The translations under genes and the position numbers were made by a program. The notes below the pieces were generated by a model that saw only the letters and a list, made by a program, of their open reading frames with translations, was not told the DNA's origin and did no database searches. From positions 248,001 to 312,000 of the forward strand of contig NZ_WMID02000001.1 in NCBI RefSeq assembly GCF_009711165.2: 64,000 nucleotides of DNA. Reading direction: 5' to 3'. How positions within the stretch are numbered: position 1 is the first letter of the stretch; each line of letters begins with the position of its first letter. Origin of the DNA: Flavobacterium sp. MC2016-06. Lineage in GTDB: Bacteria; Bacteroidota; Bacteroidia; Flavobacteriales; Flavobacteriaceae. Positions 1 to 64,000 of this stretch are shown here, one piece after another.

Positions 1-1
1 T

Positions 2-217
2 ATCCCTGCTGTTATGCTCTCTACTTCGAATAACCCCAACGATATTGAGGAGACTTTTAACAAAGGAGCAAACCTATATATACAAAAGCCAAATTCTTTT
101 ACCGGCTTTATTCTCATTTTGAAAAAAGTATTTATTCTTCACTGGACAAAAGCTTTACTGAATCCGGTTAAAAACATATTTTTTGTTTCTGAAAAAAATA
201 TTTCTCATAAGGATTAA
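2..217 (+). CDS. Response regulator receiver domain, C-terminal part (5' end outside window)
   Basis: The frame is already open at base 2 and reads IPAVMLSTSNNPNDIEETF, followed by GANLYIQKP. These match the fourth and fifth strands of a CheY-like receiver domain: the conserved Ser/Thr of the LSTS stretch and the Lys-Pro pair after beta-5. The Asp phosphorylation site would lie upstream of the window. After the receiver fold there are only about 40 residues and no recognisable DNA-binding output domain, so this is probably a single-domain regulator like the one at 10.8 kb. The ATG at base 14 lies inside the domain and is not the true start. Confidence 0.75.
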   Translation: MPAVMLSTSNNPNDIEETFNKGANLYIQKPNSFTGFILILKKVFILHWTKALLNPVKNIFFVSEKNISHKD

Positions 218-313
218 ATAATCTCTATTTCTCTCTGTGGTAAGCTTTACTTTGTCAAAGTAAGTCACGAAATAATTATATTACTATAATTACCAACTTC
301 CCCATTTAATAGT

Positions 314-350
314 ACTAAAGAACAGGTTGAAAATTCGTGTTCTTTTTTAT
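314..350 (+). terminator. Probable intrinsic terminator after the response regulator
   Basis: AAGAACA and TGTTCTT form a stem around a loop of about 13 bases, followed by a run of T. It lies about 100 bases after the response regulator stop on the same strand. The loop is large, so strength is uncertain. Confidence 0.45.
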
Positions 351-956
351 TAGAAACTCAGCTTGATAAAGCAAATCTATTCTTATTTAAACAGAAGTGA
401 TAGGGAAGATCTACAGCACTATCTTTTAATTTTGATCTATTTTTTGAATTAAAAATTATTATAAAAAAAATCTAATATCAAGACAGTACTAGAACTCTTT
501 GATATACCATTCGAACCTAAAGTTGGTAAGTCTTAATTTTGCTGGATTTTTGTTTTTCAGTATAAGTATGTGCCACGATTCTGCCATAAAATTTAGTTAG
601 TAATATTATTAAGAAGCATATTCCAACTTTTTGTGAGAATTAAGCAGTATCCCTAATTTTTCAAATCAATGAAAAGTAAAGACATAAAATTGGAATTAAT
701 AGTGAATTCTATCTTCAGGAAATCACCAGTGAGAAAACCTTTTGGAATGTAAAATGCTGTAAAATAGAGCACCGCACACCTAATGCCAATTTTTGTATAA
801 AATCATTTTACTGTTTTAAGATGCTCATTATCAAGTATAAAATCTTTTATTTATAGCTGTTACTTTCAAGAACCGCCGCCTTATTTCAAAGGCATTATTT
901 TAAGCGTCAAATAAAATGTAAAATTGTTAAACTATTTTAAATTTATGATTTAATCA
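351..956. other. Intergenic stretch with no recognised gene
   Basis: About 600 bases of AT-rich sequence between the terminator and the TetR promoter. I see no open frame with protein-like composition, no tRNA and no repeat shared with the rest of the window. Confidence 0.5.
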
Positions 957-988
957 TTTGTTTAAATCAATAAAACAATATACATTTG
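957..988 (+). promoter_or_regulatory. Bacteroidota-type promoter of the export operon
   Basis: TTTG at 957-960 and TACATTTG at 981-988 are separated by exactly 20 bases. This fits the TTTG / TAnnTTTG promoter consensus known for Flavobacterium and Bacteroides. Transcription would start near 995. The ATG at 958 falls inside the upstream box, so the ATG at 1006 is the credible start of the TetR gene. Confidence 0.75.
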
Positions 989-1005
989 TAAGCAATTACC
1001 TAAAA

Positions 1006-1620
1006 ATGGAAAAGAAACTAGATACTACAACGGAAAATAAAATTAAGGAAGCAGCAAGAATTGTTTTCTATAAAAAAGGTTTTGCCGCTACAAGAACAAG
1101 AGATATTGCAGAAGAAGCAGGTTTGAATCTTGCACTGTTAAATTATTATTTCAGATCAAAATCTAAATTGTTTGAAATTATAATGATGGAAACTTTATCC
1201 GGTTTTATCCAGCGAATTGCTATTATTCTTAATAATGAGAAAACTACATTAGATGAAAAAGTGGCAGCAATTGCCGAGCATTATATTGATACGATTATTA
1301 AAGATCCTGAAATACCAACTTTTATTGTGAGCGAAATCCGCAGTAATCCAGCTTTGCTAGTAAAAAAACTATCTTTTAGCGAGGTGGTCAAAAACTCGAC
1401 TTTCTTTAAGCAACATAATCAAGCTGTTCAGGACGGTTTTATAACAGAACCAAATCCACTTCATTTTTTAATGAATCTAATGGGTTTGGTCGTATTTCCA
1501 TTTATTGCTAAACCTATTCTTATGGCAGGGAATGATATTGCTGAGAGCGATTTTAATAAAATAATGCAACAAAGAAAAAAAATGATTCCAATCTGGGTAA
1601 AAGCAATGATGTCTGCCTGA
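1006..1620 (+). CDS. TetR/AcrR family transcriptional regulator
   Basis: A 204-residue one-component repressor. The N-terminal helix-turn-helix reads TRDIAEEAGLNLALLNYYF followed by RSKSKLFE, the classic TetR recognition helix and helix 4. The remainder is an all-helical ligand and dimer domain with no identifiable ligand. The start at 1006 is chosen over the in-frame ATG at 958 because the promoter lies between them. It heads a run of same-strand genes (TolC, HlyD, two ABC ATPases, two permeases) with gaps of 54 bases or less, so it most likely represses this exporter and itself. Confidence 0.9.
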   Translation: MEKKLDTTTENKIKEAARIVFYKKGFAATRTRDIAEEAGLNLALLNYYFRSKSKLFEIIMMETLSGFIQRIAIILNNEKTTLDEKVAAIAEHYIDTIIKDPEIPTFIVSEIRSNPALLVKKLSFSEVVKNSTFFKQHNQAVQDGFITEPNPLHFLMNLMGLVVFPFIAKPILMAGNDIAESDFNKIMQQRKKMIPIWVKAMMSA

Positions 1621-1673
1621 TTTTTTACGATCAGTTAGCGACAGAACCACGGTTACATTTTAAGATAAATTAT

Positions 1674-2918
1674 ATGAGAAAACTACATTTCACAGTCAGC
1701 GTTATTATACTTTTTGTGTTTTCAGCAAAAGCACAGACACTAACGATAGACAGTTCATACAAACTTGCAGAAAACAATTATCCTTTAATCAAACAATATG
1801 ATTTGATCGAAAAAACAAAAGAGTATAATATCAGTAATGCTAACAAAGCTTATTTACCCCAAGTGAGTATAACTGCTATTGAAGGGTATGTTTTTGGGGA
1901 TTTTCCAAGTATGGGATCCGGAAGTGACAGCAAATTTAAATTTATTGGTATCGGACAGGTCAATCAGACAATTTGGGATGGCGGAGCCACAAAAACGCAA
2001 AAAAAAATTCTGGAATCTTCTACCAAAGTAGAGAAGGCGAATATAGATGTTTCGCTGCGCGAATTGCGATCCAGAGTAAATCAACTTTATTTTGGGATCT
2101 TGCTTATTGATGAACAATTAAAGCAGCTCGAGGTTCAAAACGGCATTCTTAACAATAATATTGACAAGGTAAAAAAACTCAATGAAAATGGATATTCTTA
2201 TAAAATGGATGTTGACGAGATACAGGTGGAACAGCTGAAGTTAAAACAGCAGCAAAAAGATTTTATTTTTACTCGAAAAGGATACATCAAAATGCTGTCG
2301 TATCTTATAAGTACAAAAATTGACGAGCAGACAAAATTTGAAAAACCCATTACTGCTGATCCATCTCCTGATGCCACCATAAAAAGACCCGAATTGCTTT
2401 TATACCAAAATCAGCGTGATCTTAGTGATGTTAATGCTGAGATGCAAAAAGTGAACTTAATGCCTAAGATTGGAGTTTTAGGTGCTGGTATTATGCTTGC
2501 TCCGGGCATGAGTCTTGGTAATTCTACAATTTCAACGCTTGGGGTTGTCGGACTTAATGCTTCGTGGAATATTAATGCACTTTATAAAAATGGCAATGAA
2601 AAGGAGTTAACCAAACTGGAAAAGGATAAGATAAATGTGCAGGAACAAACTTTCTTGTTTAATACCAACCTACAGATGGATCAGAAAACAGCAGATATAG
2701 ACAGGCAGAAAGAAATCCTTAAGGATGACGATGCTATTATTGCTCTTAGAGCCAGTATTCAAAAAGGGTATCAATTAAAATATGACAATGGAGCTGGTCC
2801 ATTGGTGGATTTGCTAAATGCTATAGAAAATGAAAAAAATGCTCATACACAAAAGGCATTACATGAAATACAATTACTAATGTCAATGTACGATTATCAA
2901 ACCATTATAGGAAATTAA
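1674..2918 (+). CDS. TolC-family outer-membrane efflux protein
   Basis: 414 residues, near the usual size of the family. An N-terminal signal peptide ends at FSAKAQ (about residue 21). The rest is alpha-helical with two internally similar halves rich in Gln, Lys and Asn, as expected for the periplasmic coiled-coil barrel of outer-membrane efflux proteins. It lies 54 bases after the TetR gene and 11 bases before the membrane-fusion gene. It should provide the outer-membrane exit channel for the ABC exporter encoded next. Confidence 0.88.
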   Translation: MRKLHFTVSVIILFVFSAKAQTLTIDSSYKLAENNYPLIKQYDLIEKTKEYNISNANKAYLPQVSITAIEGYVFGDFPSMGSGSDSKFKFIGIGQVNQTIWDGGATKTQKKILESSTKVEKANIDVSLRELRSRVNQLYFGILLIDEQLKQLEVQNGILNNNIDKVKKLNENGYSYKMDVDEIQVEQLKLKQQQKDFIFTRKGYIKMLSYLISTKIDEQTKFEKPITADPSPDATIKRPELLLYQNQRDLSDVNAEMQKVNLMPKIGVLGAGIMLAPGMSLGNSTISTLGVVGLNASWNINALYKNGNEKELTKLEKDKINVQEQTFLFNTNLQMDQKTADIDRQKEILKDDDAIIALRASIQKGYQLKYDNGAGPLVDLLNAIENEKNAHTQKALHEIQLLMSMYDYQTIIGN

Positions 2919-2929
2919 TACTATATATT

Positions 2930-3832
2930 ATGAAAATAAATAAACTCTTACTACTGCTTATTCCATCGCTTTTTATAATATCATGCGGAAATAAAGAAAA
3001 TCAATTTGATGCTTCGGGTTCTTTTGAAGCTGTAGAAACCATACTTTCTGCAGAAGCCAATGGACAAATCTTGAAATTAGATGTTCAGGAAGGCCAGGTT
3101 TTAAATCCAGGAGAAGTTGTAGGTCTTATTGACAGTACACAGCTCCATATATCCAGATTGCAGTTAAAGCAAAATAAAAAAGCAATCCTGATTGGAAAAC
3201 CAACTATAAATATTCAGACAGAAAGCTTAAAAAACCAATTGGCTAATGCAGAACTTGATGTAAACAGAACCCAAAAACTGGTAAAAGGCGGTGTTGCATC
3301 TCAAAAACAGCTTGACGATGCCAATGCAAAAGCAGCTATTTTGCGATCTCAAATCTGCGCTCAGGAAAACTCTCTGCAAACTACAACAGAGTCGATGACA
3401 GAGCAAGCCAATACTGTTGCTGAACAGCTGAAAGGAACAAACGATCAATTGGATAAATGTGTGATAAAAAATCCGATAAAAGGTGTTGTCCTTGCTAAAT
3501 ATGCAGAGCAGTATGAAATGGCTATAATAGGAAAGCCACTTTATAAAATTGCCAATACAGAAACGCTTGATCTTCGTGCTTATATTACAGGAACACAACT
3601 CCCGCAGATAAAAATGGGACAACAGGTTACCGTTAGAATAGATCAGGGAAATGATAAGTATAAAGAATATTCAGGAATCATAACTTGGATTTCAGACAAG
3701 TCTGAGTTTTCTCCTAAAACCATTCAAACCAAAGATGAAAGAGCTAATCTGGTGTATGCCATAAAAGTTAAAGTAAAAAATGACGGCTACATTAAAATTG
3801 GGATGTACGGCGAAGTAAACTGGACAAAATAA
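2930..3832 (+). CDS. HlyD-family periplasmic adaptor lipoprotein
   Basis: 300 residues. The N-terminus has a lipoprotein signal with Cys in LFIISCGNK, so the mature protein is probably lipid-anchored. A lipoyl-like half motif (ILSAEANGQILKLDVQEG) near residue 40 is followed by a coiled coil of about 100 residues and a second beta-rich half. This is the HlyD/membrane-fusion architecture that links an inner-membrane exporter to TolC. The best family comparison is YbhG/YhiI, which work with YbhF-type double ABC ATPases and ABC-2 permeases, exactly the genes that follow. Confidence 0.88.
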   Translation: MKINKLLLLLIPSLFIISCGNKENQFDASGSFEAVETILSAEANGQILKLDVQEGQVLNPGEVVGLIDSTQLHISRLQLKQNKKAILIGKPTINIQTESLKNQLANAELDVNRTQKLVKGGVASQKQLDDANAKAAILRSQICAQENSLQTTTESMTEQANTVAEQLKGTNDQLDKCVIKNPIKGVVLAKYAEQYEMAIIGKPLYKIANTETLDLRAYITGTQLPQIKMGQQVTVRIDQGNDKYKEYSGIITWISDKSEFSPKTIQTKDERANLVYAIKVKVKNDGYIKIGMYGEVNWTK

Positions 3833-3839
3833 AAGCATT

Positions 3840-4787
3840 ATGATTTCAGTAAGTGTAAAAAATATAACCAAAACATACGGTGAACTCAAAGCAGTTGACG
3901 ATGTTTCGTTTGAGGTAGAAAAAGGAGAACTCTTTGGATTGATTGGTCCAGATGGAGCAGGAAAAACCTCGTTGTTTCGAATTCTTACTACTTTGCTTCT
4001 TGCGGACAGCGGAACAGCAACAGTTGAAGGTCATGATGTAGTGAAAGATTATCAGGCAATCCGAAATAAAGTTGGTTACATGCCCGGACGTTTTTCTTTG
4101 TATCAGGATTTGACTGTTGCAGAAAACTTAAATTTTTTCGCTACTATTTTTGGTACTACCATTGAAGAAAATTACGATTTAATTAAAGACATCTACGAGC
4201 AAATTAAGCCTTTCAGCGATCGAAGAGCCGGAAAATTATCTGGTGGTATGAAACAAAAGTTAGCTTTATGTTGTGCATTAATTCACAAACCCGAAGTTTT
4301 GTTTTTGGACGAGCCAACCACAGGTGTTGATGTGGTTTCCCGAAAAGAATTCTGGGAAATGCTCGATAAACTAAAAAAACAGAATATCAGTATTGTTGTT
4401 TCTACCCCATACATGGATGAAGCCAAACTTTGTGACCGTATTGCACTGATCCAAAATGGAAAAATCATGACCGTTGATAAACCTGAAACAATTGTTCTGA
4501 GTTATCCAAAAGCGCTATTTGGAGTAAAAGCTAAAATAATTTATAAGTTATTGGATAGTCTTCGTTTAGATCCTGAAGTAGAAAGCTGTTATGCATTTGG
4601 CGAATACCTGCACCTGACCTTAAAAAATGATGATGACAATGAAAAGACAGTTCAGCAAATAGCCAAAAAATATAATCCCGAAGAACTGGAAGTATTAAAA
4701 ATTACACCAACTATAGAGGACAGTTTTATAAGACTTATGCGCGAACAACAAAGTACAAACGACATAATACCAACTTCCAATGGATAA
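3840..4787 (+). CDS. ABC transporter ATP-binding protein (first of pair)
   Basis: 315 residues. Walker A is GPDGAGKTS at about residue 36, the signature is LSGGMKQK, and Walker B is VLFLDEPTTGVD, so all ATPase motifs look intact. The roughly 90 residues after the nucleotide-binding domain resemble the regulatory tail of ABC-2 drug exporters. The next ATPase starts before this gene ends, an 8-base overlap indicating translational coupling. In YbhF or RbbA-type proteins the two ATPase halves are fused; here they are separate genes. Confidence 0.92.
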   Translation: MISVSVKNITKTYGELKAVDDVSFEVEKGELFGLIGPDGAGKTSLFRILTTLLLADSGTATVEGHDVVKDYQAIRNKVGYMPGRFSLYQDLTVAENLNFFATIFGTTIEENYDLIKDIYEQIKPFSDRRAGKLSGGMKQKLALCCALIHKPEVLFLDEPTTGVDVVSRKEFWEMLDKLKKQNISIVVSTPYMDEAKLCDRIALIQNGKIMTVDKPETIVLSYPKALFGVKAKIIYKLLDSLRLDPEVESCYAFGEYLHLTLKNDDDNEKTVQQIAKKYNPEELEVLKITPTIEDSFIRLMREQQSTNDIIPTSNG

Positions 4788-5523
4788 TAAAGCAATAGTT
4801 TGTAAAGATCTAACCAAACAGTTCGGCGATTTTAAGGCCGTCGATGGGATTTCTTTCGAAGTCGAGAAAGGGGAAATCTTTGGCTTTCTAGGCGCCAATG
4901 GTGCGGGGAAAACTACTGCTATGCGTATTCTCTGCGGACTGTCCTTTCCTTCATCAGGCTCGGCCACAGTTGCCGGATTTGATGTTTATAAGCAACAGGA
5001 GCAAATAAAAAAGAATATCGGATATATGAGCCAGAAATTTTCCTTGTATGATAATCTAACCATATTGGAGAATATTGAATTTTATGGTGGAGTTTATGGT
5101 GTTTCTCGAGATGAAATAAAAAAACGCAGTGCAGATTTGGTCAAAACATTAGGTCTTGAAAAAGAAGCTAAAAAATTAGTTGGAGGATTACCGCTGGGAT
5201 GGAAACAAAAACTGGCTTTTTCAGTTGCAATATTCCACAGACCGCAAATCGTATTTTTGGATGAACCTACCGGAGGTGTCGATCCTCTCACAAGACGACA
5301 GTTCTGGGACATGATCTATAAGGCATCGGATGATGGTATTACCGTTTTTGTAACAACACACTATATGGATGAAGCCGAATATTGCAATAGAATAACAGTT
5401 ATGGTCGATGGAAGGGTAGAGGCTTTGGATACACCAACTAACTTAAAAAAACAGTTTAATACGCATTCTATGGATGAAGTTTTTTATCAACTGGCCAGAA
5501 GCGCCAAAAGATCCGGAGATTAA
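4780..5523 (+). CDS. ABC transporter ATP-binding protein (second of pair)
   Basis: 247 residues. Walker A is GANGAGKTT and Walker B is IVFLDEPTGGVD. The signature is altered: GGLPLGWKQKLA replaces LSGGMKQ. The same LPLGWKQ variant is characteristic of the second ATPase half of YbhF-like exporters, so it is a family trait rather than damage. The gene overlaps its neighbour by 8 bases and ends 2 bases before the first permease. It would pair with the preceding ATPase as an asymmetric dimer. Confidence 0.92.
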   Translation: MDNKAIVCKDLTKQFGDFKAVDGISFEVEKGEIFGFLGANGAGKTTAMRILCGLSFPSSGSATVAGFDVYKQQEQIKKNIGYMSQKFSLYDNLTILENIEFYGGVYGVSRDEIKKRSADLVKTLGLEKEAKKLVGGLPLGWKQKLAFSVAIFHRPQIVFLDEPTGGVDPLTRRQFWDMIYKASDDGITVFVTTHYMDEAEYCNRITVMVDGRVEALDTPTNLKKQFNTHSMDEVFYQLARSAKRSGD

Positions 5524-5525
5524 AA

Positions 5526-6632
5526 ATGAAACAGTTATTTGTATTTATCAGAAAAGAATTTTATCACGTATTTAGGGACCGTAGAACCCTGCTTATACTT
5601 TTTGGTTTACCCATTATGCAAATTGTGCTTTTTGGTTTTGCACTTAGCAGCGAGGTAAAAAATATCGGAATAAGTATTCAAGATAATGCTAAAGATGCCG
5701 CTTCGCAGCAGATAATAGCAAAAATTCAATCTAGTTCCTATTTTCATGTAAAAGAACCAATTTTAAATTATACCGAAATTGAAAGTAAGTTTCGAACTGG
5801 AGATATAAAATGCGCTATCATTTTTCCGCCTAATTTTGGCTCAGACCTATTTAAAAAAGTGGGCGGTAAAATACAGATTATTGCGGATGCTTCAGATCCA
5901 AATACAGCAATAATTGTAACTACTTATCTAACATCCATTATTAATAATTACCAGCAGGAAATCAATCCTACTGCAAATATTTCGTACCGCATAATTCCAG
6001 AGTTAAGGCAGCTTTACAATGAAGAACAAAACGGTTCACTAAATTTTATTCCGGGGGTAATTGCGTTAATTTTTATGATTGTAAGTACTGCACTGACTTC
6101 TGTAGCTGTTGTTCGTGAAAAAGAAATGGGTACTATGGAAATTTTATTGGTTTCTCCTTTTAAACCTATTTTGGTTTTGGTGGCAAAAGCAATCCCATAT
6201 TTGGTATTATCTTTAGTTGATTTTATAATCATACTATTGCTTTCTGTGTTTTTATTGCATGTAGAAATTAGAGGAAGTCTGCTGTTACTATTTGCAGAAA
6301 GTATTTTATTCATTATTACCTGTTTGTCTTTGGGACTTTTGATATCTAATTTGACAAATTCGCAGCAGACTGCAATGCTGGTTTCAATGATGGGAATGAT
6401 GCTGCCAACCATGCTACTTACAGGATTTATGTTTCCAATAGAAAATATGCCTTGGATTTTCCGTGTGATTTCGCATATTATTCCATCACGTTATTACTAT
6501 GCAATTGTTAAAGCCGTAATGCTCAAAGGTCTCGGTTTTTCATATGTTTGGAAAGAAACCTTGGTATTATTGGGAATGTCAGCTGTATTGCTGACCCTGG
6601 CTTTGAAAAATTTTAAAATCAGACTCTCATGA
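5526..6632 (+). CDS. ABC-2 type permease (first of pair)
   Basis: 368 residues with the ABC-2 membrane layout: one N-terminal transmembrane helix, about 140 extracytoplasmic residues, then five helices from about residue 175. The motif VVREKEMGTMEILLVSPF before the second helix is typical of YbhR/YbhS-type permeases. It overlaps the next permease by 4 bases (ATGA), so the two are probably made in equal amounts and form a heterodimer. The substrate cannot be read from the sequence; relatives export cationic drugs. Confidence 0.9.
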   Translation: MKQLFVFIRKEFYHVFRDRRTLLILFGLPIMQIVLFGFALSSEVKNIGISIQDNAKDAASQQIIAKIQSSSYFHVKEPILNYTEIESKFRTGDIKCAIIFPPNFGSDLFKKVGGKIQIIADASDPNTAIIVTTYLTSIINNYQQEINPTANISYRIIPELRQLYNEEQNGSLNFIPGVIALIFMIVSTALTSVAVVREKEMGTMEILLVSPFKPILVLVAKAIPYLVLSLVDFIIILLLSVFLLHVEIRGSLLLLFAESILFIITCLSLGLLISNLTNSQQTAMLVSMMGMMLPTMLLTGFMFPIENMPWIFRVISHIIPSRYYYAIVKAVMLKGLGFSYVWKETLVLLGMSAVLLTLALKNFKIRLS

Positions 6633-7753
6633 AAGTATTAAGATTCATATTACAGAAAGAGTTTCGTCAGATCTTCAGGGATAAAACAATTTTGGCGATG
6701 ATGTTTGCAATGCCGACGATTCAACTTATTATTATGCCGTTGGCAGCTAATTTTGAAGTTAAAAATGTCAACGTGGCTTATGTTGATAATGACCACAGTA
6801 CCTATTCTCAAAAATTAATCAATAAGATTGCAGCTTCTGGTTATTTTAAAATCGCAGGTACTCCAGGCTCTTATCGTGAGGGATTAAAAATGATAGAAGA
6901 CGGAGATGCAGATCTGGTTTTGGAAATTCCATCTGGTTTTGAACGAAATCTTGTTAGAGAAGGGAGTCAGAAAGTAAATCTTTCCGTTGATGCTATTAAC
7001 GGAACTAAATCTTCACTTGGAGGTGGTTATTTAATGGCTGTAATTGCAGATTTTAATAGTTCATTGGCCGTAAATTTTAAATCACCGCGAGGAATTACTC
7101 CGTCCCAAAAAGCAAGTATTGAAATTGATTCTACCAATTGGTATAATCCTCGTGCAGAATACAAATATTACATGGTTCCAGGAATTTTAGTATTGCTTCT
7201 TACTATGATTGGTGGTTTTATTACGGCGCTTAACATTGTAAAAGAAAAAGAAATCGGCACTATTGAACAGATTAATGTGACACCAATAAAAAAATGGGAA
7301 TTTATTTTAGGCAAACTTATTCCATTTTGGATTGTGGGAATCATTGTATTTACAATCGGATTAATTGTAATGTATATTGTCTATGGCATTTTTCCAAAAG
7401 GAAGTTTGTTGGTTTTATATCTTTTTGCGGCAGTTTATTTAATTGCTCTATTGGGATTAGGTCTTCTTATTTCCACGTTTGCTGACACACAACTGCAGGC
7501 GATGTTTATAGCTTTTTTCTTTATGATGATTTTTATGCTGATGAGCGGATTTTTCACCAGCACTGACAGTATGCCTGATTGGGCAAAACAAATTTCTAAT
7601 TTCACACCTGTCACCCATTTTATATCAGTCGTTCGGCTAATTGTACTTAAGGGCAGCAGGTTTTCAGAAGTTAAAAATGAATTGTTTTATTTAATTGGTT
7701 TTGCTTTCCTTCTCAATGGACTCGCGATCTACAATTATAGAAAAACAAGCTAG
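6629..7753 (+). CDS. ABC-2 type permease (second of pair)
   Basis: 374 residues, paralogous to the preceding permease. It starts with an amphipathic stretch (LRFILQKEFRQIFRDKT), then one helix, a large outer loop and five C-terminal helices. The cytoplasmic motif is IVKEKEIGTIEQINVTPI. It is the last gene of the seven-gene export operon; 48 bases separate it from the reductase gene, which may be read through or independent. Confidence 0.9.
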   Translation: MKVLRFILQKEFRQIFRDKTILAMMFAMPTIQLIIMPLAANFEVKNVNVAYVDNDHSTYSQKLINKIAASGYFKIAGTPGSYREGLKMIEDGDADLVLEIPSGFERNLVREGSQKVNLSVDAINGTKSSLGGGYLMAVIADFNSSLAVNFKSPRGITPSQKASIEIDSTNWYNPRAEYKYYMVPGILVLLLTMIGGFITALNIVKEKEIGTIEQINVTPIKKWEFILGKLIPFWIVGIIVFTIGLIVMYIVYGIFPKGSLLVLYLFAAVYLIALLGLGLLISTFADTQLQAMFIAFFFMMIFMLMSGFFTSTDSMPDWAKQISNFTPVTHFISVVRLIVLKGSRFSEVKNELFYLIGFAFLLNGLAIYNYRKTS

Positions 7754-7801
7754 GAACTCTTTCTTAAATTTTTAAACAAATAATTAATAAACTAAATAAA
7801 A

Positions 7802-8314
7802 ATGAAAGTAATAATGATTGCAAATCTTTCTGCAAATGGAAAAGTACTTTTAGCAGATAATCCATCAACTCAAGAAGCACCGCAAGAGGCCTTGGGTTAT
7901 TTTGTAGAGCAGGCAAATCTAAAGGGGAATCTTATTTTGGGCAGAAAAACTTATGAAATTATGCAGCAATTTCCGGGAGGACTAAAAGCATTTTTTCCTA
8001 ATGTAGAGATTGTATTGATGTCACATTCGAAGATCTCGGTAGAAGGTTTCACAGTGGTAAATAATCCTGAAGAAGCGATTAATTACCTAAGTGAAAAGGG
8101 ATTTAAAGAAATTATAGTAGGAGGGGGAGTGCAAGTCTACAACGAATTTCTTGATAGGGAATTAGTAACTGATGTGTATTTTAATTTTATTCCAATGATT
8201 ATTGGCAATGGCGGTATTATTGGTAATTCAGAAGAATTGAACACGAAATTTAAGATTGTTGATAATAAATTTCTAACAAAGGATATTGCCCAGATGCATC
8301 TTGTAAAAATTTAA
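7802..8314 (+). CDS. Dihydrofolate reductase family protein (RibD C-terminal-like)
   Basis: 170 residues. The motifs NLILGRKTYEIM and IIVGGGVQVYNEFL are the nucleotide-binding and active-site strands of the DHFR/RibD_C fold. Many short stand-alone proteins of this kind exist in Bacteroidota as probable NADPH-dependent reductases; they are not classic folate DHFRs. It lies 48 bases after the export operon on the same strand. The true substrate is unknown. Confidence 0.8.
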   Translation: MKVIMIANLSANGKVLLADNPSTQEAPQEALGYFVEQANLKGNLILGRKTYEIMQQFPGGLKAFFPNVEIVLMSHSKISVEGFTVVNNPEEAINYLSEKGFKEIIVGGGVQVYNEFLDRELVTDVYFNFIPMIIGNGGIIGNSEELNTKFKIVDNKFLTKDIAQMHLVKI

Positions 8315-8349
8315 GTTTTTCTAATCTAAATATTTTCAAGTAGTTATAT

Positions 8350-8422
8350 CTCAATAATATTATTGAGCTGGACCAACCGATTTATATGGCAGATACTACA
8401 GAGTCTCAATTAGTTCTGCCAT
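8350..8422. repeat. Perfect 18-bp palindrome plus an inverted repeat
   Basis: CTCAATAATATTATTGAG at 8350-8367 is a perfect palindrome. Just after it, ATGGCAGA (8386-8393) and TCTGCCAT (8415-8422) form a second inverted repeat. They lie in the 323-base gap between the reductase and the kinase. They could be a terminator region or an operator; neither is followed by a T-run. Confidence 0.45.
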
Positions 8423-8637
8423 GTATTAATTAAATCGCCTATAAAAAATCATTCAATTAATTTCAATCTGCTCACTTTATAGTATAATTCCTGAAAAGCT
8501 TTATTTAAAGATAGCATTATGTTTTTTCTAGTAATTTTTTCCAAAAAGAATTATAAATTATTTATTTTTATGAATTGAAAATAGCATACATATCTTCAAT
8601 ACATTTAGTTTAAACAAATAAATAAAAATTCAGTTAT

Positions 8638-9855
8638 ATGTATAAGCCAGAAATTCCTTATAATGAGGATCGCCGTTTAGAAGCTTTAGATGCTTATAAA
8701 ATATTAGATACATTACCTGAAGAAGAATATGATGCCCTAACAAAAATTGCCGCTGAAATTTGCGGCACTCCAATCGCATTGGTAACTTTAGTTGATCATA
8801 CACGACAATGGTTCAAATCGCATCATGGTTTAAATGCGACCGAAACTCCCAGAGATTTTGCTTTTTGTGCACATACCATAAATACGCCCGATGAATTATT
8901 CATTATTCCCGATGCCACTAAAGACAAGAGGTTTTATGATAATCCCCTAACCACTAATGACCCTCATGTAATATTTTATGCAGGAGCTCCTTTAAACAGC
9001 AAGGATGGTTATTCTTTAGGGACAATTTGTGTTATTGATACAAAACCAAGAGAAGGTGGTCTTACAGATAGCCAAAAAGAATCATTAAAGGCATTGGCAA
9101 ACCAAGTAATTTCCCAATTTGAACTTCGAAAAAAAAATAGTCTTTTAGAAAGTTTGAATAATGAAATTTTGGAGAAAAATGTACAATTGAATCAATTTGC
9201 TTATCGGCTGACTCATGATTTGAAAGTTCCAATTCAGGGTGTAAACTCCTTGATAACTTTTATAAAAGAGGATCATAAAGAGCTTATAAAAAACACTACG
9301 TTAGAGGAATGGATTGATTTAATTTATTCCAGAAATGAATACATGGAGTTTTTAATTAATGGTATTTTAGAATATACCAAAGTTAGCAATGAAAAAATTT
9401 GTTTTGAATATTTTAATGTCCTAGAAACTATTCAATATATATTGGATAATAATACTTTACATATTCCAGTGCACATTGATTATATTAATTGCGATGTTCT
9501 CATAAGGTTTTCAAAAATAAGTTTTATTCAAATCATTCAAAATCTTTTGTCAAACACGGTAAAACATACTGACGAACCAAAAAGTAATGTTTGGATATCC
9601 CTAGAAGAAAATGAGACTAGTTATTCTTTTATTTATGAAGATGATGGACCAGGTATACAAGAAGAGTATTGGCAAAAAGTATTTGAATTATTTGAAACTG
9701 TCAGTCCAAAATATACTAAAAATTCTGGCATTGGCTTATCAACAATAAAAGCTGTAGTAGAGCGATTAGGAGGTGCTATATATTTAAAGAATAGAGAAAA
9801 TAATAAAAAAGGTGCTTGTTTTTGTTTTGTTTTACCAAGAGAGTATAATTGCTGA
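8638..9855 (+). CDS. GAF-domain soluble sensor histidine kinase
   Basis: 405 residues with no membrane segment. Residues about 20-165 form a GAF domain of the type found in Bacteroidota kinases (DFAFCAHTI, YAGAPLNSKDGYSLGTICVID). A short coiled coil leads to a HisKA-like phosphoacceptor region, RLTHDLKVPIQG, with His193. The ATP-binding domain has an N box (QNLLSNTVKHT), G1 (DDGPGI) and G2 (GIGLSTIK). It therefore senses a cytoplasmic small molecule or redox signal. No receiver domain is attached; the single-domain regulator at 10.8 kb is the nearest candidate partner. Confidence 0.88.
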   Translation: MYKPEIPYNEDRRLEALDAYKILDTLPEEEYDALTKIAAEICGTPIALVTLVDHTRQWFKSHHGLNATETPRDFAFCAHTINTPDELFIIPDATKDKRFYDNPLTTNDPHVIFYAGAPLNSKDGYSLGTICVIDTKPREGGLTDSQKESLKALANQVISQFELRKKNSLLESLNNEILEKNVQLNQFAYRLTHDLKVPIQGVNSLITFIKEDHKELIKNTTLEEWIDLIYSRNEYMEFLINGILEYTKVSNEKICFEYFNVLETIQYILDNNTLHIPVHIDYINCDVLIRFSKISFIQIIQNLLSNTVKHTDEPKSNVWISLEENETSYSFIYEDDGPGIQEEYWQKVFELFETVSPKYTKNSGIGLSTIKAVVERLGGAIYLKNRENNKKGACFCFVLPREYNC

Positions 9856-10670
9856 TTTTTATGTGATTATTACTTACTTATGAGTAATTAGTTATGCAAA
9901 ATCAAGTAAAAAAAATAAACTTTAAATTTATAAAACGGAAAATTTTTTTTACGTTAATAATATTACTTCACTAAAATTACATTGCCTTTACTAATTTTTC
10001 ATTTGGGAAAGCTCAGGGCTTTTTGGGGCAAAAAGGGTGTCATGTTTTCGGTATTTAGCGGCTCTTTTTTGAAGATGTAGGCAAGTTCAAAAATGATTTT
10101 AATTGTGCAAATTCCAATTGTAATGACAATGTAATTCAGGAAGTAGCTGTAATAGCATCATAATATTTTTTCATCTTTTAGATAACTCAAAATGCTTGAT
10201 ATTATAATTACTATTATTTGTTTCAATTATATTTAATAGAATTTTCTTTTTTAAATGGTTAATAATAAAATTGTAATCAACTAAATAATTAATGCAATTG
10301 TAATAGGTTAAATCGTTGTGCTATTTTTGTTTGATTCTTTCTAAATTCTGATACAAACGTAAGGCTATACTTAAATTTTATTTATTTTTTTCGATGAATA
10401 GTAGTTTGCTGTAGGTGAATCTTCAATCTTTATGGCTGACTTGCAATTTGTTGGAATTCAGATGTAGACAAATTAACATTAGAAGGAAATAGTACTATTT
10501 TTTAGTTTTTTTGAACATTCATATTGCTTGGTCCACAATTATTTTGCTATATGAGAAATTTAGAAGTTTCGTATCCGTCACTATATAATACACAATAATT
10601 AAAGGATGTACTTTTATACTTTAATTATTAATCAATATAAATACTTTTATCGATAATTGAAAAGACATTA
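9856..10670. other. Long intergenic region, no gene recognised
   Basis: About 800 very AT-rich bases. I found no protein-like frame, RNA gene or copy of the repeats seen elsewhere in the window. Length and composition suggest decayed sequence or a long regulatory spacer. Confidence 0.5.
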
Positions 10671-10709
10671 CCATTCATCGATACTTAATTTCCATTCAGC
10701 GACACTTAA
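10671..10709 (+). promoter_or_regulatory. Direct repeat, probable response-regulator binding site
   Basis: CCATTCATCGATACTTAA (10671-10688) is repeated as CCATTCAGCGACACTTAA (10692-10709), 15 of 18 bases identical, with a 21-base period. Two helical turns between direct repeats is the usual arrangement of LytTR-type operators. The site lies 90 bases before the response regulator at 10799, and a LytTR regulator is encoded at 12477-13184. Confidence 0.55.
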
Positions 10710-10798
10710 AGAAGACTTGACGAATAAAGCCATTGGTTTTAAGTGTAGTATAGTATATTTATTGTATTAGGTATACATTGAAATTTAAAAATAAGAAA

Positions 10799-11212
10799 AT
10801 GGCAAAATCTTTAAATATTCTATTGATAGAAGATGATGTAATAGAAGTGATGAAATTTAATAGGGTACTAAAAAATTTAGCATTTAATCATCAAATTATC
10901 GAAGCAACTAATGGTGAGGAAGCTCTTGGTATATTGAAGAAGAAAGAAATAGTACCAGACATTATTATTTTAGATCTTAATATGCCTAAATTAAATGGAA
11001 TTGAGTTTTTAAACATTTTAAAAACAGATGATACATTAAAATTCATACCTGCAATTATATTAACTACTTCCAATAATCATAAAGATGTTTTGGAGTGTTA
11101 TAAAATTGGTATTGCAGGCTATATTTTAAAACCTTTGAAATATGAGGAATATGTAGACAGATTAGCAAAACTACTTACGTATTGGAGTATAAATGAATTA
11201 ATTTCGCAGTAA
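10799..11212 (+). CDS. Single-domain response regulator (CheY/Rcp1-like)
   Basis: 137 residues forming one receiver domain: acidic pair in LLIEDD, phospho-acceptor Asp59 in ILDLNMPKLNG, the TTSNN switch region and Lys in GYILKPL. There is no output domain, so it probably passes phosphate on or acts by protein contact. The ATG at 10799 is preferred to an upstream TTG at 10778. It sits between two soluble kinases and before an Hpt gene, as expected for the intermediate of a multistep phosphorelay. Confidence 0.9.
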   Translation: MAKSLNILLIEDDVIEVMKFNRVLKNLAFNHQIIEATNGEEALGILKKKEIVPDIIILDLNMPKLNGIEFLNILKTDDTLKFIPAIILTTSNNHKDVLECYKIGIAGYILKPLKYEEYVDRLAKLLTYWSINELISQ

Positions 11213-11354
11213 TAAATTAAGTGAACTTATTTTTTAAACCTTGAGAAAAAGAAATTATTGTATTAAATATTTTTTTAGCTTTTTAAAATAAACTACTATC
11301 AGAAAATGATTTTGGAATTTTGAGTTCGACCTCTTAAAAGCAATCTATAGAAAT

Positions 11355-12074
11355 ATGAATATGAATAAACAAAGGGAAGAATTGCTAAAAAATCTGGAAA
11401 ATCAAAACAGAGAACTTAATGAATACGCTCATGTTGTTTCGCATGATCTAAAAGCACCACTAAGAAATATAGATACACTGATAAATTGGGTTCTTGAGGA
11501 GAATAAGGATGTAATGAGCGAAAGTTGTTTAAATTTACTAAATCAAGTACTGTTTAATGTCGAAAAAATGGATTTGCTAATCAAAGGGATTTTAGCTTAC
11601 TCTACAATAGACAAGTTAGAATCTGAAGAAAGATTAATTGATTTTAATCAAATAGTTGATGAAATTACGAGAGAGATTCATATTCCCAAAAACATAAAAA
11701 TTTCAATAATTGATGATTTACCTAAAATAAAAGGAAATACTTGGCGATTTAAACAATTGATGCAGAATTTAATTGAAAATAGTATTCATTATAATGATAA
11801 GACAGAAGGACAAATTGAAATAGGCTGTATAGAAAACAAGAATTTTTTTGAATTTTATATTAAAGATAATGGTATCGGAATTGCTGAAAAATACCACGAC
11901 AAAATTTTTAAAATTTTCACAAAATTAGAAAGCAACAATCAAAATTCAGGAGTGGGCCTTTCAATAGTCAAAAAAATTATAGAGTTTTACAAAGGTTCTA
12001 TTTGGCTTGAAAGTAAAGAAAACAGCGGAACAACATTTTATTTTACTTTACCTAAAAACTATGGAACAGCCTAA
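11355..12074 (+). CDS. Soluble histidine kinase without sensor domain
   Basis: 239 residues: a short N-terminal coiled coil, phospho-acceptor His30 in VVSHDLKAPLRN, and a complete ATP-binding domain with N box QNLIENSIHYND, G1 KDNGIGI and G2 SGVGLSIVKK. There is no input domain and no membrane helix, so a partner protein must supply the signal. Its last 14 bases overlap the Hpt gene, so the two are translationally coupled. The C-terminus resembles the kinase core of phytochrome-like bacterial kinases. Confidence 0.88.
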   Translation: MNMNKQREELLKNLENQNRELNEYAHVVSHDLKAPLRNIDTLINWVLEENKDVMSESCLNLLNQVLFNVEKMDLLIKGILAYSTIDKLESEERLIDFNQIVDEITREIHIPKNIKISIIDDLPKIKGNTWRFKQLMQNLIENSIHYNDKTEGQIEIGCIENKNFFEFYIKDNGIGIAEKYHDKIFKIFTKLESNNQNSGVGLSIVKKIIEFYKGSIWLESKENSGTTFYFTLPKNYGTA

Positions 12075-12378
12075 CTTAACTTATATAGATCAAATTTCTG
12101 GAGATGACGATGAGTTTAAGAAAAAAATTATTACTATTATTCAAAAAGAACTACCACTCGAAATAGCGGCATATCATAAAAGTTTGGAAAGCCAAAATTA
12201 CAAAAATGCAGCAGAATATGTTCATAAATTAAAACATAAAATATCAATTTTTGGTCTTGAAAAAGGCTACGATATCACGAATGAATATGAAACTGATTTA
12301 TTTAATGGCATAATCAAATCTCCAAATGAGTTTGAGAGCATTTTACAATTGATTCAACGTTTTGTAAACAGCTTGTAG
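12061..12378 (+). CDS. Histidine phosphotransfer (Hpt) domain protein
   Basis: 105 residues, all helical. The core VHKLKHKISIFGLEKG contains the expected His55 and downstream Gly of an Hpt domain (consensus HxLKG...G). The start at 12061 matches the Hpt fold; an upstream ATG at 12007 would add residues that only reflect the overlapping kinase frame. With the preceding kinase and single-domain regulator it could complete a His-Asp-His-Asp relay ending in the LytTR regulator. Confidence 0.75.
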   Translation: MEQPNLTYIDQISGDDDEFKKKIITIIQKELPLEIAAYHKSLESQNYKNAAEYVHKLKHKISIFGLEKGYDITNEYETDLFNGIIKSPNEFESILQLIQRFVNSL

Positions 12379-12476
12379 TAATTCTTATTTGCTAATTGTT
12401 TAATTTTTAGTTGTACCTAAGTAAAATAATAGAAAAAATAAGCGGTAAGAAATCTAATTTACCTTTTATTATAAGG

Positions 12477-13184
12477 CTACAATAAATTTAAACGCTTCAT
12501 TAAATCAGGTCGATTAGCACGACTTACCGGGACAACATCTTTACCAATTAAAACACTATTGTCCTCAATGTCTATAATTTTTTTTGTATTGATGATAAAC
12601 GAACGGTGTACTTTCAAAAACAAACTTTCAGGTAATTTGTCTTCAATTTTTTTAAGGGTAGAGTGTACCACATAGTTTTTATGTTCTGTCTTAATATGAA
12701 TATAGTCTCCTTTGGCTTCTACGATATTTACCGTGGCAAATTCGATTTTAATTAAACGGCGATCAATATTAATATAAAATTCACGTGCATTATCTTCACT
12801 TGGGCTTTTGCTTATAATCGTTGTTGTAGATAAAGGTATCGCATTCACTTTTTGAATTGCTTTCAGAAAACGATCTTCGGTAATAGGTTTTACTAAATAA
12901 TCAACAATACATTCATATTCAAAAGCTTCAATGGCAAAATCTTTATCAGAAGTTACAAGTATAATTTTGGGAGGACTTTTAAGAGTTTGAATAAAATCAA
13001 AACCCGTAAAATCAGGCATGTGGATGTCTAGAAAAATTAAATCGACCTCATTTTGGTTCAGGTACTTGATGGCATGCAGAGCATTTGAGAACTCTTTTAA
13101 TAAGTTTAATTCAGGAATCCTCTCAATTATTTTTTCTATGATGGCTCTTGCCATTTCTTCGTCATCAATAATAATGCAATTCAT
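12477..13184 (-). CDS. LytTR-family DNA-binding response regulator
   Basis: 235 residues: a receiver domain (IIDDEE, phospho-acceptor Asp53 in FLDIHMPDFTG, Lys in DYLVKPI) followed by a LytTR DNA-binding domain (FLKVHRSFIINTKKI near residue 190). It is convergent with the Hpt gene, 98 bases apart. It is the only DNA-binding output in the 8.6-13.2 kb signalling group, hence the likely end point. The 21-base-period direct repeat at 10671-10709 is a plausible target. Confidence 0.92.
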   Translation of the reverse strand: MNCIIIDDEEMARAIIEKIIERIPELNLLKEFSNALHAIKYLNQNEVDLIFLDIHMPDFTGFDFIQTLKSPPKIILVTSDKDFAIEAFEYECIVDYLVKPITEDRFLKAIQKVNAIPLSTTTIISKSPSEDNAREFYINIDRRLIKIEFATVNIVEAKGDYIHIKTEHKNYVVHSTLKKIEDKLPESLFLKVHRSFIINTKKIIDIEDNSVLIGKDVVPVSRANRPDLMKRLNLL

Positions 13185-13437
13185 AGTTTAAGCCGATATT
13201 ATTATTCTAATAAAGTCCTTATTGTGTTTTCAAAATATTTAAATCAATATTACAAAGTTGTACTGTACTATTTTTTTAAATACTCTTCCTACTTTTTGAA
13301 CAAGATAATAATTTTTTCAAGAACAATTACAGAAATTTTACATTTTGATCAATTTATATCTTATCGATTTGAAAAATGTATTTTTATTAATGTTCTAAAA
13401 CAAAAGATAAATAAATACTCAGTAGTAATCTAAAGGA

Positions 13438-13588
13438 CATTGTTATTTTAAGTCTATTATTCTTCAAGCGGTTTATTTTAAATTAAGATTTACATTGAGT
13501 TATAGAGAGATGTCGAGGAAATAATGAAAATGCGTGGAATACAAGTAGATCGTGCTACAATTCAGCGCTTGGTATTTAAATTTACCCC
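13438..13588 (+). mobile_element. IS6-family transposase remnant (5' part)
   Basis: Translates, with one 2-base frameshift near 13508, to HCYFKSIILQAVYFKLRFTL, then DVEEIMKMRGIQVDRATIQ and FKFTP, the N-terminal half of an IS6-family transposase. The DNA matches the longer relic at 51.3 kb. The catalytic core and both ends are missing. It breaks off exactly where the palindromic repeat at 13586 begins. Confidence 0.75.
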
Positions 13589-13718
13589 GACCGCTCGAAT
13601 ATGCGCAACGATAGCGCGGAAATTCTTTCCGTGCCCGTTCCTAATATTAATAAAAACTGGATTTTCTTTTTTAAATTTGTTAGGATATACTTTGCGGGAT
13701 TACAAAGCCGCGCGATCG
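13586..13718. repeat. Dispersed palindromic intergenic repeat, copy 1
   Basis: Starts CCCGACCGCTCG and ends GCGCGATCG; contains the hairpin CGGAAATTCTTTCCG and the stretch TGCGCAACGATAGCGCGG. Two further copies lie at 16927 and 18079. It is much richer in G+C than its surroundings. No protein frame is shared by the copies, so it acts as a non-coding element of unknown function. Confidence 0.8.
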
Positions 13719-13740
13719 TTTTTTTAATTTTTAACAACTC

Positions 13741-14226
13741 CTATTTCATTTTATTAAACATATATCGAGCAATCTTCCATTGTCCATTTGCTTTTTCAAA
13801 TACAAATAATTCTCGGTTTTCTTCAGGTACAGTTTGTCCGTTAGCGTGGATTAAAGTTGTTCCTTTTGAAGTTGTTCTTGCAAAGGCAAAATTACCATCA
13901 ATTTCAATTTCATCAATGTAAAACTCTATGTTTAATTGAATTGCCTTGAAAACAAATTCATAGGAATCTTTTATTTGTTGTTGCCCATTTGCCGATGGTG
14001 CATTTGAAGGCATAAAAACTCCGTCATTAGTATAAAGTGGCAAAACTTTATTAACATCTGATGCATTCAGCGCATCACGATATGAGAAAAGAAGTTTCTC
14101 GATTGCTAATTTTTCTACTTGATTATTCATGCTGATTTTATTTAAATTGTTTGAATTATTTTTTAATTTGTTTTGGCAGGCTGCTAATGTTACCAAGAGT
14201 ATTGTGGTAATTATAATTTTCTTCAT
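13741..14226 (-). CDS. SnoaL/NTF2-like lipoprotein
   Basis: 161 residues from the ATG at 14226, which opens a lipoprotein signal (IITTILLVTLAACQ). The mature part has the NTF2/SnoaL cone fold of the SgcJ type: LLFSYRDALNASDVNKVLPLY, DGVFMP, and a C-terminal strand FEKANGQWKIARYMF. Such proteins bind small hydrophobic ligands or act as isomerases; the substrate cannot be predicted. It lies 16 bases after the NADP-binding reductase gene, so the two probably form an operon. Confidence 0.78.
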   Translation of the reverse strand: MKKIIITTILLVTLAACQNKLKNNSNNLNKISMNNQVEKLAIEKLLFSYRDALNASDVNKVLPLYTNDGVFMPSNAPSANGQQQIKDSYEFVFKAIQLNIEFYIDEIEIDGNFAFARTTSKGTTLIHANGQTVPEENRELFVFEKANGQWKIARYMFNKMK

Positions 14227-14242
14227 TTTATCATTTTTAGGG

Positions 14243-14908
14243 TTATGATTTTGCAATTGCTGCTTTTGCTTCTTCAAGTGAAATAGTTTTACCTAATGCA
14301 CCAAACTGATGCAGATCACCGAATACTTCAATGCGTATGCTTTGGTCAATGCCGCCAATATGGAGAGGTTCAAAACCAGCGCTGGAAATCAGTTCTTCGA
14401 TTTGAGAATTATTATTTGTGTTGTCTGAAGCATAAAACAACGTCATTTTGAAAGGAGTTTTAAAAGCATCACTTTTAAGTGACTCTGCACCCAACGTCCC
14501 GAATGCTTTTACTAGTTTCGCATCAGGAGGTAATAATTCAGAAAGAATTTTTGCTGCAGATTCATTCTCTGCAATAATTTTTTTGAAACCACCATTTCCA
14601 TCTGGCGCAATTGGGTTGGAAACATCAATAATCATTTTCCCTGAAAGCTCGTTTTTATATTCTTTAAGAAAATCTTTAATGAGATTAAAACCAATAGAAG
14701 GAATAATTATATCGGCTTCCTCAATAGCTTCAGTAATAGTTTTGGCAGTAGCGGTAACACCTAAATTATTTGCAATTGTTTTAGCTTTTTCAAATTCTCT
14801 TGATGCTAAAATTACATTGTGATTACCTTTAGTAAGATCTGTTGCAATAGCTAAACCGATGTTCCCAAGTCCAATTATAGCTACTTTAGTTTGTGATGAA
14901 TTTTTCAT
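14243..14908 (-). CDS. NADPH-binding oxidoreductase, F420 reductase-like
   Basis: 221 residues. An N-terminal Rossmann motif VAIIGLGNIGLAIA is followed by SREFEKA, where Ser-Arg after beta-2 suggests NADPH. VSNPIAPDG and VKAFGTLGA are typical of the F420-dependent NADP reductase-like family (PF03807). Flavobacteria generally lack F420, so the physiological partner is probably different. Together with the SnoaL-like lipoprotein gene and the divergent Crp-type regulator it forms a small locus of unknown role. Confidence 0.8.
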   Translation of the reverse strand: MKNSSQTKVAIIGLGNIGLAIATDLTKGNHNVILASREFEKAKTIANNLGVTATAKTITEAIEEADIIIPSIGFNLIKDFLKEYKNELSGKMIIDVSNPIAPDGNGGFKKIIAENESAAKILSELLPPDAKLVKAFGTLGAESLKSDAFKTPFKMTLFYASDNTNNNSQIEELISSAGFEPLHIGGIDQSIRIEVFGDLHQFGALGKTISLEEAKAAIAKS

Positions 14909-15025
14909 TTTATCTTTGTATTAAATTGTTATGTTATTATTAACAATACAAAGATGCGATCAACTATTCGCTCATATCTATGAACTACTTTAAGAAATAG
15001 TCTTAATATAGATTAAGGGTAAGGG

Positions 15026-15601
15026 TTATTTACCCGCTCTATCGTTTCTAATTTTACTTAGAAATTCGGGTGTTACTCCAAGATAAGAGGCTATTTGTGT
15101 GCTGGGTAATCGTTTGGAAAGTTTTGGATATTGTTCTAGGAAAAATTCATATCTTTCATAGGCTGTTGAACTAAAAGTTTGCAGCAATCGGTTTTGAAGT
15201 TCAATGTATTTGTCTTCTATAATCACGCGGAAATTTCTATCAAATTTCGGGTAGTTGGTGTATAGATACCAAAGATCTCCTTTAGATATCTGGAGAATGG
15301 TCGAGGGTTCTATTGCTTCTATGTAAAGTTTAGAAGGTTTTTCTTTGTGTAAGCTGTCAATATCAGCAACCCAATCGTTTTCAGTTGCAAACAAGAGATT
15401 GTGTTCCTTGCCTGTTTTATCAACCCCATACATTTTAAAACAGCCTTCAACAACATAGGTAAAATATTTGCAGGTATCATTTTCCTGCAATATAAATTGT
15501 CTACGTTTTATTTTACGTTCCACCAAGCGGCTCAATAAGGCATCTTTCTCTTTTTCATCCAAAGAAAGATATTTATCAAAATGTCTAACTATATTTTCCA
15601 T
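15026..15601 (-). CDS. Crp/Fnr family transcriptional regulator
   Basis: 191 residues. The N-terminal cyclic-nucleotide-binding-like barrel (FILQENDTCKYFTYVVEGCFKMYG) lacks clear cAMP-contact residues. The C-terminal helix-turn-helix reads PSTQIASYLGVTPEFLSKIR, the usual form in Bacteroidota Crp-like proteins that control nearby oxidoreductases. The start is taken at 15601; an ATG at 15607 adds two residues. A TAnnTTTG-type box lies on the minus strand at 15688-15695, within a fragment related to the attC-like repeats. Confidence 0.88.
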   Translation of the reverse strand: MENIVRHFDKYLSLDEKEKDALLSRLVERKIKRRQFILQENDTCKYFTYVVEGCFKMYGVDKTGKEHNLLFATENDWVADIDSLHKEKPSKLYIEAIEPSTILQISKGDLWYLYTNYPKFDRNFRVIIEDKYIELQNRLLQTFSSTAYERYEFFLEQYPKLSKRLPSTQIASYLGVTPEFLSKIRNDRAGK

Positions 15602-15655
15602 TAGCATTATGTCTTACTGAATTACCTATAATATTTTGGTTCTTGGCAATTTTAA

Positions 15656-15701
15656 GAATTAAAGATGCGAGTTTTTCTTCTGATGTACAAATTTACAAGT
15701 A
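15656..15701 (-). repeat. Partial attC-like repeat (apical part), inverted
   Basis: Twenty bases, ATTAAAGATGCGAGTTTTTC, are identical to the reverse complement of the cassette repeats at 19.5-24.2 kb. After about 10 diverged bases, CAAATTTACAAGTA matches their next segment with one base missing. Only the inner portion of the hairpin is present. It overlaps the TAAATTTG box (15688-15695) that could serve the Crp-type gene. Confidence 0.65.
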
Positions 15702-15877
15702 AAAAAATATTGGAGTTATTATAATATTTAAACTGATTTTTATAATAAAATAGTAAATAATAGAAAGTAAAAATAGAGCCTAATTTTTACTTTTATTTAA
15801 GTGCTAGATAAGTATACCCGATCATACAGATATGTCTCGATAATCTTTAGTGCAAATTTGCAATTTTATTAATAAAA

Positions 15878-16543
15878 TTAAAAAGGTGGTACTAAAGGTT
15901 GAAAATTTAAATAATACTCTTTCATTTCTTGTGTCATAAGGTTCATGACAAAACCGTTTTGCTGGCTTTCTAAAAAACTTTGAAGAGTAATATAAGGTTT
16001 AAAAAATATATCTGTGTTGGATGATCTTACAGTAAAAGAACCATCGCTACCATAACCAAAAGTAACAATATCTCCATCTTCGAATACTCCTACAACATCT
16101 CCATCTTCATCAATCATATTTTTATTGCTCAAATCGAATTTTTTATAGGAGCCTCGAGTTGGTTGGTCATTGTTGTCGTAGCCCATACCTGCAACGTAGT
16201 CAACATTTGTATTAAAAACTTCTTTACTATACACATCACTTAGCTCTCCATTTTGAAAATAATTTCTTCTCCAAACTTTATATCCGTTAATTACTTGTAA
16301 ATCACTCATAATTCCCCAACGATGTGATGGGTTAATTTGTGTAATTACATTCGTGATATCTTCATTAGGATCCATATAATAAACTCCCTCATTAATAACA
16401 TTCTTATCAAAATAATGAAGTTTTGTTTTTAATTTATTAGTATCTAGATCATAAGTTAGTTTAAAATGTTCTGACAAATTATTTTTTTGTTGTTCCGTTA
16501 CTATAGAACCTAAAGAATTTCTATATTCTACTTTTGTACTCAT
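15878..16543 (-). CDS. Hypothetical protein, possible immunity or toxin-island product
   Basis: 221 residues from the ATG at 16543. Soluble, acidic and beta-rich with no signal peptide. It has aromatic/Gly repeats resembling the toxin-repeat style (DNNDQPTRGSYKKFD, DEDGDVVGVFEDGDIVTFGYGSDGS). I do not recognise a family. It lies 10 bases from a second unknown gene and in a cluster of small minus-strand genes and fragments separated by palindromic repeats, a layout common downstream of polymorphic toxin genes. Assignment to such a system is inference only. Confidence 0.6.
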   Translation of the reverse strand: MSTKVEYRNSLGSIVTEQQKNNLSEHFKLTYDLDTNKLKTKLHYFDKNVINEGVYYMDPNEDITNVITQINPSHRWGIMSDLQVINGYKVWRRNYFQNGELSDVYSKEVFNTNVDYVAGMGYDNNDQPTRGSYKKFDLSNKNMIDEDGDVVGVFEDGDIVTFGYGSDGSFTVRSSNTDIFFKPYITLQSFLESQQNGFVMNLMTQEMKEYYLNFQPLVPPF

Positions 16544-16553
16544 TTTTATTTTT

Positions 16554-16829
16554 TTAATATTTAAATCCCATAATTGGTAAAATGTCATATTCAGATCCCT
16601 TTATGATAAATGCACCTCCAACTTCTGAAATCCTTTTTTTGTTGAGAGGGAAGAAAATGTGTGTCCCATTATTTTTTACAGTAGCCTTCAATCCATCTAC
16701 ATAGTCAAGCGGAAGGATAGTTTTATTAAGCATTCCTTTTGCAAGCTGTTTCTCTATATAAGCATCACTAATAATATCTTGAATAAATACCCAGTGTTCC
16801 GGGGCAAAATCTTTTTTGTGTATAATCAA
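16554..16829 (-). CDS. Small hypothetical protein
   Basis: 91 residues if translation starts at the TTG at 16829. The same frame continues upstream through a TAA (16833-16835) into the fragment at 16836-16925, so this may be the 3' part of a gene broken by a nonsense codon. The sequence (HWVFIQDIISDAYIEKQLAK, KNNGTHIFFPLNKKRISEVG) matches no family I know. It is followed after 10 bases by the gene at 15878. Confidence 0.5.
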   Translation of the reverse strand: MIIHKKDFAPEHWVFIQDIISDAYIEKQLAKGMLNKTILPLDYVDGLKATVKNNGTHIFFPLNKKRISEVGGAFIIKGSEYDILPIMGFKY

Positions 16830-16832
16830 TTT

Positions 16833-16925
16833 TTAATCTTTCCAATAGCCTTTTAGATAATCGGCAAGCTTTCTACAATCTGTATAAGAAATAGGCATCC
16901 TGCCATCAAAATCATCGGGAGTCAA
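16833..16925 (-). pseudogene. C-terminal gene fragment abutting repeat copy 2
   Basis: Reads LTPDDFDGRMPISYTDCRKL then ADYLKGYWKD and a TAA. The upstream part of the frame is cut off exactly at the palindromic repeat (16927). Composition is protein-like, and the next gene lies two codons further in the same frame. It could be the tail of a toxin or other cluster gene whose body was lost. Confidence 0.5.
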
Positions 16926-16926
16926 A

Positions 16927-17047
16927 CCCGACCGCTCGGATGTGCGCAACGATAGCGCGGAAATTCTTTCCGTGCCCGTTCCTAATATTAATAAAAACTG
17001 TATTTTCCTTTTTTAAATCTGTTAAGATATACTTTGCGGCGCGATCG
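16927..17047. repeat. Dispersed palindromic intergenic repeat, copy 2
   Basis: About 121 bases, closely matching copy 1 over its first 100 bases. It lacks about a dozen bases near its right end (GGATTACAAATCC in copy 3). It separates the gene fragment at 16833 from the tandem paralogues at 17056-17962. Confidence 0.8.
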
Positions 17048-17055
17048 GGATATAT

Positions 17056-17439
17056 CTAATTCTTCTTTATATTTACTTTTTTGTTAAATATATCTTCTTC
17101 TTGCTTTTGTTTTATCCAAATTAGATCATTAGTTTTATTGGTGTAATTCCAAATCATTTCCAAATCATTCATATCCTTATATTTAATACAAACCACATCA
17201 TCTTTTACAATATAATCGACGCTCTGATGATCTAAAACAAATCTTATATTCTTGTAAAAATTTGATGGAGTTTCATTTCTTTCAGCGATTCTATAGAAGT
17301 CATTTTGAAAAAATATTATTTGGCGATCAAGTTCTCTTGACAGAACAGGTCGAATTTCAACATACCTATTTTGCCAATAATAGTAAACCGAAAGCGAAAG
17401 GATTAGAATGGTCAAGGTTATATATATTCTCTTTTTCAT
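17056..17439 (-). CDS. Small membrane-anchored protein, paralogue A
   Basis: 127 residues: one N-terminal transmembrane helix (about residues 5-22), then YYWQNRYVEIRPVL and a periplasmic domain with FYKNIRFVLDHQ. It is clearly paralogous to the next gene (YFYWQNRYVELRPV, YYKNIKFVLDRS). The two overlap by 4 bases. Tandem copies of a small anchored protein without an enzyme motif suggest immunity proteins or another dosage-selected function, but I recognise no family. Confidence 0.65.
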   Translation of the reverse strand: MKKRIYITLTILILSLSVYYYWQNRYVEIRPVLSRELDRQIIFFQNDFYRIAERNETPSNFYKNIRFVLDHQSVDYIVKDDVVCIKYKDMNDLEMIWNYTNKTNDLIWIKQKQEEDIFNKKVNIKKN

Positions 17440-17861
17440 TTTAACGAACTAAATCCCTTAATGATACTATCTAATTTTTTTTTATTTTCATAATCTCCAT
17501 TAATACTGTCCATTTCTCTTTTTAATTTAAACCAAGCAGGATTTGTTGATCTAGTGGTGTAATTCCACATAAGATTCATGTCGTTTAAGTAGTAATTTCG
17601 AACATAAATTATTCCGTTTTTTTCAATATAGGGTTGACCTGAACGATCTAGAACAAATTTTATATTTTTATAATAATTTGGCGAAATTTCATTTGGTTCT
17701 GCAAATTTGTAAAGATCATTGTCAAAAAATATTATTTGGCGAGTGTAATCTTCTTCTGCTAAAATTACAGGACGAAGTTCTACATACCTGTTTTGCCAAT
17801 AAAAATAAGAAGCAAATAAAAGAATTATAACGATTATCGCTATGTATATTTTCTTTTTCAT
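17436..17861 (-). CDS. Small membrane-anchored protein, paralogue B
   Basis: 141 residues with the same plan as paralogue A: N-terminal helix, WQNRYVELRPV, a YYKNIKFVLD strand and a C-terminal helix ending KLDSIIKGFSSLK. Its start overlaps by 4 bases the end of an upstream fragment with an almost identical tail (ELDRIIKGFSSLK), showing that at least three tandem copies once existed. Function unknown. Confidence 0.65.
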   Translation of the reverse strand: MKKKIYIAIIVIILLFASYFYWQNRYVELRPVILAEEDYTRQIIFFDNDLYKFAEPNEISPNYYKNIKFVLDRSGQPYIEKNGIIYVRNYYLNDMNLMWNYTTRSTNPAWFKLKREMDSINGDYENKKKLDSIIKGFSSLK

Positions 17862-17962
17862 TTTAAAGAGCTAAATCCTTTAATAATTCTATCTAATTCT
17901 TCTGTATTTTTATATTCCGAAGGATCTAAATCAGTTTTTGTTTTAAAAATATTTTCATCCAT
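17858..17962 (-). pseudogene. Truncated third paralogue (C-terminal end only)
   Basis: Thirty-four codons (MDENIFKTKTDLDPSEY, then KNTEELDRIIKGFSSLK) whose tail repeats that of paralogue B. The transmembrane helix and most of the domain are missing. It lies about 115 bases from repeat copy 3. It keeps the ATGA overlap with paralogue B, so it may still couple translation even if the peptide is non-functional. Confidence 0.6.
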
Positions 17963-18078
17963 ATTTTACTGGTAATTATTTAGTTGTCTCACAAATTTGA
18001 GATATGAAAATAACTATCATGTCTAGAATAAGATTTAAAAATATCACTAAAAGTCTAAATATTATTTTTTGTATAAAT

Positions 18079-18215
18079 CCCAATCGCTCGGATATGCGCA
18101 ACGATAGCGCGGAAATTCTTTCCATGCGCGTTCCTATATTTAATAAAACTGGTTTTCCTTTTTTTAATCTCTTAAGATATACTTTGCAGGGGAGGATTAC
18201 AAATCCGCGCGATCG
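18079..18215. repeat. Dispersed palindromic intergenic repeat, copy 3
   Basis: About 137 bases, similar to copies 1 and 2, with the full-length right end (GGAGGATTACAAATCCGCGC). The three copies lie within 4.7 kb, each next to a broken gene or the IS relic. After it, AAAACAGGTATTTATACG (18222-18239) also occurs at 51887-51904. Confidence 0.8.
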
Positions 18216-18354
18216 CTTTTAAAAACAGGTATTTATACGGGATTTATTTTTTTATTAAAAACCTATTTTTGAAAGAGAATAAATACTGATATTTATCAGA
18301 CATATCCACCCAATTTAGAGTAGATAAGTCGGATATCGTCAGGCATATATACAA

Positions 18355-18363
18355 GTTATGCGT
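18355..18363 (+). other. Left boundary of first gene cassette
   Basis: GTTATGCGT marks the start of the first cassette. Its exact reverse complement, ACGCATAAC, is the outer arm of the repeat at the other end of the same cassette (19488-19496). No full repeat lies to its left, so this is where an attI-like primary site would be expected; none is recognisable in the roughly 100 bases upstream. Confidence 0.65.
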
Positions 18364-18393
18364 CATGCTAAAAAAAAAACTCAAAAGAAACTT

Positions 18394-19479
18394 ATGAAAT
18401 TAGATTTGTTTAAAAAAATTGCTGAAATTGACGAATGTAACTTGCATCCAAAATTTAAATTTTTACGTGATAATCCTATGCTAATAGGAGAAAGAAATGT
18501 TCTTACTAATTGGACAGATGGGTTTATAGATAGAGACAACAAAATTATAAAAGAATTTCAGACGACTTTTCACTCAAGTTTTTGGGAATTTTATCTATTT
18601 AGAGTTTTTAAAGAATTGGATTTTGAAATCGATTTTACAAAAGATAGACCTGACTTTATTATCAATTACCCTGAAAAATTTTTCATAGAAGCTGTTGTTT
18701 CAAATATTAAGAAAGAAGGTCGAGATGAAGAAACAAGAAATGCAGAAGATGTATCTTCAATGATTGTTCCTCCACATAAACAAAGTGATTTTCATGAAGT
18801 AATGGATGAAGCAATTGTTAGAAATTCTAACGCAATACTTAGTAAAAGCGAAAAATATATTAATAAATATATTAATTGTGATTGGGTTGATAGCGACAAA
18901 CCATTTGTTATAGCCTTAAGTTCTTTTGACCAAGTTAATTATGGTAGAGAGCATTTTTATCCAATGTTAGCATTATTATATGGACACTATTTTCATCCAA
19001 AATTAGATGATTATGAATCAAAAGAATCAATATTAAAACTAGGAACTAATTCATCAATTCCATTGGGTCTATTTAAAGACGAATCTTATGAACATATTTC
19101 CGCTATAATTTTTTCTTGCACTGTAACATTAGGAAAATTAACTTCTCTTTCAATTTCTAATGGTGAATCTGATGTTCAATTAAATGGTGTAATAAATGTA
19201 CGCCATGATTATGAATATCCTCATTACAAACCTCAAGTTGTAACAATGGATAATCCTGAATATTTGAGCGATAGTTTATTTATATTCCATAATCCACTTG
19301 CTAAAAATAAATTGAATCCAGAAATATTTAAAAATTCAAATGTAATTCAAGTTATTCCAAAAAATGGACAATTAAGCTTTGAAGGTGAAAATACACCTAT
19401 TTATTCTCGATTGAATATATATAAAGCCATGATTAATGATTATTTTGTAAATTTAATAAGTGAAGACTTTAACACATAA
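18394..19479 (+). CDS. Cassette 1: PD-(D/E)XK-like hypothetical protein
   Basis: 361 residues from ATG 18394. The alternative ATG at 18358 lies inside the cassette boundary and would leave almost no leader. FRVFKELDFEIDF, then RPDFIINYPEKFFIEAVVSN resembles the core of PD-(D/E)XK nucleases: Asp in PDF and Glu in IEA, but the usual Lys two residues later is not present, as in several Mrr-like or defence families that read IEA or VEA. No signal peptide. It is the only gene of its cassette. A nuclease or restriction role is inferred; the remaining 250 residues are unfamiliar. Confidence 0.65.
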   Translation: MKLDLFKKIAEIDECNLHPKFKFLRDNPMLIGERNVLTNWTDGFIDRDNKIIKEFQTTFHSSFWEFYLFRVFKELDFEIDFTKDRPDFIINYPEKFFIEAVVSNIKKEGRDEETRNAEDVSSMIVPPHKQSDFHEVMDEAIVRNSNAILSKSEKYINKYINCDWVDSDKPFVIALSSFDQVNYGREHFYPMLALLYGHYFHPKLDDYESKESILKLGTNSSIPLGLFKDESYEHISAIIFSCTVTLGKLTSLSISNGESDVQLNGVINVRHDYEYPHYKPQVVTMDNPEYLSDSLFIFHNPLAKNKLNPEIFKNSNVIQVIPKNGQLSFEGENTPIYSRLNIYKAMINDYFVNLISEDFNT

Positions 19480-19487
19480 AAGCACGA

Positions 19488-19624
19488 ACGCATAACAGCC
19501 GTTACAAGATATTTGGGTATTAGGCTGAATTTAAAAATGGTTTTGTACTTGTAAAATTTGCGTATAATGGGAAAAACTCGCATCTTTAATCCCAAACCTC
19601 CTGTATCGCCAGAACGTTAGTGGC
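19488..19624 (+). repeat. attC-like cassette recombination site 1
   Basis: A 137-base imperfect hairpin. The outer arms are ACGCATAAC and GTTAGTGGC. Inner stems pair TTACAAGA with CCTGTA-type sequence, TTTGGG with CCCAAA, and TTTAAAAATG with CATCTTTAA, around an apical loop. The left arm is a 9/9 match to the start of its own cassette (18355) and pairs poorly with its own right arm. Length and fold resemble long integron attC sites; the arms fit RYYYAAC/GTTRRRY only partly. Confidence 0.75.
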
Positions 19625-19668
19625 AAGCGCCCTTGAAAACAGGAAAAATAATCTGCAAAAAAAATCAA

Positions 19669-20175
19669 ATGAATAATTACAAATTAATCTATTTAGTTTT
19701 TTCATTTCCAATTTGTTTGTTTGCACAAATAAAACCAACAAAGTCTACAATTCAGAAAGTAGTCAAAAACAGTGTTGTGGAAATGAAAAAAGGGAAGTTT
19801 AATTTGCCTTCAAATAAGTCTTGGAAATTTAATAACATTGATAGTTTGTACTTTAAAAAAGATACTTTAAATACTTTTGTTTATAAAGAAGGTTCAAAAC
19901 ATAAGAGTTTGTGTGAAGTAGTTGATTGGACATTTTATAATAAAAATGCTTTCGTTTTGGGTGAAGAATCGAATTGTAAAGAACCACCAACAAGAAAGGC
20001 CACTCAAAGTCCGAAAGATTTTTATAAAATTGCTATTTATACAGTTGAAAATGAAACTATGATAGATGTTTTAAGGTATGATAAAATGATTGTAGAATCT
20101 TTTATCGCAATAGAAGTTTCAGAATCAGAATTTGGTACTAAAATAAAATTAGTGAGAAGATTTAATGCAAATTAG
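19669..20175 (+). CDS. Cassette 2: exported hypothetical protein
   Basis: 168 residues from the ATG at 19669, which opens a signal peptide (LIYLVFSFPICLFAQ). A TTG at 19633 would place 12 residues before it and is unlikely. The mature part is Lys/Ser-rich and probably periplasmic, with no family I recognise. It fills one cassette (19616-20306), transcribed in the same direction as all others, with its stop 3 bases before the next repeat. Confidence 0.65.
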   Translation: MNNYKLIYLVFSFPICLFAQIKPTKSTIQKVVKNSVVEMKKGKFNLPSNKSWKFNNIDSLYFKKDTLNTFVYKEGSKHKSLCEVVDWTFYNKNAFVLGEESNCKEPPTRKATQSPKDFYKIAIYTVENETMIDVLRYDKMIVESFIAIEVSESEFGTKIKLVRRFNAN

Positions 20176-20178
20176 CCA

Positions 20179-20315
20179 GCCACTAAAAGCCGTTACAATA
20201 GATTTGGGCATTTGGCTGAATTTAAAAATGGTTTTGTACTTGGAAAATTTGTACATAACGGGAAAAACTCTCATCTTTAATCCCAAACCTCTTGTAGCGC
20301 CAGAACATTAGTGGC
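20179..20315 (+). repeat. attC-like cassette recombination site 2
   Basis: Outer arms GCCACTAAA and ATTAGTGGC; the interior is like site 1 (GATTTGGG/CCCAAACC, TTTAAAAATG/CATCTTTAA). The left arm matches the reverse complement of its cassette start (GTTAGTGGC at 19616) in 8 of 9 bases. The usual AAC/GTT ends read AAA/ATT here, so the outermost base may have drifted. Confidence 0.75.
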
Positions 20316-20354
20316 AAGTAGTCCGCAGAATCAGAAAATTCATCATGAATAATT

Positions 20355-20735
20355 ATGACTAAAAAAAAAATAATAATCCTTCTTTTAATATTACTTATTG
20401 CTGTTTTTACATATTCTTTTTTTTGTATGCCAAAAAAAATTGAAACTGAAGGAGGCTCTTGTTATCAAGGAATAACGGCAACGATTATACATTTCTTTTT
20501 AATAGTTTGTTCCTTTTTAAATTTACTATCAATATATTTAATTTATTATAAATCGAAAATAGAAACTGCAAAAGTATTATGCATTGTTTCGCTAATAATT
20601 TGGTCTATAGGTACTTTTATACATTCCTCTGAAAATATTCAAATTGGAATTATATATTTTACTCCTTTCATAATATTGAATTTAATTATGATATTTTTAT
20701 TTAAAAAATGGAATAACAACGTAAAAACAATATAG
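20355..20735 (+). CDS. Cassette 3: small integral membrane protein
   Basis: 126 residues with about four hydrophobic helices: IIILLLILLIAVFTYSFF at the N-terminus, then segments near residues 42-65, 75-92 and 98-117. The charged loops are short, and there is no enzyme motif or known family. Small multi-helix proteins are frequent in integron cassettes and sometimes act in phage exclusion, but nothing here shows that directly. Confidence 0.62.
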   Translation: MTKKKIIILLLILLIAVFTYSFFCMPKKIETEGGSCYQGITATIIHFFLIVCSFLNLLSIYLIYYKSKIETAKVLCIVSLIIWSIGTFIHSSENIQIGIIYFTPFIILNLIMIFLFKKWNNNVKTI

Positions 20736-20748
20736 AAAAATAATACCA

Positions 20749-20884
20749 GCCACTAACAACTGTTACAAGAGATTTGGGTATTTGGCTGAATTTAAAGATG
20801 GTTTTACACTTGAAATATTTGTGCATAAAGGAAAAATCTCGCATCTTTAATACCAAACCTTTTGTAGCGCCAGAACGTTGGCAG
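20749..20884 (+). repeat. attC-like cassette recombination site 3
   Basis: Outer arms GCCACTAAC and GTTGGCAG. The left arm matches its own cassette start (ATTAGTGGC at 20307) in 8 of 9 bases, but only 5 of 9 against its own right arm. The interior stem is ACAAGAGATTTGGGTATT with AATACCAAACCTTTTGT, leaving unpaired bases as in attC sites. Confidence 0.78.
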
Positions 20885-20919
20885 TAATTAATCCTCAGAA
20901 CGACAAATTCAGTAAATTA

Positions 20920-21864
20920 ATGACATTAGAAGAAAGAATTTTAGAAATTGAGAACAATTACATTACTCATAAAACGTTCCACTTAAATAGCGAGAAATAT
21001 ATATATCTTGGAAATAAGGACAATAAAAAGTGTCGTTTTTGTTCAAAATCAGAACCAGTTGTTACTTTTAACACAATTGCTCACGCTATTCCTGAATTTG
21101 TAAATAACCATAGATTGATAAGTTATTATGAATGTGATTCGTGTAATTCTAAATTCGCAAGAACAATAGAAACTCATATGGGAGATTATATGAATGTTTA
21201 TCATACATTATCCCAAATTAAAGGAAAACGTGGAGTTCCTTCATTTAAAAAAGGCAGAGAAAAATCAAGGATTGATTATACTTCGGAAGGTTTAAAAATT
21301 GATTATTTTCAAGAAGAGAAAGAAAATGTAACGATTGACGAAAAAAACAAAACTATTACAATAACAGCTACTAGAGCCACATATATTCCAATAGCAATTT
21401 ATAAATGCCTGACTAAAATGGCTTTAACAATAATGAAAGATGAAGAATTAGTCCATTTTGAAAAAACAATAAATTGGATAAATGAAGAAAAGCATAATGA
21501 AAGTAGATATTTTATGAGTAGTTTGGAATGTGTTTTTTCAATAACTCCAGGTCCACTTCCACATAACTTCACAACTTGTATTTTATTAAAGAGAAAAAGC
21601 AATAATTTAAAAAATGAACCATATATGATATTTTTATTAGCTTATGGTAATTATACATTTCAAATTTATGTTCCAATGTGCGATTTAGATACTAAAGATG
21701 AACCATTCAGAATGATTCCAATTCCAACTCCTTTTGACTTAAAAAATGAATATGGAAGTCCTGATTATAAATTTTTAGATTTTTATTCAACGGATAAATG
21801 TAAAGACGATATAGCAAGTTTAACAATGAGTTTTGAGAAGATAATAAAAAAAAACGTAACTTAA
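20920..21864 (+). CDS. Cassette 4: HNH-endonuclease-like protein
   Basis: 314 residues from ATG 20920; the upstream TTG at 20878 lies within the repeat. Near residue 30, KCRFCSKSEPVVTF is followed by AHAIPEFV and YYECDSCNSKFA. The CxxC, His and CxxC arrangement matches the zinc-stabilised HNH_5-type endonuclease core. The rest is soluble and unfamiliar. The cassette context suggests a defence or nuclease role. Confidence 0.68.
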   Translation: MTLEERILEIENNYITHKTFHLNSEKYIYLGNKDNKKCRFCSKSEPVVTFNTIAHAIPEFVNNHRLISYYECDSCNSKFARTIETHMGDYMNVYHTLSQIKGKRGVPSFKKGREKSRIDYTSEGLKIDYFQEEKENVTIDEKNKTITITATRATYIPIAIYKCLTKMALTIMKDEELVHFEKTINWINEEKHNESRYFMSSLECVFSITPGPLPHNFTTCILLKRKSNNLKNEPYMIFLLAYGNYTFQIYVPMCDLDTKDEPFRMIPIPTPFDLKNEYGSPDYKFLDFYSTDKCKDDIASLTMSFEKIIKKNVT

Positions 21865-21865
21865 C

Positions 21866-22003
21866 TACTGCTAACAGCTGTTACAAGAGATTTGGGCATT
21901 TGGCTGAATTTAAAGATAGTTTTGTACTTGGAAAATTTATGCATAATGGAAAAATTACGCCTCTTTAACCCCAAGAATCTTGTAGCGCCAGAACGTTAGT
22001 GGC
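21866..22003 (+). repeat. attC-like cassette recombination site 4
   Basis: Left arm TACTGCTAAC, right arm GTTAGTGGC. The left arm matches the reverse complement of its cassette start (GTTGGCAGTA at 20877) in 9 of 10 bases. That start is unlike all the other cassettes, so this is the clearest case of arm sequence following the cassette and not the repeat. The interior hairpin is conserved. Confidence 0.8.
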
Positions 22004-22046
22004 AAGTGCCCGTGAAAATGGAGAATTCAATAACATAAAACAATAG

Positions 22047-23414
22047 ATGGGAAGTGTAACATATAATTTTTTAGCCGATAGTTTATTCTTTCACGAAAAC
22101 AGTATACAAAATAATTTCGTTAAAGAAAGTGATGAAAGAATTGAAAAGGAATTACAAGATTATAGAAAACATTGCATTGATAATTATGAAGAATTAATTA
22201 AAGAAATTGTTGACAGAGATTCTTTCTTAAAAGTTTTTTCTTCATCTGATGAAACACCAATAAATTTATTAAAACAGACATCATTGTATGTTGACCAATT
22301 TATCATTAAAGATCCATTATTTAATTTGACAGATATAAAATCTGAAACAAATACTGTAATGGCAAAATATTTGGGATACCAAAATAATGGCAAAATTGAC
22401 AGAAACAAACTTAAAAAAGCATCTTCATTTTTAAAAGATATTACTCCAATGATTGCGGGAAATTATGCAAAAATATTTCCGTTGAGTTATCATTTTGAAG
22501 CCCCTAAAGAAATTCCATTAAACTTACCTACTGATTACTATAATGGAGTTCTTCCAAAAGAAATTATGGAGTTCTTTTGGGATAATATTTCAGTCCGTTC
22601 AATGGAAAAATTGAAATCAGGCGATGGTTGGCAAGTTGTTGAAGACAAACTTTATCCTTGTAGAGGTATTGTAGTAGATATTAAAAAAACAAATTTAAAG
22701 TCTAGTATGATTTATCATTTATTTGAAATGGAAATTTTAAGCTTGGATGAAAAAACAGGAGTAGCAACTTTTAGACAAACTTTACCTGACACAGTACCGG
22801 ATGCAAATCATTTTAATGCTTGGGTAACACAATCAATAAATTCTACATCAAAACATTTTTTCGATGGAGTTTTTAAAGAAAATTTCATTTCTTCTAATCT
22901 TAATGCAACCTACCTATGCGACAATGATTTTACAAGCAAGTTAATATCTCAAAACTACAATATAAAAGAAACAATTCAGACTGAAACTGCAAATCGAATA
23001 ATTAATTTTGACTTACCTTTTCTGGATAACATTGATATCGATAAATTAATGACAGTGAGAGAAATGGATTCAGAAGTTTTTACGAATTTCAGAATCGAAC
23101 TTGAAAAGCATTTTAGAGAATTAAGGATGTTAAGCGATCCGAAAATTATTCAACAAAAAACAGAAAATATTTTTCACGAATTAAATGAGGTTCAAGTTCA
23201 AAAAATAAAACAAAAAATAGATTATATAAACAAACAAGTATTTGTAAATTCTGTAATCGGTGTTGGTGGTTTAGCTGGTGGTTTTTCAACAGGAGGATTC
23301 AGTTTGTTAGCAACAGCTTTAGCTTTAGGTAAAGGATATAAAGACTATATTGATTATAAAGAAAAAGTAAAAGAAAATCCATCATATTTATTATGGAAAA
23401 TAAGAAAAAAATAA
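22047..23414 (+). CDS. Cassette 5: large hypothetical protein
   Basis: 455 residues, mostly soluble and Lys/Asp-rich with no signal peptide. Near the C-terminus a Gly-rich hydrophobic stretch (SVIGVGGLAGGFSTGGFSLL) could insert in a membrane. A coiled-coil-like segment (residues about 350-400) precedes it. I recognise no family. The combination of a long cytosolic body and a short membrane-active tail resembles abortive-infection effectors, but this is only an analogy. Confidence 0.62.
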   Translation: MGSVTYNFLADSLFFHENSIQNNFVKESDERIEKELQDYRKHCIDNYEELIKEIVDRDSFLKVFSSSDETPINLLKQTSLYVDQFIIKDPLFNLTDIKSETNTVMAKYLGYQNNGKIDRNKLKKASSFLKDITPMIAGNYAKIFPLSYHFEAPKEIPLNLPTDYYNGVLPKEIMEFFWDNISVRSMEKLKSGDGWQVVEDKLYPCRGIVVDIKKTNLKSSMIYHLFEMEILSLDEKTGVATFRQTLPDTVPDANHFNAWVTQSINSTSKHFFDGVFKENFISSNLNATYLCDNDFTSKLISQNYNIKETIQTETANRIINFDLPFLDNIDIDKLMTVREMDSEVFTNFRIELEKHFRELRMLSDPKIIQQKTENIFHELNEVQVQKIKQKIDYINKQVFVNSVIGVGGLAGGFSTGGFSLLATALALGKGYKDYIDYKEKVKENPSYLLWKIRKK

Positions 23415-23420
23415 ATGCCA

Positions 23421-23554
23421 GCGTCTAACAGCTATAAGGGATTTAGGCATTTGGCTGAATTTAAAGATGGTTTTGTACTTGGAAAATTTGCCCATAATGG
23501 AAAAAACTCATTTCTTTAATCCCAAACATCTTGTAGCGCCAGGACCGTTAGATG
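23421..23554 (+). repeat. attC-like cassette recombination site 5
   Basis: Left arm GCGTCTAAC (containing GTCTAAC, a fit to RYYYAAC) and right arm GTTAGATG (a fit to GTTRRRY). The left arm matches its cassette start in 7 of 9 bases. The stem AGGGATTTAGG is slightly shorter than in the other copies. This site is closest to the classic integron consensus. Confidence 0.78.
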
Positions 23555-23594
23555 ATATTTTGAAAAAACGAGTGCAAAACAACAAACAAATACA

Positions 23595-24179
23595 ATGATA
23601 ATGGAATTAAAATCTTTCTTTGATTTTACAAAACTACCGACAAAAATATTTATTGTCATTTCTTTTGTAACTGGTTTTTTTATTTTTTCTACAGAAACGC
23701 TTTTAAAAAAATTCAGATTTGATAAATTGGAAGAATATGGAGCATATATTGGAATCGTCTTTTTATTTTCAACGTGTCTAATAATCTTAAATTTGATAAT
23801 TTGGATATATAATAAAATTGATTTCAATATTAAACTCAAGAAATTTAAAGCCGAAATAAAGCAAACTATTAAAGATTTAGACCATCAAGAACAATCTGTT
23901 ATCAGAGAATTTTTTATTAAAGGACAAAGCTCAATTTCAATGCCTATTAATGACGATGTAATATCTGGCTTGTTAGACAAAAAAATATTGAAAATGAATA
24001 GACAAATTAATGGAAGTACTGTCGGATATGGTATGACTTTTCCTTTATCAATAGATAACTATGTAAATAAGATTATAACATTTGAGGACATAAACTTTAT
24101 CCAAAACCCTTCTGAACAACAAAAACAATATATTTTGAATAATAGACCAAGTTGGGTAAGGGATAGTTGGAGATATTAA
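23595..24179 (+). CDS. Cassette 6: SieB-like superinfection exclusion protein
   Basis: 194 residues. Two N-terminal transmembrane helices (IFIVISFVTGFFIFSTE and AYIGIVFLFSTCLIILNLI) are followed by a cytoplasmic domain with LDHQEQSVIREFFIKGQSSI and PINDDVISGLLDKKIL. This matches the superinfection exclusion protein B family, in which prophage members block growth of other phages. Length is typical. It ends the array and is followed by a truncated repeat. Confidence 0.75.
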   Translation: MIMELKSFFDFTKLPTKIFIVISFVTGFFIFSTETLLKKFRFDKLEEYGAYIGIVFLFSTCLIILNLIIWIYNKIDFNIKLKKFKAEIKQTIKDLDHQEQSVIREFFIKGQSSISMPINDDVISGLLDKKILKMNRQINGSTVGYGMTFPLSIDNYVNKIITFEDINFIQNPSEQQKQYILNNRPSWVRDSWRY

Positions 24180-24188
24180 AAAAACATC

Positions 24189-24275
24189 CGCTAACAGTCG
24201 TTACAAAAGATTTGGCTGAATTTAAAGTTTGTTTTGCACTTGTAAAATTTGTGCATAATGGAAAAACTCGCACCG
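24189..24275 (+). repeat. attC-like site 6, truncated at array end
   Basis: The left half is present (CGCTAAC, GTCGTTACAAAAGATTTGGC, apical TTTGCACTTGTAAAATTTGTG and GGAAAAACTCGCA). The whole right half, including the CCCAAACC arm and the terminal GTTAG, is missing. The array therefore ends by deletion or by fusion to the terminator region of the XRE gene. Confidence 0.72.
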
Positions 24276-24292
24276 TAAATAATGTTCTAAAA

Positions 24293-24325
24293 CAAAAAAA
24301 GAGACTCGAAAGTCTCTTTGTAGAA
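24293..24325 (-). terminator. Intrinsic terminator of the XRE regulator gene
   Basis: AAAGAGACT and AGTCTCTTT form a stem with a CGAA loop. On the minus strand it is followed by a seven-T run, 20 bases after the stop of the XRE gene. Confidence 0.75.
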
Positions 24326-24344
24326 TTAATATATCTTCTATAAA

Positions 24345-24749
24345 TTATTTACCAATCAATTTCTCAAGCCTCGCCATCATTTCATCTTTCTCTTTCAACA
24401 TACGCTCGTACAAGGCAATTTTTTCTTCGTGCATCTTTAGCACTTGCTCTATAGGATTAAAAATAGGATTATCATTTCTCTGATATCCAATACCATTATC
24501 TCCAAAAGTATTAGAAATAATATTTATAGCCTGTTCTTCATCAAAATTCTGAAAAGCTTCAACAGGAATTTTTAATACAGCCGAAATTTGTTTCAACAGA
24601 TTGTCTTCAATTACATCTTTTTGCTCCAGCATAGAAATTTTCTTTTGGTTCCAGTCTTCGCCCAGATCATAAGCCAATGCTTCCTGCTTTATATTAAGCA
24701 TTTCTCTAAAACGTTTTACGTTTCTTCCCTGATGTATTTTCTGTTCCAT
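24345..24749 (-). CDS. XRE-family helix-turn-helix regulator
   Basis: 134 residues from the ATG at 24749. The N-terminal Cro/C1-type helix-turn-helix reads RFREMLNIKQEALAYDLGED then KKISMLEQ. The C-terminal part is a coiled coil (residues about 95-134: KMHEEKIALYERMLKEKDEM). Highly similar stand-alone XRE proteins are widespread in Flavobacterium, and their role is not known. A longer start at 24815 would add a non-conserved leader. Confidence 0.85.
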   Translation of the reverse strand: MEQKIHQGRNVKRFREMLNIKQEALAYDLGEDWNQKKISMLEQKDVIEDNLLKQISAVLKIPVEAFQNFDEEQAINIISNTFGDNGIGYQRNDNPIFNPIEQVLKMHEEKIALYERMLKEKDEMMARLEKLIGK

Positions 24750-24909
24750 AACGAATGTCAATTTTTCTAAAGGCTCAAAGATAAAGCCATTTGGATTAAA
24801 AATCCTGAATTTCAAAGATAAAAAAATATCTCGTAAAACATCCGTTTGTCAGATATTATATCTACTTTTCGGATAGATTACCCTTGTGAAACTAAATTGG
24901 TTTATGGCA

Positions 24910-25090
24910 GTAAACTAATATAGAATGCTACAAATAGTATGGAGGATTTGAAAAGATTGTTATATTTAAGGAAGAATTGTCTTTCTTTGGGTTTATGAAT
25001 TACTGGCTGGGATTTAAAAATAAATCTATTTGTTTTTCGAAACTTTTTTAAGAAGATGATAATGTATTCCATTAATAAATCTTCCTTAAA
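24910..25090. repeat. Degenerate copy of a dispersed intergenic repeat
   Basis: The stretch ATGGAGGATTTGAAAAGATT and following TCTTTCTTTGGGTTTATGAA resembles 47117-47280 and 56258-56420. The terminator-linked left end of those copies is missing. It makes up most of the gap before the thioredoxin gene. Confidence 0.5.
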
Positions 25091-25170
25091 TTTTGTGGCA
25101 AAAATATCATAGTTGTGTGGCTAAAATTGATTTAATATTCAATAATTATTCTAATTACAAAATATTACCC

Positions 25171-26223
25171 ATGAAAAAACAAACTTATATTATTATCCTA
25201 TTTTTTTTTATTAATCTAATTCAAGCACAAAAGAAAAGTCAAGATTATTTTACATTAAAGGGTGTTTTAAAAAACAATTACAAAGGGTATTTACACGTTT
25301 CTTATGGTGATAAAAATGATAGTTGTTTAGTAGAAAATAATAAATTTTCTTTCAAAGGGCATGTAAAAGGTAAGATGATACATGTATTTTTCTGGGTGAG
25401 AGGAAAACCTTGTGTAATGAAAAAAGAATTTTTTATCGAAAATAAAAACATTAAAATCAACTTAGCTTTTTATGAAGAAATCCAAGACAAAGATACTACA
25501 GTCTTTTTTCATACAAGTTCAATTGTGGGTACAAAAACAGCTCTAATACAGTACGATTACGAAAGATTTGCTGCTAGTAATTTATATGCTAAAGATCGGG
25601 ATCAAAAGTTATACAGAAAGCTAAACACAATGGCAGTTAAAAACCCAAAAAATTATTATGTGGGTACTTTAATAGAGGAAATGTGTTGGGATAGCACCTT
25701 GGATAAAAATCAATTAAGAAAAATATACAGCAAATTAGATAAAAAAAGTCAACGAAGCGGTACTATTTATATTTTAGAGAAAAAACTATATCCTAAAAAC
25801 GACATAAATGTAAACGATATGGTTTATGATTTTGAATTGCCGGATGAAAACAATACTGTATTTAAAACAGTATCTTTAAAAGGGAAATGGTATCTTATAG
25901 ATTTTTGGGCAACCTATTGTAGTATCTGTATCGCTGCATTTCCTAAATTAGAAAAGATTCATGATGTATATAAAGACAGGAATTTTGAAATTTTAGCAGT
26001 TTCTGTTGATAAAGATTTACAACAATGGCAAAATTTCCTGAAAACACATGATTTAAAATGGAAAAATTTGATTGAAAAAAGAGGTATTGACGATAGCGAA
26101 GCTGTAAAAAAATATATTTCTTTTACCCCATCAAATTTTTTAATTAACCCCGAAGGTAAAATAGTTGCAAGAAATATTAGTCCAGAAGATTTAGAAAAAT
26201 TTCTCAAAAAAAAATTAAAATAA
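25171..26223 (+). CDS. TlpA-like disulfide reductase with DUF4369-type N-terminus
   Basis: 350 residues from the ATG at 25171, which opens a signal peptide (IIILFFFINLIQAQ). Residues about 25-120 form a beta-rich domain like DUF4369 (FTLKGVLKNNYKGYLHVSY). The C-terminal half is a thioredoxin fold with FWATYCSICIAAFP; the two Cys of CSIC form the redox centre. NFEILAVSVDKD and a cis-Pro region (ISFTPSNFLI) complete it. Periplasmic proteins with this architecture are common in Bacteroidota and probably reduce disulfides in cytochrome or secreted-protein maturation. Confidence 0.85.
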   Translation: MKKQTYIIILFFFINLIQAQKKSQDYFTLKGVLKNNYKGYLHVSYGDKNDSCLVENNKFSFKGHVKGKMIHVFFWVRGKPCVMKKEFFIENKNIKINLAFYEEIQDKDTTVFFHTSSIVGTKTALIQYDYERFAASNLYAKDRDQKLYRKLNTMAVKNPKNYYVGTLIEEMCWDSTLDKNQLRKIYSKLDKKSQRSGTIYILEKKLYPKNDINVNDMVYDFELPDENNTVFKTVSLKGKWYLIDFWATYCSICIAAFPKLEKIHDVYKDRNFEILAVSVDKDLQQWQNFLKTHDLKWKNLIEKRGIDDSEAVKKYISFTPSNFLINPEGKIVARNISPEDLEKFLKKKLK

Positions 26224-26290
26224 TCGGGGAATTATTCATATCAAAATTTGGCGAGTATTATGCGAATTTTTAAACGGCTATCTAATAACA

Positions 26291-26920
26291 TTAATAAACT
26301 TTCGTTATCATTTCATCTATTGGCAAACGAACTTTTTTCATAGTTGCCATGTAGTCTTTTTCCAAATCACGGTATCCTAAAGCAAGGATAACTGCGGAAT
26401 GCAGCCCTTTCTCTTTCAAACCCAGAACGGCATCGATAATAGAAGCATTAAATCCTTCGATAGGAGTGGCGTCCACTTTCAATTCTGCCGCAGCAATAAG
26501 TGCTGTTCCTAGTGCAATATAAGCCTGTTTGGCAGCCCAAAGAATTTTTTGTTCTGCGTTAATAGCGCCAAAATAAGCATGCAGTCCATTTCTAAATCCT
26601 GATAAGGCACCAGCATCAAGACCTCTTTGTTTTTCTGTCATTGTCATGTAATCGTCAATGTAAGCTGGAGTCACGTCATTAAATGCAGCAAAAACCAACA
26701 AATGAGAGCAGGAGCTAATCTGACCATTATAAGAGTCAGCACCTAATTTTTTTTGGATTTCTGGGTTGCTTACAACAAAAATACGGTAAGACTGCAGACC
26801 GCAAGAAGATGCTGAAAGATTTATAGCTTCTAATATCTGATCAACTTTTTCTTCTGTTACTTTAAGGGTGCTGTAAGCTTTTGCGGCGTAGCGCCATTTT
26901 AAATTTTCTATCAAATTCAT
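26291..26920 (-). CDS. Nitroreductase-family NAD(P)H oxidoreductase
   Basis: 209 residues from the ATG at 26920. Features of NfsB-like FMN enzymes include KWRYAAKAYSTLKVTEEKVD near the start, SASSCGLQSYRIFVV at residues about 40-55, and the C-terminal LALGYRDLEKDYMA. It is divergent from mesX. Since MesX/MesD methionine synthesis depends on oxygen and probably reduced flavin, a flavin-reducing role is possible but unproven. A longer start at 26947 is less likely. Confidence 0.85.
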   Translation of the reverse strand: MNLIENLKWRYAAKAYSTLKVTEEKVDQILEAINLSASSCGLQSYRIFVVSNPEIQKKLGADSYNGQISSCSHLLVFAAFNDVTPAYIDDYMTMTEKQRGLDAGALSGFRNGLHAYFGAINAEQKILWAAKQAYIALGTALIAAAELKVDATPIEGFNASIIDAVLGLKEKGLHSAVILALGYRDLEKDYMATMKKVRLPIDEMITKVY

Positions 26921-27024
26921 TGCAATATCTATCTTAAATTTTGGCAAATATAAATTATATTGTTTTCTTTTTCGAGTCTTGAGTTGCTGTGGGAAACTTC
27001 AAATCAGTCATTTCCTAGTTCCCT

Positions 27025-27111
27025 AAAGAATAATTATCTGTTTTCCTTCATTATTATATTTATATAAAGATTAATAATCTTCAAAAATGTATTAAAAAAG
27101 AATAATTATCT
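27025..27111. promoter_or_regulatory. Repeated 15-mer between nitroreductase and mesX
   Basis: AAAGAATAATTATCT occurs identically at 27025-27039 and 27097-27111, 72 bases apart. Each is a near-palindrome around AATAATTATC. A further near-palindrome, AAGATTAATAATCTT, lies between them. This looks like a pair of operator sites ahead of the methionine genes; the Lrp-type regulator at 30690 is one candidate binder. Confidence 0.45.
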
Positions 27112-27188
27112 TAATTTTTTATTTTTATAAAATATTAAATCTTTTATTTTCAATTTTGCAGGGTAAAAAAACTAAAAGTTGTCATCAG

Positions 27189-28241
27189 ATGAAAGCGAAC
27201 ATACAAGAAGATTTAAGAGTAAACGAAAAGCAGGATATTGGAAATACCCAGAATACAATCAAGAATGATTTTGCATTCACACTAGAGAGCACTTGTTTAG
27301 ATGAAAACTATCACCCTTCAAGTCAAACGCGTTTGACAACCAATTTTGCAAACTTGGCTAGAGGAGCTAATCGCCAGCAAAACTTGCGCAATGCCTTAAA
27401 TATGATTAACAATCGATTTAATGCATTGGCTCATCTGGATAATCCAAAAGCTGATCGTTACCTTGTAGAACTTGAGATCATCACAGTAACGATGAGTATT
27501 GATGATAAGGATGGTCTTAAAAATCTGCCGTTGATTGAAGTTTTAAAAACGAATATTTTTGACCGCAAGACTAGCCAGCGTATTGAAGGGATTGCCGGAA
27601 ATAATTTTTCTTCTTACGTTCGTGATTATGATTTCAGTATTTTATTGATCGAGCACAATAAAAATAAATCTAATTTTTGTATTCCTGAAAACTTTGGTGA
27701 TTTGCACGGAAAACTTTATAAGTGCTTTGTGAATTCAGCCACTTACAAAGAGCACTTTAAGATGTCACCAATCATTTGTCTAAGTGTATCGAGCAACAAA
27801 ACGTATACTCGCACTGAGTATCAGCATCCGGTTCTGGGTTTTGAGTATCTGCAGGATCAGTATTCTATTACTGATGAATATTTCTCTAAAATGGGCTTAA
27901 AAGTTCGTTTTTTCATGCCTGAGAACAGTGTGGCACCGATGGCTTTTTATCATTCCGGAGATCTGCTTGCTGATTATACTGATCTTGGACTAATCAGCTC
28001 AATCAGCACGATGGAGACTTTCCAGAAGATTTATCGCCCTGAAATTTACAATGCAAATTCAGTGGCTGGGAAAATTTACCAACCTAGTCTTAAACACGAA
28101 GATTATTCGCTGACTCGCGTGGATTATGACCGCGAAGAACGCAGCCAATTGGCTGTTGAACAAGGTAAATATGCAGAAGAGCATTTCATTAAACCTTACA
28201 AAAGTCTCTTGGAACAATGGTCTGCTAATTTTACCATTTAA
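27189..28241 (+). CDS. mesX: MesX (DUF1852), partner of the oxygen-dependent methionine synthase
   Basis: 350 residues from ATG 27189; a TTG at 27156 is also in frame. The sequence (TFESTCLDENYHPSSQTRLTTNFANLARG-type opening, and HPVLGFEYLQDQYSITDEYF) matches the DUF1852 family as I know it. DUF1852 proteins, named MesX, are required for the folate-independent methionine synthase MesD, which is encoded 30 bases downstream here. The catalytic role of MesX is not established. Soluble, with no signal peptide. Confidence 0.85.
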   Translation: MKANIQEDLRVNEKQDIGNTQNTIKNDFAFTLESTCLDENYHPSSQTRLTTNFANLARGANRQQNLRNALNMINNRFNALAHLDNPKADRYLVELEIITVTMSIDDKDGLKNLPLIEVLKTNIFDRKTSQRIEGIAGNNFSSYVRDYDFSILLIEHNKNKSNFCIPENFGDLHGKLYKCFVNSATYKEHFKMSPIICLSVSSNKTYTRTEYQHPVLGFEYLQDQYSITDEYFSKMGLKVRFFMPENSVAPMAFYHSGDLLADYTDLGLISSISTMETFQKIYRPEIYNANSVAGKIYQPSLKHEDYSLTRVDYDREERSQLAVEQGKYAEEHFIKPYKSLLEQWSANFTI

Positions 28242-28271
28242 TTGATTACAACGCATTAAAATTATACTATT

Positions 28272-29303
28272 ATGAAGAAATTAATATTGCCCACCTCTAT
28301 TGTTGGAAGTTTACCCAAACCTGCCTGGCTTGCTCCACCCGAAAAACTTTGGTCACCATGGAAATTAGAAGGCGATCAGCTAATTGAAGGGAAACAAGAT
28401 GCTTTACGCATTTCTCTGCAGGAACAACAATTGGCAGATCTGGATATCATTTGTGACGGCGAGCAGACACGCCAGCATTTTGTAACGACTTTTATCGAGC
28501 ATTTAAGCGGTGTGGATTTTGAAAATCGTAAAACAGTAAAAATCCGTAACCGTTATGACGCGAGTGTCCCAGTGGTTGTAGGTGAGGTTGCACGTCAAAA
28601 AGCAGTTTTTGTTGAAGATGCTAAATTTTTACGCAAACAGACTAATAAGCCTATAAAATGGGCATTGCCAGGCCCGTTGACAATGGTAGACACTTTGTAC
28701 GACAACCATTATAAAAGCCGAGAAAAATTGGCATGGGAATTTGCGAAAGCACTCAATGAAGAAGCAAGAGAACTTCAAGACGCAGGAGTGGATATTATCC
28801 AGTTTGATGAGCCTGCATTTAATGTGTTCTTTGATGAAGTAAACGATTGGGGAATGGCAGCATTAGAAAGAGCCATTGAAGGTTTACACTGTCAAACCGC
28901 GGTTCATATTTGCTATGGTTATGGAATACAGGCAAATACTGATTGGAAAAAGACATTAGGTTCAGAGTGGCGACAATACGAAGAAATTTTTCCGAAAATT
29001 CAAAAATCTAAAATTGATATAGTGTCTTTAGAATGTCACAACTCCAATGTGCCTTTAAATTTAATGGAACTTGTTCGCGGTAAAAAAGTAATGGTAGGTG
29101 CCATTGATGTGGCAACCAACACTATCGAAACACCAGAAGAAGTAGCTGATACCCTGCGTAAAGCTCTTGAGTTTGTAGATGCCGAAAATCTTTACCCTTC
29201 TACAAACTGCGGTATGGCTCCGCTGTCTCGAAACGTAGCTAGCGGCAAGTTAAGTGCTTTAAGCGCAGGGGCAGAAATTATACGTAAAGAACTTGGTATT
29301 TAG
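28272..29303 (+). CDS. mesD: MesD, folate-independent methionine synthase
   Basis: 343 residues corresponding to the catalytic barrel of MetE only. Conserved pieces are LPTSIVGSLPKPAW, CDGEQTRQHF, the His/Cys zinc-site region AVHICYGYG, LECHNSN and the C-terminal STNCGMAPLSR, whose Cys is the last zinc ligand. The folate-binding N-terminal domain of MetE is absent. Pairing with DUF1852 assigns it to MesD, whose methyl donor is not folate and whose activity needs oxygen. Forms an operon with mesX. Confidence 0.88.
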   Translation: MKKLILPTSIVGSLPKPAWLAPPEKLWSPWKLEGDQLIEGKQDALRISLQEQQLADLDIICDGEQTRQHFVTTFIEHLSGVDFENRKTVKIRNRYDASVPVVVGEVARQKAVFVEDAKFLRKQTNKPIKWALPGPLTMVDTLYDNHYKSREKLAWEFAKALNEEARELQDAGVDIIQFDEPAFNVFFDEVNDWGMAALERAIEGLHCQTAVHICYGYGIQANTDWKKTLGSEWRQYEEIFPKIQKSKIDIVSLECHNSNVPLNLMELVRGKKVMVGAIDVATNTIETPEEVADTLRKALEFVDAENLYPSTNCGMAPLSRNVASGKLSALSAGAEIIRKELGI

Positions 29304-29469
29304 TTTCAATGTATTAATTTGAATAGGGTTTCCTTGTTTGAAGCCTGCTGTCCGTAGAATTTAACAGATCGATTCTGCGGACATACTAATGAATCTAGAG
29401 AATCCACGTTTATCTGCGTAAGATATTTTTGTAATCTTGACTCTACGGAGTAATAATATTTAAAACACA

Positions 29470-30462
29470 TTGAAGAAATTATTAGAAGTATTAAAAAAAG
29501 CAGGTTTCGACGGTTTCCTGTTAATGATAGCCACCATGATTCTGATGGCTTATTTTTTGCCAAAGCCAGGTATGGTCAAAGAACCTGTTTCGCTGGAAGA
29601 GATTGCCAATGCTGGCGTTTCCTTTATTTTCTTGTTTTATGGCATGCGACTCAGTGTTGAAAAACTAAAAGCTGGACTTTCTAACTGGAAAATGCACATT
29701 GTCGTACAGTTGACAACCTTTTTATTTTTTCCGCTCATTGTTTTGGCATTTCGCCCGTTGTTTATCAATAATGGCTTCGAGCTGCTTTGGCTGGGTGTAT
29801 TTTTTCTGGCAGCTTTACCGTCTACAGTATCCTCTTCTGTGGTCATGGTTTCCATCGCCAAGGGAAACATTCCCGCAGCCATTTTCAATGCGAGTATTTC
29901 CAGTTTGATCGGAGTAGTGGTTACGCCGCTCTGGGTTGGGCTGTTTATAGCTTCTGCAACAGGCGATTTTGATGTCACTCAAATCGTCATAAAGTTGATT
30001 CTTCAAGTCTTGTTGCCTGTCATCATTGGTATAAGCCTCAATTCCCGTTTAGGAGCCATTGCCGAAAAATACAAGAAGCAGCTCAAATATTTCGATCAGG
30101 CAGTTATTCTAACGATTATTTACACGTCTTTTTGCAAGTCATTTTCCCAACATCTTTTTGAAGGCTTCACCACCCTTGAACTTGCTGGACTCGCTGTAGG
30201 GCTGATGGCGTTGTTTTTTGCCGTATTCTTTTGTGTTGGACTACTCAGCCGCCTGTTTGGTTTTTCAGATGAAGATCGTATTACTGTTTTATTCTGCGGG
30301 TCTAAAAAATCATTGGTACACGGCACTGTTATGTCAAAAGTTCTTTTTCAGCACAGTACCATCACCGGCATCGTATTGCTGCCACTCATGCTTTATCATG
30401 CCTTGCAATTGATTACCGCTAGTATCATCGCTCAGGGTATGGCTCGCCGAAAAGAAGTATAA
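29470..30462 (+). CDS. Bile acid:sodium symporter-like (SBF) transporter
   Basis: 330 residues with nine to ten transmembrane helices and no soluble domain. FDGFLLMIATMILMAYFLP opens the first helix. The conserved crossing regions read FLAALPSTVSSSVVMVSIAKGN and IFNASISSLIGVVVTPLW, as in YfeH-type SBF_like proteins (PF13593). The start is a TTG at 29470; an internal ATG at 29524 would remove part of helix 1. It lies 167 bases after mesD. The substrate is unknown; a methionine-related compound is conceivable from position only. Confidence 0.82.
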   Translation: MKKLLEVLKKAGFDGFLLMIATMILMAYFLPKPGMVKEPVSLEEIANAGVSFIFLFYGMRLSVEKLKAGLSNWKMHIVVQLTTFLFFPLIVLAFRPLFINNGFELLWLGVFFLAALPSTVSSSVVMVSIAKGNIPAAIFNASISSLIGVVVTPLWVGLFIASATGDFDVTQIVIKLILQVLLPVIIGISLNSRLGAIAEKYKKQLKYFDQAVILTIIYTSFCKSFSQHLFEGFTTLELAGLAVGLMALFFAVFFCVGLLSRLFGFSDEDRITVLFCGSKKSLVHGTVMSKVLFQHSTITGIVLLPLMLYHALQLITASIIAQGMARRKEV

Positions 30463-30479
30463 TTTTATTTATGATATGA

Positions 30480-30504
30480 CCCTTTATCTTTTTTCGATAA
30501 AGGG
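30480..30504. terminator. Hairpin after the SBF transporter gene
   Basis: CCCTTTATC and GATAAAGGG form a perfect 9-bp stem with a 7-base, T-rich loop, 18 bases after the stop. There is no T-run on either strand, so it may be an RNA-stabilising hairpin. Confidence 0.45.
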
Positions 30505-30689
30505 CACCAAGGATAACGCTCCCTGCTATAAAATAATGCCTTTAAGATTTTTATACTGTAAAAATACATTTTGCAGGTTGTTGTGTTTTTAACTTCTGTA
30601 AAATAAGATTTTTGTATTGTTTTTGGTTATATTTGAAGAATTTTATTCTGATTTAAAAATAAATTAAACCTGTTTTAAAGTAATATTCT

Positions 30690-31142
30690 ATGGAACAAAT
30701 AGACGATATTGATCTTCAGTTATTAAATATACTTCACGATAATTCTAAATACACTGTAAAAGAGCTTGCTAAAATGGTAAATCTTTCGGCATCGCCTGTT
30801 TTTGAGCGGATTAAAAGATTGGAGAATAATGGTTATATTAAGAAGTATATAGCACTACTGGATGCAGAAAAACTAAACAGAGGTTTTATTGTCTTCTGTA
30901 ATATTAAACTTAAACAGCACGATCGTAATATCGGGAATCAGTTTGTTAATGATATTATGAAAATAGAAGAAGTTGTAGAATGTTACAATATCTCAGGAGA
31001 TTACGATTTTTTAATGAAAGTTTCTGCCAAAGATATGAAGCATTATCAGGATTTTGTTTTTAATAAATTGGGATCAGTTGAAAGTATTGGGAGTACCCAA
31101 AGTACCTTTGTTATGTCGGAGATAAAAAATATGTATGGATAG
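30690..31142 (+). CDS. Lrp/AsnC family transcriptional regulator
   Basis: 150 residues, the normal size. The N-terminal helix-turn-helix (YTVKELAKMVNLSASPVFER IKRLEN) is followed by the RAM ligand domain (VVECYNISGDYDFLMKVSAKD, the conserved G-D-Y-D-F-L region). Family members sense amino acids and often regulate a nearby transporter or methionine/leucine genes. Its position after mesX-mesD and the transporter suggests it may control them. Confidence 0.92.
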   Translation: MEQIDDIDLQLLNILHDNSKYTVKELAKMVNLSASPVFERIKRLENNGYIKKYIALLDAEKLNRGFIVFCNIKLKQHDRNIGNQFVNDIMKIEEVVECYNISGDYDFLMKVSAKDMKHYQDFVFNKLGSVESIGSTQSTFVMSEIKNMYG

Positions 31143-31309
31143 TTCCGCGATGGTATATTTATTTGAAATTCGCCTCAGCTTTTGTAAGCAGTAAGGCTCA
31201 TCTTTAAATTGTTTTTTGCTAATATTCACTCTATTTCAATACGTCATAAGTCTAAAATCTGAAATCACTAACTTTGAAACACTACCATATAGTTGCGTAT
31301 GACAAAAGC

Positions 31310-31340
31310 AAAAAGCCACTCCGTTATGGAATGGCTTTAT
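31310..31340 (-). terminator. Terminator of the 31.4-32.4 kb gene pair
   Basis: AAAGCCACTCC and GGAATGGCTTT pair around GTTAT. On the minus strand the stem is followed by TTTTTGC. It lies 44 bases after the end of the hypothetical gene at 31384. Confidence 0.6.
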
Positions 31341-31383
31341 TGATTCACTTTGCGGGCACAGATTACAAATTTGCGCTATCGGG

Positions 31384-32004
31384 CTAAAGCTTTGTGACTC
31401 TATAACCGCTACTATCTGACCTAACAATATAGTATGCAATCTTGTTAGCTATTACAACCGTAACATTAAAGTAGACAAATTGTTTAAAGGCTATTTCACC
31501 CCTAATTTCATCAAAATTATTTTTATTGAAAAAGTTATATAAAACAATTACATCATCCGAATTTGATTTTAGGGATTCTTCAGAAGAAGATTTTATATAG
31601 GGAATATTATTAATAATTGTTCTCCCATTCTTCTTTTCTTCGATTAGTGTATACTCAGCTATCATGACTTTATTATTATAAAAAAAATAAGATGCTTCGT
31701 TTCTTCTCCCATTAAAATCACGGACGACATCGATAATAATTATTCTTTTATTTTTAAGAATATTCAAAGAGTTCAAAATCTTATTCCTTATCTCAATCTT
31801 CTTATCGAAGTAATATGTTTCATCCTCAACAATCTGTTTAGATATATCTGGGAAATCTTTATATTCTTGTTTTATTTCACTTATTTTATTTTTGAAATAA
31901 TTTTTATAAGGTTGATTTATTTTGTTTATAGTTATTTCCTGAGAAAAACATATTTGGGTTAAAAGCCCTAAAAAAGTTAAAAATATTTTCTTAATGACAT
32001 TCAT
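31384..32004 (-). CDS. Exported hypothetical protein, possible immunity partner
   Basis: 206 residues with a signal peptide (IFLTFLGLLTQICFSQ). The mature part is Lys/Asn-rich with alternating helices and strands (NKRIIIIDVVRDFNGRR, IAFKQFVYFNVTVVIANKIA). I do not recognise a family. It overlaps the end of the zincin toxin-tip gene by 14 bases, the usual relation between a toxin and its immunity gene. An exported immunity protein would fit a toxin acting in the periplasm. Confidence 0.6.
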   Translation of the reverse strand: MNVIKKIFLTFLGLLTQICFSQEITINKINQPYKNYFKNKISEIKQEYKDFPDISKQIVEDETYYFDKKIEIRNKILNSLNILKNKRIIIIDVVRDFNGRRNEASYFFYNNKVMIAEYTLIEEKKNGRTIINNIPYIKSSSEESLKSNSDDVIVLYNFFNKNNFDEIRGEIAFKQFVYFNVTVVIANKIAYYIVRSDSSGYRVTKL

Positions 32005-32392
32005 TGTAGTTAAATCTTGAATTTAATATTACTCCTCCACTTGCTTTTATTCCATCTCTAATACTTGCTTCCAATTGTTTAGAAGTTGTAGTATTAGAAT
32101 GGAGGTATCTAGATCCGGAAATAATATAATATACACTATTTCCTTGATTATCAATAATTGTAGATAAAGGATTAGGTATAAAACTATTAGATTGCTTATT
32201 AAATAAAGAGGAATAATGAGTTCTTAACGGTAATCCTGCTTCAGATCTGATCTTATTTTCAATATGCGTTGCTCTAATTTCACTTCTAGATACATCATCC
32301 TTATACCATGAATCATTAATTTTGGTAAGATCATTTACATGCCCTATTTCATGCCCTAAAGTTACAAAAAATGGACTTTCTTGAAAACCAGC
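31991..32392 (-). pseudogene. Detached C-terminal zincin toxin domain
   Basis: About 134 residues. GHEIGHVND carries the HExxH zinc-protease motif near the start, and SRSEIRATHIENKIRSEAG supplies a possible third-ligand Glu, as in toxin-associated M91-like peptidases. The frame has no proper start: it is open to a GTG at 32419, but the first 9 codons are encoded by a palindrome (32393-32416). The likely history is loss of the large delivery protein, leaving an orphan tip with its downstream partner. Expression is uncertain. Confidence 0.6.
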
Positions 32393-32416
32393 TGTCCGAA
32401 GTCTCCCGACTTCGGA
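32393..32416. repeat. Perfect inverted repeat at the toxin-tip breakpoint
   Basis: GTCCGAAGTC and GACTTCGGAC are separated by four bases, giving a perfect 10-bp hairpin exactly where the toxin frame loses similarity to protein sequence. It may be a recombination or insertion scar. Confidence 0.65.
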
Positions 32417-32502
32417 CACGTTTATTATGTCCTAATTCCTTTTTTAAATTTTAACAGCAACAAAATTTAGTATAATCAACCAAACATCTCCCAAAAATCC
32501 AT

Positions 32503-32620
32503 AAAAAAATCCCATTCCGTTAGAAATGGGATTTTAATTTTGTGACGGTTACTGAACAATTTACAAACCATTTTATGAATGATTTAAAGAAATTGGCTTA
32601 TTATCAAGTGAATTTGTAAG
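32503..32620. repeat. Hairpin plus dispersed intergenic repeat (variant 1)
   Basis: A bidirectional terminator-like stem (AATCCCATT/AAATGGGATT) is followed by TTTTGTGACGGTTACTGAAC and ATGAATGATTTAAAGAAATT. The same order, hairpin then TTTTGTGAC-type sequence, occurs at 47081 and 56218, and the GGTTACTGAACAATTTA variant recurs at 56720. Confidence 0.55.
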
Positions 32621-32935
32621 ATTAATTCTTTAATATTTTATTAGGAAAGTTAAGTTTTATTCTATCTAAAGTTAAAATATAATTTGAAGATAATCCTGTT
32701 CAAAATTTGGTGATGTTTGAGGAATTGAAATTTAATTTTTTTCAAATGTAATAAAACAATTCTTTGAACCACTTCACGCTTGAAAATGTGGTTTTTTGTA
32801 TGTTTTTATAAAATTTTTTCACAAGCGAAAATTTCTTTCAGTAGATTTTTTAATTTTTATTTATTTAACAGTTTATGTAAGATATTGGTTAATATTCTAT
32901 ACATTCGCACTTCGATATTAACAAAAAATTAACCT
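32621..32935. other. AT-rich leader region of the LRR gene
   Basis: No gene seen. TGAAAATGTGGTTTTTT (32781-32797) is repeated in the terminator after the LRR gene (36506-36522), so the gene is flanked by matching sequence. TACATTCG (32900-32907) differs from the TAnnTTTG promoter box by one base. Confidence 0.45.
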
Positions 32936-35900
32936 ATGAAAATAAAATTACTCTTTATCCTGCTTTTGGTTAGCGTATCTTCTTTTGCTCAATATACACT
33001 TATCCCCGATACGTATTTTGAAACAGAACTAATCAGTCAGGGAATTGATTCTGGTACACCGGATGGTAAAGTTTTGACTTCAAAAATAAACACCCTGACT
33101 ACTTTGAATGTTCGCGCAAGTAACATTAAAGATTTGACCGGGATTCAGGATTTTACTGCTTTGAAATCTTTGTTTTGTGATACCAATCAATTAACAGCTT
33201 TAGATGTTTCCAGGAATACTGCTTTAACATACCTGAGTTTTGGAGACAATTACTTAACGGTTGTAGATGTTTCCAAGAATACTGCTTTAATAGAGTTACG
33301 TTGTTATCATAATCAATTAGCAGCTTTAGATGTTTCCAAGAATACTGCTTTAATAACTTTATATTGTTATGAGAATCAATTAAAGACTTTAGATGTTTCT
33401 AAGAATACTGCTTTAACATACTTTAATTGTTCTTACAATCAATTAGCGGAACTGAATTTGAAGAATGGAAATAATTCTAAATTATCGACGAATAGTCTCT
33501 TTTATGGCAATAACTTAAGCTGTATTCAGGTAGATAATGTGGCTTATGCTAATGCAAATTGGGGTTCAGCCAAAGATGATGAGGCAAGTTATAATACAGA
33601 TTGCTCGGCTGTTATTCAATACACTCTTATTCCTGATGTGAATTTCGAAAAAATGTTAATTCTACTTGGTTATGATTTTGGAACATCTGACGGAAAAGTG
33701 CCTACATCTAAGATTTCTGGGGTAACTTCTTTGGATATTTCTGGTAGATCTATTAGTAATTTAACCGGAATTCAAGATTTTGTGGCTTTACAGTCATTAA
33801 ATTGTAGCAGTAATCAATTAAAGGCTTTAGATTTTTCTAAGAATACTGCTTTAACAAGTTTAGTTTGTAACTCAAATCAATTAGCGACTTTAGATGTTTC
33901 TAAGAATGTCGCTTTACAATATTTACAGTGTTATTCTAATCAATTAACGGTTTTAGATGTTTCTAACAATACTGCTTTAAAGCAATTATCGTGTTATTCT
34001 AATCAATTAACAACTTTAGATGTTTCTAATAATACTGCTCTAACATATTTACATTGTTATTCTAATCAATTAACAAGCTTAAATGTTTCTCAAAATGTTT
34101 CTTTGACAGAATTAAAATGTTATTCTAATAACTTAACAAGTTTCGATGTTTCTAAGAGTATTGTTTTAACAAAATTATATTGCTATTCTAATCAGTTAAC
34201 TGCTTTAGATGTTTCTAAGAATATTGCTTTAATCGAACTATATTGTTATTCTAATCAATTAACGGCTTTAGATATTTCTAAGAATACTACTTTAAAATAT
34301 ATAGACTGTAGCTCAAATCAATTAACGGGTTTAAATTTGAAGAATGGAAATAATACTAATTTTAGCACCTACAAATTTACAAACAACCCTAATTTAAGTT
34401 GTATTCAGGTAGATAATGATTATTATTCTAATAGCAGTTGGAAGTCATATAAAGACGCTACGGCAAGTTATAATAAAGATTGCCTAACTTACACCCTTAT
34501 TCCTGATGTGAATTTTGAAAAAAAGTTAATCTCTTTAGGAATTGATTCCGCAACAGTTGATGGACAAGTGCCAACTTATAAAATAAATACATTAACCGAT
34601 TTGGATGTATCCAATAGTTCAATTGCTGATTTAAGTGGTATTCAGGGATTTGTGGGTTTGTATACATTAAATTGTAGCGGTAATCAATTAACAGCTTTAG
34701 ATGTTTCTAAAAATAAGTCTATATATTCTTTAAACTGTAGTTCAAATCAATTGACTAGTTTAAATTTAAAGACTGGAACTAATACTTATTTAAGTACCAG
34801 AAACTTTAAAAACAATCCTAATTTAAGTTGTATTCAGGTAGATGACTTTTCTTATTCTAATAAAAATTGGGTTAAAGACAGAGATGCTACGGCAAATTAT
34901 AGTATAGATTGTTCAGTTGCTCTTCAATTCACCCTTATTCCTGATGTGAATTTTGAAAAAGAACTAATCAGTCAGGGGATTGATTTGGATGGTGAAAACG
35001 GAAAAGTGTTAACAGCTAGTATTTCTTCATTGACTTTTTTGGATACTCACAGTAATAACATTACTGATTTAACCGGAATTCAAGATTTTACGTCTTTACA
35101 TACATTTTATTGTATAGGTAATCAATTAACGACTTTAGATCTTTCGAAAAATACTGCTTTAGAAAGCTTAATGTGTGAATCTAACAAATTAACAAGCTTA
35201 GATGTTTCTAAAAATACTGCTTTGAGATTTTTAAGTTGTATTAATAATCAATTAACAGTTTTAGATGTTTCTAAAAATACTGCTTTAGAACAATTAGTGT
35301 GTTATTCTAATAAATTAACAGCTTTAGATGTTTCTAAAAATACTGCTTTGATAAATTTACTTTGTTATAATAATCAATTAACGAGTTTAAATTTGAAGAA
35401 TGGAAAGAATGTTAAATTAAGCAACAGAGATTTTAAAACTAATCCTAATTTAAGCTGTATTCAGGTAGATGATGTTGCTTATTCTAATGCAAATTGGGCT
35501 ACAGCCAAAGATGCTACGGCAAGTTATAGTGAAGGTTGCCCTCCTTACATTGTTGCAGTTAGCAGTGCGTTTGAAGACAAATTAATCGCTTTAGGAGTCG
35601 ATAAGGATGGAAAAAACGGTTCTGTTTTGTTTGCGAGTATAACAAATGTAACCAGCTTAGATGTGTCCAATTCCGGTATCACCAGTTTATCAGGAATCGA
35701 ATATTTTTCAAAGCTAGAAACCTTAAACTGTCAGGGAAATTTATTGACTTCAATAGATTTGTCTTCCAACCTTGCATTGAAATATTTAGATTGTTCAAAT
35801 AATCCGTTATCGGCTTTAGATGTTTCTAAAAACACCCAACTTACAGAATTGTATTGTGATGGTATCGTAACAATCACCAAAAAAATCAATGCCAAAACCA

Positions 35901-36463
35901 GCGTTACCAATCAGCTAACGGCCTTAGATGTTTCTAAAAATTTAGCGTTGACTAAATTGAGTTGTTCTAACAATCAGATAGTAAGTTTAGACCTTTCTAA
36001 GAATACTCTTCTTACAGATGTAAATTGTTCCAACAATAAATTAACTTCTTTGAATTTAAACAATGGAAATAATAGTAAACTGGTCAATATCAACCTCAAA
36101 ACGAATGCTGCACTATCCTGTATTCAGGTAGATGATGTTGCTTATGCTAATACCAATTGGTCAACCGCCAAAGATGCAACAGCAATTTATTCTAAAACAA
36201 CTTGTACTTTAGGAATCGAAGATTTGGTTTTTAACAAAATCGCCATTTATCCTAATCCGACCAAAGGAGAATTACACATTGACAACATTGTGTTAGAAAA
36301 AGCAAGCGTGTACGATGCATTAGGAAAGTTGGTAACAGCTACGAAATTTACTAATGGTTCAAACACTAATAGCATCAATTTATCAGGATTCCCAAAAGGA
36401 ATTTATTATGTGTATTTAGAAACTGAAGGATCTACTACTGTTAGAAAAATAATAGTCGATTAA
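32936..36463 (+). CDS. Secreted leucine-rich-repeat protein with T9SS sorting domain
   Basis: 1175 residues: signal peptide (LLFILLLVSVSSFAQ); five modules starting near residues 20, 229, 519, 665 and 871; and a C-terminal type IX sorting domain from about residue 1092 (IAIYPNPTKGELHI ... KGIYYVYL). Each module opens like YTLIPDVNFEKKLISLGID and holds 21-residue LRRs of the form LxCYSNQLTxLDVSKNTAL. Modules 1-4 end with LSCIQVDD and ATASY-type sequence. It should be exported by the T9SS and attached or released at the surface, probably for adhesion or ligand binding. Modules 1-4 are very similar in DNA, so copy number may vary. Confidence 0.92.
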   Translation: MKIKLLFILLLVSVSSFAQYTLIPDTYFETELISQGIDSGTPDGKVLTSKINTLTTLNVRASNIKDLTGIQDFTALKSLFCDTNQLTALDVSRNTALTYLSFGDNYLTVVDVSKNTALIELRCYHNQLAALDVSKNTALITLYCYENQLKTLDVSKNTALTYFNCSYNQLAELNLKNGNNSKLSTNSLFYGNNLSCIQVDNVAYANANWGSAKDDEASYNTDCSAVIQYTLIPDVNFEKMLILLGYDFGTSDGKVPTSKISGVTSLDISGRSISNLTGIQDFVALQSLNCSSNQLKALDFSKNTALTSLVCNSNQLATLDVSKNVALQYLQCYSNQLTVLDVSNNTALKQLSCYSNQLTTLDVSNNTALTYLHCYSNQLTSLNVSQNVSLTELKCYSNNLTSFDVSKSIVLTKLYCYSNQLTALDVSKNIALIELYCYSNQLTALDISKNTTLKYIDCSSNQLTGLNLKNGNNTNFSTYKFTNNPNLSCIQVDNDYYSNSSWKSYKDATASYNKDCLTYTLIPDVNFEKKLISLGIDSATVDGQVPTYKINTLTDLDVSNSSIADLSGIQGFVGLYTLNCSGNQLTALDVSKNKSIYSLNCSSNQLTSLNLKTGTNTYLSTRNFKNNPNLSCIQVDDFSYSNKNWVKDRDATANYSIDCSVALQFTLIPDVNFEKELISQGIDLDGENGKVLTASISSLTFLDTHSNNITDLTGIQDFTSLHTFYCIGNQLTTLDLSKNTALESLMCESNKLTSLDVSKNTALRFLSCINNQLTVLDVSKNTALEQLVCYSNKLTALDVSKNTALINLLCYNNQLTSLNLKNGKNVKLSNRDFKTNPNLSCIQVDDVAYSNANWATAKDATASYSEGCPPYIVAVSSAFEDKLIALGVDKDGKNGSVLFASITNVTSLDVSNSGITSLSGIEYFSKLETLNCQGNLLTSIDLSSNLALKYLDCSNNPLSALDVSKNTQLTELYCDGIVTITKKINAKTSVTNQLTALDVSKNLALTKLSCSNNQIVSLDLSKNTLLTDVNCSNNKLTSLNLNNGNNSKLVNINLKTNAALSCIQVDDVAYANTNWSTAKDATAIYSKTTCTLGIEDLVFNKIAIYPNPTKGELHIDNIVLEKASVYDALGKLVTATKFTNGSNTNSINLSGFPKGIYYVYLETEGSTTVRKIIVD

Positions 36464-36484
36464 ATTAAAAAATATATATAAGTT

Positions 36485-36522
36485 AAAACCACATTTTCAT
36501 TCGTTTGAAAATGTGGTTTTTT
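36485..36522 (+). terminator. Terminator of the LRR gene
   Basis: AAAACCACATTTTCA and TGAAAATGTGGTTTT form a perfect 15-bp stem, followed by TT and an AT-rich stretch, 21 bases after the stop codon. Confidence 0.8.
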
Positions 36523-36707
36523 ATTTAAAAAAAATGAAATAAGATTTTTCGAATTACAAAAGAGCCTGAGAATCTAAATTCCGCAGACTTTTACTTTGTC
36601 TTAATAGGCAAGGCAGAACTCGAACCAGAGTTAAATCACTTGTTTTACTGTGCTTTGTATTTAGTAGGGCTAATTTGATTGGAAATACAAAACGTTTTTG
36701 TCCATGT

Positions 36708-37574
36708 TTACCCCAATCTTTCCCTAAATTCTTTTGGCGTTAAATTCAATAATTTTTTTACATATCTGGTAAAAAAAGAGCGACTGCTGAAATCCATTTG
36801 ATCGGCAATTTCAGATATGTTAAGGTTTCTGTTTTGAAGCAGAAGAATAATATGCTCTTTGGCATGACGCTGTATCCATTCTGAGGCAGTACTGCCGGAG
36901 TGAATTTTACAAAGATGATTGAGGTATTTTGCAGTGATGTTTAGTTCGCTGCTGTAAAATTGTACTTCCCGATGTTTTAAACAATGCTGTTGAAGCAATT
37001 GAATAAACTGTTCGTACAAAGTTCCGGTTTGCAAACTATGCTTGCGCTGTTCATATTCATTGGCAAAAATATGCCACATTTCTAAAATAAATAATTGCAT
37101 TTGCAGCTTTAAAGCTTCTTCGTAAAAACGATGTTCGGTTTCCAGAAAACGTTCGTTCAATCGTTTAAAATTAGTCAGGATTTTTTCTTTTATAGATTTA
37201 GTCTTGATATCTTTTATGGGATAAACCCGCGAATGCAATTGCGCATTGATGCTCCAGCTTTGATCCGGAATATTGTCCATCAGAAAATCCTTTTCTGCTA
37301 ATAATACTGTTGCTTTAAAATTTTTAGAAAATTCCAATTCAGACAATCTGCTTTCTGCAAACCAAAACAAAAATTGTCCGCTTTTGCAAACCATTTTTTG
37401 GTCGTTAAATAAAAAGGTTATACTTCCATTATGACAATATAAATGTTTGTGGTACAGTTTATTAAAGTTATTTGGGAAATCGCTTTCTTTTTCAATTTCT
37501 AAAAAAACGACTCTTGATAATGCACTTTTGTCCATTTGTAATTTTTTCTGGCTAAAATAGGTAATATTTGACAT
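36708..37574 (-). CDS. AraC-family transcriptional regulator
   Basis: 288 residues from ATG 37574 (ATG 37535 is an alternative). The N-terminal half is a cupin-like sensing domain; the C-terminal half contains both AraC helix-turn-helices: VQFYSSELNITAKYLNHLCK and NLNISEIADQMDFSSRSFFT, ending LTPKEFRERLG. It is divergent from the acetyltransferase-cupin-hydrolase genes and is the obvious candidate regulator for them. Confidence 0.9.
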   Translation of the reverse strand: MSNITYFSQKKLQMDKSALSRVVFLEIEKESDFPNNFNKLYHKHLYCHNGSITFLFNDQKMVCKSGQFLFWFAESRLSELEFSKNFKATVLLAEKDFLMDNIPDQSWSINAQLHSRVYPIKDIKTKSIKEKILTNFKRLNERFLETEHRFYEEALKLQMQLFILEMWHIFANEYEQRKHSLQTGTLYEQFIQLLQQHCLKHREVQFYSSELNITAKYLNHLCKIHSGSTASEWIQRHAKEHIILLLQNRNLNISEIADQMDFSSRSFFTRYVKKLLNLTPKEFRERLG

Positions 37575-37616
37575 TATTGCCGTTATCCGTGTCATAAATA
37601 AGAACGAAATTCTAGT

Positions 37617-37624
37617 TAATTTTG
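37617..37624 (+). promoter_or_regulatory. Promoter -7 box of the acetyltransferase operon
   Basis: TAATTTTG fits TAnnTTTG, 22 bases before the ATG. No TTTG lies 20 bases upstream, so activation by the divergent AraC protein may be needed. Confidence 0.45.
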
Positions 37625-37646
37625 TAATAGAGAAAAAAAAACAAAA

Positions 37647-38216
37647 ATGAGCACTACAAAGAATTCCATATTTGAAAGTTTAAAAAACGGTGAAACTATT
37701 ACTGCCAATCATCCTGACAGAAGCCAATTAAGGGAAGCATCTTTTGCTACAATTACCCTTTTGCAAAAACTAAACAATAGTGCCAATCCAACAGAAATTG
37801 TTGAAATCTTAAGCGAAATAACAGATACAAAGATTGATGACAGTGTTTCCATTTTTCCGCCCTTGTATATAAATAACGGCAAAAACTTGAACATCGGTAA
37901 AAATATATTTATCAATTTTGATTGCACATTTTTGGCTTTAGGCGGCATCACAATAGAAGATAACGTACTGATTGGTCCTAAAGTTAGTCTACTCTCCGAA
38001 GGTCATCCTATAAATCCATCTGAAAGACAATCGCTGGTTCCAGGGAAAATTCATATCAAAAAAAATGCATGGATTGGCGCTAATGCGATTATTCTTCCGG
38101 GAGTAACAATTGGCGAAAATGCAATAGTAGCTGCAGGTGCAGTGGTTTCAAAAGATGTGCCGGACAATACTATTGTCGGAGGCGTTCCTGCAAAAGTTAT
38201 TAGAGTAATTGAATGA
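37647..38216 (+). CDS. Acyl/sugar O-acetyltransferase, left-handed beta-helix type
   Basis: 189 residues. An N-terminal helical segment (residues 1-65) precedes hexapeptide repeats: NLNIGKNIFINFDCTFLAL, GGITIEDNVLIGPKVSLL and NAWIGANAIILPGVTIGENA. SEGHPIN contains the catalytic His found in LacA/NodL/Maa enzymes. It transfers acetyl from acetyl-CoA to a sugar or related hydroxyl; the acceptor is not identifiable. It starts a same-strand group with the cupin (14 bases) and hydrolase (103 bases). Confidence 0.88.
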   Translation: MSTTKNSIFESLKNGETITANHPDRSQLREASFATITLLQKLNNSANPTEIVEILSEITDTKIDDSVSIFPPLYINNGKNLNIGKNIFINFDCTFLALGGITIEDNVLIGPKVSLLSEGHPINPSERQSLVPGKIHIKKNAWIGANAIILPGVTIGENAIVAAGAVVSKDVPDNTIVGGVPAKVIRVIE

Positions 38217-38230
38217 TATAATTCAAAAAA

Positions 38231-38740
38231 ATGAAAACTAAAAGTTTAATCGTATCCGCAATTATTAGTGTATTATTTCTTTTACTAATGTCTTGTGGTA
38301 CTTCAAAAAATCAACATAAAATGAATACATCAGTTCCAAAAATCAGCGATTTCCCAACAGGAGAAGAAAACGCAGGTTTTGCACAATATTTTTCAGGTAA
38401 ATCGTGGCTGGCTCCATTAACGAAGGATAAAAATTTAAATGTTCCAATGTCGAACGTAACTTTTGAGCCGGGCTGCCGAAACAATTGGCACAGCCATACG
38501 GGCGGACAGCTTTTAATAGTTGTGGGCGGTGAAGGTTTGTATCAGGAAAGAGGAAAACCTGCCCAGCATTTAAAGGCTGGAGATGTGGTAGAAATTGCAC
38601 CCAACATAGAACATTGGCACGGAGCCACTGCTACAAGCTGGTTTTCGCATCTTGCCACAAATGGTAATCCAACAACAAACGAAAATAAATGGTTAGAGCC
38701 AGTAACCGAGGAAGTTTATAAAGAAGCTAATAACCAATAA
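38231..38740 (+). CDS. Cupin-domain lipoprotein
   Basis: 169 residues with a lipoprotein signal (SVLFLLLMSCGTSK). The cupin motifs are intact: NNWHSHTGGQLLIVVGGEG with metal ligands His-His-Gln, and GDVVEIAPNIEHWHGAT with the final His. Similar small cupins are often encoded beside carboxymuconolactone-decarboxylase or hydrolase genes and AraC regulators. Probably anchored on the periplasmic side; the reaction is unknown. Confidence 0.85.
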   Translation: MKTKSLIVSAIISVLFLLLMSCGTSKNQHKMNTSVPKISDFPTGEENAGFAQYFSGKSWLAPLTKDKNLNVPMSNVTFEPGCRNNWHSHTGGQLLIVVGGEGLYQERGKPAQHLKAGDVVEIAPNIEHWHGATATSWFSHLATNGNPTTNENKWLEPVTEEVYKEANNQ

Positions 38741-38843
38741 TTCTTCCTTATAAAAATCATTCAATGTCTAAAATGGATTTTCTATTTAGATATAGAAAGT
38801 CTTAATAAAGAAACAATGCTGGAGATTAAAAAGAAAAAGAAAA

Positions 38844-39878
38844 ATGAAAAAAATATTAATTGTTGCAGTAATTCTATTTTCAGGACAGATGATGGCACAA
38901 ATAAAAAATAAAACAACAGTGAATAATATATCAGAACATTATACATTTAAGATGAGCGAAAAGGTTACCCGCCAAAAAGTTTCTTTCAAAAATCGTTATG
39001 GCATACTACTTTCAGGAGATTTATACTTACCAAAAGAAAATGAAAACGGTAAGTTTTCTGCAATTGCAATTAGCGGCCCTTTTGGAGCCGTGAAAGAGCA
39101 GTCGTCTGGATTGTATGCCAATCAAATGGCAGAAAGAGGTTTTGCAGTGTTGGCTTTTGATCCATCTTATACAGGCGAAAGCGGCGGAGAACCAAGAGAT
39201 CTCGCATCACCCGAAATCAATACTGAAGATTTTAGTGCTGCAGTTGATTTTTTAGGCATACAGAAAAATATAGACCGAAATAAAATTGGCATTATAGGCA
39301 TATGTGGTTTTGGTGGTTTTGCCTTAAATGCAGCTGCCATTGACAAACGTGTAAAAGCCGTTGCTACTTCTACTATGTATGATATGACAAGAGTAATGTC
39401 AAAAGGATACAATGATGTTGTTACCTTAGAACAACGTACAAAAACATTGGAACACTTGGGTGAACAACGCTGGAAAGATGCAGAAGCAGGAACATTTGCT
39501 TATGGTCCAAAATTAAACGCGGATTTGAAGGGCGATGAACCTCAATTTTTAAAAGAATATTTCGATTATTATCGCACTCCAAGAGGTTATCACGAGCGTT
39601 CGATAAATTCTAATGGATCATGGACAGCAACAACTCCATTGTCTTTTATGAATATGCCAATTTTAACTTACATCAAAGAAATTTCGCCAAGACCTATTTT
39701 AATTATTGCCGGAGAAAAAGCACATTCAAGATATTTCAGTGAGGATGCTTTTAAAATGGCTTCTGAACCAAAGGAATTGGTTATTGTTCCAAATGCTGTT
39801 CATGTAGATTTATACGACCAAGTAGATAAAATTCCATTTGATAAGTTGAATGCATTTTTTAAAGAGAATTTAAAATAA
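38844..39878 (+). CDS. Secreted alpha/beta hydrolase, dienelactone-hydrolase-like
   Basis: 344 residues with a signal peptide (IVAVILFSGQMMAQ). The nucleophile elbow is GICGFGG, with Cys in place of Ser as in dienelactone hydrolases; Asp and His are expected near IIAGEKAH and NAVHVDLYD. AISGPFGAVKEQSSGLYA forms the oxyanion region. It is a periplasmic hydrolase of unknown substrate, likely controlled with the two preceding genes by the divergent AraC protein. Confidence 0.85.
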   Translation: MKKILIVAVILFSGQMMAQIKNKTTVNNISEHYTFKMSEKVTRQKVSFKNRYGILLSGDLYLPKENENGKFSAIAISGPFGAVKEQSSGLYANQMAERGFAVLAFDPSYTGESGGEPRDLASPEINTEDFSAAVDFLGIQKNIDRNKIGIIGICGFGGFALNAAAIDKRVKAVATSTMYDMTRVMSKGYNDVVTLEQRTKTLEHLGEQRWKDAEAGTFAYGPKLNADLKGDEPQFLKEYFDYYRTPRGYHERSINSNGSWTATTPLSFMNMPILTYIKEISPRPILIIAGEKAHSRYFSEDAFKMASEPKELVIVPNAVHVDLYDQVDKIPFDKLNAFFKENLK

Positions 39879-40092
39879 AAGGATTGATATTTCTGGCAAC
39901 AAGCCTTAATGGTAAATTTGTTTTTGGCAGGAAGTGGACTTGAATTATTTTCTGTATAAATAAAAACAATTGAGACGTACATAGATTTAAACCCAAATTC
40001 GGCAGGACTTTTTTTGCCGAATTTCATCTTTTAAAACAGTCATGTCCCACGATTCTTTCACCAATATTGAATTAATAAAATAACGACTTTTC

Positions 40093-40230
40093 ATGATAAA
40101 GTATATGACTAATGAATTATTTTCTAAAGCAGTCAATGCAAAATTTATTCAGATAACTATAACACGAAGAGAAAAAGGAGAAACAATTTGCTTTGATCCT
40201 GTAAAAGATCTGGAATATAATGGTGAATGA
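40093..40230 (+). CDS. Possible small protein of 45 residues
   Basis: The frame runs from ATG 40093 to TGA 40230 (MIKYMTNELFSKAVNAKFIQ, then ITITRRE). Codon use looks protein-like and it occupies part of a 486-base gap before the molybdoenzyme genes. No family is recognised; it could be a fragment of a longer gene. Confidence 0.35.
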   Translation: MIKYMTNELFSKAVNAKFIQITITRREKGETICFDPVKDLEYNGE

Positions 40231-40364
40231 AAATAAGTGGGGATAAACAGGTGATTTGATATTTAAAATAATTAAAAATCACTTGTTTGTTTTTTTTTGT
40301 AAATTTAGAATTATAATTAAAGTACTAAACCTAAATAAATTGTCAATATTAAATCAGACATATT

Positions 40365-40832
40365 ATGATACAATTAACCGTAAATGGCAAAACTGAAAAA
40401 CTAGATGTGAGTCCGGAAATGCCGCTATTATGGGCATTACGTGACACTTTAGGACTTACCGGTACAAAATTTGGCTGTGGCGTTGCTCAATGTGGAGCCT
40501 GCGTAGTTCATCTTGAAGGTGAAGCAGTTCGTTCATGCGTTACAAAGATTAGCCGTGCAGAAGGTAAAAGTATCACTACAATAGAAGGGTTGTCATTACA
40601 TAATGACCATCCGGTACAGCAGGCCTGGCAGGATATCGATGTGCCGCAATGTGGTTATTGCCATTCGGGTCAAATCATGTCGGCGGCAGTATTATTAAAG
40701 GAAAATCCAAACCCAACTGATCAGGATATTGACAATGCTATGTCGGGAAATATCTGCAGATGTGGTACTTATCCCCGAATTCGTAAAGCCATTCATATTG
40801 CAGCAGAAATACAGAGAAAAAAAGGCAGTTAA
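40365..40832 (+). CDS. [2Fe-2S] subunit of a xanthine dehydrogenase-family molybdoenzyme
   Basis: 155 residues with the two-cluster layout of IorA/CoxS-type subunits: a plant-ferredoxin-like cluster ([13 protein letters not shown] then SC) and the C-terminal cluster ([20 protein letters not shown]). It passes electrons from the molybdenum subunit (41586) to the cytochrome encoded next. There is no FAD subunit, as in isoquinoline 1-oxidoreductase and related periplasmic aldehyde oxidases. Confidence 0.93.
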
Positions 40833-40894
40833 TGAGAAATGATTTTTTAGGTAAAACATAAAGTCATAATCAAAACTGTACAAAAACGCTTCCT

Positions 40895-41545
40895 ATGAAA
40901 CAACATTCACAAATAAAATTTAAGAGATCCCTCCTTGTAAAATTTGCAGGGTTTATTTCAATTTGCCTTTTATTGGTTACCCTTATGGCTTTTGGAATTG
41001 CACGGATGGGCAACGACGAAAGTAAATACACAGTAATACCAGTAACCGATCTTAAAAAAGACAGTATAGAATCAGTGAAGGCTTTTGCAAAGGTATATTC
41101 AGTGCTCATGAGTCCGCGATGTATGAACTGTCATCCGAAGGGAGATATTCCTTTGCAGGGAGAAGACAGCCATTTGCACGCTATGGCTCCTAAAAGAGGA
41201 ACTGACGGCAAGGGGCTGTATGCCATGAAATGTGCTAACTGCCACCAGCTCGAAAATACTCAGGGTATACATACTCCACCTGGAAACCCGAATTGGCACC
41301 TGCCGCCTGCAAATATGAAGATGGTGTTTGAGGGAAAATCTGCCCATGAATTGGCTAAGCAGTTAATAAACCCAAATCTTAACGGGCACAAGGATATGAA
41401 AAAGCTTATTGAGCATGCTGATGATGGCCTTGTACTAGCGGGATGGAAGCCGGCCAAAGGTTATAAATTACCACCTATTAGCCACACAGAATTTAAAAAA
41501 GCCTGGATAACATGGCTTGAAACTGGCGCATATGCGCCAAAATAA
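40895..41545 (+). CDS. Diheme c-type cytochrome subunit
   Basis: 216 residues. One N-terminal hydrophobic segment (LLVKFAGFISICLLLVTLMA) anchors or exports the protein. Two haem-attachment motifs, CMNCH and CANCH, lie about 45 residues apart. Lying between the [2Fe-2S] and molybdenum subunits with 62- and 40-base gaps, it is probably the periplasmic electron acceptor linking the enzyme to the respiratory chain. Confidence 0.85.
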   Translation: MKQHSQIKFKRSLLVKFAGFISICLLLVTLMAFGIARMGNDESKYTVIPVTDLKKDSIESVKAFAKVYSVLMSPRCMNCHPKGDIPLQGEDSHLHAMAPKRGTDGKGLYAMKCANCHQLENTQGIHTPPGNPNWHLPPANMKMVFEGKSAHELAKQLINPNLNGHKDMKKLIEHADDGLVLAGWKPAKGYKLPPISHTEFKKAWITWLETGAYAPK

Positions 41546-41585
41546 ACAGCACAGTTTTCTAATTGATTAACTAAAAGAATTTACG

Positions 41586-43748
41586 ATGCCTCAAACTATA
41601 AATACAGATTTTTCAAGAAGGAATTTTTTAAAGATCGCAGGCCTTGGAGGAACTGCACTATGTCTTGGTCTTAGTTTTATTAGCGAAGCCAACGCAGAAA
41701 TAATAAAACCCCATAATGTTAGTGCAAATAGCTTCGAAATGAATCCATGGATTATTATCGAAACTTCCGGCAAAGTTACTATAGTTAATCACCGCTCGGA
41801 AATGGGCCAGGGTTCCTATCAGTCAGTACCACAAATCGTAGCTGAAGAACTTGAAGTAGACCTTGAAAATATAAATGTAATATTTGCGCAGGGCAATAAA
41901 GAAAAATACGGTAACCAGATTACCGGAGGAAGTTCTACAATCAGAGGTTCCTATAAAAATTTGCTAAAACTTAGTGCTACAGCCAGAGAAATGCTTATAA
42001 CGGCTGCGGCTACCAAATGGGGCGTTTCTAACGATGTATGTTATGCATCGTCAGGTCATGTTTATCATAAACCAACGGGCAAAAAGTTTCATTACGGAGA
42101 ATTAGTTGAAGATGCAAATAAGCTTGCAGCTCCTAAAGAAGTAAAACTAAAAAAACGTTCTGAATATCGATTAATAGGTAAACCCCTGCATCGTAAAGAC
42201 AGCCCAATGAAGACTGATGGATCACTTATTTTTGGTCTTGATAAGCGTGTTGAAGGAATGCTTTTTGCAGCAGTTGAACGCAATCCAAGGCTACGAGGTA
42301 AAGTAAAAAGTTTTGACGATTCAGAAGCGAGAAAAATTAAGGGTGTTCGTGATGTATTTACTATTACAATGAAGGTTCACAATACTAACCGAGAAGGAAT
42401 TGCGGTTGTTGCAGACACTACATGGGCAGCTTTAGAGGGAAAAAAGGCATTGAAAATTGTATGGGATGATTCCGGATTTGAACACATCAGCACGGCCGAT
42501 ATCTACACACGCCAATTAGATTTACTTCAAAAAGAAGAAGGATTATCCTTTAAGAAAATAGGAGATCCTGATTCAGTGCTAAAGGATAAAAATAATAAAC
42601 TTGATGTTGTATACCAGACGCCTTATCAGTCACATTTTGCAATGGAACCTATTAACTGTGTAGCACATTATCAGGATAATAAAATTGAAATTTGGGGGCC
42701 TATACAAGCACCAGATTGGATTAGGGATGCCATCAGTGCCGATTTTAAGATGCCAAAGGAGAATGTTATTGTGAATATGACTTTCCTTGGAGGCGGTTTT
42801 GGACGTAAGGCCTTTACGGATTATCCAAACGAGGCGGTCGCAATTTCTAAAAAAATAAAGGCACCAGTTCAGGTAGTTTGGTCTCGTGAGGATGACGCAA
42901 CACAAGGTCCTTTTAGACCCGGAATAACATACAGAGCGGAGGGAACGGTCGAAAATGGTGCAATTACGGTTGCAAAATTCAGGATGGCGGGTCAGAATAT
43001 TGGTCATTGGCAGTCTGAAGAGCGAGGAAAACCGAATGGAAGTACTACTGAAGGCTTTTTGGCTCCCTATTTTGATTCAATAAAGAACATCAGTTTTTCT
43101 GATATTCCATTTGAAACACCTATTCCTGTTTTATGGTGGCGATCGGTTTACGCTTCGACAAATGGATTTGCTTTTGAAAGTTTTATAGATGAGTTAGCCC
43201 ATCAGGCAGGTAAAGATGCTCTGGAATTTAGAAAGGAACACTTAAAAGAAGAACGTGTACAAAACCTCTTGGATAAGGCTGCAGAAGTTTCCGGATGGAA
43301 ATCAAGAAAGAAAAATGAAGGTTTTGGGCTTGCCATTACCGAATGTTTTAAAACGACAGTTGCTCAGGTAGTTAAAGTCTCTAAAAATGCCGAGGGAGGT
43401 GTGAAAATAGATAAAGTGTGGGCGGTAATGGATTGTGGCTGGTATGTAAATCCAGATATTATCCATGCGCAGGTAGAAGGATCTATTATTATGGCCCTTG
43501 GTGCAGCAACAATGCATGAACAGACCTTTACAAACGGAATGGCTGATAAACAGAATTTTTATAATTATATAATGCCCCGAATTTATGACATCCCTCTTAT
43601 AGAGGTGCATATTATGGAGAATGGTGAAGATGCTGGTGGGGTAGGTGAACCAGCTCTCCCTCCATTTGCACCGGCGCTAACCAATGCCATTTTTGATCTT
43701 ACAGGAAAGCGCATCAGGAAATTACCTTTTGCTTTATCAGAAGTATAG
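41586..43748 (+). CDS. Molybdopterin-binding subunit, IorB-like
   Basis: 720 residues. The N-terminus carries a twin-arginine signal (SRRNFLKIAGLGGTALCLGL), fitting export of the folded holoenzyme. Aldehyde oxidase/xanthine dehydrogenase motifs follow: EMGQGSYQSVPQIVAEELEV, GGFGRKAF for cofactor contact, and GGVGEPALPPFAPAL, whose Glu is the usual catalytic base. It oxidises an N-heterocycle or aldehyde by hydroxylation; the substrate is not predictable. Maturation genes follow directly. Confidence 0.92.
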   Translation: MPQTINTDFSRRNFLKIAGLGGTALCLGLSFISEANAEIIKPHNVSANSFEMNPWIIIETSGKVTIVNHRSEMGQGSYQSVPQIVAEELEVDLENINVIFAQGNKEKYGNQITGGSSTIRGSYKNLLKLSATAREMLITAAATKWGVSNDVCYASSGHVYHKPTGKKFHYGELVEDANKLAAPKEVKLKKRSEYRLIGKPLHRKDSPMKTDGSLIFGLDKRVEGMLFAAVERNPRLRGKVKSFDDSEARKIKGVRDVFTITMKVHNTNREGIAVVADTTWAALEGKKALKIVWDDSGFEHISTADIYTRQLDLLQKEEGLSFKKIGDPDSVLKDKNNKLDVVYQTPYQSHFAMEPINCVAHYQDNKIEIWGPIQAPDWIRDAISADFKMPKENVIVNMTFLGGGFGRKAFTDYPNEAVAISKKIKAPVQVVWSREDDATQGPFRPGITYRAEGTVENGAITVAKFRMAGQNIGHWQSEERGKPNGSTTEGFLAPYFDSIKNISFSDIPFETPIPVLWWRSVYASTNGFAFESFIDELAHQAGKDALEFRKEHLKEERVQNLLDKAAEVSGWKSRKKNEGFGLAITECFKTTVAQVVKVSKNAEGGVKIDKVWAVMDCGWYVNPDIIHAQVEGSIIMALGAATMHEQTFTNGMADKQNFYNYIMPRIYDIPLIEVHIMENGEDAGGVGEPALPPFAPALTNAIFDLTGKRIRKLPFALSEV

Positions 43749-43826
43749 AAAAAAATAACTTATAAATTTTTAGGAGTAAAGTGCTACCGAAAGTTAGTGC
43801 TTTATTTTTTGAAGAAATAATAAGGA

Positions 43827-44948
43827 GTGAAAGAAATAAACGACATCATAGCGGCTTATAAAATAGCCGTTCAGGCAGGAAAAAAAACGGCATTGGCTAC
43901 TGTAGTAAAGGTTGAAGGTTCTTCTTACCGCCAGCCCGGGGCGCGTATGCTTGTTAGTGAAGATGGCGAACTTACAGGAGCCATTAGCGGGGGCTGTCTT
44001 GAAGGAGATGCGCTACGCAAAGCTTTGCTGTCAATAAACCAGCAGCAAAACAAGCTTATAACCTATGATACCAGCAATGATGATGATCTGGAGTTTGGTG
44101 TTCAGCTGGGATGTAACGGTATTGTGCATATATTGTTTGAATATATAAATGATGATTTGGTTAATAACCCTATTACATTGTTGCAGCAATTAGAAACAGA
44201 AAGAAAAGAAGCGGTAATAGTAACAGTATTCTCTTTGATTAGGAATACAGAACAGCCAGGTACTATTTTATTTTACAAAGAAGGTATCTCGATTACTCCA
44301 AACAATACTCCAAACCAACTTATTTTAGAGGTTTCCAATGCGATAAATAATAAAGTGTCTTTACTAAAAAAAGTAGCGATAAACGATATAGAATGCGAGG
44401 CACTGATACAATATATAGCCCCTCCGGTTTCGCTTATAATAGCAGGAGCGGGTAATGATGTCAAACCAGTTGCTGAGTTTGCCAGTGTTTTAGGCTGGGA
44501 AGTTACTGTTGCTGATGGCCGGGCTACACATGCAACAACACAACGATTTTCTTCTGTAAAAAAAGTAATGGTTGTTAAACCAAAGGAGCTTGTTGATTCT
44601 ATACTAATTGACACTAATACATTCTTTGTGCTTATGACGCATAATTATAAATATGATCTGGCAATGCTTACATTGCTTTTGGAAACGGATTGTAAGTATA
44701 TTGGTATTCTTGGACCCAAAACAAAGCTTAACAGAATGATTGAAGAGCTTAATTCTAAAGGGATAAAAGTCACCAATGAGCAATTGCAACGTATTTATGG
44801 CCCTGTAGGTTTAGATATTGGGGCAGAAACATCGGAAGAGATTGCTCTTTCTATAATTGCAGAAATTAAGGCAGTTATCAGTGGCAGGAAAGTCGCATCG
44901 TTAAAATATAAAGAAGAAAAAATACATACTGCCATGCCAGTCCTATAA
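43827..44948 (+). CDS. XdhC-family molybdenum cofactor insertion protein
   Basis: 373 residues from a GTG at 43827 preceded by AAGGA. The N-terminal XdhC/CoxI domain reads TVVKVEGSSYRQPGARMLV and AISGGCLEGD; the C-terminal Rossmann domain reads LIIAGAGNDVKPVAEFASVL and YIGILGPKTK. XdhC binds the cofactor, protects it during sulfuration and hands it to the apo-enzyme. It lies between the structural genes and the cytidylyltransferase-like gene. Confidence 0.92.
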   Translation: MKEINDIIAAYKIAVQAGKKTALATVVKVEGSSYRQPGARMLVSEDGELTGAISGGCLEGDALRKALLSINQQQNKLITYDTSNDDDLEFGVQLGCNGIVHILFEYINDDLVNNPITLLQQLETERKEAVIVTVFSLIRNTEQPGTILFYKEGISITPNNTPNQLILEVSNAINNKVSLLKKVAINDIECEALIQYIAPPVSLIIAGAGNDVKPVAEFASVLGWEVTVADGRATHATTQRFSSVKKVMVVKPKELVDSILIDTNTFFVLMTHNYKYDLAMLTLLLETDCKYIGILGPKTKLNRMIEELNSKGIKVTNEQLQRIYGPVGLDIGAETSEEIALSIIAEIKAVISGRKVASLKYKEEKIHTAMPVL

Positions 44949-45012
44949 ATGAAAGAGAAATTCTGATGCTTCACGTTGCAAAACACAAGCATGATAATTA
45001 TAAGTGGATAAT

Positions 45013-45615
45013 ATGGAAGAGACAACAGGCATCATAATATTAGCAGCAGGAAATTCATCCCGTCTGGGACAGCCTAAACAATTATTGGAGTACAAAGAAT
45101 TTACACTGCTTCGTAACGTCGTACTTCAGGCAAAGTTAGTCCCAAAAAGCACTGTTTTAGTTGTAACGGGTGCTTACAAAGAGATGATGGATATGGAACT
45201 CGCCGATACTGCTGTTAAAATTATTAATAACCCAAACTGGGAAACCGGAATGTCGTCATCAATAACTATTGGACTGGAAACATTATGCGCAATAAACCCT
45301 AAAGTAAAATCCTGTATTTTTACTGTATGCGACCAGCCATTCCTTAAAACAAATATTTTTAATGAGTTATTAGAAGAGCAATCTATAACGGGAAAAGGTA
45401 TTGCAGCATCGGCATATGTGGGAATTTTAGGTGTTCCGGTATTATTTACCAGCCATTATTTTGAAGAACTATTGAATCTTAAAGGAAATGAAGGCGCTAA
45501 GAAATTATTACAACACTATAAAAATGATGTTGCAGAAGTTTCATTTGAAAAAGGATCAATAGATATTGATACGATAGAAGATTATAACAGACTATTAAGG
45601 CAGGATAAAATATAA
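45013..45615 (+). CDS. MocA-like molybdenum cofactor nucleotidyltransferase
   Basis: 200 residues from ATG 45013 (a GTG at 45004 is also in frame). The N-terminal nucleotide-binding motif is LAAGNSSRLGQPKQLLEY, and FTVCDQPFL is the metal/substrate region of the MobA/MocA fold. In this setting it probably makes the cytosine dinucleotide form of the cofactor used by xanthine dehydrogenase-family enzymes. Confidence 0.88.
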   Translation: MEETTGIIILAAGNSSRLGQPKQLLEYKEFTLLRNVVLQAKLVPKSTVLVVTGAYKEMMDMELADTAVKIINNPNWETGMSSSITIGLETLCAINPKVKSCIFTVCDQPFLKTNIFNELLEEQSITGKGIAASAYVGILGVPVLFTSHYFEELLNLKGNEGAKKLLQHYKNDVAEVSFEKGSIDIDTIEDYNRLLRQDKI

Positions 45616-45617
45616 AA

Positions 45618-45818
45618 ATGATTTCGGTAAAAGAGGCAAAAAAGAGAATAGCTAATGCTGTTCAAGACCTCAAAGTAAAAGAAGTTTCATTTATTTGTTG
45701 TCTTTTAGTTTTACACTCGAACAGGATCTTATTACTGCTGTATGCGCAGCTTATTCACCAACTTGGTCACTTTTACAATCGTAAGATCAATTTCTTCTAC
45801 TGTAGTAAATCGCCCTAA
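45618..45818 (+). pseudogene. Truncated moeA (N-terminal end only)
   Basis: The first about 25 residues (MISVKEAKKRIANAVQDLKV) match the start of MoeA, the enzyme that inserts molybdate into molybdopterin. The sequence then becomes unrelated and runs antisense into the cysteine desulfurase gene. It starts 2 bases after the MocA-like gene, so an intact moeA would have completed the operon. Loss of at least 370 codons makes it non-functional; another moeA must exist elsewhere if the enzyme is made. Confidence 0.7.
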
Positions 45819-46859
45819 ACTAAAACGAATTGAGGCCAATGCATCAGCATCAATTAAGCCTAATGCTTTTAGAACATGTGAAGGTTCAGTTGTTGCGGCA
45901 GTGCATGCTGACCCGTTAGATACTGCTATGTTTTGTAATGCAATTATTAACTTTTCAGAACTGATACCTGGAAAACAAATATTAGTGGTGTTGTATAGAC
46001 GGTGATTTGCCGAACCGTTTATAAAAGAACCCTCAATCTTAAGGAGTTCCCTTTCAAGATGATCTCTTAGTTGATTAATACGTTTGGCATCATTAGTCAT
46101 TTCTTCCTGAGCAATTTCGCAGGCTTTTCCCAGTCCAATAATGCCGGGTACATTAAGTGTTCCGCTGCGCAGCTTTCTTTGGTGTCCACCGCCATGTATC
46201 TGAGCCTCCAATTTTATTTTGGCGTTTGCCGAAATATATAATACTCCAATGCCTTTAGGCCCATAAAATTTGTGTGCAGACAGCGTTAGTAGATCAATCC
46301 CCATTTCTTTAACATCAATAGGTAATTTACCAGCTGCCTGTGTAGCATCGGACATAAAAAAAGCGCCTTTTGCGTGAGCAATTTCAGCAATTTTTTTAAT
46401 AGGTTGAAGTACTCCGGTTTCGTTATTAGCAAGCATTACACACACTAATAAGGTATCATATTTTATTGCATTTTCTAATGCAAGAAGATCAATAATCCCG
46501 TTTTTTTGCACTGGCAAATAGGTAACAATATAGCCCTGATCTTCCATATATTGGCAGGTATCCAAAACTGCTTTATGCTCTGTTGAAACCGTCACAATAT
46601 GTTTCCTCTCAGAATCTCCAAGACCTTTGATCGCTAAATTAATTGCCTCTGTGGCTCCCGATGTAAAAGTAATCTCTGTAGATTTTGCATTTAATAAATC
46701 AGCTACCTGATAGCGAGCATTTTCAACAGCTTCGTTTATAGTTAGTCCCAATAAATGACTGCTGTTTGCATTTGCATATTGCTGAGTAAAATAAGGAAGC
46801 ATAGCTGATAATATCTTATCATCAACGGCTGTAGTTGCATTATTATCTAAGTAAATCAT
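45732..46859 (-). CDS. Cysteine desulfurase (NifS/IscS family)
   Basis: 375 residues. MIYLDNNATTAVD at the N-terminus, the PLP-binding Lys in SAHKFYGPKG, and the catalytic Cys in GSACTAATTEPSHVL are all present. A separate desulfurase beside xdhC genes usually supplies the terminal sulfur of the molybdenum cofactor in xanthine dehydrogenase-type enzymes, and this is the likely role here. It is convergent to the cofactor genes and abuts the truncated moeA. Confidence 0.92.
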   Translation of the reverse strand: MIYLDNNATTAVDDKILSAMLPYFTQQYANANSSHLLGLTINEAVENARYQVADLLNAKSTEITFTSGATEAINLAIKGLGDSERKHIVTVSTEHKAVLDTCQYMEDQGYIVTYLPVQKNGIIDLLALENAIKYDTLLVCVMLANNETGVLQPIKKIAEIAHAKGAFFMSDATQAAGKLPIDVKEMGIDLLTLSAHKFYGPKGIGVLYISANAKIKLEAQIHGGGHQRKLRSGTLNVPGIIGLGKACEIAQEEMTNDAKRINQLRDHLERELLKIEGSFINGSANHRLYNTTNICFPGISSEKLIIALQNIAVSNGSACTAATTEPSHVLKALGLIDADALASIRFSLGRFTTVEEIDLTIVKVTKLVNKLRIQQ

Positions 46860-47080
46860 GAAGGTTATTCTAGAGGAATTAATAGATAAGTAAAATTACA
46901 AAATATGCTTAGGATAAGAGTAAAGAAAACTACGTTTATTTCTCTATAAACATCTAAAGATTAAAACACGTTGTTTTCATTTGTTTGCTCTTTCAAACAC
47001 TACCTCATTTTATTGATCCCATTTTAGTAGAGAGTATAAATTTCTTCTCTTTTACCGGTTAAAAATAAAGTTTACTGTAT

Positions 47081-47116
47081 AAAAAAAGCTCAATTCGAAA
47101 GAATTGAGCTTTTTTG
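47081..47116 (-). terminator. Bidirectional terminator hairpin
   Basis: AAAAAAGCTCAATTC and GAATTGAGCTTTTTT form a perfect stem with a GAAA loop. It would end transcription of the AhpD-like gene at 47527. It is also the left end of a dispersed repeat. Confidence 0.8.
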
Positions 47117-47290
47117 TGACCTCGACGGGACAAATTTCTATAAATTTCATGGATGATTTGAAGAGATTGGCTTACTATATTTAGGAGCTGTCTTTGATTG
47201 GTTTTATGAATTTGGTTTGGATGTCCTGTTGAAGATTGAAGCGAAAATGTATGTAATTTTATATCTGATTTTGCCATAAAATGTAATTTG
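47117..47290. repeat. Dispersed intergenic repeat (variant 2), copy near 47.2 kb
   Basis: Begins GTGACCTCGACGGGACAAAT and continues ATGGATGATTTGAAGAGATT and TTTGGTTTGGATGTCCTGTT. It aligns along about 160 bases with 56258-56420. Both strands are open over much of it but share no conserved protein start, so I treat it as non-coding. The remaining bases to 47526 hold nothing recognisable. Confidence 0.65.
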
Positions 47291-47526
47291 ATAATTTTTA
47301 CTTTATTAATTTTATGTAAGAAGAGAAAGCCTCAATTTTTTGTGACAAAAAAGGTATCAAGTCCAGTACTACCTATGACACTATTGAATGTCTTTTTATA
47401 TCTGTTAATTGTTTAATTCCATAATGTTACATAGTAGAAGGTGTTAATTGCATTCTGTCAGGTATTTGTTGTGACTGTCAATCTTAAGTATAACAGATGA
47501 TTCTTTTTATTAACTATTTTTGTCCT

Positions 47527-48057
47527 TTAAAGTTCATGTCTAGGGAAATCAACTGGTGTTTTAAAAACTTTCCCTATAAAATTGGTAATATAATTATCTC
47601 CAACCACATGAAGAGCATCTACAAGATTTCCTTGATTATAACCTTCGATATAAAATTTTTCAAGAAGGTAATTATCAACACTTCCTTTGTGTTCAATAAT
47701 GTTTTTAATTAAACTTACTAATATGTTCAACTTTGGATCAAAATGAGCAGTACCATTACGAAGTTCAAGTATTTCTTGATAGCTAAAATCATTAAGTTTA
47801 GCTATCATGGTATGATTATTCAAGCAATATTCTGCCTTGTTATCTTGGGATACGACAAGTGCAATGGCTTCTTGCTCTCTCTTTGATAAAGAACTTTCTT
47901 GTTTATGAAAGGGATAATAAGCAGTTAATGCATTTTCAGAATGCATCATAGTAACAAACATATTTGGAACATATCCTATTTTTTTATTAAAGTATTCGAT
48001 ATATTCCTTATTCTTTTCGCTTATTTTGTCTTGGTGTTTTATATCTGTTAAAAACAT
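47527..48057 (-). CDS. AhpD-like carboxymuconolactone decarboxylase family protein
   Basis: 176 residues, paralogous to the gene at 49164 (shared N-terminal KIGYVPNMF versus KVPNLYATL regions and the end TPVDFP/VPVDFP). In the active-site helix the first Cys of the usual CxxC is replaced: AEYCLNNH against CIYCLSAH in the paralogue. Alkyl hydroperoxidase activity therefore looks doubtful. It follows the AraC gene by 26 bases and is probably co-transcribed with it. Confidence 0.8.
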   Translation of the reverse strand: MFLTDIKHQDKISEKNKEYIEYFNKKIGYVPNMFVTMMHSENALTAYYPFHKQESSLSKREQEAIALVVSQDNKAEYCLNNHTMIAKLNDFSYQEILELRNGTAHFDPKLNILVSLIKNIIEHKGSVDNYLLEKFYIEGYNQGNLVDALHVVGDNYITNFIGKVFKTPVDFPRHEL

Positions 48058-48083
48058 ATTTATTCTTTTATTGACTTATTCGC

Positions 48084-48923
48084 TTATAAATTTTTAAATT
48101 CAGATACATTGATTCCTGAATACATTTTAAAAAATCTACTAAAATGGGCAGGGCTTTCAAATCCAAGTTCAAAGGCAATTTCTTTTGCTGATTTATTGGT
48201 ATAATGAAGATAACGTTTCGCTTCAAGCACAATTCTATTTTGTATGAGTTTTGACGGCGGAGGCTGCTTTAACATTGAAAAAATGTTGCTTAATGTTTTA
48301 GGTGATTTATTCAATGCAGCTGCATAAAAACTCACACTATGTTCTTTTTTAAAGTTCCCTTCAATCACAAGCATAAAGTTCCGTACGATATCCATTTTTT
48401 CATCAGGAAATTCCTGATAGCTTTCATTTTGCAGTTTAGCAGTGCGGGTCGTTTTAATAATCAATTGTTTAAGCAGAGTTCTTAACATTTCTCCTTGAAA
48501 ATTATCATTTGACAGCCATTCAGCAGAAAATATTTTTTCTAACTGACTCATAGCTTCTTTTTCTGTAGCGTCCAATTGAATAAACATGGGATGATGTATA
48601 CCATAAAAAAGAAAACCTACACAGCCGACTTCAGCATCATGATTAACGATACAATAGAATTCACGATTGAATTGCCAGGCGATAAGTTTATCAGGATCTT
48701 CAAATAAGAAATGCTGATTGGAAACTAGAGGTAAAGTAGCAGCAGCAGGCAATGTATACACAATTTCGTCTATAGTCACTTGCTGCGATTCACCTTTATT
48801 ATAAACAAAGGTAATAATAGGAGCCGCTGACTCTTCAAGAATGCCAGCGCCTTTGAAACTTTCATTATTTAAGTGCATTATAAAATGCCCAAGTGTCGAT
48901 TTCTCTTTGTATTCTTTTATCAT
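48084..48923 (-). CDS. AraC-family transcriptional regulator
   Basis: 279 residues. An N-terminal cupin-like domain is followed by two helix-turn-helices: SVSFYAAALNKSPKTLSNIF and KSAKEIAFELGFESPAHFSR, ending FKMYSGINVSEF. Regulators of this type in Bacteroidota often sit beside AhpD-like genes. It probably controls the adjacent AhpD-like genes and the spondin-domain lipoprotein. Confidence 0.9.
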   Translation of the reverse strand: MIKEYKEKSTLGHFIMHLNNESFKGAGILEESAAPIITFVYNKGESQQVTIDEIVYTLPAAATLPLVSNQHFLFEDPDKLIAWQFNREFYCIVNHDAEVGCVGFLFYGIHHPMFIQLDATEKEAMSQLEKIFSAEWLSNDNFQGEMLRTLLKQLIIKTTRTAKLQNESYQEFPDEKMDIVRNFMLVIEGNFKKEHSVSFYAAALNKSPKTLSNIFSMLKQPPPSKLIQNRIVLEAKRYLHYTNKSAKEIAFELGFESPAHFSRFFKMYSGINVSEFKNL

Positions 48924-49119
48924 ATTTCTACTTTAAGAAATTTTAATCAAATATAAACCAAAATGGCTGTTTTGTTTTATTACCGCAACGGTAAGTAATT
49001 ATGAAGTTATTGCTGATTTTTCAAATATTTATTTCAGCATTATATAGAAGTCTATATCTAGTTTACCTCAATAATGTAGCAAATTAAATATGTGTATTTT
49101 AGCCTAAAGCCTTTTCTAA

Positions 49120-49160
49120 AAAAAAAATCAAGCAGGATAACCTGCTTGATTAATTTTTTT
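49120..49160 (-). terminator. Terminator after the 49-51 kb operon
   Basis: AATCAAGCAGG and CCTGCTTGATT pair around ATAA, flanked by an A-run and a T-run, so it works on either strand. It lies directly after the stop of the AhpD-like gene at 49164. Confidence 0.82.
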
Positions 49161-49163
49161 TTA

Positions 49164-49721
49164 TTATTTTGAAAAAGCTGGTAAATTAATATCTTTTGAC
49201 AGCGGAAAATCTACGGGTACTTTTGTAACCGAATGCAAAAGATTGGTGGTAGTCTTATCACCAATGAGCACAATAGTATCTACAAGGTTTTCCTTGGTAT
49301 AACCAGCATCGAAGAATGTGTTAAGAAGATTTGAATCTATTTCTCCTCTTTGCTCTGTAATACTTTTTGTGAGTTTTGCTAAGGCATCTAATTTTGTATC
49401 GAATGATATTGATGCAGAACGAATTTCAAGGGTTTGTTCTTCAGTAAACCCCGCATGTTGGGCAACTATACTATGCGCACTAAGGCAATATATGCAATTG
49501 TTTACTTGGCTTACTACCAGATTTACAACCTCACTCTCTTTTGAAGAAAGTGAGGTTGCTCTATTTTGTAATTGAAAGTAAGCTCCTAAAGCATTCTTTG
49601 AATAGGCAAGTGTTGCATACAAATTAGGAACTTTCCCAAATGCTTTTTCTATTTGATCGAAAATTTTTTGATTATCTACTGAGACTTCATCTCTTTTAGG
49701 TACAGAAAATATTGTTTCCAT
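49164..49721 (-). CDS. AhpD-like peroxidase-related protein
   Basis: 185 residues. The active-site motif NNCIYCLSAHSIVAQ has both Cys (CxxC) and the following His, so peroxidase or related redox function is plausible. The remainder is the all-helical AhpD fold. It starts 8 bases after the spondin-domain gene, forming a two-gene operon. Confidence 0.87.
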   Translation of the reverse strand: METIFSVPKRDEVSVDNQKIFDQIEKAFGKVPNLYATLAYSKNALGAYFQLQNRATSLSSKESEVVNLVVSQVNNCIYCLSAHSIVAQHAGFTEEQTLEIRSASISFDTKLDALAKLTKSITEQRGEIDSNLLNTFFDAGYTKENLVDTIVLIGDKTTTNLLHSVTKVPVDFPLSKDINLPAFSK

Positions 49722-49729
49722 TAGAATAA

Positions 49730-51040
49730 TTATTGAAGAGTTACTTTTATGATCTTTGCAATAGTCGGCAATGTTGTAAATGCATTTGGATTGGGAACTT
49801 CTCCTATAGTTTTACTTTCAGTAAGTGGAGTACCTGCCAAGTTAAACTGGGTAATCCCTGCGCCAGGAAACTGATTAATAGCTGTTCCGTTATCAAATAA
49901 GCCAATCGATGCTGAAATATCTCCTTTTTGTGATGCATCTACGCCATTATTTGTTGAAGCAAAGAACCAATCGTTTGAGAACCCATACATCGTAGCAATA
50001 GCAATCCTATCGCCAGAGTATGTAGTAAGTTGCTGTGAAACGCTGCTTCCGGTTTGTGTACCCACTTTAGGTAAAAGAACCTTTGAAGTTGGATCTGCTA
50101 ATACATAAACGTTTTTTACACCTGGTAAAGTTTTCAGATATGCCGCCAATACAGAAGCATCTCCTTTTTGAGCAAGTTCTTTTAAACCTTTGCCTCTGTC
50201 ATTTTCCCCTGTTTTATAAATTGGATTTTCTATACCATTATAAACAACTACTAATATAGGAGACAAAGGAGTGAAAATTCCTGTTTGGCCATTTATGTAA
50301 GCCCCCAAAACACTGTTATCACCCATTTCGGCAATATTTGTAAGTCCATTTGCAGTTGGCGTACCATCTTTGTATAAAGGATTAGGATTTAATAAAGTTC
50401 CTCCGGCAATATAAGATATAGACCACACTCCAGGACTAAATGGAGTTGGATTTGTAGTATTACCTGAAGTATTTGTTATTGTGATTGTAAAGGTTGAATT
50501 ACCATCATAATGTAATGACGCATTCATCATTGCTGATGCTGAAGCATATGTATTGCCTTGGTCATCTGTCCCATTAACCTCCTTAATATTTTTAGTCGCA
50601 GATTCTGCAACTCCTGGATGTGTTGCTCCTAAACCTGGAACCTGATTTATTCTTGTACCGTTATCCCATAGTTTAATTTGGCTCGAAACATTTCCTTCAA
50701 TTGGAGTTCCGTCCTCTTTATATAAACTTATGCCAGGATTGGCAGGAGCAAAGAAAAGGTCATTTGACCAGCCGTACATTGTAGCAAAAGATAATGCCTG
50801 TCCTTTGGCAGCCGAAAATTGAAAAGAAATAGATTCTCCAGGCATTACAAGAGGAGAAGCTCCAGTATTTTTGAAAGTTCCTGATTCTACAAGAGGTTTT
50901 GAGTCTAGTACATTTTCTACTGTAATGGAGGAAAGTGTCCCTGTTTCCATTTTATCACTATCATCATTGTTACAGGATACTAAAAAAAATGGAATAGCTG
51001 CTAATGTCAGCCATGTTAATTTTGTTCGATTTGTTTTCAT
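49730..51040 (-). CDS. Spondin-domain lipoprotein
   Basis: 436 residues from the ATG at 51040, opening a lipoprotein signal (LTLAAIPFFLVSCNND). Two spondin_N-like domains lie in tandem: residues about 45-250 (FATMYGWSNDLFFAPANPGI) and about 250-436 (IATMYGFSNDWFFASTNNGV), each followed by LWDNGTRINQ or LFDNGTAINQ. Such proteins are surface-exposed and usually of unknown function. Co-transcribed with an AhpD-like gene. Confidence 0.87.
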   Translation of the reverse strand: MKTNRTKLTWLTLAAIPFFLVSCNNDDSDKMETGTLSSITVENVLDSKPLVESGTFKNTGASPLVMPGESISFQFSAAKGQALSFATMYGWSNDLFFAPANPGISLYKEDGTPIEGNVSSQIKLWDNGTRINQVPGLGATHPGVAESATKNIKEVNGTDDQGNTYASASAMMNASLHYDGNSTFTITITNTSGNTTNPTPFSPGVWSISYIAGGTLLNPNPLYKDGTPTANGLTNIAEMGDNSVLGAYINGQTGIFTPLSPILVVVYNGIENPIYKTGENDRGKGLKELAQKGDASVLAAYLKTLPGVKNVYVLADPTSKVLLPKVGTQTGSSVSQQLTTYSGDRIAIATMYGFSNDWFFASTNNGVDASQKGDISASIGLFDNGTAINQFPGAGITQFNLAGTPLTESKTIGEVPNPNAFTTLPTIAKIIKVTLQ

Positions 51041-51251
51041 CTTTTCATGTTTTTTAAAATTACAGGACAAAGTTATCTATAGCTTATACTATAGCTGATA
51101 CCTGATTTTCCCGACATGTTGACGATATTCCCTTAACAGAACAAATTATTTTGGGATGGTTAAAGTAAGAATAGTATAATTTGTAATGAGATGAAAAACA
51201 ATAATCATATTGCATCAATTTGGAAAAGAACTCTTGTCTTTAAGAATATTT

Positions 51252-51746
51252 GGGTTTTGCCGCATCTGCAAATAACTTTTACTATTAAAGATTTAAAACT
51301 CATCAAATGAATACCAAAGATCATTGTTATCCTAAGTCAATTATTCTTCAAGCAGTTTATTTTAAATTAAGATTTACCTTGAGTTAAAGGGATGTTGAGG
51401 AAATAATGAAAATGCGTGGAATACAAGTTGATCATGCGATGATTCAGTGCTCTGGGGATTTAAATTTACTCCAATCATTGAATCTCAGATGAAAAAGAGA
51501 AAGAATAGAGTAGGATTGAGCTGGCGGATCATCGTTTTATAAAATGGCGGATACAAAACGGTTTAGGTTTGAAAAGTTTTGAATGTGCCAAAAGAACCCT
51601 GGGAAGAATTGGAGTGGTGCAGATGTTGAGAAAGAATCAGATGCTTAAGCCAAGTACAAGTATGTTCAAATCATTTTGTAAATTGGTCGCATAATTTTTG
51701 GATTTCTAATTTCTTTCGGATTTATTTGGTAGATGCGACAGAACCC
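51252..51746 (+). mobile_element. Defective IS6-family insertion sequence
   Basis: Terminal inverted repeats GGGTTTTGCCGCATCT (51252) and its partner AGATGCGACAGAACCC (ending 51746) differ at two positions. Between them lies a broken transposase starting at ATG 51307 (MNTKDHCYPKSIILQ), with a Tyr-to-stop change and a frameshift. It then jumps from GLSWR to DHRFIKWRIQNGLG and ends MFKSFCKLVA at about 51692. The DDE core is deleted. No 8-base target duplication is visible. Confidence 0.85.
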
Positions 51747-52069
51747 AATTTCTCTTTCTGCTACTACTTTGGGGAAATTGATCGCTTTTGCTTAATAAAC
51801 GTAAAAAATTTTACAGATATACTCAATTCTTCGATCAGAATTAAATATTAATTTATTGAATGGTTTAATTTGCTTTATGTGTTTGTAAAACAGGTATTTA
51901 TACGTTGTGTAGAGTTGTTTTATTAGTGTAATTTTATTCTTGTTAATTCAACTGGTCGATCTTGTAATTTTTAAGCAAGATTCTTCAGCTTATTCCCAAA
52001 TCAATATTGCGGATGAAATATGATGTGTCTATGAATTACATTTTTATTTAATAATTTAATCAATAAGTA

Positions 52070-53602
52070 ATGGACTTAAAAGAAAAACTCAATCAAATTG
52101 GACAAAAACCAGACTTGATTCTTATTATCACCGATGAGCAGCGTGCAACACAGCATTTTCCTGCTGGATGGGAGGAAAAAAACCTTCCTAGCCTTACGTT
52201 TTTAAAGAAGAATGGATTTAGTTTTGACAGGGCTTTTTGTAATACCTGTATGTGTTCTCCTAGTCGGACAACGTTATTTACAGGAACCTATCCTGCCAAA
52301 CATGGAGTCAGCCAGACTTTAACTGAAGGAGGTTTATTATCTCCACAAGAACCAACACTTAGTAATACGATGCCTAATATAATGAATGTACTTTGGGCAG
52401 ATGGCTATGATGTGCAATACAGAGGTAAATGGCATATGAGTAAAGGAGTAGCTCCTAATGGCACTAAAACAAATTATGAAGATTTAACGCCCTCAGATAT
52501 TTCATTATATGGTGCAATGGGATGGGTTGGTCCAGATGCAGGTGAAGATGTAAATCCACTTAATTTTGGCGGCGGATATGCAAATCATGATGCAAAATAT
52601 ACAGCCGAAAGCATACAATATTTAAAAGAAGTGAAAGCTCAAAGAGCTGCAGGACATCATAAACCTTACTGTCTTATTCTTTCACTGGTTAATCCGCATG
52701 ATGTTTTGGCGTATCCAAAATCTGCGGGTACTTCAGGTTACCATCAAGACAGCTGGACAGGCAGAGAAATAGGTCTTCCGGCTACCGTAAATGAAAATCT
52801 GCTTGAAAATAAAAAACCGATGGCACAGGAACAAATTTTACTTAATATGGCCCTAAGTCTGGGACAAATTAAGAGTACTGAAGACAAGCTAAATTATATT
52901 AATTTTTATGGCTATTTATTGAGTCATGTTGATAAAGAAATTGGCTTGCTGATTAAAGAATTATACAAAGTAGATGAAAATCGAGGCAGATTGGCAGATT
53001 CTGCCATTGTTATCTTAACATCTGATCATGGCGAAATGGGTTTAGCTCATGGCGGACTGCGTCAGAAAACTTTTGTTGCATACGAAGAGGCATTACGAGT
53101 ACCGCTTGTAATTTCAAATCCGGTTATATTTAAAGATCACGACATAAAGCAGTCAATGGCATTAGCAACGCTGGCAGATATCATGCCTACTTTTATTGAT
53201 ATAGCAAATGTATCAAATCCGCCTGCAGGACTTGCGGGTACAAGTTTACTGCCTATAATGGAAAATAACACACCTGTTCAGCAAAGCATTTTGTTTACTT
53301 ATGATGATATTAAGGCTGGTTCAAATAGTAATTGGAATATAGTAAAAGCTGCAAACCGCATTCGGTGCATCCGAACAGAAAAGTGGAAGTATGATTATTA
53401 CTTTGATGCGGCAACAGCTTATTTTAAACAATATGAATTGTATGATCTAATTAATGATCCGCTGGAAATTACTAATCTGGCTTACGATCCGGCATACAGC
53501 GAAATTAGAAAAGATTTAGAAGAGCAGCTGCATCAGCTTGAAGTAGAAAAACTCTGGGTCAATATGCCAAAAGACGTTTATAGCACCACAGCATTCAACT
53601 AA
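52070..53602 (+). CDS. Sulfatase (formylglycine type), no signal peptide
   Basis: 510 residues. PDLILIITDEQR gives the first metal ligands, and C62-S-P-S-R66 is the sulfatase signature whose Cys becomes formylglycine. LTSDHGEMGLAHGG and GTSLLPIMENN are typical later motifs. There is no N-terminal hydrophobic segment, so the enzyme should be cytoplasmic or exported in an unusual way; most carbohydrate sulfatases of Bacteroidota are periplasmic. It precedes the unknown gene at 53619 by 16 bases. Confidence 0.9.
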   Translation: MDLKEKLNQIGQKPDLILIITDEQRATQHFPAGWEEKNLPSLTFLKKNGFSFDRAFCNTCMCSPSRTTLFTGTYPAKHGVSQTLTEGGLLSPQEPTLSNTMPNIMNVLWADGYDVQYRGKWHMSKGVAPNGTKTNYEDLTPSDISLYGAMGWVGPDAGEDVNPLNFGGGYANHDAKYTAESIQYLKEVKAQRAAGHHKPYCLILSLVNPHDVLAYPKSAGTSGYHQDSWTGREIGLPATVNENLLENKKPMAQEQILLNMALSLGQIKSTEDKLNYINFYGYLLSHVDKEIGLLIKELYKVDENRGRLADSAIVILTSDHGEMGLAHGGLRQKTFVAYEEALRVPLVISNPVIFKDHDIKQSMALATLADIMPTFIDIANVSNPPAGLAGTSLLPIMENNTPVQQSILFTYDDIKAGSNSNWNIVKAANRIRCIRTEKWKYDYYFDAATAYFKQYELYDLINDPLEITNLAYDPAYSEIRKDLEEQLHQLEVEKLWVNMPKDVYSTTAFN

Positions 53603-53618
53603 TAAAAACACATACATT

Positions 53619-54668
53619 ATGTCACAAAACACAAATCAAGACGTGAATACAAATACAGTAAGTTATGCAGATTTTAATAATCCTGCCGGACAAACAACCA
53701 TTCAGGGAATAAGAGGAGTTTCAGAGTCTGAAAATGTCTATATCGCAGGGAGTTTATTAAGTGAGAACAATCTTGTTCAGGGATTAATTTATGAAGGATC
53801 GCTTAAAACAAATGAAGAAGAGAAATGGCATATTGTTAATTTTCCAAGTACACCAGCTGCTACAGTTGTTAATACTTCTTGTTACGGGCCTAATAACGGA
53901 CCTCATGGCACAGTACAAATTGTTGGCTCTTATAAAATTTCTGCTTCTGCGGGTAAAGTTCCAAGTGGAAACCTCGGATTCTATTACGAAGGTTCTATTG
54001 ACGGTTCCGGTACATGGATTCAGGTATCACCAAATGAAGGAAATACCAATAATGTATTTGTTCACAGTGTAATGGGCGGTCTAGCTGTTGGAAATTACGA
54101 TGTTGAAAATGATAAAAATGGATATGCATTTATATACAATACAATCAGTAAAGAATCTACCGAGTTTAAAGTGCCAGATTCACTAACGACTACTTTGTAT
54201 GGCATTTGGCATAATGGCGGAGACAGTTACACAATGGCCGGAGGATATACCAGTCCTAAATTAGGGAAAATAAGCCAGGCTTTTCTGGTGGATTACAATT
54301 CTAAAACGAAACAAAGCAGTAATTTAAAATCATTCAGCTGCAAGAATGAAACAGCTTTATCTATAATTACTCATTTTGAAGGTATTACTGCTTCTAAAGA
54401 TAATAGTTATAATATGCCATCGGATTGGATTAGTTTAAATGGAGAAAAAAACGGAGCATCTTTTGTTTCTGTAAGCAGAAATTCTGATGGATCATTTGGA
54501 GAAGCAAATTGGACTGATATTGATTTTCCGGGCTCAAGTGTTACAAGTGCCAATACAGTATTTAGAAATAACATATTAGGCATTTATGCAGTCGAAAATA
54601 GTTCTGATACCAAAACAATATCTTCTTTCGTTGCAAAAGTAAGCATTGAAAAAAAGATGGTAATGTAA
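53619..54668 (+). CDS. Hypothetical beta-rich protein paired with the sulfatase
   Basis: 349 residues, without signal peptide or membrane segment. Repeated short units (IRGVSESENVYIAGSLL, VMGGLAVGNYDVE, LYGIWHNGGDSYTMAGGY, NILGIYAVENS) of 45-70 residues suggest a beta-propeller. I do not recognise a family. It is probably co-transcribed with the sulfatase and followed by a strong terminator, so the two form a unit. Confidence 0.7.
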   Translation: MSQNTNQDVNTNTVSYADFNNPAGQTTIQGIRGVSESENVYIAGSLLSENNLVQGLIYEGSLKTNEEEKWHIVNFPSTPAATVVNTSCYGPNNGPHGTVQIVGSYKISASAGKVPSGNLGFYYEGSIDGSGTWIQVSPNEGNTNNVFVHSVMGGLAVGNYDVENDKNGYAFIYNTISKESTEFKVPDSLTTTLYGIWHNGGDSYTMAGGYTSPKLGKISQAFLVDYNSKTKQSSNLKSFSCKNETALSIITHFEGITASKDNSYNMPSDWISLNGEKNGASFVSVSRNSDGSFGEANWTDIDFPGSSVTSANTVFRNNILGIYAVENSSDTKTISSFVAKVSIEKKMVM

Positions 54669-54690
54669 TTTAAAATTATTATTAAGAATA

Positions 54691-54726
54691 AAAAAGCTGT
54701 CAATAAATAAATATTGACAGCTTTTT
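54691..54726 (+). terminator. Terminator of the sulfatase operon
   Basis: AAAAAGCTGTCAATA and TATTGACAGCTTTTT form a perfect 15-bp stem followed by T-rich sequence. Confidence 0.85.
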
Positions 54727-54900
54727 CATTTTTTGATTGTTTTTTTATAAAAAACTAATGTAAAGACAAAATGTAGTTTACGATGATGCTTTTTTGAATT
54801 ATGAGATCAAGAAATGAATCAATTTTTAACTTTGGTTTAAGAACAATGACTAAAGCTGACATTCGCAAGCTGTAGTTGCTAAATGTAAAATAAAAAAACT

Positions 54901-54963
54901 TCTGATTTCTTTGGGATTTTTTAATTGCAGCCGTTCAGCGCGGGGTATTTTAATTTACTCCGT
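54901..54963. mobile_element. Possible tiny IS6 scar
   Basis: TTCAGCGCGGGGTATTTTAA (from 54934) matches the IS6 relic at 13562 in about 25 of 30 bases. TCTGATTTCTTTGGGATTT before it resembles the right end of the element at 51.7 kb. It is too short to be certain. The rest of the gap 54727-55094 holds nothing else I recognise. Confidence 0.3.
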
Positions 54964-55094
54964 AACTCTTTCTTTTTGCTTAGAAGATTGGTTTTATTTT
55001 ATATGTTTTTTTGAGTTCTTTTAAACTGTTTCTGAATTTATTTCTGCACTGTATTTTTAACAGTGCTGTGCATTGTCATAAAAAGATAAAATTT

Positions 55095-55102
55095 TAAATT
55101 TG
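55095..55102 (+). promoter_or_regulatory. Promoter -7 box before the 81-residue gene
   Basis: TAAATTTG fits TAnnTTTG and lies 38 bases before the ATG at 55141. The upstream element is weak (ATTG only). Confidence 0.45.
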
Positions 55103-55140
55103 GTGTAGTAGATAAAGTTCTAACCAGCCAGTCTTTCACC

Positions 55141-55386
55141 ATGGAAAAAGCAATACAATTAAAAGTGAGAAAAGATTTGGATCCCCGCCAGCAGCTCACC
55201 GTTATTAAATTAAAAGGAAGCCTTATCTCCAGAGGTTATACCCAAATTATCCATATACTGGATCAGGACGAGGATTATCATATTAATACCTTTGAAACCG
55301 CGGCCGAGAACCGCAGTGAAGCCCAGCAGTACATAGAGGCTTTTATCAACGCAGAGAACCTTGCCGATACGATTTCCATCAAATAA
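55141..55386 (+). CDS. Small hypothetical protein, 81 residues
   Basis: Soluble, charged, without signal peptide (VRKDLDPRQQLTVIKLKGSL, YIEAFINAENLADTI). Its base composition (more G+C) differs clearly from flanking DNA. It has its own promoter-like box. No family recognised; the coding signal is good but the function is unknown. Confidence 0.62.
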   Translation: MEKAIQLKVRKDLDPRQQLTVIKLKGSLISRGYTQIIHILDQDEDYHINTFETAAENRSEAQQYIEAFINAENLADTISIK

Positions 55387-55464
55387 TACTGCTGTGCAAG
55401 GTGCCGGCCGCTGTACAAAAATACTCCGGATCGACCTTGGATATTTAAGATCGTCGATGTAATC

Positions 55465-55940
55465 CTATAAAAAAACGGTAATGATAAGGTTTTTTATTGG
55501 TGTTAAATCTGCATTAAAATTTTCTCTGAGAAGCTTTAGTATTATGGACTCCGCCATGAGCTGGCTTATACCTTGTGAGTTCATCTTCTTCAAACTCATC
55601 ACGGCCAGTCTACCCAATTTCGAATTCCCTGCCGGAGGGATTATCCTTATCTGGTTCACTGGTTTGAAAAGGGTCGCTTTGTTCCTTATTGCTCGAGAGT
55701 ATACAAATCAGTTTTAAACCCTTCAGATGGGGCCATGGTCTCTTATATCCTCTTGGGTGTCCTTCTTGGTGATATCTTTGGATGCGCACCCGGGTTCATT
55801 ATCAAGGTTCTCTGAATCATAAGTGCTGCCCTCTGGAACGATTCTTTTTGGGTCTGTGCTTGCGTTTTGAAAATTTCAGTTATCCAAAGGGTAATTTTGT
55901 GGCGCGTCTGAATTTGTCGTTTGACCTTTGTCAAATTTAA
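55465..55940 (-). pseudogene. Decayed coding region on the minus strand
   Basis: Minus-strand frames read like protein but are broken. From right to left: DKGQTTNSDAPQNYPLDN, a stop, then NASTDPKRIVPEGSTYDSEN to DIRDHGPI and a stop; further on SSNKEQSDPFQTSEPDKDNP, and after a one-base shift RLAVMSLKKMNSQGISQLMA. The last piece is open from 55659 to 55465. It could be one or two small genes with stops and a frameshift. No family is recognised. Confidence 0.35.
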
Positions 55941-56110
55941 AGAGGATAGTAATAATTTTTTTACAGAATAATAGTGAGAATTTATAAAATTAGGGGTCAG
56001 GTAATCAGGCGGGTAAGTGCCGGTATTATATACAATAGAAGATGCTGATCACCGAGTTTTTTAGGTTTAATATTATTTTTTGGAGCTTTTTCCCGCTATA
56101 CGTTCCAATC

Positions 56111-56135
56111 TTTTGTGCCGAACCCCGGCACAAAA
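56111..56135. repeat. G+C-rich hairpin in a Flavobacterium-type intergenic repeat
   Basis: TTTTGTGCCG and CGGCACAAAA form a perfect 10-bp stem inside a longer stretch (about 56075-56180) much richer in G+C than its surroundings. I recall similar stretches from other flavobacterial genomes, but I cannot verify it here. Confidence 0.45.
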
Positions 56136-56217
56136 GGATTTCCACTGCTATCGGGGCTAGGGCTGCTGGAGGATCCCGGTTCTTTAGACTAATAAAAACA
56201 AGAAGGTTATATAAAAA

Positions 56218-56420
56218 ATGGCGTCAATTGTCTTCAATTGACGCCATCTGGCTTGTTTGTGACCTCGACGGGACAAATTTCTATACATTTTATGGAGGAT
56301 TTGAAGCGATTGGCTTACTATATCTAGTGTCTGTCTTTCATTGGCTTTATAAATTTGGTTTGGATGTCCTGTTGGGGATTGAAACAAAAATCTATTTGAT
56401 TTCTCAAAGATTTTAAAGAA
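56218..56420. repeat. Hairpin plus dispersed intergenic repeat (variant 2), second copy
   Basis: A 13-bp perfect stem (ATGGCGTCAATTG / CAATTGACGCCAT) is followed at 56258 by TTGTGACCTCGACGGGACAA and about 150 bases matching 47117-47280. In both copies the hairpin stems are different but the downstream element is the same, as if the element inserts after terminators. The frame at 56042-56416 is a by-product of this repeat. Confidence 0.65.
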
Positions 56421-56683
56421 AGTGATAATTTATTTTAGTAAAAAAAGACAAGCCTTAAATTTTGCGGTACGTGTGGTATTTCTAAAAAAACTTCACGTTT
56501 CAGCACAAAGTATGAATAGCTAACATTTCTTTAAAATTCTTCTTAACTTTTTGTGGCGTAAAAGATATCAAGTCCACATGTAAATACATGTTTTTCTACA
56601 GTTTGTTTTTGGTTTTAATATGAAAAAAAATAAAGTAAAAACGAACCAAACTCATTTTTTAATAAAGTATATGAAAAAAAGGT

Positions 56684-56755
56684 GCCAATTGAAGACAATT
56701 GGCGTCTTTTGGCTGCAGTGAAGGTTACTGAACAATTTAGAAACCATTTATTATT
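56684..56755. repeat. Hairpin plus short repeat fragment
   Basis: GCCAATTG and CAATTGGC pair around AAGA, then GTGAAGGTTACTGAACAATT repeats the element at 32541. The stem is close to the inverse of the one at 56218. The gap 56421-56941 otherwise holds nothing recognisable. Confidence 0.5.
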
Positions 56756-56941
56756 TTTTGTAATTAAAAATCAGGTAAAAATACTCTTACTTATCGTTTT
56801 TTAATTCAGTTACTTTGTGATCAACCAATTCATTATGAGTTTTAATCGTTGAGTCTAATATTTGCAGAGGGTTAATGAAAAGGTTTGATTTTCAGTTGTT
56901 TGTAAAGTATATATAAATCATTAACAATACTAAGACAAGTT

Positions 56942-57781
56942 ATGCAATCAGAATTTAGAATCTATACCATCGAAACTTTTAGAGATTATATAATGAATAC
57001 CCGTTTTTCCCGTAAAATATGGTTTTTACAAAATCATCATACATGGAGACCCAGTTATCACCATATCAGGCCAGGACGTGATGAACTCTACTGGCTTGAG
57101 TCGATGCGAACAAGCCATATCAGGGATAGGAAATGGGCTGACATTGGACAAAATATTACAACATTCCCTTCGGGCAAAATTGCCGTTTGTCGCCCTATAA
57201 ATAGAATTCCGGCAGGTATTGCGGGTGCCAATACGGGCGCAATATGCATAGAACACTTTGGTAATTTTGATATTGGCGGAGATGTCATGACCCAACAGCA
57301 TCGCGATATCATAATCGCTGTAAATGCTATTTTATGTATCAAGTTCGATATAGTTCCTTCTACACCTTTAATTGTTTATCATCATTGGTTCAATAGTTCG
57401 GGAAGAAGATTTAACCCAGAGACCATAAATTCAGGTGAGGTGCAGCTAAGAGCCTTACAAAAAAGCTGTCCCGGTACTAATTTCTTTTTGGAGGAAAGTA
57501 ATGATTTTAAAGGAAATACGCTACTGTCGGCAGAAAGTAACTTTTATCCTTTGATTCGTGACTATATAGCTAAAATGAATGATGACGATAATACTTCTGT
57601 AAGTATGCTTGTAACAGCTTCCGGACTCAATGTAAGAATAGGCCCGAATACTAGATTTGCGGTTAAAAGGGTGTTAATCCGAGGTACAATAGTTCAGGTA
57701 TATGAGCATGCAAATGGATGGAGCAGAGTCAGCCAAAACCAACAGGAATGGGTGAATTCGACCTATTTAAAAAACGCTTAA
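56942..57781 (+). CDS. N-acetylmuramoyl-L-alanine amidase with C-terminal SH3 domain
   Basis: 279 residues. Residues about 25-185 show an amidase_2 pattern: QNHHTWRPSYHHI, IGQNITTFPSGKI, and RPINRIPAGIAGANTGAICI. VYHHWFN supplies another His and LQKSCPGTNFF the final Cys/Pro-Gly, as in T7-lysozyme-like zinc amidases. Residues about 218-278 form a bacterial SH3 domain (ASGLNVRIGPNTRFAVKRVL, WVNSTYL). There is no signal peptide, unusual for a wall hydrolase. It is the first gene of the signal-less cluster leading to the window edge. Confidence 0.82.
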   Translation: MQSEFRIYTIETFRDYIMNTRFSRKIWFLQNHHTWRPSYHHIRPGRDELYWLESMRTSHIRDRKWADIGQNITTFPSGKIAVCRPINRIPAGIAGANTGAICIEHFGNFDIGGDVMTQQHRDIIIAVNAILCIKFDIVPSTPLIVYHHWFNSSGRRFNPETINSGEVQLRALQKSCPGTNFFLEESNDFKGNTLLSAESNFYPLIRDYIAKMNDDDNTSVSMLVTASGLNVRIGPNTRFAVKRVLIRGTIVQVYEHANGWSRVSQNQQEWVNSTYLKNA

Positions 57782-58005
57782 ATCAATTGTAAACTACAGA
57801 TTTTAAATGAGATGGAGGTTTTAAATAATTGAACTACAAATAAGAAGAGTTGTTATTTATTTGCTGATAAATTTCATATTTATCATGAGATGTAGATTTC
57901 ATAATCTTACAAAAAAGTGCAGTCCCATTTTGACTGTTATGACATAAAATACCTCACTCATGACGCTAATTGCCTATTTGATACATTTTTTTTAATTTTT
58001 CTTAC

Positions 58006-58145
58006 AATTAGACAATAGCTTTACTCTGAAAGAAAGTGCTGCATTTGAAAAAGAATCGAGAAAAAATTTAGATATAAAATTGAGTTTAGCACCAATCTTA
58101 GATCATAATGTTCAAAAGCTATTACCTAAATATAAAGAATATTAA
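58006..58145 (+). pseudogene. Short C-terminal gene remnant
   Basis: A frame without ATG reads LDNSFTLKESAAFEKESRKN and ends LLPKYKEY followed by TAA at 58143-58145. It is protein-like and directly precedes the gene at 58165. It may be the end of a lost neighbouring gene. Confidence 0.3.
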
Positions 58146-58164
58146 ACCATAAAACAAACATAAT

Positions 58165-58743
58165 ATGAATAATCTACAAGAACACCACAAGAAAAACTTT
58201 GAGGAAGTAAATGAACGTTTAGGATTGACTTCTGAAAATGAAGTATTAAAATCATTAAGCAATGATATTTTAGCAAAAAAAGATACTATTGTCTTTGGAG
58301 CTGACGAAGCGAGCTGTGATATAGTTGGTAAAGTTATACCAGTTCCTCACATAGCAGAACTTAAAAGACTATCAGGTGTACCGTCTGATGGCGATGACAC
58401 TCATGTTCAATACGTTGAAAAACCAGCAGTTAAGTATAATAGTAGTAAGAATATTAGCGATAGTGAAAAAGAAGATATTGCAAAAGCAGCAACAGCTTAT
58501 ATTTTAGGCGATCCTGAGAAGGTTAAAGATTATGAGGATGCTATTAATGATACTCTGTTTCCAGGCAAGGCAGTATTATTTTCTGTTGAGAATTTATATG
58601 TTAAAAATGGACAGACTGTTGTTTTTGGATCGACTGGAGAACCAGAAATTTACAATTTTGGGACCATCACTATTGAGAAGGGTGGGCAGCTGTCTGTGGT
58701 TGGAAATATCCAATTAACATGCCAGTTATTTACACAATTATAA
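58165..58743 (+). CDS. Hypothetical protein, first of the collagen-like group
   Basis: 192 residues, soluble, no signal peptide. Residues 1-130 are helical and charged; residues about 135-190 form beta strands (AVLFSVENLYVKNGQTVVFG, GTITIEKGGQLSVVGNIQL), like the short beta-helix or carbohydrate-contact modules that precede Gly-rich tails. It lies 27 bases before the first collagen-like gene. No family recognised. Confidence 0.68.
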   Translation: MNNLQEHHKKNFEEVNERLGLTSENEVLKSLSNDILAKKDTIVFGADEASCDIVGKVIPVPHIAELKRLSGVPSDGDDTHVQYVEKPAVKYNSSKNISDSEKEDIAKAATAYILGDPEKVKDYEDAINDTLFPGKAVLFSVENLYVKNGQTVVFGSTGEPEIYNFGTITIEKGGQLSVVGNIQLTCQLFTQL

Positions 58744-58770
58744 TCTAAATAATCTTAAATTTTAAACAAA

Positions 58771-59439
58771 ATGGAAAATACTAAAGAGACTAGAAATACT
58801 ATAGAATTTATATCTGCAAATCCTACTAGTCCAGCAACTAGCGGAACTAATGGACCAGTTGGACCAAGTGGAGGTAATGGATCCCCTGCAACATATACTT
58901 ATGACGGAGGTAGTTGCACACATAATTGCTCAGGTCCAGCCACCAGAGGTTCAGAAGGAGGACGGGGTGGTACAGGCTTAAATGGTACTAATGGGCATAA
59001 CGGAGTTCCGGGTCCTATCAGTATGTGTTATCTTGGTGAAATTAGAGGTGATGTTACAATTGTTGTCGGAGCAGGGAATGGACAAACTGGTGGTAACGGC
59101 GGTAATGGCGGGCAAGGAGGAAGAGGAGGCTTTGGTGGTGCCTGGAATCCTGATGGTTATACTGATATAAGAAACAGCTGTAATGATGGAAAAAATGCAC
59201 CGGATGGACCTCAGGGGCCTCAGGGTCAAGGTGGTACAGGTGGTAATGCAGGTAATGCCGGGGCAGGAGCTCAGATAGTACTTTCTTACATCTCTACAGG
59301 TTCTGAGAATATATCACATAATGTTATCAATAGTCAACCTGGCGCAGCTGGTAGAGGTGGTGATGTAGGAGGTGCTAATGGGCTTCCAGGGAGGGTAGGT
59401 ACGCCTTCTATAATTACGCAAAGGCCTTTAAATCCCTAA
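58771..59439 (+). CDS. Collagen-like glycine-rich protein 1
   Basis: 222 residues with long Gly-X-Y tracts: GTNGPVGPSGGNGSP, GSEGGRGGTGLNGTNGHNG, GNGQTGGNGGNGGQGGRGG and GPQGPQGQGGTGGNAGNAG. A short beta insertion (EIRGDVTIVVGAG) and four scattered Cys interrupt them. No signal peptide or membrane anchor. It is paralogous in plan to the next gene and should form a rod-like or disordered filament. Confidence 0.8.
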   Translation: MENTKETRNTIEFISANPTSPATSGTNGPVGPSGGNGSPATYTYDGGSCTHNCSGPATRGSEGGRGGTGLNGTNGHNGVPGPISMCYLGEIRGDVTIVVGAGNGQTGGNGGNGGQGGRGGFGGAWNPDGYTDIRNSCNDGKNAPDGPQGPQGQGGTGGNAGNAGAGAQIVLSYISTGSENISHNVINSQPGAAGRGGDVGGANGLPGRVGTPSIITQRPLNP

Positions 59440-59510
59440 TTTTTTTTAAATAATATCCGGATGCTTAATGTATCCGGTACCTTTTTAAATAACAATAATT
59501 TTGATGTATT

Positions 59511-60242
59511 ATGATAGTCAATGGTATAAATTATAGTATTTATATATCTGCAAAAGATGGATTAAATGGCACTAACGGACTTAATGGTATTGAGGGAGCA
59601 TCTGGTCCTAATGGTATTGATGGCTCACGCAGCGGAGGCTGGTTTCCAAGATGTACTTGTGCCACAAATGGCAAACTAGGACTTAATGGCAAAGATGGAG
59701 TTATAGGAAGCGATGGTACACCTGGTTTAGATGCACCTGTCAGTTTTGTTATGACTGTTGTTGATTTTGTCATTACTGGTTCTGAACTTAATATTTTTAG
59801 TCAGGCAGGTAATGGAGGTAATGGCGGAAACGGCGGAAACGGCGGTAATGGCGGAAACGGCGGTAATTCAGGAATAAATATAGACAGATGCCTTGACAAT
59901 AACTCTTGTCCTTTTGCTACAGGAGGTAATGGAGGTAATGGGGGTAATGGTGCTACAGGAGGTAATGGTGCTACTGGGGGCAATGCTGGTAATGTTATAG
60001 TGTATTACTACAATTATTCTACTGATATGAGTAAGATGACCTTGGGAACTAATCCGGGAAGGGGAGGACAGGGAGGTCTTCCAGGAAATTTTGGAAATCC
60101 TGGGAATGGCGGTACTAATGAAGGTGGCTCGTCACATGCTTCGAGCGGTTTTCCCGGAGGAAATTCGGGCGGAGGAAATCCTGCAGAAAACGGAACTCAG
60201 GGAAAAGTTACTTTACTTAAAAAAAACAAAATAATATTATGA
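59511..60242 (+). CDS. Collagen-like glycine-rich protein 2
   Basis: 243 residues. Gly-X-Y tracts (GTNGLNGIEGASGPNGIDG, GLNGKDGVIGSDGTPG) flank a beta strand segment (FVMTVVDFVITGSELNIFSQ) and a tract of GNGGNGGNGG repeats encoded by 9-base tandem repeats at about 59811-59865, a likely length-variable site. WFPRCTCATN and CLDNNSC add four Cys. Its stop overlaps the lipase-fold gene by 4 bases (ATGA), so the two are translationally coupled. Confidence 0.8.
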   Translation: MIVNGINYSIYISAKDGLNGTNGLNGIEGASGPNGIDGSRSGGWFPRCTCATNGKLGLNGKDGVIGSDGTPGLDAPVSFVMTVVDFVITGSELNIFSQAGNGGNGGNGGNGGNGGNGGNSGINIDRCLDNNSCPFATGGNGGNGGNGATGGNGATGGNAGNVIVYYYNYSTDMSKMTLGTNPGRGGQGGLPGNFGNPGNGGTNEGGSSHASSGFPGGNSGGGNPAENGTQGKVTLLKKNKIIL

Positions 60243-61855
60243 AAGATAGTGATACATCATTACAGGTCTTAATGGTACAACTGGCTTCACAGGCCGTCTT
60301 GCCTACTCTTGTTACATCAGGACCACAGTTGCCAACTGGTTGGGTAAGACTAACTACTTTTTCCAGCAGGGCATTAGGAACTGTTGTACCTGTGCAGGGG
60401 TTTTTATCTGTTGGGCCTTTTAATGAAGATGGTGATCTTTCAGTCGCATTATCTCTTGGTATTACCTGGAATGGATTTTCTCAAAATAATTTATTGGGGT
60501 TTCCTGTTCCAGGTATTGACCTTAGAGCGCTACCATCAAGGGTTATAGGCAAAAATGCACGACCATCTGATATTCGACCAATGGTATTATCTGTATTTGC
60601 AGATGCTTATATCAACGCACAAAATGTTATATGGGAAAGTCTAACTTTTATTAAAGACGAATATAGTGACTTACCGTTTTATATAACCGGCATGGGGCTA
60701 GGTGCACCGATAGCGCAAATTTGTTCATTGGACTTTAAAAGTGGAAATGTAGGTCCTAATAAACAAGATCCTCCTGCACAACTGGCAGAAGGATATACTT
60801 TTTCTACACCGGCATTTACAAATATTGAATTTCAGGCTTTTTATAATTCATTGATAACCAATAAAAATATGCCAGCGCAGTATGCTATTAGTGCAGCAAC
60901 GCCAAGCATCAGAGCTGATTTTTTCCCTTTAAATGATGGTTACTTTGCACTTGGGGCAATACAGTATATTAGTAATCTTGTTTTGCCTAAGTATGATGTT
61001 CCTTGGTGGAATCGCAGTGATGTTTATTATTTAAAGCAATTGGGAGGAGAACCAATAAACAATTTAGCTATTCCAGTTTCATTCTCAAACCTGCCTAATG
61101 GTTTTTCACAAAATATGGCCTTTGTATTATCATTATTGACGGCTGCAACTTATCAGTTGGCACAGCATCCTGAATCATTAATAAAATTAAATATAGCTCC
61201 TTACACACCGTACAAAACGATTGGTGACGGCACTAGTTTCGCGACCATTTTCCAAAGTCTGGATTCGGTTGTCGTGGCTTTTAGGGGGACAATAAGCTTT
61301 AAGGAGTATTACACTTATAATTGTCAGTCAATCTTTGCTAATGTTAGTTTTATTGAGGATCCAGGGGCAGTAGTACATGCTGGTACAGAAGCAATATATA
61401 ATCTGCCTATCAATAATTCAACAACAACATTATCTGCCGCATTAATAGCAGAACTCAAAACTATTGCACCGGGTAAAAAACTGTATATAACTGGCCATGA
61501 TATAGGTGGCGCAGTAGCCAGCCTTGCAGCAATGGATTATGCAATGAGCAAATACGGCTTTGATGTAACAGCTTTATACACTTTTGGGAGTACCTTATTT
61601 TCTAATATTATCTTTAGAAATTATTTTAACGATGAAGTTGGAGCCTATAGTTATCAGCTATTAAGGCTTAATGATAGATTGTCTAACGCAATTGAAAGAT
61701 TAGGATATTTTAGTTTAGCGAACCAGATAACGGTAAATGGGCGACTTGAAATAGAAGAATCTACCTTCCATTCACTGGCAGGTTATATTAATCTTTTAAA
61801 TCCATCCGGATCTTCTTCAATATCCCAAAAAGATTCTGATAGTGAATCTCTATAG
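60239..61855 (+). CDS. Tandem lipase-3-fold protein with altered nucleophile elbows
   Basis: 538 residues containing two class-3-lipase-like halves. The second (residues about 325-520) has the oxyanion region SVVVAFRGTISFKEY, the elbow YITGHDIGGAVASLAAMDYA with Asp421 where lipases have Ser, and a His in STFHSLAGY. The first half shows the related elbow YITGMGLGAPIAQICSLDF with Met152 in the same position. Neither half has the Ser nucleophile. An Asp nucleophile as in epoxide hydrolases, or a non-catalytic binding role, are the two options. No signal peptide. Confidence 0.72.
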   Translation: MKDSDTSLQVLMVQLASQAVLPTLVTSGPQLPTGWVRLTTFSSRALGTVVPVQGFLSVGPFNEDGDLSVALSLGITWNGFSQNNLLGFPVPGIDLRALPSRVIGKNARPSDIRPMVLSVFADAYINAQNVIWESLTFIKDEYSDLPFYITGMGLGAPIAQICSLDFKSGNVGPNKQDPPAQLAEGYTFSTPAFTNIEFQAFYNSLITNKNMPAQYAISAATPSIRADFFPLNDGYFALGAIQYISNLVLPKYDVPWWNRSDVYYLKQLGGEPINNLAIPVSFSNLPNGFSQNMAFVLSLLTAATYQLAQHPESLIKLNIAPYTPYKTIGDGTSFATIFQSLDSVVVAFRGTISFKEYYTYNCQSIFANVSFIEDPGAVVHAGTEAIYNLPINNSTTTLSAALIAELKTIAPGKKLYITGHDIGGAVASLAAMDYAMSKYGFDVTALYTFGSTLFSNIIFRNYFNDEVGAYSYQLLRLNDRLSNAIERLGYFSLANQITVNGRLEIEESTFHSLAGYINLLNPSGSSSISQKDSDSESL

Positions 61856-61875
61856 AACCCTAAGTTTTATCTCTC

Positions 61876-64000
61876 ATGGAAAACACAGCTTTTTACGATA
61901 CAGAAACCTTCACAGAGGAAAGCAATAATGGCATTACGTTTTCTGGACTTGATCCCATTTTAGGCAGTCTTGGTGAAATGATAGGACTTCTTGATAAAGA
62001 AGAAATCCACGATGATACCTACAACCTCATCAATGAATGGTTTACAGACCCTATAGAAAAAACTAAAAACGGGTTCACAGAAAAATCGTCTAATCTGGGT
62101 GATTTATTAGGGCAAATATTAGGTAAAGTAGGAGGGAATGCTTTAGGTATTCCTGTAAAAGATCCGGCCTTATTAGGTACATGGTACCCTGTAAAATATG
62201 ACGACCAGGAAACGGGGCTTTATTTTGTAACCTCACAAAATGGTACAGAAACTGTTTTAGGCTTAGGTGTTTTACATACATGGACAGTAACATCAGAGAA
62301 TCCATTAGTTAAAGTTAATGTTTGGGGACAGATTCCTTTTTTAAGGATAGATAAAGGGAAGGTTAATATTACATTTGATAAAGAAGGATATCCAATTAAT
62401 TTTGGGATAGCCGTAGAAGGTGCAAATACCAACAGCCCTTTAATAGATATTAATGATGTTTCTTTTAATGGGGTAAAAGTAAACGCCAGTATAGATTTGG
62501 CGGCAGCCATACCTTTTAATATTACGGTTCAGGTACTAGCTTTAAAACTTGTAGGAGATAAAAAACCAAGCGACCGTACACTTGCAGATCTTGAAGCTAT
62601 AACAGGCCAGCAGATACTGGAAACAGTATCCAGCCTTTTTGTAGGTGCTTTAAGTAAAGTGTTTACAGATGGAACACAACAAACCAGAATAGGGTATCTT
62701 CCTCCTTTAATGGGATTAACTTCTATTGTTCCTGATTCTGACCAGAAATTACCGGTACTAGAATGGTATGAACTGTTTAAAATAGCTTCAAATCCGGGAC
62801 AATATCCTAATGGGGCTGCAACACCATTTTTAAATTGGTTTAATACGTTAAGCACTAATCCCGCACAATTAAAAACCTGGCTTTCATGTCTGGGAGGCAT
62901 TATAAGTGGTACTCCCACGGCTGCTACAGGAAGCGGTACAAGAACAAATCCTTTTCAAATTTCATTAATCAGTATTAATGATATTGGAAAACTAAATTTT
63001 ACAGTGGGCACCGATGTGGTTTTAGGAGGTACCCGTTATTTTTATCCAGGTATATCATTTTCGGGAAAAGATATTATATTGGGAGATTCAGACGTTGCCC
63101 TTAGTATGGAGGCTAATTTAGAGCTTGCAAAATTCCAGTTAAGCGGCCAGAACATATCGGCAGATCCAACAATTAATTTTCAGTTTAAATGTAGTCTTAA
63201 CAATAAAAAAGCCGGAGAACCTTTATGTAAATTCAATGAATATAGTTTTGGTAATCTGGAAGGTGGGATGTCATTTGGTTTATCTGGAAGCGTGGTTCCT
63301 TATTTCAGATTAAATAAGGTAGTAACCGGTACCAGTTCTTTTGATACAATAGATCTGCTTTCGCCTTCACAATTAGCAAATGCCGGAGCTTCATTATTAA
63401 GCGATGGCATCAAGACATTACTTGGGGTAACATCTACCCCTGCAAACAAATTTGCTAATAATGTAGCATCGCTTATAGGACTAATAAGTCCTTCTGGTAC
63501 ATCAGACTGGCCTGCGTCATTAGCAGCACCGTTTGATACTCAGCAAATGATTAATTCGATAACAAATCCAATAGGTGCATGGGCAGCATATTATCAAAAA
63601 GTCCTTAAATATGCACCATTGGTTAATAATAAAACAGCATTTACCTATATAGTGCAGGATTTTGCACAAATGCTAAATGCCGCAAGTGGCACAGAAACCA
63701 TAACGGTTACTGGTGACGGTACTTTGGCCTCGCCGTGGAAAGCTGGTATATCGCTGGATGAGGTTTCTTTACCTGCATACCTGACAGCTTATACTACAGA
63801 ATTGCCAAACAAGGATACAAGGCTGGTTTTGGGGCTTAGCCTTGAACCTGAGATAAGCTTACAGAATATAAAAGTAGTACCAGCAATAACACTTGATTTT
63901 GTAAGTGTAGATTTTCCTTCAGCAAATGCAACAGACTCACAAATAACTGCAAACTGGCTGCCTCTTATTGAAGCTAAACTGACTTTGCCGGATGGTTTTC
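61876..64000 (+). CDS. Very large hypothetical protein, 3' end outside window
   Basis: The frame from ATG 61876 (MENTAFYDTETFTEESNNGI) stays open for all 708 codons to the window edge. No signal peptide or membrane helix is seen. Many Gly/Asn/Ser-rich beta strands alternate with short helices (FNGVKVNASIDLAAAIPFNI, ISFSGKDIILGDSDVALSME). I do not recognise a family; size and composition fit a multi-domain beta-rich structural or delivery protein. It starts 20 bases after the lipase-fold gene and is probably in the same operon as the collagen-like proteins. Confidence 0.8.
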   Translation, partial: MENTAFYDTETFTEESNNGITFSGLDPILGSLGEMIGLLDKEEIHDDTYNLINEWFTDPIEKTKNGFTEKSSNLGDLLGQILGKVGGNALGIPVKDPALLGTWYPVKYDDQETGLYFVTSQNGTETVLGLGVLHTWTVTSENPLVKVNVWGQIPFLRIDKGKVNITFDKEGYPINFGIAVEGANTNSPLIDINDVSFNGVKVNASIDLAAAIPFNITVQVLALKLVGDKKPSDRTLADLEAITGQQILETVSSLFVGALSKVFTDGTQQTRIGYLPPLMGLTSIVPDSDQKLPVLEWYELFKIASNPGQYPNGAATPFLNWFNTLSTNPAQLKTWLSCLGGIISGTPTAATGSGTRTNPFQISLISINDIGKLNFTVGTDVVLGGTRYFYPGISFSGKDIILGDSDVALSMEANLELAKFQLSGQNISADPTINFQFKCSLNNKKAGEPLCKFNEYSFGNLEGGMSFGLSGSVVPYFRLNKVVTGTSSFDTIDLLSPSQLANAGASLLSDGIKTLLGVTSTPANKFANNVASLIGLISPSGTSDWPASLAAPFDTQQMINSITNPIGAWAAYYQKVLKYAPLVNNKTAFTYIVQDFAQMLNAASGTETITVTGDGTLASPWKAGISLDEVSLPAYLTAYTTELPNKDTRLVLGLSLEPEISLQNIKVVPAITLDFVSVDFPSANATDSQITANWLPLIEAKLTLPDGF

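Follow-up and report, generated by a model that had tools for sequence, protein, structure and literature searches.

A Flavobacterium gene-cassette array as a probable member of an integron-like platform with its own, non-IntI tyrosine recombinase

Based on the six gene cassettes found in a Flavobacterium sp. MC2016-06 window (the whole stretch of DNA analysed, 64,000 nucleotides), we asked what kind of system builds an integron-like array with no integrase gene beside it. As judged from sequence comparisons, the locus is very probably one array of a Bacteroidota integron-like cassette platform that has its own, non-IntI tyrosine recombinase.

The platform occupies positions 18264-24310 and includes a promoter box, an attI-like entry site, six cassettes and their attC-like hairpins, with only the recombinase missing; a motif scan of the window found no tyrosine recombinase, in agreement with the original prediction that it holds no integrase gene. 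The predicted six one-gene units on one strand, separated by hairpins of about 137 bp, were confirmed, the sixth site having lost its 3' part. The candidate Pc, a -7 promoter box (TATTTTTG, of the form TAnnTTTG; 18264-18271, + strand), reads into the array 91 bp upstream of the first cassette. The attI-like entry site (18279-18357, + strand) contains the inverted repeat TCAGACATATCCACCC/GAGTAGATAAGTCGGA and a terminal TATATACAAG followed by TT, and ends at 18355, where cassette 1 begins.

All six cassettes lie on the + strand and each closes with an attC-like hairpin of about 137 nt. Cassette 1 (18355-19615; gene 18358-19479, 373 aa counted from the first ATG) encodes a product resembling the anti-phage protein PD-T7-5 (270 bits). 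Searches for its relatives found none in a contig collection from which the window's own genome is possibly absent, and only cassette 1 itself in 249 genus genomes at E <= 1e-30. For the products of cassette 2 (19616-20306; gene 19669-20175, 168 aa) and cassette 3 (20307-20876; gene 20355-20735, 126 aa, membrane protein-like by eye), Pfam and PADLOC gave no match, and for that of cassette 5 (21995-23546; gene 22047-23414, 455 aa) they gave nothing below E 0.05. Cassette 4 (20877-21994; gene 20920-21864, 314 aa) encodes a product with an HNH_5 match of 26.4 bits, slightly under the gathering threshold of 27.5 bits; its homolog in genome G013, 71% identical, is the first cassette after a sequence that looks attI-like by eye. 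Cassette 6 (23547-24300, its end uncertain due to the truncated site; gene 23595-24179, 194 aa) encodes a product of the SieB superinfection-exclusion family (92.1 bits, cut-off 26). The attC-like sites, likewise on the + strand, are located at 19487-19625 (site 1; 154.7 bits with the site model R1), 20178-20316 (site 2; 158.4 bits), 20748-20886 (site 3; 159.0 bits), 21866-22004 (site 4; 150.4 bits) and 23420-23556 (site 5; 127.4 bits), all five being included in the model, and at 24186-24310 (site 6; 62.8 bits), which is outside it. An Rfam scan of 17000-26000 gave nine matches, all under gathering and none meaningful.

Both flanks of the array recur at a sister array in the same genome. In the leader block (18075-18357, + strand), 283 bp align by blastn at 91.5% identity with the block preceding the sister array's second attI (L036:12983-13260). 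The final 105 bp of the leader block have 96.2% identity to the leader ahead of that array's first cassette, and an exact 44-mer is common to the leader block and the sister array. At the other end, the trailer (24210-24891, no strand assigned) aligns with that of the sister array at 86.4% over 700 bp, and site 6 shares its junction with the sister array's last site (both blastn). Within the trailer lie an inverted repeat resembling a terminator and, on the reverse strand, a gene (24345-24815) that, by eye from the ORF list, looks like a helix-turn-helix regulator.

R1 sites were detected in 164/249 genus genomes. When 150 sites from across species were aligned, double changes were seen in 27 of 28 hairpin pairs, with 643 covariation cells versus 232 in shuffled alignments (0/500 shuffles as high); the alignment was fitted to, and thus biased toward, the hairpin model, and slid versions nonetheless reached 129 at most. 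Among the 26 own-genome sites alone covariation was marginal, with 21 to 33 of 500 shuffles reaching as high, and RNAalifold assigned them a weak structure that is not attC hairpin-like. Based on the wider 150-site alignment, and not on these 26, sites of the array type are folded and structure-conserved, as attC sites are. Folding the repeats had been proposed as a check: site 3, folded as DNA, gave the long hairpin, but on neither strand was its energy better than that of shuffled sequence (z -0.43 and -0.22). The core boxes fit RYYYAAC/GTTRRRY only partly, as anticipated, with RYYYAAC matched by 27/300 left arms ending in AAC and GTTRRRY by 19/284 right arms beginning with GTT; conservation is limited to GTTR and, in most cases, a G in position 8.

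The central claim of the original prediction, that the arm at the end of each cassette is complementary to the first bases of the same cassette, was borne out well beyond the window. Over 10 bases, cassettes 1-6 have 9, 8, 8, 9, 7 and 8 own-cassette matches, and the two arms of the same hairpin have 5, 8, 5, 7, 8 and 3 at sites 1-6, the last site being truncated. Since the two counts are equal at site 2 and the order is inverted at site 5, the contrast within the window is modest, and the companion claim that same-hairpin arms match worse stands for sites 1 and 3 (5 each) and genome-wide, but not for sites 2 and 5. For 29 cassettes from arrays C1a, C1b, C16, C24 and C3 of the genome (five sites that were single or fragmentary being excluded, and the right arm of site 5, whose GTT is one base off, placed by hand), the 7 outer bases gave 161/203 own-cassette versus 93 same-hairpin matches, with a mean of 91 and a maximum of 126 among 20,000 shuffles. 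Similarly, 222 adjacent site pairs from 48 loci in other genomes of the genus gave 1287 own-cassette versus 656 within-hairpin matches (shuffled maximum 688), and 6 or 7 of 7 bases matched in 172/222 pairs for the own cassette versus 17/222 within hairpins. Own-cassette matching in these pairs weakens with a growing gap between detected sites.

The same matching, applied to array starts, points to an attI next to the recombinase gene, the position expected in an integron. In 30 of 43 arrays the arm-predicted start of the first cassette lies 92-107 bp behind the recombinase stop, and in 5 it lies 146-160 bp behind (the 43 being 41 loci with sites plus four earlier loci, minus two). These starts are best matches over the scanned interval, so that 8 to 10 matches of 10 are partly expected, and their evidential weight lies in the constant distance, not in the match score; one of the 43, that at L132, uses an arm from an inserted IS91-like element and does not count as evidence. 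An attI HMM built on 30 attI sites from other genomes matched the window at E 8.2e-14 in a search of 180,778 bases, and the match stops at the predicted boundary. The box TAnnTTTG occurs between recombinase and first cassette in 28/35 arrays, compared with a mean of 2.7 (maximum 9) in shuffled sequences and 3.2 (maximum 8) in random windows; 7/30 close-type leaders lack it. In the sister array, the recombinase fragment is followed by the same box at an equal distance.

A tyrosine recombinase, which was to be looked for near other arrays, was found there. Of the 141 sites in the vicinity of 60 recombinase genes, 140 are positioned downstream of the gene and on its strand, and sites accompany 41 of the 60 loci. 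At 6 of the 19 loci without a site the contig ends within about 1.2 kb; the other 13, with longer downstream sequence, carry four close homologs of 72-75% identity, one of 61% and eight of 37-43%, so that either their sites escape the model or these recombinases act otherwise. Related recombinases with sites extend to other Bacteroidota classes, and within the genus Flavobacterium galactosidilyticum is one species with an intact gene.

The expectation of a divergent recombinase system also held, as the gene heading the arrays encodes a tyrosine recombinase without the IntI-specific insertion of about 41 residues. The distance from the catalytic Arg to HxxRH is 91-92 residues at each of the 60 Flavobacterium loci that were parsed out of 63, and 91-96 at each of the 19 parsed among 20 other loci. 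It is 133 at each of the 28 parsed among 30 IntI loci, and the alignment to IntI4 (2a3v) passes over IntI4 residues 186-242. Four array recombinases scored 202.5, 201.0, 210.5 and 194.2 bits with TIGR02249 (the last being broken at its 5' end), all under the 265-bit cut-off. In a quick tree, which carries a long-branch warning for the Xer and IS91-type row, 14 IntI rows (every second of 28) fall on one side of a branch with SH-aLRT 100, and 40 recombinases, hand-picked across array and no-array loci, fall outside. The protein combines a XerA/Xer-like catalytic domain with about 65 extra N-terminal residues; XerA and XerC-XerD are its best structural matches, with modest TM-scores of 0.37-0.50 of model length in the best rows, for a model of pTM 0.54 whose fold searches mainly cover residues 68-330. 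As a candidate for a near-universal Xer/dif gene it was rejected, being patchy in distribution (147/249 genus genomes at E <= 1e-50).

At the same threshold, no array-type recombinase was found in the window's draft genome. The genome has one only as a C-terminal fragment with an internal stop, upstream of the sister array, and by C-terminal sequence this fragment is of the array type. Given that no intact gene was found, the window array is probably no longer mobile, unless a recombinase acts on it in trans.

Could the array instead be the CALIN remnant of an ordinary integron that lost its IntI, the linked recombinase being an irrelevant neighbour? The cassette logic is identical, and true IntI genes occur in the phylum (84/296 genomes above cut-off). 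However, among the matches listed, 0/18 same-genus genomes (own included) exceed the IntI cut-off, and R1-type sites are practically absent near 15 IntI genes, where a control search of 263 kb gave one match with E 0.28. A regular-expression search for canonical attC around these genes gave next to nothing, with a pattern too strict to be informative. The departure of the core boxes from GTTRRRY, the sites lying behind a non-IntI recombinase (41/60 loci, 140/141 on its strand), the attI at a fixed distance from that recombinase and the array-type fragment at the sister array all speak against such a remnant, which we regard as very improbable. To an equally small degree we credit the possibility that the recombinase is a housekeeping Xer relative, serving chromosome dimer resolution, and that XerC/XerD move the arrays: its patchy distribution and its tie to attI argue otherwise, and the genome has, elsewhere, an XerD above the TIGR02225 cut-off and an XerC-like gene under its own cut-off.

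Copies of cassettes also bear on their mobility as units. One 754-bp cassette is present three times in one array, the copies being identical and homology breaking at GTT. Across four cassette-copy comparisons, homology begins at GTT in 4/4 and ends there in 3/4, give or take a few chance matches; in the fourth it extends 14 bases into the next cassette, which has a similar start. These comparisons place the cassette joints inside the core-site GTT, though not at a single base. Mobile cassettes were to be refuted if differences never fell at the GTT boundaries, and in a genome collection of one genome per species such differences were seen as these identical copies at different array positions. 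The longest ORF lies on the array strand in 209/229 cassettes, and this co-directional look, together with the ability of ordinary recombination to multiply repeats, would suit mere repeats or RNA-processing or terminator structures between co-oriented, immobile genes, with the recombinase acting elsewhere, but that least probable reading gives no reason for an attC arm to match its own cassette start and, barring another common cause, is already refuted by this matching, by the arm-predicted starts at a fixed place behind the recombinase in 35/43 arrays and by the loss of homology at GTT.

The reading as a platform of mobile, integron-like cassettes is strengthened by own-arm complementarity at 48 loci in other genomes, by a conserved attI that follows the recombinase at constant spacing and by GTT-bounded copies. 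In terms of sequence, the platform has one-gene cassettes, folding attC-like end sites, GTT joints, an attI directly behind a co-oriented recombinase and a -7 box between the recombinase stop and attI; it would work like an integron, yet fails membership of the IntI family. We infer that the recombinase would cut within GTT and, considering fold and covariation, probably acts on one folded attC strand. Cassettes would be excised as circles and inserted at attI, where the leader promoter may express them.

We think it likely, with less confidence than for the array itself, that Bacteroidota have a second, phylum-wide and IntI-independent kind of integron, in which a XerA-like recombinase without the IntI insertion moves folded-attC cassettes into its own attI, and which is either the pre-insertion kind from which IntI integrons arose or a convergent invention. 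Many Bacteroidota arrays follow a recombinase that differs from the known integron enzyme, so a second route for gathering and shuffling genes appears to exist in bacteria. Our literature search found no description of such a platform. A large family handling attC-like hairpins without the IntI extra domain would show that this domain is not the sole solution, and a comparison of both kinds of recombinase would then allow the origin of integrons to be tested. Integron surveys keyed to IntI and canonical attC probably miss the arrays of Flavobacterium and other Bacteroidota, whose cassettes form a reservoir of mostly unknown genes, some resembling anti-phage defences.

Compared with known systems, the platform resembles IntI integrons, both class 1 and chromosomal, in its one-gene cassettes, folded attC-like end site, GTT joint, attI adjoining a tyrosine recombinase gene, candidate promoter into the array and cargo of defence and unknown genes. 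It differs in that its recombinase is without the additional domain of IntI and branches outside the IntI clade, and in a core box GTTRnnnG in place of GTTRRRY. In IntI integrons the recombinase is usually divergent from the array, whereas here it is on the array's own strand. The promoter box lies behind the recombinase stop codon, in contrast to the class 1 promoter, which sits inside the integrase gene (PMC8876359). The window array resembles a CALIN, an attC cluster without integron integrase, in having no intact recombinase gene close by; it differs in retaining an attI and a promoter box of its own, and in that arrays of its kind go with a recombinase that is not IntI. With XerA and XerC-XerD the array recombinase shares the catalytic domain, a similar inter-motif length (91-92 versus 96-98 residues) and the best structural match; its approximately 65 extra N-terminal residues, patchy distribution and linkage to attI and cassettes set it apart. 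By definition, the recombinase of an IntI-type integron carries an IntI-specific extra domain close to patch III (PMC9668308, PMC2426708), a domain held necessary for integron recombination (PMC8138268, PMC9668308). The 'integron-like' subgroup of simple tyrosine recombinases contains IntI, and its CAT insertion is not fully conserved, so that relatives without the insertion are already in that set (PMC8138268); for this reason the array recombinases might belong to it, although the parts of that study drawn on here describe no cassette array, attC or attI for insertion-less members. For Bacteroidetes proper, the IntegronFinder 2.0 survey names a single complete integron, that of Salinibacter (PMC9024848). 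Spirochaetota integrons, which carry IntI in reverse orientation (PMC9668308), are similar in that integrase orientation departs from the usual layout, and differ in that theirs are IntI proteins and the array recombinase is not.

The array in the window (18355-24310) consists of six one-gene units in alternation with ~137-nt sites, and belongs to a 6.17 Mb genome assembled into 121 contigs (the window being G000:C1:248001-312000). A DNA search detected 35 copies of the site in this genome, and an iterated profile over nine fetched stretches of it detected 37, some of them truncated. Besides the window array, these sites make up a nine-site sister array elsewhere on its contig and further arrays on contigs 16, 24 and 3; the rest stand singly. 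The two big contig 1 arrays have a leader and a trailer in common, and no cassette protein was common to both (0 pairs at E <= 1e-3 among the 28 cassette proteins of the genome). The trailer, with a possible regulator gene, closes both arrays (window 24210-24891; L036:15781-16472 in a fetched stretch), and a third copy without a detected array lies at L036:1010-1619. On the minus strand of the window, opposite to the array, there is a lone degenerate half-site at 15634-15706; two adjacent small paralogous genes at 17056-17439 and 17436-17861, also on the minus strand, are 76-79% identical to each other in DNA.

Complementarity between the arm at the end of a cassette and that cassette's own opening bases was analyzed for 29 cassettes of this genome with known start and end, comparing the seven bases outside AAC/GTT. 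The cassette-end arm matched the reverse complement of its own cassette start at 161/203 positions, versus 93/203 for the two arms within one hairpin, and shuffled pairings gave a mean of 91 and a maximum of 126 (20,000 shuffles). Across 222 adjacent site pairs (48 loci) of other Flavobacterium, we counted 1287 own-cassette matches versus 656 within hairpins, with 628 for shuffled pairs (maximum 688 in 2000 shuffles); six or seven of the seven bases matched in 172/222 pairs for the own cassette versus 17/222 within the hairpin. Matching fades with the distance between detected sites, from a mean of 6.4/7 below 600 bp to 3.0/7 above 2500 bp. A wide gap probably contains a missed site, and the loss of the effect at such gaps therefore serves as a built-in control.

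A hairpin model of 28 pairs, made up of the arms, a 15-pair stem and an inner stem, was derived from 26 sites of the genome, among which covariation was small. In 150 model-found sites of other genomes, whose alignment was fitted to the hairpin model and is thus biased in its favour, 85.4% of the cells pair versus 69.0% when shuffled. Double changes occurred in 27 of the 28 pairs and in 643 cells versus 232 shuffled, a value reached in 0/500 shuffles, with slid versions of the model giving at most 129. Whole stem sequences are visibly swapped between sites, for example GTTACAAG/CTTGTAGC in the window versus GTTTGGCGA/TCGCCAAGC in others. When a single site was folded, neither strand was better than shuffled DNA.

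A model search found the sites in 164/249 genomes of the genus at E <= 0.001, the site numbers per genome being lower bounds with 13 candidates scored in each. Among the first 20 fetched array loci, four had a tyrosine recombinase gene upstream on the array strand, and in others the fetched stretch stopped short of any array start. A homolog of this recombinase was detected in 147/249 genus genomes at E <= 1e-50, and 60 loci were hand-picked from those listed, spanning the E-value range with long contigs preferred. These loci contained 141 site matches (E <= 0.05), 140 of which lay downstream on the recombinase strand, one upstream and none on the other strand. A downstream site was present in 41 loci; six of the 19 without one had at most ~1.2 kb of downstream sequence, and among the recombinases of the other 13, identity was 72-75% in four (close homologs), 61% in one and 37-43% in eight. 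Many contigs stop shortly past the recombinase, a pattern expected from assembly breakage at repeats. Across the phylum, a homolog at E <= 1e-60 occurred in 82/296 genomes and 54/139 genera; the named carriers of recombinase homologs include Algoriphagus, Pelobium and Hufsiella, besides many environmental MAGs. Eight of 20 loci sampled beyond the genus, as far out as other classes, had sites, with 15 matches at E <= 1 to a model derived from one genome, all downstream on the recombinase strand. Two array recombinases and the XerD of the window's genome all passed NCBIfam NF040815, "site-specific tyrosine recombinase/integron integrase", so this product name does not mean IntI.

For 43 arrays, the start of the first cassette was predicted solely from the arm of that cassette's own attC-like site. 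It fell 92-107 bp past the recombinase stop in 30 arrays (first type) and 146-160 bp past it in five (second type). In seven of the other eight, the predicted start comes after the apparent end of an undetected attC (by eye), and in the last the arm is part of an inserted element. The ~75 bp ahead of the first-cassette start contain a long inverted repeat with an end that is mostly TATATACWAG|TT. An attI HMM built from 30 such sites, none from the window's genome, matched the window at 18279-18357 (E 8.2e-14), and further matches were located before the sister array, within it, and ahead of a lone cassette. Four attI copies lie within ~50 kb of one contig (L036:13181-13260, L036:6537-6615, L037:3049-3127 and window 18279-18357), each followed by a cassette, and no intact recombinase accompanies any of them. 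A fifth, weaker match is at L039:7836-7908. Several types of the inverted repeat exist in the 30 sites (GTGTGA/TCACAC, GCGAA/TTCGC, CGCTA/TAGCG, GTCTGA/TCAGAC), and the type may co-vary with the recombinase. The motif TAnnTTTG, given as the -7 consensus of the F. psychrophilum housekeeping sigma factor (PMC9723704), was present between the recombinase stop and the first cassette in 28/35 arrays (shuffled mean 2.7, maximum 9; random windows mean 3.2, maximum 8): in 23/30 of the first type, 86-92 bp ahead of the cassette, and in 5/5 of the second, 131-149 bp ahead. In the window it lies at 18264, 91 bp ahead of the cassette.

Cassette copies were compared in F. galactosidilyticum, in which a 754-bp cassette occurs three times in one array stretch (754/754 identical), two of the copies lying in tandem and the third elsewhere. 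Two other cassettes of this stretch each occur in two places (730/732 and 646/647 positions identical). Homology begins at GTT in all four comparisons. In three it also stops there, if a few chance matches are disregarded; in the fourth it extends 14 bases into the next cassette, whose start is similar. Cassette 1 of the window is absent from all other genomes among the 249 of the genus (E <= 1e-30), and cassette 4 has a match in eight other genomes (E <= 1e-15, 249 genomes). In another genome, G013 (L359 ~1380-2600), a homolog whose protein is 71% identical to that of the cassette 4 gene forms, by eye, the first cassette after an attI-like sequence of the same type, with the start GTTAGTGGC and the end arm GCCACTAAC. 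Its attC has a different body that was missed by our site model (R1), and attC sites are hence more diverse than this model finds. An IS91-type element, encoding a ~320-aa tyrosine recombinase and an IS91-like transposase (names by eye), was found at six sites in two genomes (L074 6911, 10260 and 16350; L170 255 and 3884; L081 6461), inserted against the array direction so that its end, GGTTTAGTTCAAC, falls precisely at the AAC box of attC; it seems to target these attC sites.

The 253 cassettes from 45 genomes had a median length of 863 bp; of the 229 that contained an ORF of 60 aa or longer, 209 had their longest ORF on the array strand. We scanned 88 of the 209 array-strand proteins, namely all 28 from the window's genome and a random 60 of the 181 others, and every cargo family among the matches listed was represented by one protein. 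The best 25 of 56 defence library families included PD-T7-5, helicase-type families (RTasHel, GajB) and PDC-S70, and the best 25 of 44 Pfam families included SieB, a YoeB-type toxin, GNAT, LprI, MerT and several DUFs.

No intact recombinase of the array type was found in the window's draft genome. Ahead of the sister array, at the expected place, lies a C-terminal recombinase fragment with an internal stop, the fragment ending 104 bp and the -7 box lying 91 bp ahead of the first cassette; no such fragment was seen ahead of the window array. The window array is therefore probably frozen, unless a recombinase is supplied in trans; an assembly gap may hide the gene. Among the open-licence PMC papers listed for integrons, we found no title or abstract opening that describes such a system. 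The system appears to work like an integron and is not an IntI integron.
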